Source: Anaerolineae bacterium (GTDB lineage: Bacteria > Chloroflexota > Anaerolineae > DTLA01). Taken from it: 36,691 nucleotides of DNA. The DNA is taken from the NCBI GenBank assembly GCA_029907165.1, contig JARYMK010000008.1, forward strand, positions 1 to 36,691, in the 5' to 3' direction. Both the position numbers and the translations under genes were made by a program. Shown in pieces: positions 1 through 36,691 of the stretch. The notes under the pieces are model-generated. The model searched no databases. It was not told the DNA's origin and worked only from the letters and a program-made list of their open reading frames with translations. Position 1 is the first letter of the stretch; every line of letters starts with the position of its first letter.

Positions 1-276
1 GCGAGCGCAGCGAGCAAGGCCGACAAGCGGCGAAGCCGCCGCGCCGTTCAGCCGAGCGCGAAGCGGTCGGCTGAACTGGCTATCCAGCGCGCCGAGGTCC
101 AGCCACTTCTTGAGGGCGCGCAGGAATGCCGCCGCCGCGATGAGCACCAGTGGCCGGCGATAGGGATAGTCGTGGGCGCGGCCCATCTGCAGCGCGACCG
201 ACAGGCCCAGCGCGAAGAACGCCAGGCCGGAGATAAAGTAGGCCAGCACAGTGTCGTGAGAGCCGAGTTCTGTCAT
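1..276 (-). CDS. N-terminus of a membrane protein (partial, runs off left edge)
   Basis: The minus-strand frame opens with ATG at 276-274 and stays open for 92 codons to the window edge. A Shine-Dalgarno-like AGGGGG lies about 7 nt upstream and a promoter (323-351) precedes it. The first about 60 residues hold two hydrophobic stretches, LAYFISGLAFFALGLSVAL and PLVLIAAAAFLRAL, separated by a short basic loop. This resembles the N-terminal sensor segment of some Chloroflexota histidine kinases, but no kinase domain is inside the window, so the function is not assigned. The last about 25 codons lie in a palindromic, repeat-like stretch (1-75), so the reading frame there may already be repeat rather than gene. 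Confidence 0.5.
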   Translation of the reverse strand, partial: MTELGSHDTVLAYFISGLAFFALGLSVALQMGRAHDYPYRRPLVLIAAAAFLRALKKWLDLGALDSQFSRPLRARLNGAAASPLVGLARCAR

Positions 277-322
277 TGCGTGCCCCCTGCGGGCGTGCCC
301 ATTTGTGCACTACCGCACAAAC

Positions 323-351
323 AGTATAGCAGGGGTTTGCCGATGGCGCAA
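323..351 (-). promoter_or_regulatory. sigma70-type promoter for the leftmost gene
   Basis: On the minus strand TTGCGC (351-346) and TATACT (328-323) are separated by exactly 17 nt. They lie about 47 nt upstream of the ATG at 276. Confidence 0.5.
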
Positions 352-394
352 CACGCGCAGATGTCCGCAATCGGGTCCGTAGTTTGGTGGTAGT

Positions 395-475
395 CGTCAT
401 TGCGAGGGCGCGCAGCGCCCGAGGCGCTCCCGGCATGGGAGATTGCTTCGCCGCCTGGGGCGACTCGCAATGACG
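395..475. repeat. Dispersed palindromic repeat, copy 1 (CATTGCGAG family)
   Basis: It is bounded by a perfect 12-bp inverted repeat, CGTCATTGCGAG (395-406) and CTCGCAATGACG (464-475). The inside contains GATTGCTTCG. Related copies lie at 22064-22256, 26294-26405 and 29101-29217. It is non-coding; open frames here are repeat artefacts. Confidence 0.75.
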
Positions 476-482
476 GAGGAGT

Positions 483-515
483 TGTCCTTACGAGGGCGAT
501 TCCCTCGCAAGGACA
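483..515. repeat. Hairpin next to repeat copy 1
   Basis: TGTCCTTACGAGGG (483-496) pairs with CCCTCGCAAGGACA (502-515) with one A:C mismatch and a 5-nt loop. No T-run follows, so it is not an obvious terminator. It lies just upstream of the ileS promoter. Confidence 0.5.
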
Positions 516-543
516 CACGACCGGCAGTTACTGCCCGCGAATT

Positions 544-572
544 TTGACACATGCCGCAACCTATGCTAAAAT
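544..572 (+). promoter_or_regulatory. Promoter of the ileS T-box transcript
   Basis: TTGACA (544-549) and TAAAAT (567-572) are spaced by 17 nt. A start near 579 gives a leader of about 385 nt before the ileS ATG at 965, which fits a T-box transcript. Confidence 0.75.
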
Positions 573-578
573 TTGCCT

Positions 579-855
579 AACCGAATACGCGAAGCAACGG
601 CTGTGATGGAAACGAGTAGTCGGGCGGAGCCGCCCAGCGAGTCCGGGCCTGGTGCGAGCCGGATGCGCGAACCCCGACGAAAATCCTTCCGGAGCCGCCA
701 ACCGAACGGAGGCAACTCCCAGTAGACTTGGCCGGGGCGCGCCCGTTACAGCGGCGGGGGTATGAACACGTACCCACAGAGCGGACAGGCTTGCCTGTCA
801 ACCAGGGTGGTACCGCGGGAGATGACTCTCGTCCCTATGGGGCGGGAGTTTTCTT
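579..855 (+). promoter_or_regulatory. T-box leader (tRNA-Ile-sensing) of ileS
   Basis: The diagnostic T-box sequence AGGGTGGTACCGCG is at 804-817, followed by a terminator. Upstream are Stem I-like elements: GGAAACGAGTAG near 609, AGCGAG with the distal arm GGTGCGAGCCGG near 638-662, and a specifier-like segment CGACGAAAATCCTTCC near 677 that contains ATC, an Ile codon. Known T-boxes bind uncharged tRNA through the specifier and through the T-box bulge, and so stabilise an antiterminator. The downstream gene is isoleucyl-tRNA synthetase, which agrees with the Ile codon. The class is secure; the exact specifier position is my reading and less certain. Confidence 0.93.
826..855 (+). terminator. 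T-box intrinsic terminator
   Basis: CTCTCGTCCC pairs with GGGGCGGGAG (with G:U pairs) across a short loop and is followed by TTTTCTTT. It follows the T-box motif directly and competes with the antiterminator for the same bases. Confidence 0.8.
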
Positions 856-883
856 TATGTGTGGCCGTTGGCCTTTAGCCGTT

Positions 884-953
884 AGCCTTTCGCCGGGCGC
901 CAGACCTGAGACGGTTCGCTAGAGGCTATGGGCCAATGGCGAAAGGCCTTTTT
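884..953 (+). promoter_or_regulatory. Possible second hairpin between T-box and ileS
   Basis: AGCCTTTCGCC (884-894) can pair with GGCGAAAGGCC (938-948), and a TTTTT run follows directly before the ribosome site GGAGG of ileS. It could act as a second attenuator or mask the ribosome site, but the loop is 43 nt and the sequence resembles the simple GGCAAAAGGC-type repeat also seen near 26430. Confidence 0.3.
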
Positions 954-964
954 GGAGGAATCCC

Positions 965-3900
965 ATGTTTCGTGAGGTTACGCCACAGGTCAACTTTCCG
1001 AAAATGGAAGAGGGCATCCTGGAGTTCTGGCGGGCGCACAACATCTTCGCCAAGACGCTGGAACTCCGCAAGGACGCACCCCGCTGGGTGTTCTACGAGG
1101 GGCCGCCCACGGCCAACGGTCGCCCGCACGCCGGGCACGTCCTGCCCCGCGTCCTGAAGGACCTGTTCCCCCGCTACCGCACCATGAAGGGCTACTACGT
1201 CCTGCGCAAGGGCGGGTGGGACACCCAGGGCCTGCCCGTTGAACTGGAAGTGGAAAAGGAACTCAAGATCAACAGCAAGGCCGAGATTGAAGCCTACGGC
1301 GTGGAGGCGTTCAACCAGAAGTGCCGCGAAAGCGTGTGGAAGTACGTCAAAGAGTGGGAGCAACTGACGGAGCGCATCGCCTTCTGGGTGGATTTGGAGA
1401 ACGCCTACATCACGTACAAGACCGAGTACATAGAATCGCTGTGGTGGATTCTGAAACAACTGTGGGACAAGGGCCTCATCTACCAGGGGTACAAGGTGGT
1501 GCCCTACTGCGCCCGCTGCGGCACGTCCCTGTCCAGCCATGAGGTGTCCCAGGGCTACCGCGACGTGCAGGACCCGTCGGTGTTCGTCAAGTTCCCGCTG
1601 CGGGACGAGCCGGGCACCTACTTCCTCGTCTGGACGACGACGCCGTGGACGCTGCCGGGCAACGTGGCGCTGGCGGTGCACCCGCACGTGGAGTACGTCC
1701 TGGTGCAGCAGGGCGACGACAAACTCATCCTCGCCAAGGCGCTGCTGGACTACGCCCTGCGTGGCGAGTATCAGGTCCTGCGCTCGTTGAAGGCGAAGGA
1801 ACTCATCGGCAAGCACTATCGGCCCCTTTACACCTTCCTGCCGGTGGACAAAGACTACGCCTACGTGGTGGGCGCGGAGTTCGTCAACACCGAGGAGGGC
1901 ACCGGCATCGTCCACATCGCGCCGGCCTTCGGCGCCGACGACCTGGACGTGGGCAAGGAGTACAACCTCCCCGTGCTGATGACGGTGGATTTGCGCGGGC
2001 GGTTCGTGAACGAGGTAACGCCCTGGCGCGGGATGTTCGTCAAGGACGCCGACCCGCTCATCACCGACGACCTTAAGGCGCGAGGCCTGCTGTACCGCGC
2101 GGGCAAGTACGAGCACTCGTACCCCTTCTGCTGGCGCTGCCACCAGCCGCTGCTCTACTACGCCAAGACCACCTGGTACATTGAGACCACCAAGGTCCGC
2201 GACCAGATGCTGGCGACCAACGAGCAGATCAACTGGTATCCGGAGCACATCAAACACGGGCGCTTCGGCAACTGGCTGGAGACCAACGTGGACTGGGCGC
2301 TGGGCCGCGAGCGGTACTGGGGAACGCCGCTGCCCATCTGGGAGTGCCAGGACTGCGGCCACCGCGACTGCGTCGGGAGCCTGGCGGAGTTGATCGAGAA
2401 GGCCGGGCGCGACCTGTCGGGCCTGGACCCGCACCGCCCGTTCGTGGATGCCGTCGTGCTCAAATGCCCCAAGTGCGGCGGGCAGATGCGCCGCATCCCG
2501 GAGGTGGCCGACGCCTGGTTTGACTCCGGCTCCATGCCCGTGGCCCAGTGGCACTATCCGTTTGAGAATCAGGACATCTTCAAGGAGCAGTTCCCGGCCG
2601 ACTTCATCTGCGAGGCCATTGACCAGACGCGCGGGTGGTTCTACACGCTCCACGCCGTGGCCACCATGCTGTTCAACAGCCCGGCGTACAAGAACTGCCT
2701 GGTTACCGAGTTCGGCACCGACGAGAAGGGCGCCAAGATGAGCAAGCACGTGGGCAACGTGGTGGACCCGTGGCCCATCCTCAACGAGCAGGGGGCCGAC
2801 GCGCTGCGCTGGTACACCTACTCAGTGGCCGCGCCCTGGTATCCGCGCCGCTTCGGCAACGAACTGGTGCGCGAGACTCTGCGCCGCTTCCTGCTCACGG
2901 TGTGGAACACCCATTCGTTCTTCGTAACCTACGCGCGCATTGACAACTTCAACCCGATGGAGCATCACATGCCCGTTTCCAAGCGTTCGGAACTGGACCG
3001 CTGGGTGCTGTCGGAGTTGAACCTGCTGGTGGAACGGGTAGACACGTCGCTGGACAAGTACGATGTAACCGGCGCGACTCGCGCCATTGAGACGTTCGTG
3101 GACGGGCTGAGCAACTGGTACGTCCGCCGAAGCCGCCGCCGATTCTGGAAGAGCGGCGAGGATACGGACAAGGTCGCCGCGCACCTCACCCTGTACGAGT
3201 GCCTGGTAACCCTGGCCAAATTGGTGGCTCCGTTCACGCCGTTCCTGGCCGAAGAGATGTACCAGAACCTGGTGCGCAGCGTGGACGCGACCGCGCCGCT
3301 CAGCGTGCACCTGTGTGACTTCCCCGTGGCCGACCGCGCCGCAATTGACAATGCCCTGGTGTCGGATGTACAATTGGTGCGGCAGGTGGTGAGCCTGGGC
3401 CACGCGGCCCGCAACGCCGCCAACCTGAAGGTGCGCCAGCCGCTGGCAAAGGTCGTCGTCAAGCCCAGGGACGAGGCCGGGCGGGCGGTTGTGGAACGGA
3501 TGGCGGCCGTCATCACCGACGAACTCAACGTTAAGGCGCTGGAAGTGGTGGCGCAGGCGGATGACCTGGTGCGGTATGAGATCGGCCTGCTGCCCAACGT
3601 GCTCGGCAAGAAGCACGGCGCCCTGTTCCCGAAACTCCGCGCGGCGGTGGCGGCGCTCCCGGCGGCGAATTTGGCCCGCGAATTGCAGGCGGGCAAGAGT
3701 GTGCGCGTGACTGTGGACGGGCAGGAGATAGAACTCCTGCCGGAAGAGGCAGAGGTGCGTGTCCACAGTGCGGAGGGCTTCTCGGCGGCGGAGGAGAACG
3801 GCCTCATCGTAGCCGTCAGCACTGCCCTCACCGAGGCGCTGGTGCGCGAGGGCCTGGCGCGGGAAGTCGTCCGACGCATCCAGACCCAGCGCAAGGATGC

Positions 3901-4108
3901 GGGCTTCCGAATTGAGGACCACATTCGGGTCTTCTACCGTTGTGGCGCGGAGTTGCAGGCGGTCTTCGCCGAGTTCGGCGACTACATCCGGCAGGAAACG
4001 CTGGCCGACGAGATGACGGAGGGGGACGCGCCGCAGGGCGCTCACCTGCAGGAGCATTCTTTGGACGGCGAACCCCTGGTCTTGGGGTTGCTCAGAATAG
4101 AAGGGTAG
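965..4108 (+). CDS. ileS: Isoleucyl-tRNA synthetase, type-2-like
   Basis: Class I aminoacyl-tRNA synthetase that charges tRNA-Ile in the cytoplasm; 1047 aa. The start is set by GGAGG 7 nt upstream of ATG. The ATP-binding HIGH motif reads HAGH at residues 55-58 inside GPPTANGRPHAGHV, and the KMSKS loop reads KMSKH at 591-595. CP1 editing-domain features (WTTTPWTLPGN) are present, with CxxC zinc knuckles near 181, 460 and 500. The length (E. coli type 1 is about 938 aa) and the PPTANGxPHxGH signature match the IleS2 or eukaryote-like class, many members of which tolerate mupirocin; the class call is inferred from motifs, not from a tree. It is preceded by a T-box and followed by a 292-bp gap. 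Confidence 0.97.
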   Translation: MFREVTPQVNFPKMEEGILEFWRAHNIFAKTLELRKDAPRWVFYEGPPTANGRPHAGHVLPRVLKDLFPRYRTMKGYYVLRKGGWDTQGLPVELEVEKELKINSKAEIEAYGVEAFNQKCRESVWKYVKEWEQLTERIAFWVDLENAYITYKTEYIESLWWILKQLWDKGLIYQGYKVVPYCARCGTSLSSHEVSQGYRDVQDPSVFVKFPLRDEPGTYFLVWTTTPWTLPGNVALAVHPHVEYVLVQQGDDKLILAKALLDYALRGEYQVLRSLKAKELIGKHYRPLYTFLPVDKDYAYVVGAEFVNTEEGTGIVHIAPAFGADDLDVGKEYNLPVLMTVDLRGRFVNEVTPWRGMFVKDADPLITDDLKARGLLYRAGKYEHSYPFCWRCHQPLLYYAKTTWYIETTKVRDQMLATNEQINWYPEHIKHGRFGNWLETNVDWALGRERYWGTPLPIWECQDCGHRDCVGSLAELIEKAGRDLSGLDPHRPFVDAVVLKCPKCGGQMRRIPEVADAWFDSGSMPVAQWHYPFENQDIFKEQFPADFICEAIDQTRGWFYTLHAVATMLFNSPAYKNCLVTEFGTDEKGAKMSKHVGNVVDPWPILNEQGADALRWYTYSVAAPWYPRRFGNELVRETLRRFLLTVWNTHSFFVTYARIDNFNPMEHHMPVSKRSELDRWVLSELNLLVERVDTSLDKYDVTGATRAIETFVDGLSNWYVRRSRRRFWKSGEDTDKVAAHLTLYECLVTLAKLVAPFTPFLAEEMYQNLVRSVDATAPLSVHLCDFPVADRAAIDNALVSDVQLVRQVVSLGHAARNAANLKVRQPLAKVVVKPRDEAGRAVVERMAAVITDELNVKALEVVAQADDLVRYEIGLLPNVLGKKHGALFPKLRAAVAALPAANLARELQAGKSVRVTVDGQEIELLPEEAEVRVHSAEGFSAAEENGLIVAVSTALTEALVREGLAREVVRRIQTQRKDAGFRIEDHIRVFYRCGAELQAVFAEFGDYIRQETLADEMTEGDAPQGAHLQEHSLDGEPLVLGLLRIEG

Positions 4109-4400
4109 AAAGACTGTACACCACAACCAACAGAGGGAAGGGCGGTCATCCAGAGGAGGGAAGTCGCGCGGAATCCATGCAAGGCAGAACAACGCAACAA
4201 CCCTAGTCCCCGGCCTTAGGAGGCGCGAGGCTCATTCCAATCGCGTCCGTCGGGGCCTTGTGCCTGCGCGGGCTGGGTACGTCGGGGCCGCCAGCTGAAG
4301 CGGGCCAGCAGGCGTGCCAGTCGGGAGGCACCGACCTCTGGGAGGCCCTGGGCCTGCCTGCGAGGCAGGATGCCTGCCCTGAGCATCAGGGGAGACGACA
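4109..4400 (+). other. Intergenic stretch with small hairpins
   Basis: There is no convincing gene. Near the next gene, CCTGCCT (4353-4359) and AGGCAGG (4363-4369) form a perfect hairpin, and a second CCTGCC copy at 4373 could compete for pairing. No terminator with a T-run follows ileS, so the downstream genes may be read from the ileS transcript. I see no recognised RNA family here. Confidence 0.4.
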
Positions 4401-4745
4401 ATGGTAGTCCGAAGTTACGAGCAACTGCACACCATGCTGTTGAAAGAGCAGCAGCGGCTCAAAGCGGCGATTGCGCAGCATCCGGTCATGGAACGGACTC
4501 CCGCCGGATATGGCAATCACGCGGCAGATGACGCGACGGACGTTTTTGACCAGGCGGCGAACGTTTCCTTGCTGCAGAGTCTATGGCGTAATCTGGAAGA
4601 GGTGGAGGCGGCGCTAGCCCGCTTTGAGCAGGGCACGTATGGCCTGTGCCTGCGGTGCGGGGAGAAAATTGAGTGGGCGCGGCTGGAGGCGCACCCGCAG
4701 GCGGCTCTGTGCATGCGCTGCCAGCGGCGGCAAGAATCGCGGTAG
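4401..4745 (+). CDS. DksA/TraR-family C4 zinc-finger protein
   Basis: 114 aa. An N-terminal helical region (residues 5-75) contains GYGNHAADDATDVFDQA, and is followed by a C4 zinc finger with C83, C86, C104 and C107 in GLCLRCGEKI and ALCMRCQRR. Members of this family bind in the RNA polymerase secondary channel (DksA) or are small uncharacterised relatives (YocK/YteA types). The short length and DDATD acidic stretch fit the latter. ATG is preceded by GGGGAGA. It sits between ileS and lspA and ends 14 nt before lspA, so co-transcription is likely. The family is secure; the role at RNA polymerase is inferred. Confidence 0.88.
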   Translation: MVVRSYEQLHTMLLKEQQRLKAAIAQHPVMERTPAGYGNHAADDATDVFDQAANVSLLQSLWRNLEEVEAALARFEQGTYGLCLRCGEKIEWARLEAHPQAALCMRCQRRQESR

Positions 4746-4759
4746 GCCGCACGATCAGG

Positions 4760-5221
4760 TTGGCACCTTTGCCTAAACGCAGATGGATACTGCCCCTGGT
4801 TTCGGCGCTGGTGTTCGCCGCCGACCAGGGGAGCAAGGTTGTGCTGCGCGCGGCGCTGCCCGAAGGCGCCATCTGGATGCCGTTTCCGGGCGCAGCGTGG
4901 CTGAGTTTGCGCGTGGGTACGAACACCGGAGCCGCCTTTGGCCTGTTTCAGGGGGCCGGGGCGGTTTTCGTTTGGGTTGCGATGGTGGCCCTCGTGGGCA
5001 TCGCGTGGTTGTACGTGCGGCAGCCGCGCATGGCTGTGCCTGTCGCGGCGGGGCTGGGCCTTATCGCGGGTGGCGCGGCGGGCAACCTGCTGGATCGGCT
5101 CCTGCTGGGCGGGGCGATTGACTTCGTCCACGTTGGCCCGCTGCCCGCCTTCAACCTAGCGGACGTGTGCATTGTCCTGGGCGCGGTGGTGCTGGCGGTG
5201 GGGCAGGCGCGGCGATGGTAG
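4760..5221 (+). CDS. lspA: Lipoprotein signal peptidase II
   Basis: Inner-membrane aspartyl protease that removes signal peptides from prolipoproteins. I chose the TTG at 4760, giving 153 aa beginning with a short basic head and the first membrane segment. The upstream in-frame ATG at 4673 would lie inside the preceding gene and add 29 residues untypical of the family. Signature blocks are DQGSK (22-26), NTGAAFG (55-61), GNLLDR with catalytic D112, and FNLADV with catalytic D135. Four membrane segments are visible. The start is 14 nt downstream of the zinc-finger gene and has no strong ribosome site, suggesting translational coupling. Confidence 0.93.
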   Translation: MAPLPKRRWILPLVSALVFAADQGSKVVLRAALPEGAIWMPFPGAAWLSLRVGTNTGAAFGLFQGAGAVFVWVAMVALVGIAWLYVRQPRMAVPVAAGLGLIAGGAAGNLLDRLLLGGAIDFVHVGPLPAFNLADVCIVLGAVVLAVGQARRW

Positions 5222-5241
5222 GCTTTTTGTACCGGCGCCAT

Positions 5242-5270
5242 TTGCCGCTGTGACACGAATCCCATACAAT
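5242..5270 (+). promoter_or_regulatory. Promoter upstream of the TIM-barrel gene
   Basis: TTGCCG (5242-5247) and TACAAT (5265-5270) are spaced by 17 nt. They lie 30 nt before the GTG start at 5300. Confidence 0.55.
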
Positions 5271-5299
5271 CCTCCCAACCCATACATCGGAGGCGCAAC

Positions 5300-6163
5300 G
5301 TGATCCTGCTCTCCACTGGAACCCTCAACACCCTGGGGCTGTCCCGCATCTTCGCGCTGGCCGCCGAGGCCGGATTTGACGGCGTGGAGATCATGGTGGA
5401 CGGCCGGCTGGACACCCGCGATGCGCGCTATCTGCGCCGCCTGTCGTCGGACTACGGCCTGCCCATCGCCGTCGTGCACAGCCCGTTCCTGCCCGACGTG
5501 GAGGGCTGGCCGGCTGACCAGTTGGGCCGTCTGGAGCGCACCCTGGCGCTTGCTGGCGAGTTGGGCGTGGGCCTCGTCGTTACGCACCTGCCCTACCGCC
5601 TGTACCTCATGTGGATCGGGGCGACTGGCCCCAGGTCATTCCGTTTCACGGCGCCCCTACCCTGGCTTCGGCGCGAGCCGTACTACGCCCTGCTGCGCGA
5701 TGGCGGTCTGGCCGCGCTGGAGGAGGAGACCGGCATCACCATCGCGGTGGAGAACATGCCCGCGCGCAGGTACCTGGGGCGTCTGTGGAGGCTGTACTGG
5801 TTCAACACGCCCGACGAGATGCGCCGCTTCCCCCATCTGACGCTAGACACGACGCACCTGGGCACCTGGGGATTGGACCCGGTCGCGGTGTACGGGCAGT
5901 TGCAGGACCATGTGGTTCACGTGCACCTGTCCAACTTCGCGGGGGGCAAGGAGCACCGCGCCCCGACGGACGGCGACCTGGCGCTGGGCGAGTTCTTGCA
6001 GGCACTGGCCCGGAACGGCTATGCTGGCGCGGTCAGCGTGGAAAGCGAACCGAACGCCTTTCACGCCGATGACGAGGCTGCCTGCCTGGCGGAACTGCGT
6101 GCGGCGCTGGCGTTCTGCAGGGAGCACATTGGCCGCGCCAGCATGCAGGGTTGCCCATCCTAG
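5300..6163 (+). CDS. Sugar phosphate isomerase/epimerase-like TIM-barrel protein
   Basis: 287 aa with a GTG start and GGAGG 6 nt upstream. It belongs to the xylose isomerase-like/AP endonuclease family 2 barrel. Typical metal-site positions are visible: H60 in VVHSPF, E151 in IAVENMP, D183 and H186 in LDTTH, H207 and H209 in VHVHLSN, and E248 in VSVESE. Members isomerise or epimerise sugars or cyclitols, or act as endonuclease IV; the sequence does not show which. Residues 100-130 (around LYLMWIGATG) form an unusual hydrophobic insertion. It has its own promoter, and convergent genes follow 10 nt downstream. Confidence 0.85.
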   Translation: MILLSTGTLNTLGLSRIFALAAEAGFDGVEIMVDGRLDTRDARYLRRLSSDYGLPIAVVHSPFLPDVEGWPADQLGRLERTLALAGELGVGLVVTHLPYRLYLMWIGATGPRSFRFTAPLPWLRREPYYALLRDGGLAALEEETGITIAVENMPARRYLGRLWRLYWFNTPDEMRRFPHLTLDTTHLGTWGLDPVAVYGQLQDHVVHVHLSNFAGGKEHRAPTDGDLALGEFLQALARNGYAGAVSVESEPNAFHADDEAACLAELRAALAFCREHIGRASMQGCPS

Positions 6164-6173
6164 CAGCCAAACG

Positions 6174-7011
6174 TCAACTCGCTGTTTTCGCAAGTTGTTT
6201 CAGCGCGCTGAACCCGGTATACAGGCCATACAGCGCCAGCAAGTGAAAGCCGAAACTCCACCAGTCCTGCACCCAGATGAAAAGCAGGCCATCCAATGCG
6301 TATAGGATCATGCCCACGACAAACGCCCATTTGCGTCGCTGATTGGCCAGGGCACCAAAGACGACGAACAGAACGGCGATGCCCACATTCACAACTAGGC
6401 CGACTATCCTAACGAGAAGAGCGATATCCTGCGATACAATTGTGACCACGGCTTGGACTATCCCGTCAACCAGTTGTGTAAAACCCTAGGCCGATCAAAA
6501 AGGTAACCCGTCCTCCAAACAGCCAGACCAGCGTGTTGATCACGGATAGGCCAGCGATTTAGTAGAACCAGTTTGCGCCCGACCTACACTGCCTCTCCAG
6601 CCTCTGCTGTTCTTGGCTTGCTGCAGTCTGCTGCAATGCAGGGCGTTGGCCCTCGCTAACGGCACTTTCGCCCACGACAGCCGTGCCGCCAAGCGCCGCA
6701 ACTAGACCATCCATTTCTCGCTCCAGCACCGCGCGCTCTCTCCTGGTAACCCACTGGCCTGTCGTGTTCACATCCAGGACGGCAAACACGTTCGTTCCGC
6801 CTTCTGGAGATTCTGTGACCTGAACGCTAGCCTGGGCTTGCCACTTCTTGGGCGAGAAGCCAAACATGGAACCCGTGGCTGACCCTCGCTGGTAGACTAA
6901 GACCGGCGTTTCGCTAGCCAACTTGAAGCCAGCGCCCTCAAGATAAGCACCCACAATCTGCCGCGCAAATGTCTCGCTATGGGGTGTCACGGCACTTCGC
7001 GTGATTTGCAT
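6174..7011 (-). pseudogene. Membrane protein gene broken by an in-frame stop and a frameshift
   Basis: Two adjacent minus-strand frames read as one protein. The first (7011-6559, ATG with GGGAGG upstream) gives 150 soluble residues ending in GANWFY followed by TAA at 6561-6559. The same frame continues without a break as IAGLSVINTLVWLFGGR and VTFLIGLGF, then fails. A shift of one base at the T4 run (plus-strand A6480-6483) carries it into TQLVDGIVQA and the remaining 91 residues, a hydrophobic C-terminus with about four membrane segments. The restored product would be about 278 aa. I recognise the WFYxIAGLSxIN and FLIGLGxTQ style as typical of one family of bacterial membrane proteins of unknown function. 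The two lesions could be true decay or assembly errors. The gene ends a three-gene minus-strand cluster. Confidence 0.72.
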
Positions 7012-7029
7012 ACCCCATCCTCCCTGACA

Positions 7030-7908
7030 CTACATCGGCGCCCGGCCGTTGTGCACCCAAATCTCCTGCTGGCAGGTAAAATCCTTGGCCAGTCGCCGGT
7101 TGATGGATGCCCTTAGCACCCAGGTTACCACGCTGCGCCCGGTCCGGCGCGAAGGGCACCCCTGCTTCGGAATCGCAATGCTGAAGGGAAAGTCCATCGC
7201 AATCTCCGGGCGAAAGTCCTTGCTCCCGGCCAGGTCCATCTTCGCTTCCGTAACCGAGTGGGTGTTGCCGAGGCCGCGCGGCACGTACTCGGTGCGCACC
7301 AGTTCCAACCGCACACCGCTGGCGCCGAGGTCCTTGCGCGGGGCGATCCGCACCAGCCCTTCCACCTGCTCGCCTTCCACCCAATCCAGACGCGGCAACA
7401 CGAATTTGATGTCCACGTCATCCGGGTGGCTGCACACGCCGAACGTGCCCGACTGGCTCGCTTCCGGCGGCGGCACGATAATGGGAATCTCCACTTCTGC
7501 CGAGATGTCCTTCTTCATGGGGCGGTCCATCACCGCCTTGATGAGCCAGCGGTTCTGGGTAATCTTGCCGGTGTAGGGCGGCGCAATGTCCAGCGGGATG
7601 CGGAAGTCCACGCGGTAGGTCTGCCGAAAACGGGCAGGAATCGTCCCCTCGTCCACAAGGGTTTCGGTGAGCAGGGCGTCTTCGGCCGTCGTCCACACGC
7701 TGGAGACATCCCCTTCATTGTCGCGCTCGCGGTACTGGTACTTCTCCCAGGCAACCAGCGCCACGGAGACGGAACGCACTTTGACCTCGGTTTCGGTCTC
7801 CAACGCGACTGTGGTGTGGATGGTCTCGCCTGCGTAGTAGGGCAGGCCGGGCTTGTCCACCGAGACACTGATGTTGGCCTTTTCGCTTTTCAGGAACCCG
7901 AGCACCAT
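7030..7908 (-). CDS. Arrestin-like sporulation-control (Spo0M-type) protein
   Basis: 292 aa. ATG at 7908 is preceded by GGAGGGA at a good distance; a longer frame upstream would run through the intergenic hairpin. The protein shows the arrestin-like two-sheet pattern of the Spo0M family: an N-terminal half with KANISVSVDKPGLPYYAGE and a central PPYTGKITQNRWLIKA, then a second sandwich beginning VEGEQVEGLVRI. Spo0M and its relatives are cytoplasmic scaffold-like proteins of poorly known role, found also outside spore formers. The neighbours are the secreted linker protein upstream (52 nt away) and the broken membrane gene downstream (18 nt away), all on the same strand, suggesting one operon. 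The partner or ligand cannot be read from the sequence. Confidence 0.75.
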   Translation of the reverse strand: MVLGFLKSEKANISVSVDKPGLPYYAGETIHTTVALETETEVKVRSVSVALVAWEKYQYRERDNEGDVSSVWTTAEDALLTETLVDEGTIPARFRQTYRVDFRIPLDIAPPYTGKITQNRWLIKAVMDRPMKKDISAEVEIPIIVPPPEASQSGTFGVCSHPDDVDIKFVLPRLDWVEGEQVEGLVRIAPRKDLGASGVRLELVRTEYVPRGLGNTHSVTEAKMDLAGSKDFRPEIAMDFPFSIAIPKQGCPSRRTGRSVVTWVLRASINRRLAKDFTCQQEIWVHNGRAPM

Positions 7909-7929
7909 TTTGTCCCTCCAGATGGTGGT

Positions 7930-7950
7930 CCCCCATCGCGCGGATGGGGG
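7930..7950. other. Intercistronic hairpin
   Basis: CCCCCATC (7930-7937) and GATGGGGG (7943-7950) form a perfect 8-bp stem with a 5-nt loop, between the secreted-protein gene and the arrestin-like gene. There is no T-run; it may be an mRNA-stabilising or processing element. Confidence 0.5.
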
Positions 7951-7960
7951 GATGATGTGC

Positions 7961-9664
7961 CTACGGAAGCGTGATTTCCCAGAACCCCTTGCGCTGCCAC
8001 GCGGCATAGTGCCCGTCGTCGTCCAGCGCGCTGGCGTAGATGTATCGCCAGCCTGCGAAGGCGGGCTTGAACCGTAGCGCCCAGTTGGACACCAGCGTGT
8101 CAGCCGTGCCGACTGCCGTGCACGCGGCCACATCCACGATGACGCGGCCGTTCTCTATGGTGTTCGGCGAGCCCGGCGCGTAGCCGCCCAGCCAGGCCGT
8201 GTTCGCATCATTGCGCAGGAAGATCTTGTTCAGGTCGCGGTTGTACGCCAGATAGACCACGTTGCCGCTGACGCTGGGGGTTTGGCCCACCAGCAGGTAT
8301 GCGATCCTCAAGTTATCCAGGCCATCCGGGTCGCCGAACTGGGTGGTGAAGTGCGCCACCTCTCCTGCCGCGCTGGTGCCCGATGGCGGGTTCACCGCGC
8401 CGACGCACGGCGGGTGGCCGGTCGTCCCCACGCCCCACGCGCCGATGTTCTGCCAGCCGGAGTTCAGCCCGCTGTAGTCCACGCCCGCCACGTACAGGTT
8501 GTACGCATGGCCCGCGAAGGGAGCCTTGAACGTGATCTCCCAGCGCACCACCAATCGGCCATCCACCTCGGCGGCGGACGACTCGGCGACGTGGAGCGTG
8601 GCGCGGCCGGTGTTCAGGTCGCCGCCGGTGCCGGGCGCGCTGCCCACGATCCAGGCCGTGCCGGCGTCGTTGCGCAGGCTCATCTTGTTCACCTGGCGAT
8701 TGTAGGCCATGCCCACGCCGTTGGCATACGATGGCGCGGTATTGATGATGAAGTACACGAGTTTCAGGTCGGCGAAGCCGTCGGGGTCCTCCACGACCGT
8801 GATGAGTTCTACCTTTTCGCCCGGGTCGCTGCGCCCGCACCACACGTCAAACCCAGGCACTGCGGGCGCGCGGTTGGGGATGCGCGTGGCCGTGGGCGCG
8901 GGGGTACGGGTGGGCGTGGGCGTGCGCGTCGGCGTCTGCGTGGGCGTGGGCGACAGGGTCGGGCTGGGCGTGGCGGTCATGGCCGGGCCGCGGATGTCGG
9001 TGCACGTCCAGTCGTCGTCCACAGGCGTGTCGGGGTCGTCGGTCGGCTCGTCGGCCACGCACGGCCCGGAGGCACACCGCACGGACACCAAGCCCATGTT
9101 GCAAATGTGGTCTGGACCGACCTGCACGACGACGCGGAACCGCACCGTAATCACGCCGCCCGGGGCGATGTCACCCGCGACGATGATGGGAATCTCGCTC
9201 AAGACGGTGCCCGCCGGCGAGACATTCACGCTCCCCGCCACGAGCGTTGTCCCGGCCGGTATCTGATCGGTGAAGGTGAAGGCGGCGGTGGCGGCCAGGT
9301 TGGACTGGATGGCGACGACGTATTCCACGGTGTCGCCGGGGGAAACCTGCCCGTCATGCGCCAGGTCATCCACCAGCGTGTCCACCTTCCACACGCACAG
9401 CGGCTCGGCGCAGGCCGGGGGCCATGGCGTCGGGGTGGGCGTGTCCGTCGGTGTTGGCGAAGGCGTGTCCGAGGGGGTGGGCGTCAGGGTTGGCGTCGGG
9501 GTGTCGGCAGGGACGCCGGTTTCGGTGGGCGTCTCCGTGATGCCCGCGGCGACCGGGGGCGCGGCCTCCGTCTGGGTGCCCGGCGAGAGGGCCACGACCC
9601 CCAGGGCAACCAGGACCAGGGCCATCACGACAAAGGGCATCGCGCTGCCGCGTTCGCGCTCCAT
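7961..9664 (-). CDS. Secreted protein with DUF11-like domain, TP linkers and two novel tandem repeats
   Basis: 567 aa. ATG at 9664 has AGGAGG upstream. The N-terminus, ERGSAMPFVVMALVLVAL, looks like the export or anchor segment of Tad-type pseudopilin-like proteins. A TPTPT linker (about 45-85) precedes a DUF11/conserved-repeat-type beta domain (about 90-215, with VSPGDTVEYVV and FTDQIPAGTTLV). A second TP linker (about 240-265) is followed by two homologous units of about 115 residues, each with LRNDA, TAW, GR and W-x-FK-FAG motifs and an AYNR-x-NK core. I know no name for the duplicated unit. The protein is likely exposed at the cell surface. Conserved Cys pairs lie near the DUF11 ends. It is first in a cluster with the arrestin-like gene. 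Confidence 0.8.
   Translation of the reverse strand: MERERGSAMPFVVMALVLVALGVVALSPGTQTEAAPPVAAGITETPTETGVPADTPTPTLTPTPSDTPSPTPTDTPTPTPWPPACAEPLCVWKVDTLVDDLAHDGQVSPGDTVEYVVAIQSNLAATAAFTFTDQIPAGTTLVAGSVNVSPAGTVLSEIPIIVAGDIAPGGVITVRFRVVVQVGPDHICNMGLVSVRCASGPCVADEPTDDPDTPVDDDWTCTDIRGPAMTATPSPTLSPTPTQTPTRTPTPTRTPAPTATRIPNRAPAVPGFDVWCGRSDPGEKVELITVVEDPDGFADLKLVYFIINTAPSYANGVGMAYNRQVNKMSLRNDAGTAWIVGSAPGTGGDLNTGRATLHVAESSAAEVDGRLVVRWEITFKAPFAGHAYNLYVAGVDYSGLNSGWQNIGAWGVGTTGHPPCVGAVNPPSGTSAAGEVAHFTTQFGDPDGLDNLRIAYLLVGQTPSVSGNVVYLAYNRDLNKIFLRNDANTAWLGGYAPGSPNTIENGRVIVDVAACTAVGTADTLVSNWALRFKPAFAGWRYIYASALDDDGHYAAWQRKGFWEITLP
8881..8983. repeat. Simple repeat encoding the second TP linker
   Basis: Degenerate GTGGGC/GTCGGC hexamers on the plus strand encode alternating Thr-Pro on the minus strand. 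Similar tracts occur at 9424-9512 and 31240-31392. Confidence 0.7.
9424..9512. repeat. Simple repeat encoding the first TP linker
   Basis: GTGGGCGTG-type hexameric units encode Thr-Pro dipeptides in the secreted protein on the minus strand. Confidence 0.7.
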
Positions 9665-9728
9665 GGCACTCCTCCTTGTTCCTGTAACGCAAAACCCGAC
9701 CGGCGGGTTCGCATTCCGCGTTGAGGCT

Positions 9729-9757
9729 AGGATAGCACCTCCCGCGCCGGGCGTCAA
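9729..9757 (-). promoter_or_regulatory. Promoter of the secreted-protein operon
   Basis: On the minus strand TTGACG (9757-9752) and TATCCT (9734-9729) are spaced by 17 nt, 64 nt upstream of the ATG at 9664. Confidence 0.65.
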
Positions 9758-9835
9758 GGGCGTCGGCGTGCTGGGGGTGCACTTCCATTTTGGGGCGAGA
9801 ACGACCGAATGTCGTTAGGTTGTCGCGCAGAATCT

Positions 9836-9925
9836 ACCTCACCTATCCCCTCCCCGGCCCTCCCCTTTCCTCTCCGCCCGCGGAGAGGATAAGGGGAGGG
9901 TGTGGGAGGGGTTAGGTGAGGTCAA
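9836..9925. repeat. MITE-like palindromic element with ACCTCACCT ends
   Basis: It is a near-complete palindrome: ACCTCACCTATCCCCTCCC at the left, AGGTGAGGTCAA (9914-9925) at the right, and GGAGAGGATAAGGGGAGG complementing the inner left arm around CCGCCCGCGG. The end sequence TTGACCTCACCT recurs at 34764-34775, where it bounds another hairpin cluster. A related CT-rich palindrome lies at 24958-25017. Confidence 0.7.
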
Positions 9926-10076
9926 GCAGCCCCTTCGCTGTGCGTCGGGCGGCGAAAGTGGATTTCGTTGGTGGGGAGCGGCTCACGGCCCCGCTCCGAC
10001 ATGCCCATTGCAGCAGGCTTGCCTCCAAACTGAAATGCACCCGTCGTGCTGCCCAACCCGCCCGGCATGACAGAAA

Positions 10077-10115
10077 ACCGCAAAGCGCGACGCAGCCGTG
10101 CTGCGCCTTTGCGGT
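10077..10115. repeat. Hairpin upstream of the rhomboid promoter
   Basis: ACCGCAAAG (10077-10085) pairs with CTTTGCGGT (10107-10115), with GC-rich inner pairing ACGCAG/CTGCG. No T-run follows. It may be a small dispersed repeat. Confidence 0.5.
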
Positions 10116-10134
10116 CGCTGCAGCCCTCAACCGC

Positions 10135-10163
10135 TTGACTTGCAGGCGGGTGCGCGCTATGAT
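10135..10163 (+). promoter_or_regulatory. Promoter of the rhomboid/SDH protease operon
   Basis: TTGACT (10135-10140), a 17-nt spacer and TATGAT (10158-10163). The predicted start near 10170 leaves a leader of about 20 nt containing GGAGG. Confidence 0.75.
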
Positions 10164-10189
10164 GGGGCAACGCGAACGTAGGAGGCCGC

Positions 10190-10891
10190 ATGATACCGCT
10201 GAAAGACACCATTCGGGCGCGGGGGTTCTCCATCGTCAACTGGAGCCTCATCGCCGCCAACGTGGGCGTGTTCCTGGTGATGACCTGGCTCAGCCCGGCG
10301 CAGCAGGAGTCGCTCATCCGCGCGCTGGGCGTGGTCCCCGCCCGCCTGCTGGGCAGCCTGGGCCTGGGCCAGGCGCTCACGCTCCTCACGTCCCAGTTCC
10401 TGCACGGAGGCTGGTTCCACCTCATCAGCAACATGTGGGCGCTCTACATCTTCGGCGACAACGTGGAGGACTGCATGGGGAGCCGCCGCTACCTGGCGTT
10501 CTACCTGTTCGCGGGCGTGGTGGCAGGGCTGACGCAGGCGCTCCTCTCCCCCAATTCCGGCGTCCCGATGGTCGGGGCCAGCGGGGCCATCGCGGGGGTG
10601 CTGGGCGCGTACCTGGTGCTGTTCCCCCAGTCGCGGGTCATCACGCTGGTGCCCGTGTTCCTGTTCCCGTGGTTCGTGCAGATACCGGCGGTGCTGTACC
10701 TGTTCCTGTGGTTCGTGTCGCAACTGTTCAGCGGGCTGTTCGCGCTGGCCGCCGCCGGCGCGGTGGGCGTGTACGGCGGCGTGGCCTGGTGGGCCCACGT
10801 GGGCGGGTTCGTTACCGGGCTGGTGCTGGCCCGCGTGCTGGCGCGGCGCGGATACAACCGCTGCTATGCCGACGAAATCTATCCCTGGTAA
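10190..10891 (+). CDS. Rhomboid-family intramembrane serine protease
   Basis: 233 aa, six or seven membrane segments. The catalytic dyad is visible as S131 in GASGAI and H203 in WWAHVGGF. The HxxxN oxyanion motif is H77-LIS-N81 in the segment LHGGWFHLISNMWAL. Rhomboids cut membrane-spanning substrates within the bilayer. GGAGG precedes ATG by 4 nt. A 20-nt gap separates it from a second serine protease gene of the ClpP class, so the two are probably one operon and may act on membrane proteins in sequence. The substrate is unknown. Confidence 0.94.
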   Translation: MIPLKDTIRARGFSIVNWSLIAANVGVFLVMTWLSPAQQESLIRALGVVPARLLGSLGLGQALTLLTSQFLHGGWFHLISNMWALYIFGDNVEDCMGSRRYLAFYLFAGVVAGLTQALLSPNSGVPMVGASGAIAGVLGAYLVLFPQSRVITLVPVFLFPWFVQIPAVLYLFLWFVSQLFSGLFALAAAGAVGVYGGVAWWAHVGGFVTGLVLARVLARRGYNRCYADEIYPW

Positions 10892-10911
10892 ACCGCAAGG
10901 AGGTTATCGCC

Positions 10912-11757
10912 ATGTCGCTGTTTGACTTCTTCTGGATTTTCCTCATCATCTCGTCGCTCACCCCCTTGCTCAAGCAGAGGATGCTGGACGCGGCGCGGGT
11001 CCGCACCATGCGCAAACTGGAGATCAAGCGCAAGAGCCGCGTCATCGCCCTCATTCACCGGCAGGAGACGTTCTCGTTCCTGGGACTGCCCCTGGCGCGC
11101 TACATTGACGTGCACGACTCGGAGCAGATTCTGCGGGCCATCCACCTGACCGACCCCCAAGTGCCCATTGACCTCATCATCCACACGCCGGGCGGGCTGG
11201 TCCTGGCCGCCGAGCAAATCGCCTACGCCCTGTGCCGCCACAAGGGGCCGGTTACCGTGTTCGTGCCCCACTACGCCATGTCGGGCGGGACGATGATCGC
11301 GCTGGCTGCCGACCACATCGTGATGGACCCCAACGCCGTCCTGGGGCCGGTGGACCCCCAACTGGGGCAGTGGCCCGCCGCGTCCATCGTGAAGGCCGTG
11401 GAGCAGAAGGACGTGAACGAGGTGGACGACCAGACGCTCATCATGGCCGACATGGCGCGCAAGGCCCTGGCGCAGGTCAAGCGGACCGTGATGCAGATTC
11501 TCAGCGAGAACAACATGCCCGCCGACAAGGCCGAGGAACTGGCTACGGTGCTCACATCGGGCACGTGGACGCACGACTACCCCATCTCGGTGCGCGAGGC
11601 GCAGGAACTGGGCCTGCCGGTGAGCACCGACATGCCCGCCGAGGTGTACGAACTCATGAACCTATACCCGCAGGCCATGCAGCGGCGGCCGTCGGTGGAG
11701 TACATCCCGACGCCCTACGCGCCGCCCGCCCGGCCCGCCCGCAACGGCAAGGACTAG
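10912..11757 (+). CDS. SDH-family Clp-fold serine protease (membrane-anchored)
   Basis: 281 aa. A strong AAGGAGG lies 8 nt before ATG. An N-terminal hydrophobic segment (FDFFWIFLIISSLTPLL) is a likely membrane anchor, followed by a ClpP/crotonase-like core. IDLIIHTPGG (86-95) and the nucleophile motif AMSGGTMIAL with S124 match the SDH/SppA-like group, related to proteins found next to NfeD or stomatin-type partners. The lysine or histidine-aspartate partner residues are not certain from inspection. It is co-transcribed with the rhomboid gene. The C-terminus is Pro/Arg-rich and probably disordered. It converges on the beta-propeller gene with only 4 nt between stop codons and no visible terminator. 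Confidence 0.88.
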   Translation: MSLFDFFWIFLIISSLTPLLKQRMLDAARVRTMRKLEIKRKSRVIALIHRQETFSFLGLPLARYIDVHDSEQILRAIHLTDPQVPIDLIIHTPGGLVLAAEQIAYALCRHKGPVTVFVPHYAMSGGTMIALAADHIVMDPNAVLGPVDPQLGQWPAASIVKAVEQKDVNEVDDQTLIMADMARKALAQVKRTVMQILSENNMPADKAEELATVLTSGTWTHDYPISVREAQELGLPVSTDMPAEVYELMNLYPQAMQRRPSVEYIPTPYAPPARPARNGKD

Positions 11758-11761
11758 CGCA

Positions 11762-14380
11762 CTACCACGGTAAGGTCAGCGTGCAGTCCTGCGTCGCCTT
11801 GACCCAGTAGCCGAAGCCAGGCCGCATGGTCTTCAAGGTGTTGGCGAAGTCCGGCACCTGTGGGCTGTAACTGCGCCACGGGGCGTCGGGGGCCGAGGCG
11901 TCGTACTCAAACACGAGCGTGTACTTGCCGGCGATGGACGCCAGCGCGTCGGAGACGGACCGCGCGGCCCCCGCCGGATAGCCGATGAGGTTCCACCCCG
12001 TGTACAGCGGGATGCTGGTCGTCGTCGGCGTCTCGCCGTCAACCGTGAGCGTGCCCGCCTCCGTCATGTGCACCCACAGGCCCATGTTGCGCGAGATGTA
12101 CGTGAGGTCGCCGCCCAGGCCCGGCATGTACGACTTCCAGGGGTCGGCCGGGTCGCTGGCGTCCCAAGCATACACCAGGTCGTACTTCCCCGCGATGGAC
12201 GCCAGGACAACGTTCGGCGAGGTCCCGTTCAGCACGCGCGGGACGGAAATGAGGTTCCAGCCCTCGCGCAACTCCGCCGAGAACGGCGACGAGAAACTAT
12301 ACTGCCACACGCTGCCGCCCACCGCGCCCGCGAAGACGGTCGGGTTTGCCCCTGGCGAGATGCCCAGCGCCTGCACGTAGGTGTGGCCCAGGCCGTTGGT
12401 GAAGGCGCTCCACGTAGCCCCGCCGTCGGTGGAGCGGAACACGCCGCCGCTGTTGGAGCCGACGTACAGCGTGCGGTCGCTGGCGAACTCGGACGAGATG
12501 GCGATGGACGTGATGCGGCGCGTGCCGATGGTGTTGGTGAGTTGTACCCATGAGCCCCCGCCGTTGGTGGAGCGATACAGCCCGCCGTCGGTGCCCGCGA
12601 ACAGCGTCTGGTCCGTCGCGAAGGCGGGCGACAGCGCCACCACCCACACGCGCAGGTTGCCCAAGCCGCTGCTAGCGTTGGCCCAACTCCCCCCGCCGTT
12701 GGTGGATTTGTACACGCCGCCCTCCCACATGCCCGCGAACAGGGTCTGGTCGGCGGCGTAGTTGGGCGAGACCGCCAGGGAGTAGATGCCCTTCTTGGGC
12801 AGGCCGGTCAGCGCCCGCGCCCACGTGTTACCCCCATCGGTGGACTTGAACACGCCGGTTACGTAGGAGTCGGTGCAGGTGGGGAAGTCCTTGCACAGAG
12901 TGCCGGCGAACACGGTGCGGTCGCTGGCATAATTCGGTGAAATGCCCAGGGCACGGACATTTTTGTTTTCCAAGCCGGTCTCTGGGTTGCTCCACGAGAG
13001 TCCCCCGTCGGTGGTGCGAGCGATGCCGTTGCGACCGTTGCCCATGCCCATGTGGTTGCCCGCGAACAAGGTGCGGTCGGCGGCGAAGTTGGGCGAGATG
13101 GCCAGTGCGTAAGTATCCAGCAGGCTGAAGGTCTGCGCGTTGCGGTTGTGCCAGGTGAGGCCGCCGTCGGTGGACGCAAAGATGCCCGGCCCACCTGCGG
13201 CGCTGTACACCGTGCGGTCGGCGGCGAAGTTGGGCGACACGGCCAGCGCCGTCAGCCGCTGGGCCATCATCCCGCGCCGGACGATGCTCCACGTGGCCCC
13301 GCCGTCGGTGGACTTCAGGACGCCCGTGCCGAAGGTGCCGGCGAACACGGTGCGGTCGGTGGCGAAGGCGGGGGAGATAGCCATGGCCCACACGTCGGGG
13401 TTGATGCGATTGCCCTCGTCCAGGTAGTCTATGTTGAACTGGTACATGGTCCACGAGTCGCCACCGTTGGTGGACTTGAACCCTTGCCACGACGGGCAGC
13501 CGGTGAACAGCGTGCGGTCGCTGGCGAAGTTGGGCGAGATGACGATGGAGCCGACGTCTTGCTGCGGGGTGTGGCCGGTGTTGATGGCCGTCCACGACGC
13601 GCCGCCGTTGGTGGAACGCCAGATGCCCGCCCGGCCCGTGCCCAGGAACAGCGTCTGGTCCGTGGCATACGCGGGCGAGAAGGCCACGGTGCGCATGTCC
13701 GACAGCGCCGTGGACGACAGGCCGGTGCTGATGGCCATCCATGTGTTGCCGCGGTTGGTGCTCTTGTACACGCCCGCCGACGTGAGGGCGACGAGCGTGT
13801 TGTCGGTGGCGAAGGCCGGGGAGACCGCTACCGCGCCCACGCTGACCGAGCCGATGTTCGCGCGGATGTCCGTCCACGTGGCCCCGCCGTCGGTGGAGCG
13901 GTACAGGGCGTCGGTGTTGCCGCGGCTCACGAACAGCGTGCGGTCCGCGGCGAAGGCGGGTGAGAAGGCGATGGCGCGAATCTCGCCCGTGTTGAGCGGG
14001 CTGGGCATCTGCGCCCACGATGCGCCGCCGTCGGTGGAGCGGAACAGGCCGGAGTAGTTGGTCCCGGCCATGATGAGGTTGTCGCTGGGGAACGCGGGCG
14101 AAATCCCCAGCACGTACACGGTCAGGTTGGTGAGGCCGTTGCTGACCGCAGCCCACGACGTGCCGCCGTCGGTGGTCTTGAACACGCCGCCGCCGTTGGT
14201 GCCGGCGAGGAGCGTCCCATCCACGGCGAAGTTGGGCGAGATCGCGAGCGCATCCACCGCGCCGCCTTCCGGCCCGCCGCGCGTCCAGATTCTGTCGCCG
14301 GCGCGCGCGGGCGCAGACCAGCCCGCGACGAGGGCCAGGCAGACGGCGACCGCCAGCGCCTTTCGGATTGTGTCCAACAT
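11762..14380 (-). CDS. Large secreted Asp-box (BNR-type) beta-propeller protein
   Basis: 872 aa. ATG at 14380 has GGGAGGG upstream, and a signal peptide ends near PARAGD. I count 14 repeats, each with a strand such as ISPNFASDRTLFAG followed by GGVFKSTDGGxSW, the Asp-box hallmark; two seven-bladed propellers, as in sortilin or exo-glucanase-like folds, would fit. The C-terminal about 170 residues hold two copies of another module (GWNLIS or GWNLIG, ASIAGKY, DASxPxxPW, GxGxWV). There are no catalytic residues that I can name. Related proteins are surface or secreted, and bind or cleave glycans, or act in photosystem and cell-surface assembly. It has its own promoter at 14444-14472. Confidence 0.9.
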   Translation of the reverse strand: MLDTIRKALAVAVCLALVAGWSAPARAGDRIWTRGGPEGGAVDALAISPNFAVDGTLLAGTNGGGVFKTTDGGTSWAAVSNGLTNLTVYVLGISPAFPSDNLIMAGTNYSGLFRSTDGGASWAQMPSPLNTGEIRAIAFSPAFAADRTLFVSRGNTDALYRSTDGGATWTDIRANIGSVSVGAVAVSPAFATDNTLVALTSAGVYKSTNRGNTWMAISTGLSSTALSDMRTVAFSPAYATDQTLFLGTGRAGIWRSTNGGASWTAINTGHTPQQDVGSIVISPNFASDRTLFTGCPSWQGFKSTNGGDSWTMYQFNIDYLDEGNRINPDVWAMAISPAFATDRTVFAGTFGTGVLKSTDGGATWSIVRRGMMAQRLTALAVSPNFAADRTVYSAAGGPGIFASTDGGLTWHNRNAQTFSLLDTYALAISPNFAADRTLFAGNHMGMGNGRNGIARTTDGGLSWSNPETGLENKNVRALGISPNYASDRTVFAGTLCKDFPTCTDSYVTGVFKSTDGGNTWARALTGLPKKGIYSLAVSPNYAADQTLFAGMWEGGVYKSTNGGGSWANASSGLGNLRVWVVALSPAFATDQTLFAGTDGGLYRSTNGGGSWVQLTNTIGTRRITSIAISSEFASDRTLYVGSNSGGVFRSTDGGATWSAFTNGLGHTYVQALGISPGANPTVFAGAVGGSVWQYSFSSPFSAELREGWNLISVPRVLNGTSPNVVLASIAGKYDLVYAWDASDPADPWKSYMPGLGGDLTYISRNMGLWVHMTEAGTLTVDGETPTTTSIPLYTGWNLIGYPAGAARSVSDALASIAGKYTLVFEYDASAPDAPWRSYSPQVPDFANTLKTMRPGFGYWVKATQDCTLTLPW

Positions 14381-14443
14381 GGCAACCCTCCCTTTTCCCC
14401 AGGGCGCAAGTTGTGTGCCAGGCAGGGCATATGCGCCTACTTC

Positions 14444-14472
14444 ATTCTAGAGCGCACCGAGCGGGGGTGCAA
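14444..14472 (-). promoter_or_regulatory. Promoter of the beta-propeller gene
   Basis: On the minus strand TTGCAC (14472-14467) and TAGAAT (14449-14444) are separated by 17 nt, 63 nt before the ATG. Confidence 0.6.
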
Positions 14473-14532
14473 TAGGAAAACGGTATGATAGAACGATGGG
14501 GTACGGTATCGGGAGGAAGGTGAAGGTAACGG

Positions 14533-15699
14533 TCAACGTGAGCGGAGCCGGTTCGTGGGTACGGTCACATTCTCCTGGAACAGGACCTCAAACTCAACGG
14601 CACCCGTAAATAGATCGCCCTGAAGTGCTCGCAGCCTGCGTTCAGCCACTGCGATGGCGTGCTCCGACTGGTCTACGCCGATCCACCTTCGGCCTAACTG
14701 CTGGGCAGCCACCAACGTGGTGCCCGATCCACAGAAGCAGTCTAGTACCAAGTCCCCAGGGTTGGAAGAGGCTCCTATGATAAACTTCAGCAAGTCCAGG
14801 TTCTTCTCCGTAGGGTAGCAAGGATACTGCGGGTCTTTGAACTCCCATACGTCTTGCGCCTTCTTGCCCACCTGTTCATCGGCGAAAATCTTCTTCCGAG
14901 GAACTCCGGTGGCAGACCATTCAATGAGGCCCTGCCTGTCCAGTTCTTCCAGAACCTCCGGTGGGCTTCGCCAGTGCCGGCCTTTGGGCGGCATCAGCCC
15001 TCGCCAGGGTTGCCCTGTCTTGCCGTTCTGAGTCTCCCCAGGCGCATGAAGCGGAACGGTTGTGTACCTTCGGCCGCTCTTGTCCACTTTCTTGAAAAGC
15101 CTCTCCACATCCTCAGCCAGGAGGGGCATTCGTGGCTCGTTCCAGGTTGGCGAATCCGTCTTGGAATAGAAGAGGATCAAGTCTTTGATGTTGCCGTAAG
15201 CCTGTCGCCGGAAGTTCTTGGGGTTGCACTTGATTCGGGCAATGTCGTTTCGGAAGTTTTCTCGCCCGAACACCTCGTCCATGATGATCTTCACATAGTG
15301 GCCGATCTTGTAATCAATGTGCAGGTAGATGGATGCCCTGTCGGACATCAGTTCCCGCAGGAAGATGAGCCGCTCGCGCAAGAACTCCAGGTACTCGGCC
15401 CCGACCAGGGTATCGCTGTAGGCGACCTCGTCATCGTGGGCCATGCTCACGGTATTCGCCCGGTCGCTCCCGATACGGTACTCCACATTCGTGGAGAAGG
15501 GCGGGTCTATATATACCAAATCCACCCGCCCGGCCAGGTGGTAGTCCTCAAGCAAACAGCGCAGCACAGCAAGGTTCTCGCCGAGTATCAACTTGTTGGG
15601 GCTGGCGCTTGGCGAGCGGGGGCAGAGCACGGCCTTCTCCGCGCGGGCCAGAATCTCCTGTTCCGTTCGTTTTCCTGGATACACGAGAATCATCTTCAC
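14533..15699 (-). CDS. Type II DNA methyltransferase (beta-class, DPPF)
   Basis: 388 aa from a GTG at 15699 that overlaps the nuclease stop codon (GTGA); ATG at 15693 is the alternative. The catalytic motif IV, YIDPPF, is at 63-68 and the AdoMet-binding motif I, DCFCGSGTT, is at 320-328. The order IV before I places it in the beta group, usually N6-adenine with DPPF/Y, less often N4-cytosine. It modifies host DNA at the site cut by its partner nuclease. Base composition here looks less GC-rich than the neighbours, and the pair has no operon link to other genes, as for a transferred R-M unit. The recognition site cannot be read from the sequence. Confidence 0.9.
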   Translation of the reverse strand: MKMILVYPGKRTEQEILARAEKAVLCPRSPSASPNKLILGENLAVLRCLLEDYHLAGRVDLVYIDPPFSTNVEYRIGSDRANTVSMAHDDEVAYSDTLVGAEYLEFLRERLIFLRELMSDRASIYLHIDYKIGHYVKIIMDEVFGRENFRNDIARIKCNPKNFRRQAYGNIKDLILFYSKTDSPTWNEPRMPLLAEDVERLFKKVDKSGRRYTTVPLHAPGETQNGKTGQPWRGLMPPKGRHWRSPPEVLEELDRQGLIEWSATGVPRKKIFADEQVGKKAQDVWEFKDPQYPCYPTEKNLDLLKFIIGASSNPGDLVLDCFCGSGTTLVAAQQLGRRWIGVDQSEHAIAVAERRLRALQGDLFTGAVEFEVLFQENVTVPTNRLRSR

Positions 15700-16479
15700 A
15701 CCGAGTACAAGAACTCTCTGAGCACGAGCGCACTCACGATGCTATGCTCACTCAGCGTCGTCGTGATCTGGCGGTACATCTTGCTCCTGCCCTTGATGTA
15801 CAGTACGCCGTCCAGGATAGCCACAGGGGTCGCATTGAGGCCTCGGTGGGTGAGCAGCGCGACCGCATCGTTGAATTGCGCGTTCTGATGTCCCCCGAAG
15901 TCGGTCAGGAACTTCGCTTCGCCAATGATGTACCTGCCATTGAAGCGAGCGACCAGATCCAGACCCTTGTCCAGAGTGTAGCCCAGGTGCTCTGTGGCGA
16001 ACGCCTTCAGTTCGGCTTCGCTCGCGTCCAGCACTGCGTTCCCGTTTGAGTTCACGAACTGCGCCAAGGGCACAGGTTTCACACCGAGACACCCTTTGCG
16101 CAGCCAGCGCCGAAAGAGCGGGCCGATTTGCCTGTTGGTTTCTTTCGGCTCTGAACATTGTCGGTAGATTTGCCCCAGGCCCATTTCGTACAAGCGCCCG
16201 CATAGTCGCGCGACGGTCGCTGGGTTGCGGTCAATGGCAGACTCATCGCGCCTCAGGTATGCGACGTATGAGTCCTTGATGGGGAACAGGTCCAACCTGA
16301 GCAAACTCCTGATAAGCCTCTGGTTGTCTCTCTGCGCAAAGGCTGCTTCAACCTCGGCCCAGATAGCCCCGTCAATTTGCCGCAGGCCTTCAGGGATAGT
16401 TGGGTACACCTGGAAAAAGGTCGTCCAGGTAACTCCGCTGATTCGCGTACTCTATGCTTTGTTCGAGCCAATAGTTCAT
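15696..16479 (-). pseudogene. Type II restriction endonuclease gene with an N-terminal frameshift
   Basis: The frame from GTG 16409 gives 237 aa with a PD-(D/E)XK centre: D151, then E164-A-K166 in RYIIGEAKFL, followed by TDFGGHQNAQFNDA. No ribosome site lies before that GTG. In another frame, ATG at 16479 begins MNYWLEQSIEYANQRSYLDD and stops at 16392-16390, after passing into the same DNA. Skipping one base at the T5 run (plus-strand A16414-16418) joins SYLDDLF to QVYPTIPEGL and gives about 260 aa. So the gene is either inactive or carries an assembly error; a shortened product from GTG 16409 is possible. It overlaps the methyltransferase start by 4 nt, as R-M pairs often do. The similarity to Tsp45I-like enzymes is only an impression. 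Confidence 0.75.
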
Positions 16480-16613
16480 GACCCTGCCCCCAAATCTCGC
16501 GGCTCGCATCCAGCGCCCAGACAATGTTACTATGGGTGGCAGACTTTGTCCAATCGTCAATATGCCGCCCGATCAAGGGCACGCAGTGAATCGGGGGAGT
16601 TCTGGGCCTTGGT

Positions 16614-16641
16614 TTTACACCGTACGATATATGGCTACAAT
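16614..16641 (+). promoter_or_regulatory. Promoter of the DUF4870-like gene
   Basis: TTTACA (16614-16619) and TACAAT (16636-16641) are spaced by 16 nt. The start codon is 70 nt further on, with GGAGG about 10 nt before it. Confidence 0.55.
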
Positions 16642-16711
16642 AGGAATTAGGTCTCGCCATGCCGAACCCTTTCCGTCGGGGCGGCATCCAACAAGCAGGA
16701 GGTGAACTGCT

Positions 16712-17047
16712 ATGGAAACCAAGAAAACGGCATTGGGGCTTTCGGAAAACCTTGAGGGCGCGCTGGCCTATCTCGGATGGTGGATCACGGGCCTGGTGCT
16801 CTGGTTCCTGGAGCCCGAGAACAAGTTCGTGCGCTTCCACGCCATGCAGTCCATCGTGGCCTTCGGCGCGATCACGATCGCCGCATTCCTGCTGGGGCTG
16901 ATCCCCGTCGTCGGGTGGATTCTGTCCCCGATCCTCTGGTTGGCAGGAGTCGTCCTGTGGCTCTGGCTCATGTACAAAGCCTACCAGGGCGAACTGTACA
17001 AACTGCCCTGGGCAGGTGATTTCGCCGGGCAACAGGTGAACAAGTAG
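16712..17047 (+). CDS. Small DUF4870/Tic20-like membrane protein
   Basis: 111 aa with three membrane segments (about 18-36, 50-68 and 72-92). The motif LAYLGWWITGLVLWFLE followed by ENKFVRFHAMQSI is typical of the DUF4870/Tic20-like family of small membrane proteins found in many bacteria, whose function is unknown. AGGAGG precedes ATG. It is monocistronic: its own promoter lies upstream and a strong terminator follows 6 nt after the stop. Confidence 0.82.
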   Translation: METKKTALGLSENLEGALAYLGWWITGLVLWFLEPENKFVRFHAMQSIVAFGAITIAAFLLGLIPVVGWILSPILWLAGVVLWLWLMYKAYQGELYKLPWAGDFAGQQVNK

Positions 17048-17053
17048 TCCCCG

Positions 17054-17097
17054 CGCAGGGCCGCTTGGCGCAGGTCGGGCGGCCCTGCGTTCCTTAC
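17054..17097 (+). terminator. Intrinsic terminator after the DUF4870-like gene
   Basis: CGCAGGGCCGC (17054-17064) and GCGGCCCTGCG (17079-17089) form a perfect 11-bp stem, followed by TTCCTTACT. The T-run is weak but the stem is strong. Confidence 0.65.
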
Positions 17098-17106
17098 TCA
17101 TCCGGA

Positions 17107-17135
17107 TTGTCAGGGCGGGCCGGGCGTGCTATTAT
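17107..17135 (+). promoter_or_regulatory. Promoter of the hpnK/hpnI-like pair
   Basis: TTGTCA (17107-17112), a 17-nt spacer and TATTAT (17130-17135). The start codon lies 47 nt downstream. Confidence 0.65.
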
Positions 17136-17182
17136 GAGTGCACAAGTCCGGGGTTGGGGGGCAGTGTAGGGGGGCGAGTTCC

Positions 17183-18082
17183 ATGAGCGGACCTGCGGCG
17201 CAGATGCGGCCCGTGCCGCTTGCCCTCATCTTCACCGCCGACGATTTCGGGCGGGACGAGGCCATCAACCGCGCCGTCCTGCGTGCCCATCGCGACGGCG
17301 TGCTGACCTCGGCCAGCCTCATGGTGGCCGGCGCGGCTTGTGAGCACGCGGTGGACCTGGCCAAACGCACGCCGACGCTGGCCGTCGGCCTGCACGTGGT
17401 AACGGTGGACGGGCCGTCGGTACTCGGCCACGCCGCTCTGCCCCACATCACCGACGCGGCCGGGCGTTTCCCCGCCGACCCCTACGGCCTGGGCATCCGC
17501 TACCAGTTCAGCAGCGTGGCCCGCGCCGAGTTGGCCCGCGAGATGGAGGCCCAGTTTGAGCGGTTCGCTGCTACAGGGCTTCCCCTGGCCCATGCCGACG
17601 GCCACTACCACATGCACATGCACCCAGCCGTGTTGCCCATCTTCCTGCGCCTGGCCGAGACCTTCGGCGCGCCAGGTTTTCGCCTGCCCAACGACGACCT
17701 GCGCCTGGCGCTGGGGTACGACGCATCGCGCCGCCCGCTCAAGACGCTGTGGCATCTGTACTACGCGGCGTTGCGGCGCTGGGGCAAGGCTCACGCGGCT
17801 GCGTCGCCCCTGGCGCATGCGGACAGGGTCTACGGGCTGTACCAGACCGGGCATCTGTCGGAGCCGTACTTGCTGTATCTGTTGGAGCGCATCCCGCCAA
17901 GCGTGCACGTGGCCGAAATCTACGGCCACCCGTCGGAGCGGGATTTGGGCGAACCCGGCGGCCCCAACCCTGGCGACCTGGCCGCGCTCCTCAGCCCGCG
18001 CATGCGCGAGCGGGTGCAGCAGGTGGGCGCGCGGCTCATCTCGTACCGCGACCTGGTCGTGAAGCGGGGAAGTGCGCCATGA
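17183..18082 (+). CDS. YdjC/HpnK-type N-acetylhexosamine deacetylase
   Basis: 299 aa. ATG at 17183 has AGGGGGG upstream. It has the YdjC/ChbG fold markers: TADDFG with D20 and D21, GLHVV with H71, and HADGHYHMHMHPAVL with H137, D139 and H141. In hopanoid clusters HpnK removes the acetyl group from GlcNAc-bacteriohopanetetrol. The stop overlaps the start of the HpnI-like glycosyltransferase in ATGA, so the two are translationally coupled and probably act one after the other on the same lipid. No other hopanoid gene is in the window, so the lipid could also be another glycolipid. The family call is secure; the hopanoid role is inferred from the pairing. Confidence 0.87.
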   Translation: MSGPAAQMRPVPLALIFTADDFGRDEAINRAVLRAHRDGVLTSASLMVAGAACEHAVDLAKRTPTLAVGLHVVTVDGPSVLGHAALPHITDAAGRFPADPYGLGIRYQFSSVARAELAREMEAQFERFAATGLPLAHADGHYHMHMHPAVLPIFLRLAETFGAPGFRLPNDDLRLALGYDASRRPLKTLWHLYYAALRRWGKAHAAASPLAHADRVYGLYQTGHLSEPYLLYLLERIPPSVHVAEIYGHPSERDLGEPGGPNPGDLAALLSPRMRERVQQVGARLISYRDLVVKRGSAP

Positions 18083-19260
18083 CATCCGCGCTCCTGCTCC
18101 TTATCGTGATGAGTTGGGCTTTCTGGCTGGTAGCCTGGCTGTGCACGTATGATTTCTTCCACCAGGCGCAGGCCGCCTCGCGCCCCGACGAGGGCTGCCA
18201 ACCGTACACGCCGCCCGTGTCCATCCTGAAGCCCATCAAGGGCGTGGACCCCGATGCCTACGAATGCCTGTTGAGTTTCGTGCGCCAGGATTATCCGGAG
18301 TACGAGGTGCTCATCGGCGTGCTGGACCCCGACGATCCGTCGGTGGGCCTGGCCGCGCGGCTCCAGCGCGAGTATCCGCAGCGGGTGCGCCTCGTCGTGG
18401 CCGAGCCGATTGGATACAACAACAAGGTCAGCATCCTGCACGCGCTGGCAGAGCAGGCGCGCCATCCCGTTCTGGTCGTCGCTGACAGCGATATGCGCGT
18501 GGGGCCTGATTACCTGCGGCGCGTGGTGGCCCCACTGGAGGACCCCGCGGTCGCGCTGGTAACCTGCGCCTACGTGGGCGACAAGGCCGTAACCCTCACG
18601 GCGCGGCTTGAGGCGCTCTACATGGGCGCGACGTTCCTGCCGATGGTGATGGTGGCGCGGCGCTACCTCAACATGCGCTTCGCCACGGGTGCAACCGACG
18701 CATTCCGCGCCGCCGACCTAGAGCGCATCGGCGGGTTCCGCGCCCTGGCCGACTACCTGGCCGACGACTTCCAGTTGGGGCACCAGTTGTCGCGGGACGG
18801 GGGGCGCGTCGTCCTTTCGGACTACATCCCACGCGCGGTGCTGGGCAAGACGACATTCCGCGACCAGTGGCATCGCGAGGTCCGTTGGGCGCGGTGCAAT
18901 CGCGTCAGCCGCCCGCTGGAGTACCCTGCACTCCTGGTAACCCTGGCCGTGCCGCTGGCGCTGGGCCTTGCCCTGGCGAACGGCTTCGCTGCGCCGTTCT
19001 CGTGGATTCTCGTCGCCTCGCTGCTGATCCGGTGGTGGGTGGCGTGGCAGGTGTCGGGGTACACCGGGGACGAGGCGACGCGCCGCAACCTGGGGCTTCT
19101 GCCCCTGCGCGACGGCCTCACCGCCGCGGTGTGGGTAGCGGGCGGCGTCGGGCGGTCCATTCAGTGGCGCGGGCAGCGGTACACCCTGCGGCCGGGCGGG
19201 AAGTTGGGCCCGCCGCAGCCGTCGTTCGTCCGCACCCTGCTGCGGCGAACGCACGGGTAG
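18079..19260 (+). CDS. Ceramide-glucosyltransferase-like/HpnI-type GT21 enzyme
   Basis: 393 aa. A membrane anchor at residues 2-22 is followed by a GT-A domain: SILKPIKGVDPDAYECL, the VADSDMRVGPDYL metal motif, GATDAF, YLADDFQLG and the GT21 RxxRW motif in HREVRWAR. C-terminal membrane segments (about 275-345) follow. HpnI adds GlcNAc to bacteriohopanetetrol; eukaryotic relatives glucosylate ceramide. It overlaps the deacetylase by 4 nt, and the likely pathway is glycosylation by this enzyme and then deacetylation. The Gly/Pro-rich C-terminus ends near LLRRTHG. No terminator is visible. Confidence 0.87.
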   Translation: MTSALLLLIVMSWAFWLVAWLCTYDFFHQAQAASRPDEGCQPYTPPVSILKPIKGVDPDAYECLLSFVRQDYPEYEVLIGVLDPDDPSVGLAARLQREYPQRVRLVVAEPIGYNNKVSILHALAEQARHPVLVVADSDMRVGPDYLRRVVAPLEDPAVALVTCAYVGDKAVTLTARLEALYMGATFLPMVMVARRYLNMRFATGATDAFRAADLERIGGFRALADYLADDFQLGHQLSRDGGRVVLSDYIPRAVLGKTTFRDQWHREVRWARCNRVSRPLEYPALLVTLAVPLALGLALANGFAAPFSWILVASLLIRWWVAWQVSGYTGDEATRRNLGLLPLRDGLTAAVWVAGGVGRSIQWRGQRYTLRPGGKLGPPQPSFVRTLLRRTHG

Positions 19261-19266
19261 GGGCTG

Positions 19267-19304
19267 ATTCTCACCGCAGAGACACAGAGAGCGCGGAGAG
19301 ACAA
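19267..19304. repeat. Dispersed CACCGCAGAGA repeat, copy 1
   Basis: TCTCACCGCAGAGACACAGA and the following GCGCGGAGAG match the arms of the element at 30090-30229. Only one arm is present here, so this is a solo or decayed copy. Confidence 0.5.
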
Positions 19305-19466
19305 TCGGGCATTTCGGGCGCGTTCTCGGGGCATGGCAATGATGGCGATGCGCGCGTCCGCACGTCGCGGGGGGCAAGTGTCGCCGCCCGCGCATTGTGC
19401 GGATGAGCGATACAACGCACATGCGCCGCGAATGAGCCGAGAGTGCGTTCGGTGGGCGTTTTGGAG

Positions 19467-19502
19467 CGCGAAAGGCACGAAAAAACGCGAAAGGCACGAA
19501 AA
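19467..19502. repeat. Tandem direct repeat
   Basis: CGCGAAAGGCACGAAAA occurs at 19467-19483 and again at 19486-19502, followed by an inverted partner (CGCGCTTTTCGCGGCCTTTC near 19515-19534). It is non-coding. A related GTGAAAGGCGCGAAAGG lies near 34995. Confidence 0.6.
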
Positions 19503-19576
19503 GGTCGGCATTTCGCGCTTTTCGCGGCCTTTCCCTAGGGCGTATTTTCGTTACACTCTGCGGCACCGGGGAGATT

Positions 19577-19837
19577 TTGGATGAGGACCCCGTGTTGAAC
19601 GCATTTGGGGAGGCTGTCGCTTCATGCTGGGACAGCATTCTCCAGCATTTCCCTCACGTGCGGATAGACGCCTTGGTTGTGATGCCGAACTACGTTCACG
19701 GGATTCTGAGTCTCGCCGACAGAAGGGGCACGGCATGCCGTGCCCCTTCAAACTCGCAACTGCTCCGAGAATCCTGTGGTGTGCGAGAAGACATGACCTC
19801 CATCCTCAGGGGCACAGGGGTCGCAGAGGGGTTATGA
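19577..19837 (+). pseudogene. Fragment of a REP-associated (RAYT/IS200-like) transposase
   Basis: The frame reads GEAVASCWDSILQHFPHVRI and then DALVVMPNYVHGILSL, which is the core of the Y1/RAYT transposase family (usual form VVMPNHVHGI). The first His of the HUH metal motif is Tyr here. The upstream third and the C-terminal part with the catalytic Tyr are missing, and a palindrome interrupts the frame directly after the motif. It is a dead remnant. RAYTs mobilise or maintain REP palindromes, so its presence beside several palindromic families is suggestive. Confidence 0.75.
19722..19749. repeat. Perfect 28-bp palindrome inside the RAYT fragment
   Basis: GAAGGGGCACGGCA is followed at once by its exact reverse complement. 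The centre GGCACGGCATGC recurs at 34793-34816 in AGTGGCACGGCATGCTGTGC, so this is a dispersed, REP-like unit. Confidence 0.7.
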
Positions 19838-19982
19838 TAACCGCGAAAGGGGGCGGGGTTCCTGTCAGCCTGGGCGAAGCGAAGGATCTCGGCAGTGCGA
19901 GATGCTTCGCCGCGGTGCGGCTCAGCGTGACAGCACCCCCTCTGCGCACTCCGCGCCCTGGCGGTGATCCTTCGCGCCCCCT

Positions 19983-20011
19983 TTGGCGTCTTTCCCGCGC
20001 GGTGGTAGAAT
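19983..20011 (+). promoter_or_regulatory. Promoter of the TauE/flavodiiron operon
   Basis: TTGGCG (19983-19988), a 17-nt spacer and TAGAAT (20006-20011). The ATG at 20046 is 34 nt further. Confidence 0.6.
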
Positions 20012-20045
20012 GTTGGGCAAACCTGTCTTGCGGAGTGTACCGACT

Positions 20046-20408
20046 ATGCAGGTCCTTCTGTACATGTTGCTTGGCCTCATCGCCGGGGTGTTGAGCGGGG
20101 TGGTAGGAATTGGTGGCGGAACGATCATCATCCCCGCGCTGGTGTTCCTGTTCGGCTTCACCCAGCACAAGGCCCAGGGGACGACGCTGGCCCTCATGGT
20201 CCCGCCCATCGGCATCCTGGCGGCGTGGACGTACTACAAGCAGGGGTTTGTAGACCTGCGCGCCGCCGCGTTCATCGTGCTAGGGTTCTTCCTCGGCGGG
20301 CTGCTTGGCGCGCGTGTGGCGGTGGGTATCCCCGATACGGTGCTGCGCAAGGTATTCGGCGTGTACCTGCTCATCGTCGCGGCGCAGATGTTCTTCGGGA
20401 AGAAGTAG
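20046..20408 (+). CDS. Half-size TauE/SafE-family permease
   Basis: 120 aa with four membrane segments. GLIAGVLSGVVGIGGGTIII carries the GxGGG motif of the TauE/SafE (DUF81) family, followed by QHKAQGTTLALMVPP. Family members of about 250 aa are two such halves; a 120-aa form must dimerise. They move anions such as sulfite or sulfoacetate, but the substrate is unknown here. I place the start at ATG 20046, which begins directly with the first membrane segment; GGAG lies about 12 nt upstream. It is followed after 24 nt by the flavodiiron gene, so both may be in one operon. Confidence 0.85.
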   Translation: MQVLLYMLLGLIAGVLSGVVGIGGGTIIIPALVFLFGFTQHKAQGTTLALMVPPIGILAAWTYYKQGFVDLRAAAFIVLGFFLGGLLGARVAVGIPDTVLRKVFGVYLLIVAAQMFFGKK

Positions 20409-20432
20409 AATCGCAGGAAGGGAGGTTGCGCG

Positions 20433-21611
20433 ATGAAAGCGCGACGCATCAGCGACAGGATCAGTTGGCTGGGGGCGGTGGATTGGAACAGGCGGCTGTT
20501 TGACTCTCTGATTCCGCTCCCCGATGGCACGAGTTACAACGCCTACCTCGTGCGGGGCAGCGAGAAGACCGCCCTGCTGGACACCGTAGACCCGGCCATG
20601 ACCGAGGTCCTCATGGCGCAGTTGGCCGACGTGCCCAGGGTGGACTATCTCATCGCCCACCACGCCGAGCAGGACCACTCGGGTTCCATCCCCGCCGTGC
20701 TGGAGAAGTACCCCGATGCCCGGGTCGTTGCCACGCCCAAGGGCAAGGACATGCTCATGGACTTGCTCCTGATTCCCGGGGAGAGGTTCATCACCGTGGC
20801 CGACGGCGAGACGCTGTCGCTGGGCGACAGGACGCTGCGCTTTATCCATGCGCCCTGGGTGCACTGGCCGGAAACGATGGTTACCTACGTGCCCGAGGAG
20901 CGCATCCTGTTCTCGTGCGACTTCTTCGGCTCGCACATCGCTACAAGCGACCTCTACGTAACCGACGAGGGGCGCGTCGTGGAGGCAGCCAAGCGCTACT
21001 TCGCCGAGATCATGATGCCCTTCCGCGCGGCCATTGCCAAGAACCTGGAGAAGGTGAGAGCGCTGGACATCGCCGCCATCGCGCCGAGCCATGGCCCGGT
21101 GTACGGTCGGCCCGCGCTCATCGTGGACGCCTACGACGAATGGGTGTCGGGCGAACCGAAGAACGTCGCCGTCGTGGCCTATGTCTCTATGCACGGCAGC
21201 ACCGAGAAGATGGTGGCGTTCCTGGTCAGCGCGTTGGCCGAGCGGGGCGTCCGCGTGGAGCAGTTCAGCCTGCCGGTTACCGACATCGGGAAACTGGCCA
21301 TGGCTCTGGTGGACGCCGCCACGCTGGTGGTGGGCACGCCCACGGTGCTGGTTGGCCCGCACCCCGCCGCCATGTACGCGGCGTACTTGGCGAATGCCAT
21401 CCGGGCTACGGCGAAGTTCGCCACGGTCATTGGCTCCTACGGCTGGGGCACCAAGGCGGTGGAGACCATCGCGGGAATGATCCCCAACCTGAAGGCCGAA
21501 ATCCTGCCGCCTGTGTACTGTAAGGGCCACCCGCGCGAAGCGGACTTCGCGGCGCTGACGGTGCTGGCGGATACCATCGCGGCGAAGCATCGCGAACTGG
21601 GACTGCTGTAG
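20433..21611 (+). CDS. Class A flavodiiron protein (FprA/rubredoxin-oxygen oxidoreductase)
   Basis: 392 aa. A metallo-beta-lactamase-like diiron domain (1-245) has all ligands: H77-x-E79-x-D81-H82 in HHAEQDHSG, H144 in PWVHWPET, D163 in SCDFFGSH and H220 in PSHGP. It is followed by a flavodoxin domain (about 245-392) with the FMN phosphate loop YVSMHGSTEKM. No rubredoxin or flavin reductase tail is present, hence class A. Such enzymes reduce O2 to water or NO to N2O in the cytoplasm of anaerobes, with electrons from rubredoxin or F420. GGGAGG precedes ATG. The Nudix gene starts at its stop codon. Confidence 0.96.
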   Translation: MKARRISDRISWLGAVDWNRRLFDSLIPLPDGTSYNAYLVRGSEKTALLDTVDPAMTEVLMAQLADVPRVDYLIAHHAEQDHSGSIPAVLEKYPDARVVATPKGKDMLMDLLLIPGERFITVADGETLSLGDRTLRFIHAPWVHWPETMVTYVPEERILFSCDFFGSHIATSDLYVTDEGRVVEAAKRYFAEIMMPFRAAIAKNLEKVRALDIAAIAPSHGPVYGRPALIVDAYDEWVSGEPKNVAVVAYVSMHGSTEKMVAFLVSALAERGVRVEQFSLPVTDIGKLAMALVDAATLVVGTPTVLVGPHPAAMYAAYLANAIRATAKFATVIGSYGWGTKAVETIAGMIPNLKAEILPPVYCKGHPREADFAALTVLADTIAAKHRELGLL

Positions 21612-21613
21612 TG

Positions 21614-22057
21614 ATGAACGCGATCCGCCCCATCGCCATCTGCGTGTTCCGTCAGGATGACCACATCTTCGTCTTTGAGGGATACGACCCGTTTGGTGAC
21701 GAGACCTTCTATCGCCCGCTGGGGGGCGGCATTGAATTCGGCGAGTACAGCCGTGATGCCGTCATCCGCGAGGTGCGCGAGGAGATCGGTTGCGAAATCA
21801 TCAACCTGCATTACCTGGGGGTGCTGGAGAACGTCTTCACGGGTTGCGACGGCGAGCCGGCCCATGAGATTGTCATGGTGTACGAGGGGGACTTCGCCGA
21901 TGCGGCGATGTACGCTACGGAGGCGGTAGAAGCCATAGAGGACACCGGAGCGCGGTTCAAAGCCCTATGGATGCTGTTGCAGCACTTCCGCGATGGACTA
22001 TCGCCGCTGTACCCCTTCGGTCTGCTGGAATTGCTGACCGAGGCGGAAGGCCCATAG
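21614..22057 (+). CDS. Nudix hydrolase
   Basis: 147 aa from ATG 21614; a GTG at 21611 overlaps the stop codon of the flavodiiron gene and is possible. The full Nudix box lies at G38-C60: G-x5-E44-x7-R52-E53-V-R-E56-E57-I-G. The enzyme cleaves nucleoside diphosphates linked to another group, with Mg bound by the two Glu residues. The substrate is not readable from the sequence. Tight coupling to the flavodiiron gene suggests one transcript, perhaps for stress-damaged nucleotide clearance; this is inference. Confidence 0.92.
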   Translation: MNAIRPIAICVFRQDDHIFVFEGYDPFGDETFYRPLGGGIEFGEYSRDAVIREVREEIGCEIINLHYLGVLENVFTGCDGEPAHEIVMVYEGDFADAAMYATEAVEAIEDTGARFKALWMLLQHFRDGLSPLYPFGLLELLTEAEGP

Positions 22058-22063
22058 TCGTTG

Positions 22064-22256
22064 ACCATGGAGCAGATTATCCGTCGTCATTGCGAGCGAA
22101 GCGAAGCAACCCCAGGCCTACAGGTCATCCTGAGCGAAGCGGAGATCTCGGTTGACGAGATTCTGATGCGCGAAGCGCCTCAGAATGACAGTCAACCAGG
22201 ATTGCTTCGGGCACTGCGCGCCCGCGCGATGACACGCCATCAAGAATTCCTGTGGT
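22064..22256. repeat. Dispersed palindromic repeat, copy 2, with a nested element
   Basis: The outer ends are ACCATGGAG and TCCTGTGGT, with CGTCATTGCGAGCGAAG inside. A second palindromic unit (GTCATCCTGAGCGAAG ... CTCAGAATGAC, about 22124-22190) is nested within it. A 30-bp core around GGAGATCTCGGTTGACGAG is shared with copy 3. It is non-coding. Confidence 0.7.
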
Positions 22257-22280
22257 AAAGTACAAGAGTTCCACAAACCA

Positions 22281-22333
22281 TTACCTAACCTTAAAGCCCC
22301 CTTAAAAAGCAGTTAACGTCCAGCGTTTATACT
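22281..22333 (+). promoter_or_regulatory. Pho-box-like promoter of the glycosyltransferase operon
   Basis: Direct repeats TTACCT (22281), TTAAAG (22291), TTAAAA (22302) and TTAACG (22313) stand 10, 11 and 11 bp apart, on one face of the helix. The last ends 9 bp before a TATACT -10 box (22328-22333), and no -35 box is present at the normal place. This is the layout of promoters activated by OmpR/PhoB-family regulators, where the repeats replace the -35. Same-layout repeats occur at 32246-32284. The identity of the regulator is inferred. Confidence 0.6.
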
Positions 22334-22365
22334 GTGGCTGGAAAACGATAAGAGACAGGGCACGT

Positions 22366-23031
22366 ATGAACCTGGACGACGTTACAATCGTACTGCCAAC
22401 CAAGGACGAGGCGCACAATATTGCTACCTTTCTCCGCTCGCTGCCCTCGCAGCCGTGGCTTGTGGTCGTAGATTCCAGCCGAGATTGTACACCGGAGATC
22501 GTGGCTGAGCGCAGGCCATCCCGCACACTCGTGGTGCGGCAGCAGGTCAACGTAACGCACGCGCGGCAACTGGGCGCACGTGTGGCCGAGACCCCGTGGA
22601 TTTTGTTCACTGATGCCGACGTGGTCTTCGGTCCCAGTTACTTTTCCCACCTGCGCCGATGGGAGGGCGTTGGCGCCGTCTACGGCCCCAAGGCGTCCCT
22701 GGACGTGTACGCGGGCTACTACTCGTGGTTCGCCAGAGGCCAGCGGCTGCTCCATTTCCTGGGCATACCGGCTGCGTCAGGTTCAAACCTGCTCGTCAGT
22801 CGCGAGGTCTTCTGGGCAGTGGGGGGCTTTGACCTGCGCCTTACGTGCAATGAGGACTCAGAGTTGGCCTTTCGCATTGCACGTCGGGGCTTTCGCGTGT
22901 GCTATGACCGCGACCTCGTCGTGTATGAGCGGGATCATCGCCGTCTCCGACGCGGCGTCATGCGCAAAACGGCGCATACCCTGGTGCGTTGCAGCCTTCT
23001 TTATCTGGGCCTGATGCCGGAGGCGTGGTGA
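22366..23031 (+). CDS. GT2-family glycosyltransferase
   Basis: 221 aa. A GT-A fold begins with VTIVLPTKDEAHNIATFL, then VVVDSSRDCT (D36, D40), the DxD motif D83-A-D85 in LFTDADVVF, and a NEDSEL acceptor-site motif near 165. It is short for the family and lacks a membrane tail. It transfers a sugar from a nucleotide donor, probably to a lipid or polysaccharide. It is the first gene behind the Pho-box-like promoter. The ribosome site is weak (AGGG). The PHP gene follows after 89 nt. Confidence 0.88.
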   Translation: MNLDDVTIVLPTKDEAHNIATFLRSLPSQPWLVVVDSSRDCTPEIVAERRPSRTLVVRQQVNVTHARQLGARVAETPWILFTDADVVFGPSYFSHLRRWEGVGAVYGPKASLDVYAGYYSWFARGQRLLHFLGIPAASGSNLLVSREVFWAVGGFDLRLTCNEDSELAFRIARRGFRVCYDRDLVVYERDHRRLRRGVMRKTAHTLVRCSLLYLGLMPEAW

Positions 23032-23120
23032 CACACAGACTGGGGCTACTGGAAAGTCCCGGCGGAGCGATATAAATGAGAGTACATCTTACACGACCCT
23101 TGTGGGAGGAGCCCAATCCT

Positions 23121-24932
23121 ATGTCTATGGCGAGAGCCGACCTGCATGTGCATTCTATCTACTCGGAGCCGCCTTCTAACTGGCTCATGCAAACGGCGCA
23201 CATCCGGGAGTCCTACACCGGTTTGGCCAGTATCTACCGACAGGCCAAGGAACGCGGCATGACCTTTGTAACCCTTACCGATCACAATCGCATTGACGGG
23301 GCGCTCTTGCTCCAAGAGCGATACCCTGACGACGTCTTCACGGGGGTTGAGGCCACAGCCCACTTTCCCGAAGATGGCTGCGCAGTCCATGTGCTGATCT
23401 ATGGCCTCACCGAGGCGGATTTCCAGGAAGTTCAGCGCCTTCGCGCGGACATTTACGCACTGCGCCAGTTTCTCAAGGAGCGTGGGCTGGCCCACTCCGT
23501 GGCCCATGCTGCCTATGCGGTCAACGGCAGGCTGTCCATCTCGCACCTTGAACGCCTCATCCTTCTGTTTGACACCTTTGAGGTGATCAACGGTGGCCGC
23601 GGTCGGGCCGATAACACAACTTGGGAGCGCGTACTCCGAAGCCTCACGCCATACGAGGTGGAGGCGCTGTACCGAAAGTATCGCATTGAGCCATTCAGCG
23701 ACACGCCTTGGATCAAGGGCTTCACGGGCGGGTCCGATGACCATGCGGGCCTGTTCGTCGGGCGCACCTTCACGGTGGCCCAGGCGTCCTCTGTGGACGA
23801 ATTCCTCGCGGCTCTGAAACGCAAAACTTCGTACGCCGACGGTTGCTACGGCGATTTCCGTTCGCTCGCCTTCAGCGTAGGGAAGGTCTTCTTGGATTAT
23901 TCCCAGGCCGAGAGTCGGAAGGCCCGCTGGTCGCTGCGGGGCAGAGTTGCCAGCGCCGTCTTTGAGAACAAACCGCTGCCGCTGGACGCTCGTCTGGCCA
24001 TCGGCCTGGCAAAGGCAACCAACGGTCGCCTTGTGGATAGCAGCCGCAAGCCCCTGCTCAATCTGGCCAATGATCTGGGGAAAGTGGCGGGATCGCGCGA
24101 CGCTAGGCTTGAGGCTGCCTATCAGTGCGTCGCCTCGTTCTGCGATGAGACCCTCATCCAAATGGCCCGATCTCTGAACGGAGGCCAGCAGCGCCGCGAG
24201 AAGATCGGTCGGCGCAAAAACGGCCTGCTGAAAGACTTGAAGGCCCTAGTGCCGGCGGCGCTGGCGGCTGGCCCCTTCTTGGGCACGTTGGTGCACATTC
24301 ACAAGGGGCGCGAACTGCTGGAGCAGATGGAGGCCCGCTTCAATCTAACTCAGGCTCGGAGACTCAGGCGCGTGCTCTGCTTTCTAGATGCAGAGGACAT
24401 GGGCGAGTTATCCGACTACCGGAGTCGGTTTTGGGGTTGCCCGGATGACGACGTGTGGGTAGTGGTCTCCGCAGAGGCAGGCAAAGCCGACGGCGAACCG
24501 CTTCCGCGCGTGTTGCGGTTGCCCGCCATTGCCCGAGTTGAATTGCCTACGGGCAAGGCACTCCCGATCCCGTCTTTTTTGGGAGGCTTGGAACAGATTG
24601 TCAGCATGGAGCCGGATGAGGTTCATCTGGCGACCCCTGGCCCGGTGGGGCTTATGGGCCTCTTGGCGAGCAAACTGATCGGCGTACGGTGTATCGCTAC
24701 GTACAACGTGGAGTTTCTCCAATCGCTCAAGCCAAAGGCAGACGCTGTGGTAACCGCGGCACTGGAGAAGTATGTGAACTGGTTCTATTCGGCTGCGGAT
24801 GAGATTGATGCGCCTGTAGCAGATTCGGAGTGGGCACATGCGGAGGCGGAGGAGGCAAGGAACGTGCTTTCGCTCTCTGTACACCCGATCCGTGCCCCGT
24901 TGCCCTACGATGATACGCGGATCCCCGCCTGA
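23121..24932 (+). CDS. PHP-domain protein with a glycosyltransferase-B-like C-terminal half
   Basis: 603 aa from ATG 23121 (GGAGG upstream); ATG 23076 also has a GGAG and is possible. The N-terminal PHP phosphoesterase domain (about 5-240) has DLHVHS at 7-12, TDHN at 53-56, GVEATAHF, and GGSDDHAG near 211. A middle region of helices has no recognised motif. The C-terminal about 110 residues (from PDEVHLATPGPVGLMGLLAS) resemble the N-terminal Rossmann half of GT4 enzymes, but the donor-binding half is absent and the protein stops soon after. Metal-dependent phosphoesterase activity is likely. Its place between two glycosyltransferases suggests glycolipid or sugar-phosphate processing. The truncation relative to full GT-B could be natural or a loss. 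Confidence 0.8.
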   Translation: MSMARADLHVHSIYSEPPSNWLMQTAHIRESYTGLASIYRQAKERGMTFVTLTDHNRIDGALLLQERYPDDVFTGVEATAHFPEDGCAVHVLIYGLTEADFQEVQRLRADIYALRQFLKERGLAHSVAHAAYAVNGRLSISHLERLILLFDTFEVINGGRGRADNTTWERVLRSLTPYEVEALYRKYRIEPFSDTPWIKGFTGGSDDHAGLFVGRTFTVAQASSVDEFLAALKRKTSYADGCYGDFRSLAFSVGKVFLDYSQAESRKARWSLRGRVASAVFENKPLPLDARLAIGLAKATNGRLVDSSRKPLLNLANDLGKVAGSRDARLEAAYQCVASFCDETLIQMARSLNGGQQRREKIGRRKNGLLKDLKALVPAALAAGPFLGTLVHIHKGRELLEQMEARFNLTQARRLRRVLCFLDAEDMGELSDYRSRFWGCPDDDVWVVVSAEAGKADGEPLPRVLRLPAIARVELPTGKALPIPSFLGGLEQIVSMEPDEVHLATPGPVGLMGLLASKLIGVRCIATYNVEFLQSLKPKADAVVTAALEKYVNWFYSAADEIDAPVADSEWAHAEAEEARNVLSLSVHPIRAPLPYDDTRIPA

Positions 24933-24957
24933 TGAGTGCGTCCACGGCAACGCACTC

Positions 24958-25017
24958 TCCCGCCCGTCTCCCCTTCCCCCTCCTTCCCCCACCCCGCGAG
25001 GGGGAAGGGGAGGGGCA
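24958..25017. repeat. CT-rich palindrome between operon genes
   Basis: CCCCTTCCCCCTC and the following CCCACCCCGCGAGGGGG arms pair with GAGGGGGAAGGGGAGGGG. It resembles the centre of the element at 9836-9925 but lacks its ACCTCACCT ends. It lies in the 123-nt gap before the GT4 gene. Confidence 0.55.
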
Positions 25018-25055
25018 GGATTCCCAGGCGATTGACAATCAAGGAAGGACAGGGA

Positions 25056-26189
25056 ATGCGGGTTGCGCTGTTCACGGAGGTGTTCCTTCCGAAAGTTGAC
25101 GGAGTGGTAAATACGCTTTGCAGGGTGCTGGAGCACCTGCGGCGACGAGGGCACACGGGCCTGGTCTTCGCGCCCGACGGTGGACCTGGGTCATTCGCGG
25201 GGACCCGCGTCATCGGCCTTCCGAGCGTCGCAATCCCCATCTACCCAGAGTTGAAACTGGTCCCACCTTTGGTGGATGTTGAGAAGGAACTCCTAGAGTT
25301 TGACCCCGACGTAGTCCACATCATCAACCCCGTCTCGCTTGGACTGGCTGGTCTCCGAGCCGCGCGGTCTCTGGGCGTGCCGGTGGTGGCCTCCTATCAG
25401 ACCGATTTGCCTGGCTTCGCGGAGCGCTGGGGACTGGGCCTGTTGAGGGAGCCGCTGTGGGCCTACTTCCGATGGCTGCACAATCAGGCTGACCTCAATC
25501 TCTGTCCGTCGTGCGCTACCCAGCGGGAACTGCTGTCGCAGGGGTTTGAGCGTGTGCAGGTTTGGGGGCGGGGTGTGGATACTCACCGCTTCAATCCGGC
25601 GCACAGATCTGCCGAACGGCGCATTCTCCTCAGCGGCGGGCACCCAGAGGCTCCGCTTCTCATCTACGTTGGGAGACTCTCTCCGGAGAAGCGCGTGGAG
25701 TGGCTACTGCCAGTCCTGAAGGCCGTGCCGGAGGCGCGATTGGCGATCGTCGGCGACGGCCCATCACGCCCGATTCTGGAGCGGCTGTTCAAGGACACGA
25801 ACACGGTGTTCACCGGCCACCTGGGCGGCGACAATCTCGCCCAAGCCTACGCATCGGGAGACATCTTCGTGTTTCCCGCGGCCAATGAGACGTTCGGCAA
25901 CGTGGTGTTGGAAGCCATGGCATCCGGGCTTCCTGTGGTCGCGCCGCGGGCCGGAGAACCCTCGGATCTCATCACGCACGGAGAGAGGGGGCTACTTTTT
26001 GAGCCAGGGGACCAGGATGGTCTTGTGGATGCGGTGCGGCATTTGGTGCGAGACTTGGAGTACGCCCGCTCGCTAGGCGCTTCGGGACGCGCGTATGCGG
26101 AGACCCTGAATTGGGAATTGGTGCTGGACGGGCTGTTTGACAGTTATGCCCGGGTGGCTAGCCATCGGGTTCTTCGCGCCGCGGCATGA
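25056..26189 (+). CDS. GT4 glycosyltransferase, SqdX/MgtA-like
   Basis: 377 aa. ATG at 25056 is preceded by GGAAGGA. The opening [20 protein letters not shown] and the [16 protein letters not shown] segment are typical of SQDG synthase (SqdX) and GDP-mannose-dependent lipid mannosyltransferases. The C-terminal donor half has [24 protein letters not shown] and the E278-x7-E286 motif in [13 protein letters not shown]. These enzymes glycosylate diacylglycerol or glucuronosyl lipids at the inner membrane face. It is third in the operon behind the Pho-box-like promoter, so phosphorus-free glycolipid synthesis is a fitting but unproven role. No terminator is visible. Confidence 0.9.
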
Positions 26190-26293
26190 CCTGCTTCCCC
26201 TCAGGCGAGAATCAGCGCCATCTGCGGCAAGTCGCCACACTCGGATGGAATTCGGCTTGCACTTCTGGTGGAGATAGGCTATACCACTACTTG

Positions 26294-26405
26294 ACCACAG
26301 GGAAGATCACCCGTTGTCACTGCGCGCGAAGCGGAGATCTCGGTTGACGAGATTCTTCGGCACTCCGCGCCTTCGCGATGACACGCCATCAAAACCCCTT
26401 GTGGT
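26294..26405. repeat. Dispersed palindromic repeat, copy 3
   Basis: It begins ACCACAGGG and ends CCTTGTGGT. Inside are CGTTGTCACTGCG and CGCGATGACACG with the core GAGATCTCGGTTGACGAGAT shared with copy 2. Apart from this copy, positions 26190-26472 hold nothing that I recognise except a GGCAAAAGGC-type string next to the phosphorylase start. Confidence 0.7.
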
Positions 26406-26472
26406 GAAGTGCTGGCACGTCACTGCCAGCGGCAAAAGGCCAAAGGCGAAAGGCTTCTTCCAGGAGGCGAAG

Positions 26473-27240
26473 ATGCGTCGGAAGCGGTACCCCATACTGG
26501 AGTTTGACCCCGCGCGCGAGGCGGTCATCCATCCGAGCCAGGTGGTGAAGCCTGCCGATGTGCCCGAGCGGTGCGTCGTGTGCTTCTTCCGCGAGGTGCT
26601 CCTCGGCCTGGAACAGGGCGGGCAAGCGCGCCGCGTCGCCTGCATGCGGAGCGAGATCGGCGAGATTCCCGTGTACGCTGTGGAGGTAAATGGCGTGCGC
26701 GTTGCCGCGTTCCAGCCCGGCGTCGGCGCGCCGCTGGCGGCGGCCTTGCTTGAGGAGGTCATCGCCATCGGATGCCGCAAGTTCATCGCGTGCGGCGGGG
26801 CGGGCGTGCTCCGGCGTGACATCGCCGTGGGCCACCTGGTTGTCCCCACGTCCGCCGTGCGGGATGAGGGGACGTCGTACCACTACCTGCCGCCCGGACG
26901 GGAGGTTGCCGCCAGCCCCGAAGCCGTCGCCGCCGTTGAGCGGGTGCTGCAACGGCGCGGAGTGCCCTACCTCACGGGCAAGACTTGGACGACGGACGCG
27001 CCCTACCGCGAGACGCCCGACAAGGTGCGCCTGCGCCGCGCCGAGGGATGCCTCACGGTGGAGATGGAAGCGGCGGCCTTCTTCGCCGTGGCGCAGTTTC
27101 GGGGCGTGCCCTTCGCGCAAATCCTGTATGGCGGCGACGACGTCAGCGGCCTTGAGTGGGACCCGCGGGGCTGGCACAAGCGGACCACGGTGCGCGAGAA
27201 CCTGTTCTGGCTTGCCGCCGAGGCGTGCGCGGAGATGTGA
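26473..27240 (+). CDS. Nucleoside phosphorylase (uridine phosphorylase-like)
   Basis: 255 aa, ATG with AGGAGG upstream. It belongs to the PNP/UDP family: the substrate segment GAPLAAALLEEVIAIGCRKFI, CGGAGVL, the insertion GTSYHYLP, and VEMEAAAFFAVAQ, whose ME contacts the ribose. These enzymes split nucleosides with phosphate to base and ribose-1-phosphate for salvage. GTSYHYLPPG is closest to the uridine phosphorylase type, but the specificity cannot be fixed. The gene is alone; a convergent zinc-ribbon gene ends 104 nt downstream. Confidence 0.87.
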   Translation: MRRKRYPILEFDPAREAVIHPSQVVKPADVPERCVVCFFREVLLGLEQGGQARRVACMRSEIGEIPVYAVEVNGVRVAAFQPGVGAPLAAALLEEVIAIGCRKFIACGGAGVLRRDIAVGHLVVPTSAVRDEGTSYHYLPPGREVAASPEAVAAVERVLQRRGVPYLTGKTWTTDAPYRETPDKVRLRRAEGCLTVEMEAAAFFAVAQFRGVPFAQILYGGDDVSGLEWDPRGWHKRTTVRENLFWLAAEACAEM

Positions 27241-27344
27241 GCACCTTGCCGTGGAGTTTCCCGGGACGTCAGCCGCGCAACGCGAAGTCGGTCTTGTGCA
27301 AGGCACTGCGCGGCCAGAGTCGGACGCCGCGGAATCGGTTCCTG

Positions 27345-28016
27345 TTAGATGAGCGACGAGCGTTTCGGCCTGGGTCGGGCGGGTTTGTCGCCCGTGAGGG
27401 ATGCCCCGCAGCGCGTGCAGAATCGCTTGCTCCAGGGGACTAGGTAGCCGCACTTGGGGCAGGTGATGGGCTGGTACTCGCCCAGGGGCGCGCCACACGC
27501 CGAGCACTTGGGCTGGCCGATGGGGTTGCCCACGCCGCAGTATGGGCACGCCACCTGCTTGAGTTCCTCGGGGATGCCCAGGCTTCCGCCCACAGACTGG
27601 CAGTACTGGTCAATGACCGCCCACACCTGGTCGCGCAGGCTGAGCCAATCCACGTTCCGCGCCACATTATCCAGTTCGTTCAGCAGGTACGAGGGGTTGA
27701 TGAGCGCCATGATGCCGGTGCGGGCCAGGTCGGCGGCGATGCCGATCCACTTCTGCCGCCCCATCGTAACGGTGATGCTGTCTGAGTCCTGCACGATGCC
27801 CACGGTGAGGGCCGTTGTGGGGTCTGAATGCTCCACCTGGCGGTTGGTGATTTGCACCAGGATGCGGGTTCCGTCGCCGGTCATCTGGGCACGCGAAGTA
27901 GGCGTGTTGAAATGGGCCACGAGGGCGCGCGCAAGGCCGTCGGCGGAAATCTTGCCCCAGTAGGTGCGCGTGTCGGGTTGCCTATCGCTTCCGAGCAGGG
28001 ACTGGACGTTTTCCAT
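27345..28016 (-). CDS. Zinc-ribbon protein with two C4 ribbons
   Basis: 223 aa. The N-terminal about 150 residues form an alpha/beta domain with no motif that I can name (FNTPTSRAQMTGDGTRILVQ). Two C-terminal zinc ribbons follow: C157, C160, C171, C174 and C186, C189, C200, C203. ATG at 28022 abuts the -10 box, so I choose the second ATG at 28016, which would be the first base of the transcript. The last residues are basic (KPARPRPKRS). Function unknown; the double-ribbon tail suggests an interaction or nucleic acid role. Confidence 0.8.
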   Translation of the reverse strand: MENVQSLLGSDRQPDTRTYWGKISADGLARALVAHFNTPTSRAQMTGDGTRILVQITNRQVEHSDPTTALTVGIVQDSDSITVTMGRQKWIGIAADLARTGIMALINPSYLLNELDNVARNVDWLSLRDQVWAVIDQYCQSVGGSLGIPEELKQVACPYCGVGNPIGQPKCSACGAPLGEYQPITCPKCGYLVPWSKRFCTRCGASLTGDKPARPRPKRSSLI

Positions 28017-28022
28017 GCTCAT

Positions 28023-28050
28023 AGTATAGCATGAATCGGAGCGGCGTCAA
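28023..28050 (-). promoter_or_regulatory. Promoter giving a probable leaderless transcript
   Basis: On the minus strand TTGACG (28050-28045), a 16-nt spacer and TATACT (28028-28023). Transcription should begin about 7 nt downstream, at or next to the ATG at 28016, leaving no room for a ribosome site. Confidence 0.65.
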
Positions 28051-28078
28051 CAACCCGACTCCCTCGCTCTCGTCGGAT

Positions 28079-28107
28079 TTGGAGTTTCGGCGCTTTGGGT
28101 GTATCAT
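28079..28107 (+). promoter_or_regulatory. Promoter of degV
   Basis: TTGGAG (28079-28084), a 17-nt spacer and TATCAT (28102-28107). It is divergent from the zinc-ribbon promoter. The start near 28114 gives a leader of about 117 nt. Confidence 0.55.
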
Positions 28108-28149
28108 GGGATTACAGCGGCAGAGACTTGACCTTACCAGCAGTTGACG

Positions 28150-28182
28150 CCCATCCGGCAGCAAACCGGATGGGTTTTGATT
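28150..28182 (+). terminator. Terminator-like hairpin in the degV leader
   Basis: CCCATCCGG (28150-28158) and CCGGATGGG (28166-28174) form a perfect 9-bp stem followed by TTTTGATT, before the GTG at 28231. Competing pairs exist: GCAGCA (28158-28163) with TGCTGC (28201-28206), and GGTTTTG (28173-28179) with CAAAACC (28206-28212). This suggests an attenuator. No known riboswitch class is recognised. Confidence 0.55.
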
Positions 28183-28230
28183 GCCCCCGTGCGAATCCCC
28201 TGCTGCAAAACCGATCAAGGAGATTTTCCT

Positions 28231-29094
28231 GTGCAAATTGTAACCGACCGCGGGATGGACCTCTCGCCCGAGCAAATGAAGGGTTTGGACATCCACTTCG
28301 TACCGCTGACCTTCACGCTGGGCGGTAAATCGTATCGTTCGGGCGAGGACATCCAGCCTGACGAGTTCTACACGTTGCTGGAGGCCGACGGCGGCTTTCC
28401 AACCACCTCGCAGCCTTCGCCTGGGGTCTTCGCCGAGTTGTACCAAAGGCTGGCGAAGTCGGACCCCGACATCCTGTCCGTTCACATCTCGTCGGGACTG
28501 AGCGGGACGGTGAACGCCGCGCGGCTGGGCGCGCAGATGGTGCCCGAGGCCAACGTTACCGTCGTGGACAGCAAGACGCTTTCGGGCGCGCTGGGGTGGC
28601 AGGTGGAGGCGGCTGCGAAGGCCGTGAAGGCCGGGTGGGCCAAGGAGCGAATTCTGGCGATGGTGGAACGCGTGCGCGCGGCCACGGATACGCTGTACAC
28701 GCTGGCGACGCTGCGCTACCTGATCCACGGCGGGCGCATCAGCCACCTGAAGGGCCTGCTGGGTTCGGTGCTCAACATCAAGCCGCTGATCGGCGTGGAG
28801 AAGGAGCAGGGGATATACACCCAGCGTGGCTCTGCCCGCACGCTCCGCGGCGCGATCTCGCGGCTTGCGGACCTGGTGGCCGAGCAACACGCCCCCGGCA
28901 CGGCGCTGCGCGTGCAGGTGCTGCACGGCGCGAACCCGGAGGGCGCGGCCCTCTTGCGGGAGCGGCTGGAATCGCTGTTCGCCTGCGAGTGGCTGCCGAC
29001 AGGCCCTATCGCGCCGGTGCTTGGCGCGCACACGGGCCCCGGACTGGTGGGTGTCGTGTTTGCGCCCGTGGCTGCGTTGCCCGACGGGTTCTAG
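28231..29094 (+). CDS. DegV family fatty-acid-binding protein
   Basis: 287 aa from GTG 28231, with AAGGAG 8 nt upstream. The family marks are QIVTDRGMDLSPEQ at the start, TTSQPSPGVF near 66, the SSGLSGT loop near 91-97, and the LRYLIHGGRISHLKGLLGS segment near 165. DegV (FakB) proteins bind fatty acids and present them to the FakA kinase for phosphorylation. No FakA is in the window. The leader contains a terminator-like hairpin. Confidence 0.92.
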   Translation: MQIVTDRGMDLSPEQMKGLDIHFVPLTFTLGGKSYRSGEDIQPDEFYTLLEADGGFPTTSQPSPGVFAELYQRLAKSDPDILSVHISSGLSGTVNAARLGAQMVPEANVTVVDSKTLSGALGWQVEAAAKAVKAGWAKERILAMVERVRAATDTLYTLATLRYLIHGGRISHLKGLLGSVLNIKPLIGVEKEQGIYTQRGSARTLRGAISRLADLVAEQHAPGTALRVQVLHGANPEGAALLRERLESLFACEWLPTGPIAPVLGAHTGPGLVGVVFAPVAALPDGF

Positions 29095-29100
29095 TGGTTG

Positions 29101-29217
29101 GCCACAGAGAAAACTATCTGTTGTCATTGCGAGCGAAGTGAAGCAATCTCGCGCTCCAGGGATTGCTTCGGGCTCTGTGCGCCCTCGCAATGACGCGCCA
29201 CAAAGAATCTCTGTGGT
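29101..29217. repeat. Dispersed palindromic repeat, copy 4 (best preserved)
   Basis: The outer ends are GCCACAGAGA and TCTCTGTGGT. The inner palindrome is GTCATTGCGAG (29123-29133) with CTCGCAATGAC (29184-29194), carrying GAAGCAATCTC and GATTGCTTCGGG. It lies between degV and the L25 promoter. Confidence 0.75.
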
Positions 29218-29248
29218 AGAGTGCGTGTGAGGCGGTCGCGAACGATTT

Positions 29249-29277
29249 TTGACGCCTCGCGCCTTTGCGCATATAAT
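29249..29277 (+). promoter_or_regulatory. Strong promoter of the L25 gene
   Basis: TTGACG (29249-29254), a 17-nt spacer and a perfect TATAAT (29272-29277). The ATG at 29313 is 36 nt downstream, with GGAAGGAG between. Confidence 0.85.
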
Positions 29278-29312
29278 GCGCTTCTGCAATTTGGGAAGGA
29301 GTGTTGGCATAT

Positions 29313-29966
29313 ATGGATCAACTCATATTGGACGCAGAACCCCGAACCATCAAGGGGAAGCAGGTGAATCAACTGCGCCGCCAGGGGCTGGTGCCGGCGG
29401 TCGTGTACGGCAAGGCCACCGCGCCGATTCCCGTTCAGATTCCGCGCCGCCCACTGGAAGCGGCCCTGAGCAAGGCGGGCGAATCCACCCTGATCTCCCT
29501 GCGCATCGCGGGCCGGGGCGAGCCGCTCACCGTGCTGGTGCGCGACCAGCAGCGAAACTTCCTGACCCAGGCCATAACTCATGTGGACTTCTACGCCGTC
29601 GTGATGACGGAAACCATCCGCGTCCACATCCCCCTGGTGCTGGAAGACGAGCCGCCCGCGCTCCAGAAGTTCCAAGGCGTTCTCCTTCAGCAGAAGGAGG
29701 AGGTGGAAGTGGAGTGCCTGCCCAAGGACCTGGTGCCCCACATCGCGGTGGACGTGAGCACGCTCCAGACGTTTGACGACGCCATCTACGTGAAGGACCT
29801 GGTGCTGCCTGCGGGTATTCAGGTGCTGGACGATCCGGAGGACCTGGTGGCGACCGTCAGCCCGGTGGCCGAGGAAGCGGTGGAAGCCGAGGCCGCGCCG
29901 GTGGAGCCTGGCGAGGTGGAAGTCATCAAGAAGGGCAAGAAGGAAGAGGAAGCGGCCGAGGAATAA
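29313..29966 (+). CDS. rplY: Ribosomal protein L25, Ctc/TL5 form
   Basis: 217 aa. The N-terminal 5S-rRNA-binding L25 domain (1-90, with RRQGLVPAVVYGK) is followed by the TL5/Ctc C-terminal beta domain (about 95-185, with MTETIRVHIPLVLEDEPPA) and an acidic/lysine tail. It binds 5S rRNA in the large subunit. I use ATG 29313, with GGAAGGAG 12 nt upstream. It is a single-gene unit between a strong promoter and a strong terminator. Confidence 0.95.
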   Translation: MDQLILDAEPRTIKGKQVNQLRRQGLVPAVVYGKATAPIPVQIPRRPLEAALSKAGESTLISLRIAGRGEPLTVLVRDQQRNFLTQAITHVDFYAVVMTETIRVHIPLVLEDEPPALQKFQGVLLQQKEEVEVECLPKDLVPHIAVDVSTLQTFDDAIYVKDLVLPAGIQVLDDPEDLVATVSPVAEEAVEAEAAPVEPGEVEVIKKGKKEEEAAEE

Positions 29967-29990
29967 TCCTCTGCCAGCGCCATGCCTACG

Positions 29991-30018
29991 AAAAGCGGCG
30001 GGAGAACCCGCCGCTTTT
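29991..30018 (+). terminator. Intrinsic terminator of the L25 gene
   Basis: AAAAGCGGCGGG (29991-30002) and CCCGCCGCTTTT (30007-30018) form a 12-bp stem with a 4-nt loop and U-rich 3' end. It has A/T runs on both sides and could work in both directions. Confidence 0.9.
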
Positions 30019-30089
30019 GCTTTGCCGCGCATGAGCACTGGGCCAAACTGCTCTTGCCCGCATGTCATTCTGAGGAGCACGAGGAATTC

Positions 30090-30229
30090 GCACCGCCGAG
30101 AACACAGAGAACGCAGAGATTCCTACGATTTCTCAGCGGTCTCTGCGCCCCTGCGGTGAACCTAGCAAGTCTCGTAGCGCGGCTTCCCATAGCCCGCCTT
30201 TGGCGGTCTCCGCGTGCTCTGCGGTGAGT
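30090..30229. repeat. Dispersed CACCGCAGAGA repeat, copy 2 (paired arms)
   Basis: GCACCGCCGAGAACACAGAG and the following AACGCAGAGA face TCTCTGCGCCCCTGCGGTG (30140-30158), and a further arm TCTCCGCGTGCTCTGCGGTG lies at 30207-30226. It is non-coding and fills the gap between L25 and the secreted-protein gene. Nothing else is seen in 30019-30254. Confidence 0.55.
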
Positions 30230-30254
30230 CTAATCCTGTGTCCTTTGCCCAGGG

Positions 30255-31517
30255 TCAGTTGAGAATAATCAGCGCCGGGGGCGGGCTGAAGTAGCGCCCG
30301 TTGGAGATGGGCTCCAGCCCGAACAGTTGGCGAGGCGTCAGCGGGTTGTAGTCATAGCGCGTTACGCTGACGTAGTCGTTCGGCGGGAAGATCTTGATGG
30401 CAGGGTAAGCGCCGCCTCCCTTGCCGAAGAACGGGTACGCCCGGGGGTCGGATATCCCGCGGTACTTGGCTAGTTTGATCTCCTGGCTGTTATCGGATGG
30501 GCTGAAGCCGTCGGCGTCAAAGACGAGCGTGATGCCGGGGGGAATCACGATGTCGGCCTTGTCCACGATCATGGTGCGTGTGTCGGAGGGCACGTTGAGA
30601 TCCTCAAACTGGTGCAGGCCCACGATAACCTCGCGGCGGATGCCTTTCTCCTGCATGAACTGGTGGATGCGTTGGAGTGCAGCGTTGACATCGGCAGCGT
30701 CAATGCGTCCAGGCAGCGGCCTACCAGGGATGGTTACCTCGCCCGACTCGTACTGCTCCGGATAGACGTGGAATTCGGGGTCAAAGAAGAAGTGGACGTT
30801 GTCGTACTTCTCCAGGTAGGGGAGCATGGCCTCGGCCTGGCTCAACACCGACGATAGGCCCAACTGGTTGTCCAAGAACACGAGCACGCCCTTCTCGGCG
30901 GCGGGCTTTACATAATCTTCCTCAAACAAGCCCCCTCCGACGGCGTCCAGGTATTCCTGCACGCTGATGAGATAGGTGCCCCCGCCATTTTCCTTGGTAC
31001 CCGACGCCAGTTGGAAGATGATGTCCATGGCAGGAATCACGCCCAGGTCGCCGTTGGCGGCGTCCACCTCGGCGCAGTAGGAGATGACCTCGGTGTAGAA
31101 GTGGTCAAAGTTGTCGTAGTAGCCCAGCCTGCCCAGGATGGCGACCTTGTCCATACGCTCGTGGGGCGAGAAGGCGCGGCCGTAGAAGGCGACGATGGTA
31201 TGGGTGTCCAGCATGGAGACGCGCACGCCCGGCGGCACCTGCGTTGGCGTTGGGGTGGGCGTGGGCGTGGCTGTGGGCGTTGGGGTGCGCGTCGGGGTGG
31301 CCGTGGCCGTGGGCGTCGGCGTCATGGTCGGTGTGGGCGTTGGGGTGGGCGTAGGCGTGGCGGTCGGCGTTGGGGTTGGGGTGGGCGGGTGGGGCGAGCC
31401 GGGCGACGCGAAGGGCCGCTGAAGCGCCAGAAGTGTGATGCATACGGCTGCCGCTGCAAGCAGCAGTGAGGCGAGCAGATTGGTGCGATTCGCGTAGGTC
31501 GTGTTGGCCGGTTCCAC
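30255..31517 (-). CDS. Membrane-anchored extracellular protein with a long TP linker
   Basis: 420 aa from GTG 31517 (GAGG about 9 nt upstream); GTG 31538 would add 7 residues. An N-terminal hydrophobic segment (about 14-34, [20 protein letters not shown]) is followed by a 50-residue Thr-Pro linker (about 45-93) and a globular domain. That domain begins [19 protein letters not shown] and includes [24 protein letters not shown] and other acidic stretches that suggest a TIM-barrel, glycosidase-like shape. I do not recognise the family and assign no activity. It is probably displayed on the cell surface. Confidence 0.78.
31240..31392. repeat. GTGGGC/GTTGGG hexameric tract encoding the TP linker
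   Basis: The plus strand is a long run of degenerate GTGGGCGTTGGG units, which encode Thr-Pro alternation on the minus strand. Such tracts change length by slippage and are also G-rich on one strand. Confidence 0.75.
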
Positions 31518-31659
31518 GTCGTGAATCCTCGTGTGCACAGGTGCGGTGCGTGATGATGAGCGCGATGCGCGTGCCCTTGCTGAAAACGCAAGCGAGGCAT
31601 TGAGAGGTGCGGCGTGCGCAAGACTCTACCGTATTCTACACCAGCAGGGTCTCACATGC

Positions 31660-31695
31660 AAAAGAAAAGGCGGCGAGAGCCGCTCTCTCGCCGCC
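31660..31695 (-). terminator. Terminator of the EF-hand-repeat gene
   Basis: On the minus strand GGCGGCGAGAG (31695-31685) pairs with CTCTCGCCGCC (31679-31669), followed by TTTTCTTTT. Confidence 0.88.
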
Positions 31696-31721
31696 TGGGC
31701 GGTATTCAGTTGTGAGGGATT

Positions 31722-32159
31722 TTACTGCTGCAACAGGTCGCAGATGCCGTCGCCGTTGGCGTCCACGAATTTCGCGCCGCGCATCCCGTGGCCGCGCCGG
31801 GCCATGCCCGCGCCCTGGCCATTGGAGCCGCTGCGAGCCGCGCGCCCGTAGCCCATGCCACCCTGGCCCGCGTTGTCGCAAACCCCATCGCCGTCGGCGT
31901 CCACGAAGCGGTCGTTCACGCCGTCGCCGTTCTCATCCACGAAGCCCCACGCGTGGCCATTGCCCTGGCCGGCGTTGTCGCAAACGCCGTCGCCGTTGGC
32001 ATCCACAAACCCGTAGGCATGGCCATTGCCGTTGCCCGAGAAGTCGCGGACGCCGTCGCGGGTCCCCGCGGGCCCCTGGGCGAAGGCCGCCGTCGCGATG
32101 ACCATCGCCAGCGCGAGCGCCAGCACAACCGCTACACCGATCACTACTGTCCGTTTCAT
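31722..32159 (-). CDS. Small secreted protein with four EF-hand-like calcium loops
   Basis: 145 aa. ATG at 32159 has AGGAGG upstream and a clear signal peptide (MKRTVVIGVAVVLALALAMV, cut near AFA-QG). The mature part has four loops of the type FVDxNGDGxxD: D53-D61, D75-D83, D87-D95 and D133-D141. Three of them carry Cys before the last Asp. They match the calcium-binding loop of dockerin or thrombospondin type 3 repeats. Gly/Asn-rich spacers lie between. It is transcribed from a repeat-containing promoter (32231-32284) and ends at a strong terminator, so it is a single-gene unit. No enzymatic domain. Confidence 0.87.
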   Translation of the reverse strand: MKRTVVIGVAVVLALALAMVIATAAFAQGPAGTRDGVRDFSGNGNGHAYGFVDANGDGVCDNAGQGNGHAWGFVDENGDGVNDRFVDADGDGVCDNAGQGGMGYGRAARSGSNGQGAGMARRGHGMRGAKFVDANGDGICDLLQQ

Positions 32160-32230
32160 GTTGGAATCCTCCTGTTTGAGTGTTCTGTCCGATTGGGGAA
32201 GGTGCCTGTTTCTCTCACCGTTCCGCCGAC

Positions 32231-32284
32231 AGGATACCACAGGAGTGTGAAGGGATTATGAAGTGGGGCTGAAGGTCTGATGAA
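32231..32284 (-). promoter_or_regulatory. 11-bp-repeat (Pho-box-like) promoter of the EF-hand-repeat gene
   Basis: On the minus strand TTCATC (from 32284), TTCAGC (32273), TTCATA (32262) and TTCACA (32251) stand exactly 11 bp apart. The last ends 9 bp before TATCCT (32236-32231). There is no usual -35. The layout equals that at 22281-22333. Confidence 0.6.
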
Positions 32285-32304
32285 GATTTTGGGGAACAAA
32301 AAGG

Positions 32305-32378
32305 TGAGCCGTGCGCGACTCGAACGCGCGACACCCTGCTTAAAAGGCAGGTGCTCTGCCATGCTGAGCTAACGGCCC
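32305..32378 (-). tRNA. tRNA-Lys (anticodon TTT)
   Basis: The minus strand folds as a cloverleaf: acceptor GGGCCGT with ACGGCTC, D-arm GCTC/GAGC, anticodon stem CCTGC/GCAGG with loop CTTTTAA (anticodon TTT at 32344-32342), and T-arm with GTTCGAGTC. The discriminator is A; the final CCA is not encoded. A T-run (TTTTTG) follows directly as terminator. Confidence 0.97.
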
Positions 32379-32386
32379 ACACCTGC

Positions 32387-32415
32387 AGTATACCACAGCA
32401 GGGCAGGAGCGTCAA
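32387..32415 (-). promoter_or_regulatory. Promoter of tRNA-Lys
   Basis: On the minus strand TTGACG (32415-32410), a 17-nt spacer and TATACT (32392-32387), directly upstream of the tRNA 5' end. Confidence 0.8.
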
Positions 32416-32438
32416 AAGCGGCGGGGCCAAACGGCGCG

Positions 32439-33050
32439 CTACGGCTTGCGAATCGGCTGGCGGATGACCGTCTTCAACTTGTCTGGTGCGGTGCGCCCTG
32501 GGTCGCCCAGGTAAATCTCATGGTGTTTGCCGTGGCCGACGTACCCGTTGGCGCGGATGAACTCGTGCATGCGGGCGATGGTCGGCCCCTCGTCCGCATA
32601 GGCTCCGATGTACAGAATCTGTACCGATAGGCCCTCGTGGTACGCCTCAAACCGCACGCGGGGCAGGGCTGGCGGGTTGCGCTTGCGCGCGAGTTCGGCG
32701 CGGGCCTTGTCCACCCCCTCGGCCGTAACAGGCGGCGGCTGCATGATCATCAGCGTCCAGTGCCAGGCCGACTTGTCGGTGGATGTGATGTCGCTCCCCG
32801 CGGGCGACCACCACAGCCCCTCCAACGGTGGGACGGTGTACTCTACCCCCTGGGCCTTCAGCGCGAACTTTAGCCTGTAGGCGAGACCATAGAGTGCGTT
32901 CACAACCTCCTGGAAGTCCGCGCTCGTGTTCGGGTCGCCGCTCCCGTCGGCCATCAGGAAGTTCATCGGTGGCACGTCCACGATGGTGAAATCCCTGGCC
33001 GAGGGCAGGTAGAGGTGCTTCAGGTCCTTCTTGTAATCCATCTTGGGCAT
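32439..33050 (-). CDS. GyrI-like small-molecule-binding protein
   Basis: 203 aa. ATG at 33050 is preceded by AGGAGG. The start KKDLKHLYLPSARDFTIVDVPPMNFLMADG and the later HWTLMIMQPP and HEIYLGDP segments are typical of the GyrI-like family of about 200 aa (YndB/SbmC relatives), a SHS2 fold that binds hydrophobic small molecules and in some members hydrolyses cyclopropanoids. No DNA-binding domain is attached. It is divergent from argG with about 170 nt between promoters. Confidence 0.85.
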   Translation of the reverse strand: MPKMDYKKDLKHLYLPSARDFTIVDVPPMNFLMADGSGDPNTSADFQEVVNALYGLAYRLKFALKAQGVEYTVPPLEGLWWSPAGSDITSTDKSAWHWTLMIMQPPPVTAEGVDKARAELARKRNPPALPRVRFEAYHEGLSVQILYIGAYADEGPTIARMHEFIRANGYVGHGKHHEIYLGDPGRTAPDKLKTVIRQPIRKP

Positions 33051-33089
33051 GGTCGCCTCCTTGCGCCGGATGTCGGTCGGCGCGCCTCC

Positions 33090-33118
33090 ATGAAAGCAGA
33101 ACTCGGCGCGAGCGTCAA
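33090..33118 (-). promoter_or_regulatory. Possible promoter of the GyrI-like gene
   Basis: On the minus strand TTGACG (33118-33113), a 17-nt spacer and a poor TTTCAT (33095-33090). Confidence 0.35.
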
Positions 33119-33219
33119 GGACGCGGTGTACAGGTTCGCCGAGACCGCGGAGACCACACAGGAATATTGCGAAGAGCAGGCCGACGGTCGGGCGCACTCC
33201 GTGCGGCACGGGCGGAAAA

Positions 33220-33248
33220 TTGACAATCTCCGCCTTCCGGTGTAGATT
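33220..33248 (+). promoter_or_regulatory. Promoter of the argG leader transcript
   Basis: TTGACA (33220-33225), a 17-nt spacer and TAGATT (33243-33248). The start near 33255 leaves a leader of about 238 nt before argG, long enough for attenuation. Confidence 0.75.
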
Positions 33249-33278
33249 TAGGCAACCTATTCTGACGGATGCGCTCGC

Positions 33279-33353
33279 ATGAACATCGGCACAATGCCAG
33301 CATCCGAAATCCGACGACGAACGGACGAGAGGTCAGACCCCGCGTCTGGATAG
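33279..33353 (+). CDS. Arginine-rich leader peptide of argG
   Basis: A 24-codon frame begins with ATG 33279 and ends with TAG 33351-33353. It has consecutive CGA CGA CGA (codons 12-14, 33312-33320) and AGG at codon 18. It lies just after the promoter and before a terminator, which is the placement of leader peptides such as those of his or trp. The upstream GACGGA is a weak ribosome site. An overlapping frame from ATG 33269 (34 codons) also has six Arg codons, but no run of them. The reading as a control peptide is inferred. Confidence 0.6.
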   Translation: MNIGTMPASEIRRRTDERSDPASG

Positions 33354-33417
33354 TTCCGTTCGCCTTGCAATAGGGATATACGGCCAGCCTCCAGACAGGG
33401 GGCTGGCCTTTCTATTT
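33318..33417 (+). promoter_or_regulatory. argG leader: argG transcription attenuator
   Basis: The terminator stem GGCCAGCCTCC (33382-33392) with GGGGGCTGGCC (33398-33408), loop AGACA, is followed by TTTCTATTT. The Arg-codon segment CGAACGGA (33318-33325) pairs with TCCGTTCG (33355-33362). GTCTGGA (33344-33350) pairs with TCCAGAC (33390-33396), part of the terminator upper stem. A ribosome stalled at the CGA codons would free the middle segment to pair forward; one that reaches the stop would block it and let the terminator form. The pairs are seen; the mechanism is inferred. Confidence 0.65.
33382..33417 (+). terminator. Leader terminator before argG
   Basis: An 11-bp stem (with one T:G pair), 5-nt loop, then TTTCTATTT. 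It lies 75 nt before the argG ATG. Confidence 0.82.
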
Positions 33418-33443
33418 GGCGCGATGGGGATGCCCGTCGCGCC
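33418..33443 (+). other. Second hairpin after the leader terminator
   Basis: GGCGCGA (33418-33424) pairs with TCGCGCC (33437-33443), followed by TTTGCG. It could back up the terminator or set the position of the ribosome site. Confidence 0.4.
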
Positions 33444-33492
33444 TTTGCGTACCCAGAAGACACCCGAATAACCGCGACAGGAGGGGGAAAAG

Positions 33493-34758
33493 ATGAAGAA
33501 AGGCAAGGTCAACAAAGTGGTTCTGGCGTACTCGGGCGGGCTGGACACGTCCTGCATCGCGCCCTGGCTCAAGGAGAACTACGGCTGCGAGGTGATCACC
33601 TTCACCGCCGACCTGGGGCAGGGGGCCGACGAACTGGCCGGCCTGGAGCAGAAGGCGCTGGCGAGCGGGGCCAGCAAGGCGTACATCGTGGACCTGCGCG
33701 AGGAGTTCCTGATGGAGTATGCCTTCCGCACCATGCGTGCGGGCGCCATCTATGAGCGGCTGTACCTGCTCGGAACGTCATTCGCCCGGCCCGTTACCGC
33801 CAAGCACCTGGTGAAGGTGGCCAAGCAGGAGGGGGCCGACGCCGTGGCTCACGGCTGCACCGGCAAGGGCAACGACCAGGTGCGGTTTGAACTATCGGTC
33901 AAGGCGCTGAACCCGCACCTGAAGGTCATCGCCCCGTGGCGCGAGTGGGAGATTCGGTCGCGCGAGGATGCCCTGGCCTACGCCCGCGCTCATAACGTGC
34001 CCGTGGCCGTTACCGAGAAGTCCATCTATAGCCGCGACCGCAGCCTGTGGCACATCAGCCACGAGGGCGGCGTGCTGGAAGACCCCTGGGCCGAGCCCGA
34101 GGAGTCCATGTTTATGCTCACGGTCGCGCCCGAGGCGGCCCCCGACACGCCCCAGTACATCACGCTGAAGTTTGAGCGCGGGTACCCGGTGGCGGTGGAC
34201 GGCGAGGCACTGGGGCCGGTGCAGATTCTGGAGCGGCTGAACGACATCGGCGGCGCGCACGGCGTGGGCCGCGTGGACCTGGTGGAGAACCGCCTGGTGG
34301 GGATGAAGTCGCGGGGTGTGTACGAAACGCCCGGCGGCACAATCCTGTACACGGCACACCAGGGGCTGGAGCAGATTTGTCTGGACCGCGAGACGCTGCA
34401 TTACAAGGAACTGGTCGCGCATCGCTACGCCGAACTGGTTTACTATGGCCAGTGGTTCACGCCGTTGCGCGAGGCGCTGGACGCCTTCGTGGACAAGACG
34501 CAGGAGCGCGTTACCGGCAGCGTGCGGGTCAAACTGTACAAAGGCTCCTGTACGGTGGTCGGGCGCAAGTCGCCGTTCAGCCTGTACCGCGAGGATTTCG
34601 CCACCTTCGGCAAGGACGACGTGTACGACCAGAGCGACGCCCAGGGGTTCATCAACCTGTTCGGCCTGCCGATGAAGGTGAAGGCGCTGCTGGACATGGA
34701 GAACGGCTGGGCGGCCGGCCTGGAGCGCCCCGACTACAGCCGCTTCAAGCGGGATTAG
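33493..34758 (+). CDS. argG: Argininosuccinate synthase
   Basis: 421 aa. It joins citrulline and aspartate with ATP in the last-but-one step of arginine synthesis. The ATP-binding N-type loop AYSGGLDTS is at 12-20, the [14 protein letters not shown] citrulline/ATP motif is near 119-132, and [17 protein letters not shown] follows. AGGAGGGGG lies upstream of ATG. No argH or other arg gene is nearby; the gene is controlled alone through a 238-nt leader with an arginine-rich peptide. No terminator is seen after the stop; a palindrome cluster begins about 5 nt later. Confidence 0.97.
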
Positions 34759-34763
34759 TCTCG

Positions 34764-34980
34764 TTGACCTCACCTCGCGCCGAAGCCGAGGGAGTGGCAC
34801 GGCATGCTGTGCCACTACGGGCAAGCCGCGCTCCCGTGCCCGCATGGAGAAGGCTGGGGTGAGCGGCAATCTTGTACGGGCGACGCATCCGTCGCCCGTA
34901 CAGGCCGCGCGGGGGCGAGTGGCACGCGGGGGTAAACCCCCGCGCTGAGAGCGCGAAGCCCCGCTGGGGCTGAGGTGAGG
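34764..34980. repeat. Cluster of hairpins bounded by inverted ends
   Basis: The ends TTGACCTCACCT (34764-34775) and GAGGTGAGG (34972-34980) are inverted. Inside are four palindromes: AGTGGCACGGCATGCTGTGC and on (34793-34816), TGTACGGGCGACG with its complement (34873-34902, 13 bp), CGCGGGGGTAAACCCCCGCG (34925-34944) and AGCCCCGCTGGGGCT near 34957. It is non-coding; it resembles a composite MITE or a folded RNA. Positions 34981-35119 hold nothing further except a GTGAAAGGCGCGAAAGG string. Confidence 0.65.
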
Positions 34981-35119
34981 GGCATTCGGATCGTGAAAGG
35001 CGCGAAAGGGTATTCCTACAGGGGCGAACCGGCGTGATTGCCCTATCGTGGATAATGACCCCTACCCTGAACGGGCAAGTACTCCACCGAAAGGGAGAGG
35101 CGACGCAACGCATGGAGAT

Positions 35120-36691
35120 TCATTCTAGTTCGTCCACATCAAACTCGCTCAGGATACGATCCAGCTCTTCTGACTCCATTTCCAGGATTTCGTTGTTCCG
35201 GGCTCGTGGAACGTAAGAGGAGGAGCCGCAGGGCTCAAGGTTAGGATTGAGGCTGAGTGCCATCATTACGCTTGACTCTCGGACAAATCTGCGGCGTTTC
35301 GCGATTTCCGCGACCACAACGGTGCAGGGAACTGGCCTGCCGGTACGTTCAAACATGTCCCGGACCACATTAGCCGTCTCTTCAAGGAGGCCTTCGTCTG
35401 GGCGCTGGTATCCCCAGTCCTCTAGAGCATACACACCTTTTGATCCCACCCACACAACGCCTTTCTGCTGACGAAGGAGAGTCGCATGTATTGCGCGTTC
35501 GGAGCAGGGTTTTTCTGGGAATAGGGACATGTAGGCGCGGAATATCTCGGAATAATGTGCTGGTGCCCCAATGCTTTCCAATGCAGCCCGGACACGATCT
35601 GAGAGTTTCATATGGTTACAACGGTAAGATATGACCGCACGCACTAGAACGAGAATAGCCTCCTTTGGCAGGGGAGGGTGGAATTGCTTATCAAGGGCAC
35701 TGCCGAGTGCTTGTTCGTCCAGTGGTGCGGCCTTCACATACTGAGCGAGATCGCTCGGCGGTTGACTTCCCAGGAGAGCCAGAGGGAGCGGATTGAGCAC
35801 GTTGAAGGGCACCCCTGTGCATTTTGCAGCAAATCGTAGATGGGCCTCTTGCGTCAAATCCTCAAGTGGGATGACCGGATTCCCACGGTTGGCCATTATG
35901 AGTCGTAGGAGGTAACCATCGTATCTAGCCGCACGAATAGGGTGCCGGGCTTTTATCCAAAAGCGATCTTCAAGCTGGCGCACGCGTTCTCGCGAGACAC
36001 CCATGCGGCCGCCAATCTCCTGAAGAGTAGCCGGTCGCTCACCGCCAAGGCCTTCTCGGGCAATCGCTACGTTGGCGAGCGGGGAAGGAAACTCAGATAA
36101 ATCGCAGTGCACCTCCCTGACCAGATGTTGCAGTATGTCATCAGCTTGCGAGAGTGACTCCAGGGGCTGCTCCTTCAGTTCGTGATGCAACTGCCTCTGC
36201 CGCAAGGGAGACAGGTGGCGGAGAACACCCGCAATGGGAAACACTATCGCTCCTCTTCGCCAAGCGGGGCAGCAGAGGCCGAATTGTTGACCGTATTCAA
36301 GCACCTTTCCCGGCAATTTCCGGAACTCGCACGAACAGTGAGCTCCCAAGAGACGCGCCAACTGCTTCTGGCGTAGACGGAAAATGCGGGCTGCCGCTAA
36401 CCCGAAGTTTATGCCTAACAGCCACCGTTGAAGGTGCTCGCGGCGGATGTAGAACAGGCCGTCAGGGCCAGCCGCCCCGCGAAGGGCAATGAAACCCAAT
36501 TGTGTTTCCAAGACGTGCGAGACGATTCGGGCATCTAGGGGCAGGCTCAGATGACTCATGATGTCGTCAATCGTAACGACTGGCCCCTGAAATAGCAGTG
36601 TCTCCAGAGCAATGGTGAGGTTGGCCCCATTCTTTGGACCACGGATCGGCCAAAATAAGGTGGATCCCCACCCCTCCGACTTGGGCACGCA
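35120..36691 (-). CDS. Sigma-region-4/HARE-HTH domain protein (5' end beyond the window)
   Basis: The frame is open to the right edge. A GTG at 36688 is available, but the true start may lie outside. At least 522 codons. Near 219-250 a sigma-70 region 4-like helix-turn-helix, PATLQEIGGRMGVSRERVRQ, is followed by a helical region. Residues 361-425 (KLSDRVRAALESIGAPAHYS ... VWVGSKGVYALEDWG) fit a HARE-HTH domain, known from RNA polymerase delta and from proteins linked to DNA modification. The tail is acidic (EMESEELDRILSEFDVDELE). No catalytic domain is visible. It probably binds DNA or RNA polymerase; the role is unknown. Base composition looks lower in GC than its neighbours. Confidence 0.75.
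   Translation of the reverse strand, partial: CVPKSEGWGSTLFWPIRGPKNGANLTIALETLLFQGPVVTIDDIMSHLSLPLDARIVSHVLETQLGFIALRGAAGPDGLFYIRREHLQRWLLGINFGLAAARIFRLRQKQLARLLGAHCSCEFRKLPGKVLEYGQQFGLCCPAWRRGAIVFPIAGVLRHLSPLRQRQLHHELKEQPLESLSQADDILQHLVREVHCDLSEFPSPLANVAIAREGLGGERPATLQEIGGRMGVSRERVRQLEDRFWIKARHPIRAARYDGYLLRLIMANRGNPVIPLEDLTQEAHLRFAAKCTGVPFNVLNPLPLALLGSQPPSDLAQYVKAAPLDEQALGSALDKQFHPPLPKEAILVLVRAVISYRCNHMKLSDRVRAALESIGAPAHYSEIFRAYMSLFPEKPCSERAIHATLLRQQKGVVWVGSKGVYALEDWGYQRPDEGLLEETANVVRDMFERTGRPVPCTVVVAEIAKRRRFVRESSVMMALSLNPNLEPCGSSSYVPRARNNEILEMESEELDRILSEFDVDELE

Follow-up and report, generated by a model that had tools for sequence, protein, structure and literature searches.

How does a bacterium of the Anaerolineae adjust transcription of argG, the argininosuccinate synthase gene, to its supply of arginine? 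Bacterial arginine control has been described mostly through the ArgR repressor (or through T-boxes), and lysine control through the lysine riboswitch. In the window analyzed here, the whole 36,691-nucleotide stretch of DNA, argG (33493..34758, forward strand, as are all leader features below; NCBIfam NF001770 at 629.8 bits versus a cut-off of 334, TIGR00032 at 519 bits) follows a leader for which a sequence-only reading had proposed attenuation of the his/trp type, applied to arginine. A ribosome-mediated attenuator is expected to combine a short leader frame, placed between the promoter and the controlled gene and holding clustered codons for that gene's amino acid, an intrinsic terminator before the gene, an antiterminator that excludes the terminator and is conserved with covariation, and a choice of fold set by the position of the ribosome. 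With a probability of roughly 0.9, we consider that the argG leader senses charged arginyl-tRNA as a ribosome-mediated transcription attenuator and belongs to a Chloroflexota-wide leader family whose members differ in their test codons. This reading rests on sequence, conservation, covariation, the match between codons and genes, and a predicted switch.

A consensus scan places a sigma-70-type promoter at 33220..33248 (TTGACA, a 17-nt spacer and TAGATT, 10/12 matches), where the earlier reading had also seen one, and TTGACA-like boxes lie upstream of the leaders of genomes G001, G002, G007 and others too. Between promoter and argG, direct reading gives the noted 24-codon frame MNIGTMPASEIRRRTDERSDPASG* at 33279..33353 (start ATG at 33279, stop TAG at 33351-33353), which has orthologous frames in other families and is predicted to be translated, with a weak Shine-Dalgarno sequence. 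The frame carries the arginine test codons CGA CGA CGA at 33312..33320, which stand out against codon use in the window genes, and a fourth arginine codon, AGG, at 33330-33332. Before argG lies the intrinsic terminator GGCCAGCCUCC-AGACA-GGGGGCUGGCC with the T-rich tail UUUCUAUUU (33382..33417): 33382-33392 pairs with 33398-33408 in an 11-pair stem, then comes TTTCTATTT. The earlier reading did not include a second hairpin, GCGCGAUGG..CCGUCGCGC at 33419..33442, which is conserved in argG leaders only (n=12). This element (GCGCGATGG..CCGTCGCGC, after the attenuator terminator) is unique in its own genome and recurs in 12 argG leaders from several families, and its outer pair (GCGCGAUGG..CCAUCGCGC) varies among G-C, A-U and U-A. 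The window belongs to a metagenome-assembled genome of the Chloroflexota (Anaerolineae-type), and among named argG records the closest is that of "Chloroflexi bacterium isolate Tumba.bins.16". The neighbors of argG, both on the reverse strand, encode a protein with a sigma-70 region 4 domain (35120-36688) and a GyrI-like small-molecule-binding protein (32439-33077).

Folding of the leader RNA recovers alternative pairings and is more stable than that of shuffled sequences (z -4.4 to -4.6, 0/200 shuffles as good). The proposed 8-bp pairing is complementary throughout and forms the anti-antiterminator, with its 5' strand at 33318..33325 overlapping the last CGA and its 3' strand at 33355..33362 lying immediately 3' of the stop codon. 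Complementarity likewise holds for the noted pairing of 33344-33350 with 33390-33396 in the terminator arm and loop; the strand involved is the 3' arm (33344-33349, pairing with loop positions 33391-33396) of a small hairpin at the end of the frame, UCAGAC-CCCGC-GUCUGG at 33333..33349, which appears in the RNAalifold consensus and in almost every leader that belongs to the family. That pairing is only one part of the antiterminator, and the sequence-only reading had overlooked the dominant helix, in which AGAGGUCAG (33328..33336) pairs with CUGGCCUUU (33403..33411), stacked outside the 33344-33349/33391-33396 helix in the minimum free energy fold. Because CUGGCCUUU consists of the terminator 3' arm and the start of the U-tract, the antiterminator is larger than had been described and takes these elements in addition to the loop.

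Both exclusive folds are conserved with covariation. In an alignment of eight argG leaders, about 93-95.8% of antiterminator cells are paired, and columns 29:121 and 30:120 show compensatory A-U/G-C changes; column 120 has a second partner, column 91 of the terminator, where the same change is found, so that three positions covary. The terminator is paired in 100% of cells, also with compensatory changes (0/500 shuffles), and slid controls for the antiterminator and terminator alignments went down to 27-59% and 32-66%. Since the register of the anti-antiterminator shifts between species, this helix was judged by partner swap rather than by column covariation. Swapping partner strands within the same gene class weakened all helices, with z -7.4 for the anti-antiterminator, -6.8 for the antiterminator and -16.1 for the terminator (70 non-redundant leaders from related genomes, the z values not being probabilities).

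The leader is kept in two genomes of the same genus and in the distant genome G007, and orthologous frames upstream of argG read MNVMPAVEIRRRADERSDPASG, MNICSTAIVNDIKRRPEEEPDCPSG, ..MNIASRRRNEEEPDHPSG, ..NRRRPKEPVSPSG, ..DVRRARVEPDSPPG and ..VIRRRLTKKPDPQSG, each with GUCUGGAUAG, or a closely similar sequence, and then a terminator behind it. In other families, the argG leader frames end in ..RR..PDxxSG*. Conservation of the short frame and its arginine codons, together with covarying pairs, was the check that the sequence-only reading had named, and both are found: frame and codons are kept in 19 argG leaders from many families, with at least two arginine codons close upstream of the stop. 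Most of these are CGA, a codon uncommon elsewhere (44 of 68 arginine codons in argG leaders versus 12% in window genes). Frame, codons and folds recur upstream of argG across other families of the class, which indicates that the feature is not due to chance. Outside the phylum, some 60 argG loci were compared, and the element was absent before argG. Two metagenome-assembled genomes (L022 and L024) have another short frame, ending in RRRLRRA* about 120-200 bases upstream of argG and lacking the core, which is possibly an independent arginine leader and was not counted in the family.

From these data we infer translation of the frame, stalling of the ribosome and arginine-dependent termination, as follows. 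With ample arginine, the ribosome would pass CGA CGA CGA and reach the stop codon, where it would cover or be past the antiterminator strand 33328-33349, so that the terminator (33382-33408) would form and transcription would end before argG. With arginine in short supply, it would stall at the CGA codons and mask the anti-antiterminator 5' strand 33318-33325, leaving about 33331-33349 free to pair with the terminator loop, 3' arm and U-tract, and the polymerase would continue into argG. We modeled these states crudely, by equilibrium folding with no kinetics and with a fixed ribosome footprint that begins at the first A-site base and spans 13 nt. In this folding model the ribosome position selects the fold: for a ribosome held at CGA12 or CGA14, the predicted probability of the terminator in the window leader is 0.00, and for one at AGG18 or the stop codon it is 1.00. 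Among 18 argG leaders, its mean is 0.32 in the stalled state versus 0.97 at the stop; 12 of the 18 switch, and six are without a clear switch in the equilibrium model. Switching is less clear in other gene classes (argC 8/25, homocitrate synthase 5/16, lysX 6/19, proS 6/15, glnA 0/2). For the ribosome-free window leader, the model favors the antiterminator (equilibrium terminator probability 0.00, compared to a mean of 0.80 for argG leaders), and this modeled antitermination departs from the textbook attenuator and from most relatives. The equilibrium treatment disregards a possible earlier formation of the antiterminator; the ribosome-free state could be rescued only if the 8-bp anti-antiterminator folded during transcription. 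Taken together, conservation, compensatory changes and the modeled switch support the logic of his/trp-type attenuation proposed for arginine.

To survey relatives, we built a covariance model, R1, from eight argG leaders; among 396 genomes from the class, 106 give a match, with more than 100 leaders in Anaerolineae. The 110 matches that were read out share a common core of hairpin and terminator upstream of differing genes (identified by tblastn and NCBIfam/Pfam), with the codons altered accordingly. Arginine-coded leaders precede argG (CGA-rich), argC (AGG AGG AGC CGC AGG, or RRSRR), one carA and the lysX-type (argX-type) ligases of one clade; in argC leaders, AGG accounts for 49 of 93 arginine codons, versus 7.7% in window genes. 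Lysine-coded leaders precede homocitrate synthase (e.g., TKKSKAKKPDLRSG) and lysX (TKKQKKEKKPDAHSG), and proline-coded leaders precede proS of both families (NPPCPVEPSDKPDLRSG in L170) and a metallophosphoesterase/MazG gene pair. In L189 this pair is followed by proS behind a proline-coded leader, and mazG, the calcineurin-like phosphoesterase and proS form a putative operon with proline-coded leaders in several genomes. Two glnA genes with glutamine-coded leaders (VQQQQQQCHPGGVG in L180) tentatively suggest a glutamine specificity. A second model, R2, matches 84 of 400 genomes phylum-wide, closed genomes from other classes among them; lysine codons stand before homocitrate synthase and homoaconitase and arginine codons before argG. 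Weak R2 matches in the window's own genome (L240, L241 and L243; E 2.8e-5 to 0.35) are terminators after ordinary genes, or chance, and weak model matches alone were therefore not counted as leaders. A search of the same genome for argC with a 100-aa piece gave no match, which is no proof of absence.

The codons follow the genes. In a test with 100 leaders, in which frames were picked without knowledge of the gene, scoring covered the 18 residues preceding the frame end and gene labels were permuted, the fraction of the cognate amino acid was 0.202 versus 0.113 after permutation (z 10.5 in frame, -2.3 in the +1 frame and 3.4 in the +2 frame; these permutation z values disregard genome relatedness and are not probabilities). 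CGA CGA CGA before argG is the window's instance of a codon cluster for the amino acid of the controlled gene. In a tree of 21 LysX-type proteins, four with arginine-coded leaders form one clade (support 100/99) apart from 14 with lysine-coded leaders, and three near-identical sequences with mixed codons are placed elsewhere. Other genes also stand behind core leaders. A LysE-type translocator gene lies directly downstream in L227 (lysine codons) and L236 (glutamine codons); a starvation-induced LysE-type exporter would be odd, and the lysine leader of L227 is puzzling if it induces on starvation. In L168 the gene is a citrate synthase, with the frame QPKQPQPKPPYP..MPSG.

This match between codons and genes bears on two other accounts of the leader. 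Under the first, the terminator and hairpins are constitutive and the short frame is incidental or serves translation only (reinitiation, Rho protection), with no sensing of amino acids. Such an arrangement is compatible with the family members that show no switch in the model, but it predicts neither the gene-matched, in-frame enrichment of cognate codons, nor a conserved antiterminator with compensatory changes, nor the partner-swap results, and we regard it as highly improbable. Under the second, the nascent peptide RRR..PDxxSG, together with free arginine or another ligand, would stall the ribosome, much like fungal arginine attenuator peptides and bacterial SpeFL. In its favor, the C-terminal PDxxSG* is strongly conserved in argG and lysine leaders; these residues are, however, encoded by the conserved RNA hairpin CCAGAC..GUCUGG-UAG. 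Three argC leaders (L111-L113) stop before this hairpin and four proS leaders (L134, L139, L155 and L162) stop inside it, and all of them keep the RNA hairpin. In addition, the test residues vary with the gene, which fits the sensing of codons better than that of a single ligand. An arrest-peptide switch therefore has very little probability in our assessment, and codon sensing by ribosome-mediated attenuation remains the preferred reading of the argG leader.

The ArgR domain PF01316 was not detected in the window's own genome (G000, 98% complete), so no repressor for an ArgR regulon was found encoded there. Across the class, only four of 396 genomes were above the cut-off, all from one genus and with partial matches, whereas control genomes do match; ArgR is practically absent from the class. 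The earlier reading had called leader-peptide control of argG unusual given the customary role of ArgR. The leader is one case within a phylum-wide family serving several amino acids.

A different sensor acting on the same terminator, e.g., an arginine T-box or a small-molecule riboswitch, gains some plausibility from the use of T-boxes elsewhere in the genome, where seven matches were found, six of them outside the ileS site. The match in the window (RF00230, 104.8 bits, above the cut-off, 594-839 on the forward strand) lies directly upstream of ileS. The T-box model RF00230 gave no match within 32500-34000 at E<=5, and no Rfam family matches the argG leader or any of 20 core-bearing relatives; the leader's matches to ROSE, ncS54 and others were rejected, with scores far below the gathering score. 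Moreover, upstream of the antiterminator the conservation is that of a coding frame and not of an aptamer. This alternative is accordingly extremely unlikely. Collectively, we think it likely that the Chloroflexota, largely without ArgR, use one modular attenuator scaffold whose test codons have been exchanged among arginine, lysine, proline and perhaps glutamine; its targets would be biosynthetic genes, a proline tRNA-ligase operon and possibly a transporter.

If so, the whole phylum appears to sense arginine and lysine through the translation of short frames that sit on a shared RNA scaffold, with specificity set by codon swap. The codon-swapped leaders would provide a natural series for studying the evolution and re-targeting of attenuators, and the leader codons may reveal the products of ambiguous enzymes, such as LysX/ArgX ligases. 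Closed genomes carry the family, and culturable strains should therefore allow testing. In the open-access literature searched, we found neither leader-peptide attenuators in Chloroflexota nor intrinsic attenuators of arginine, lysine or proline biosynthesis reported, and leader-peptide switches in Chloroflexota seem hitherto undescribed. If the reading is true, these are the first such attenuators in Chloroflexota and, within the literature searched, the first intrinsic-terminator attenuators for lysine and proline.

Several described systems share parts of this arrangement. A 2005 survey of Actinobacteria predicted leader peptides and terminators before amino-acid genes (trp, leuS, ilvB, cys), similarly to the leaders described here, reported arginine and lysine operons there to have no conserved upstream RNA structures, and assigned T-boxes and L-boxes to such operons elsewhere (PMC1262725). 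According to a 2010 survey, leader peptides had been known from Proteobacteria and Actinobacteria only, before a case in Firmicutes; the hisS/hisZ leaders of bacilli are likewise attenuators outside Proteobacteria that control an aminoacyl-tRNA synthetase gene, although for histidine and in Firmicutes (PMC2965389). The speF leader orf34 (SpeFL) of Salmonella responds to arginine, in that pausing at consecutive arginine codons alters the downstream mRNA structure, but there ornithine decarboxylase is governed by way of Rho, RNase G and the ribosome-binding site, and no intrinsic terminator ahead of a gene for arginine biosynthesis is involved (PMC6386406). The carA leader of Pseudomonas aeruginosa also has a leader peptide and a proposed attenuation before carbamoyl-phosphate synthase, whereas the part of PMC4997734 that cites it ascribes attenuation to pyrimidines and arginine control to transcription with ArgR sites. 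T-boxes and the lysine riboswitch (L-box) act on genes of the same kinds, in part through transcription termination, but they sense uncharged tRNA or lysine directly, with no frame translated, and neither matches the argG leader.

Ribosome-mediated attenuation is classical in the his, trp, leu, ilv, thr and phe operons of Proteobacteria, and, judged from sequence comparison, the best reading of the present family is this same mechanism in a new phylum, with arginine, lysine and proline specificities. Common to both are a short frame with cognate codons, alternative antiterminator and terminator hairpins and the control of biosynthetic genes, in addition to the occasional control of aminoacyl-tRNA synthetase genes (proS here, compare pheST). 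The Chloroflexota leaders differ from their proteobacterial counterparts in serving arginine, lysine and proline (glutamine tentatively), in building on a single RNA core with interchangeable test codons, and in a two-part antiterminator pairing whose 5' strand lies within the coding frame.
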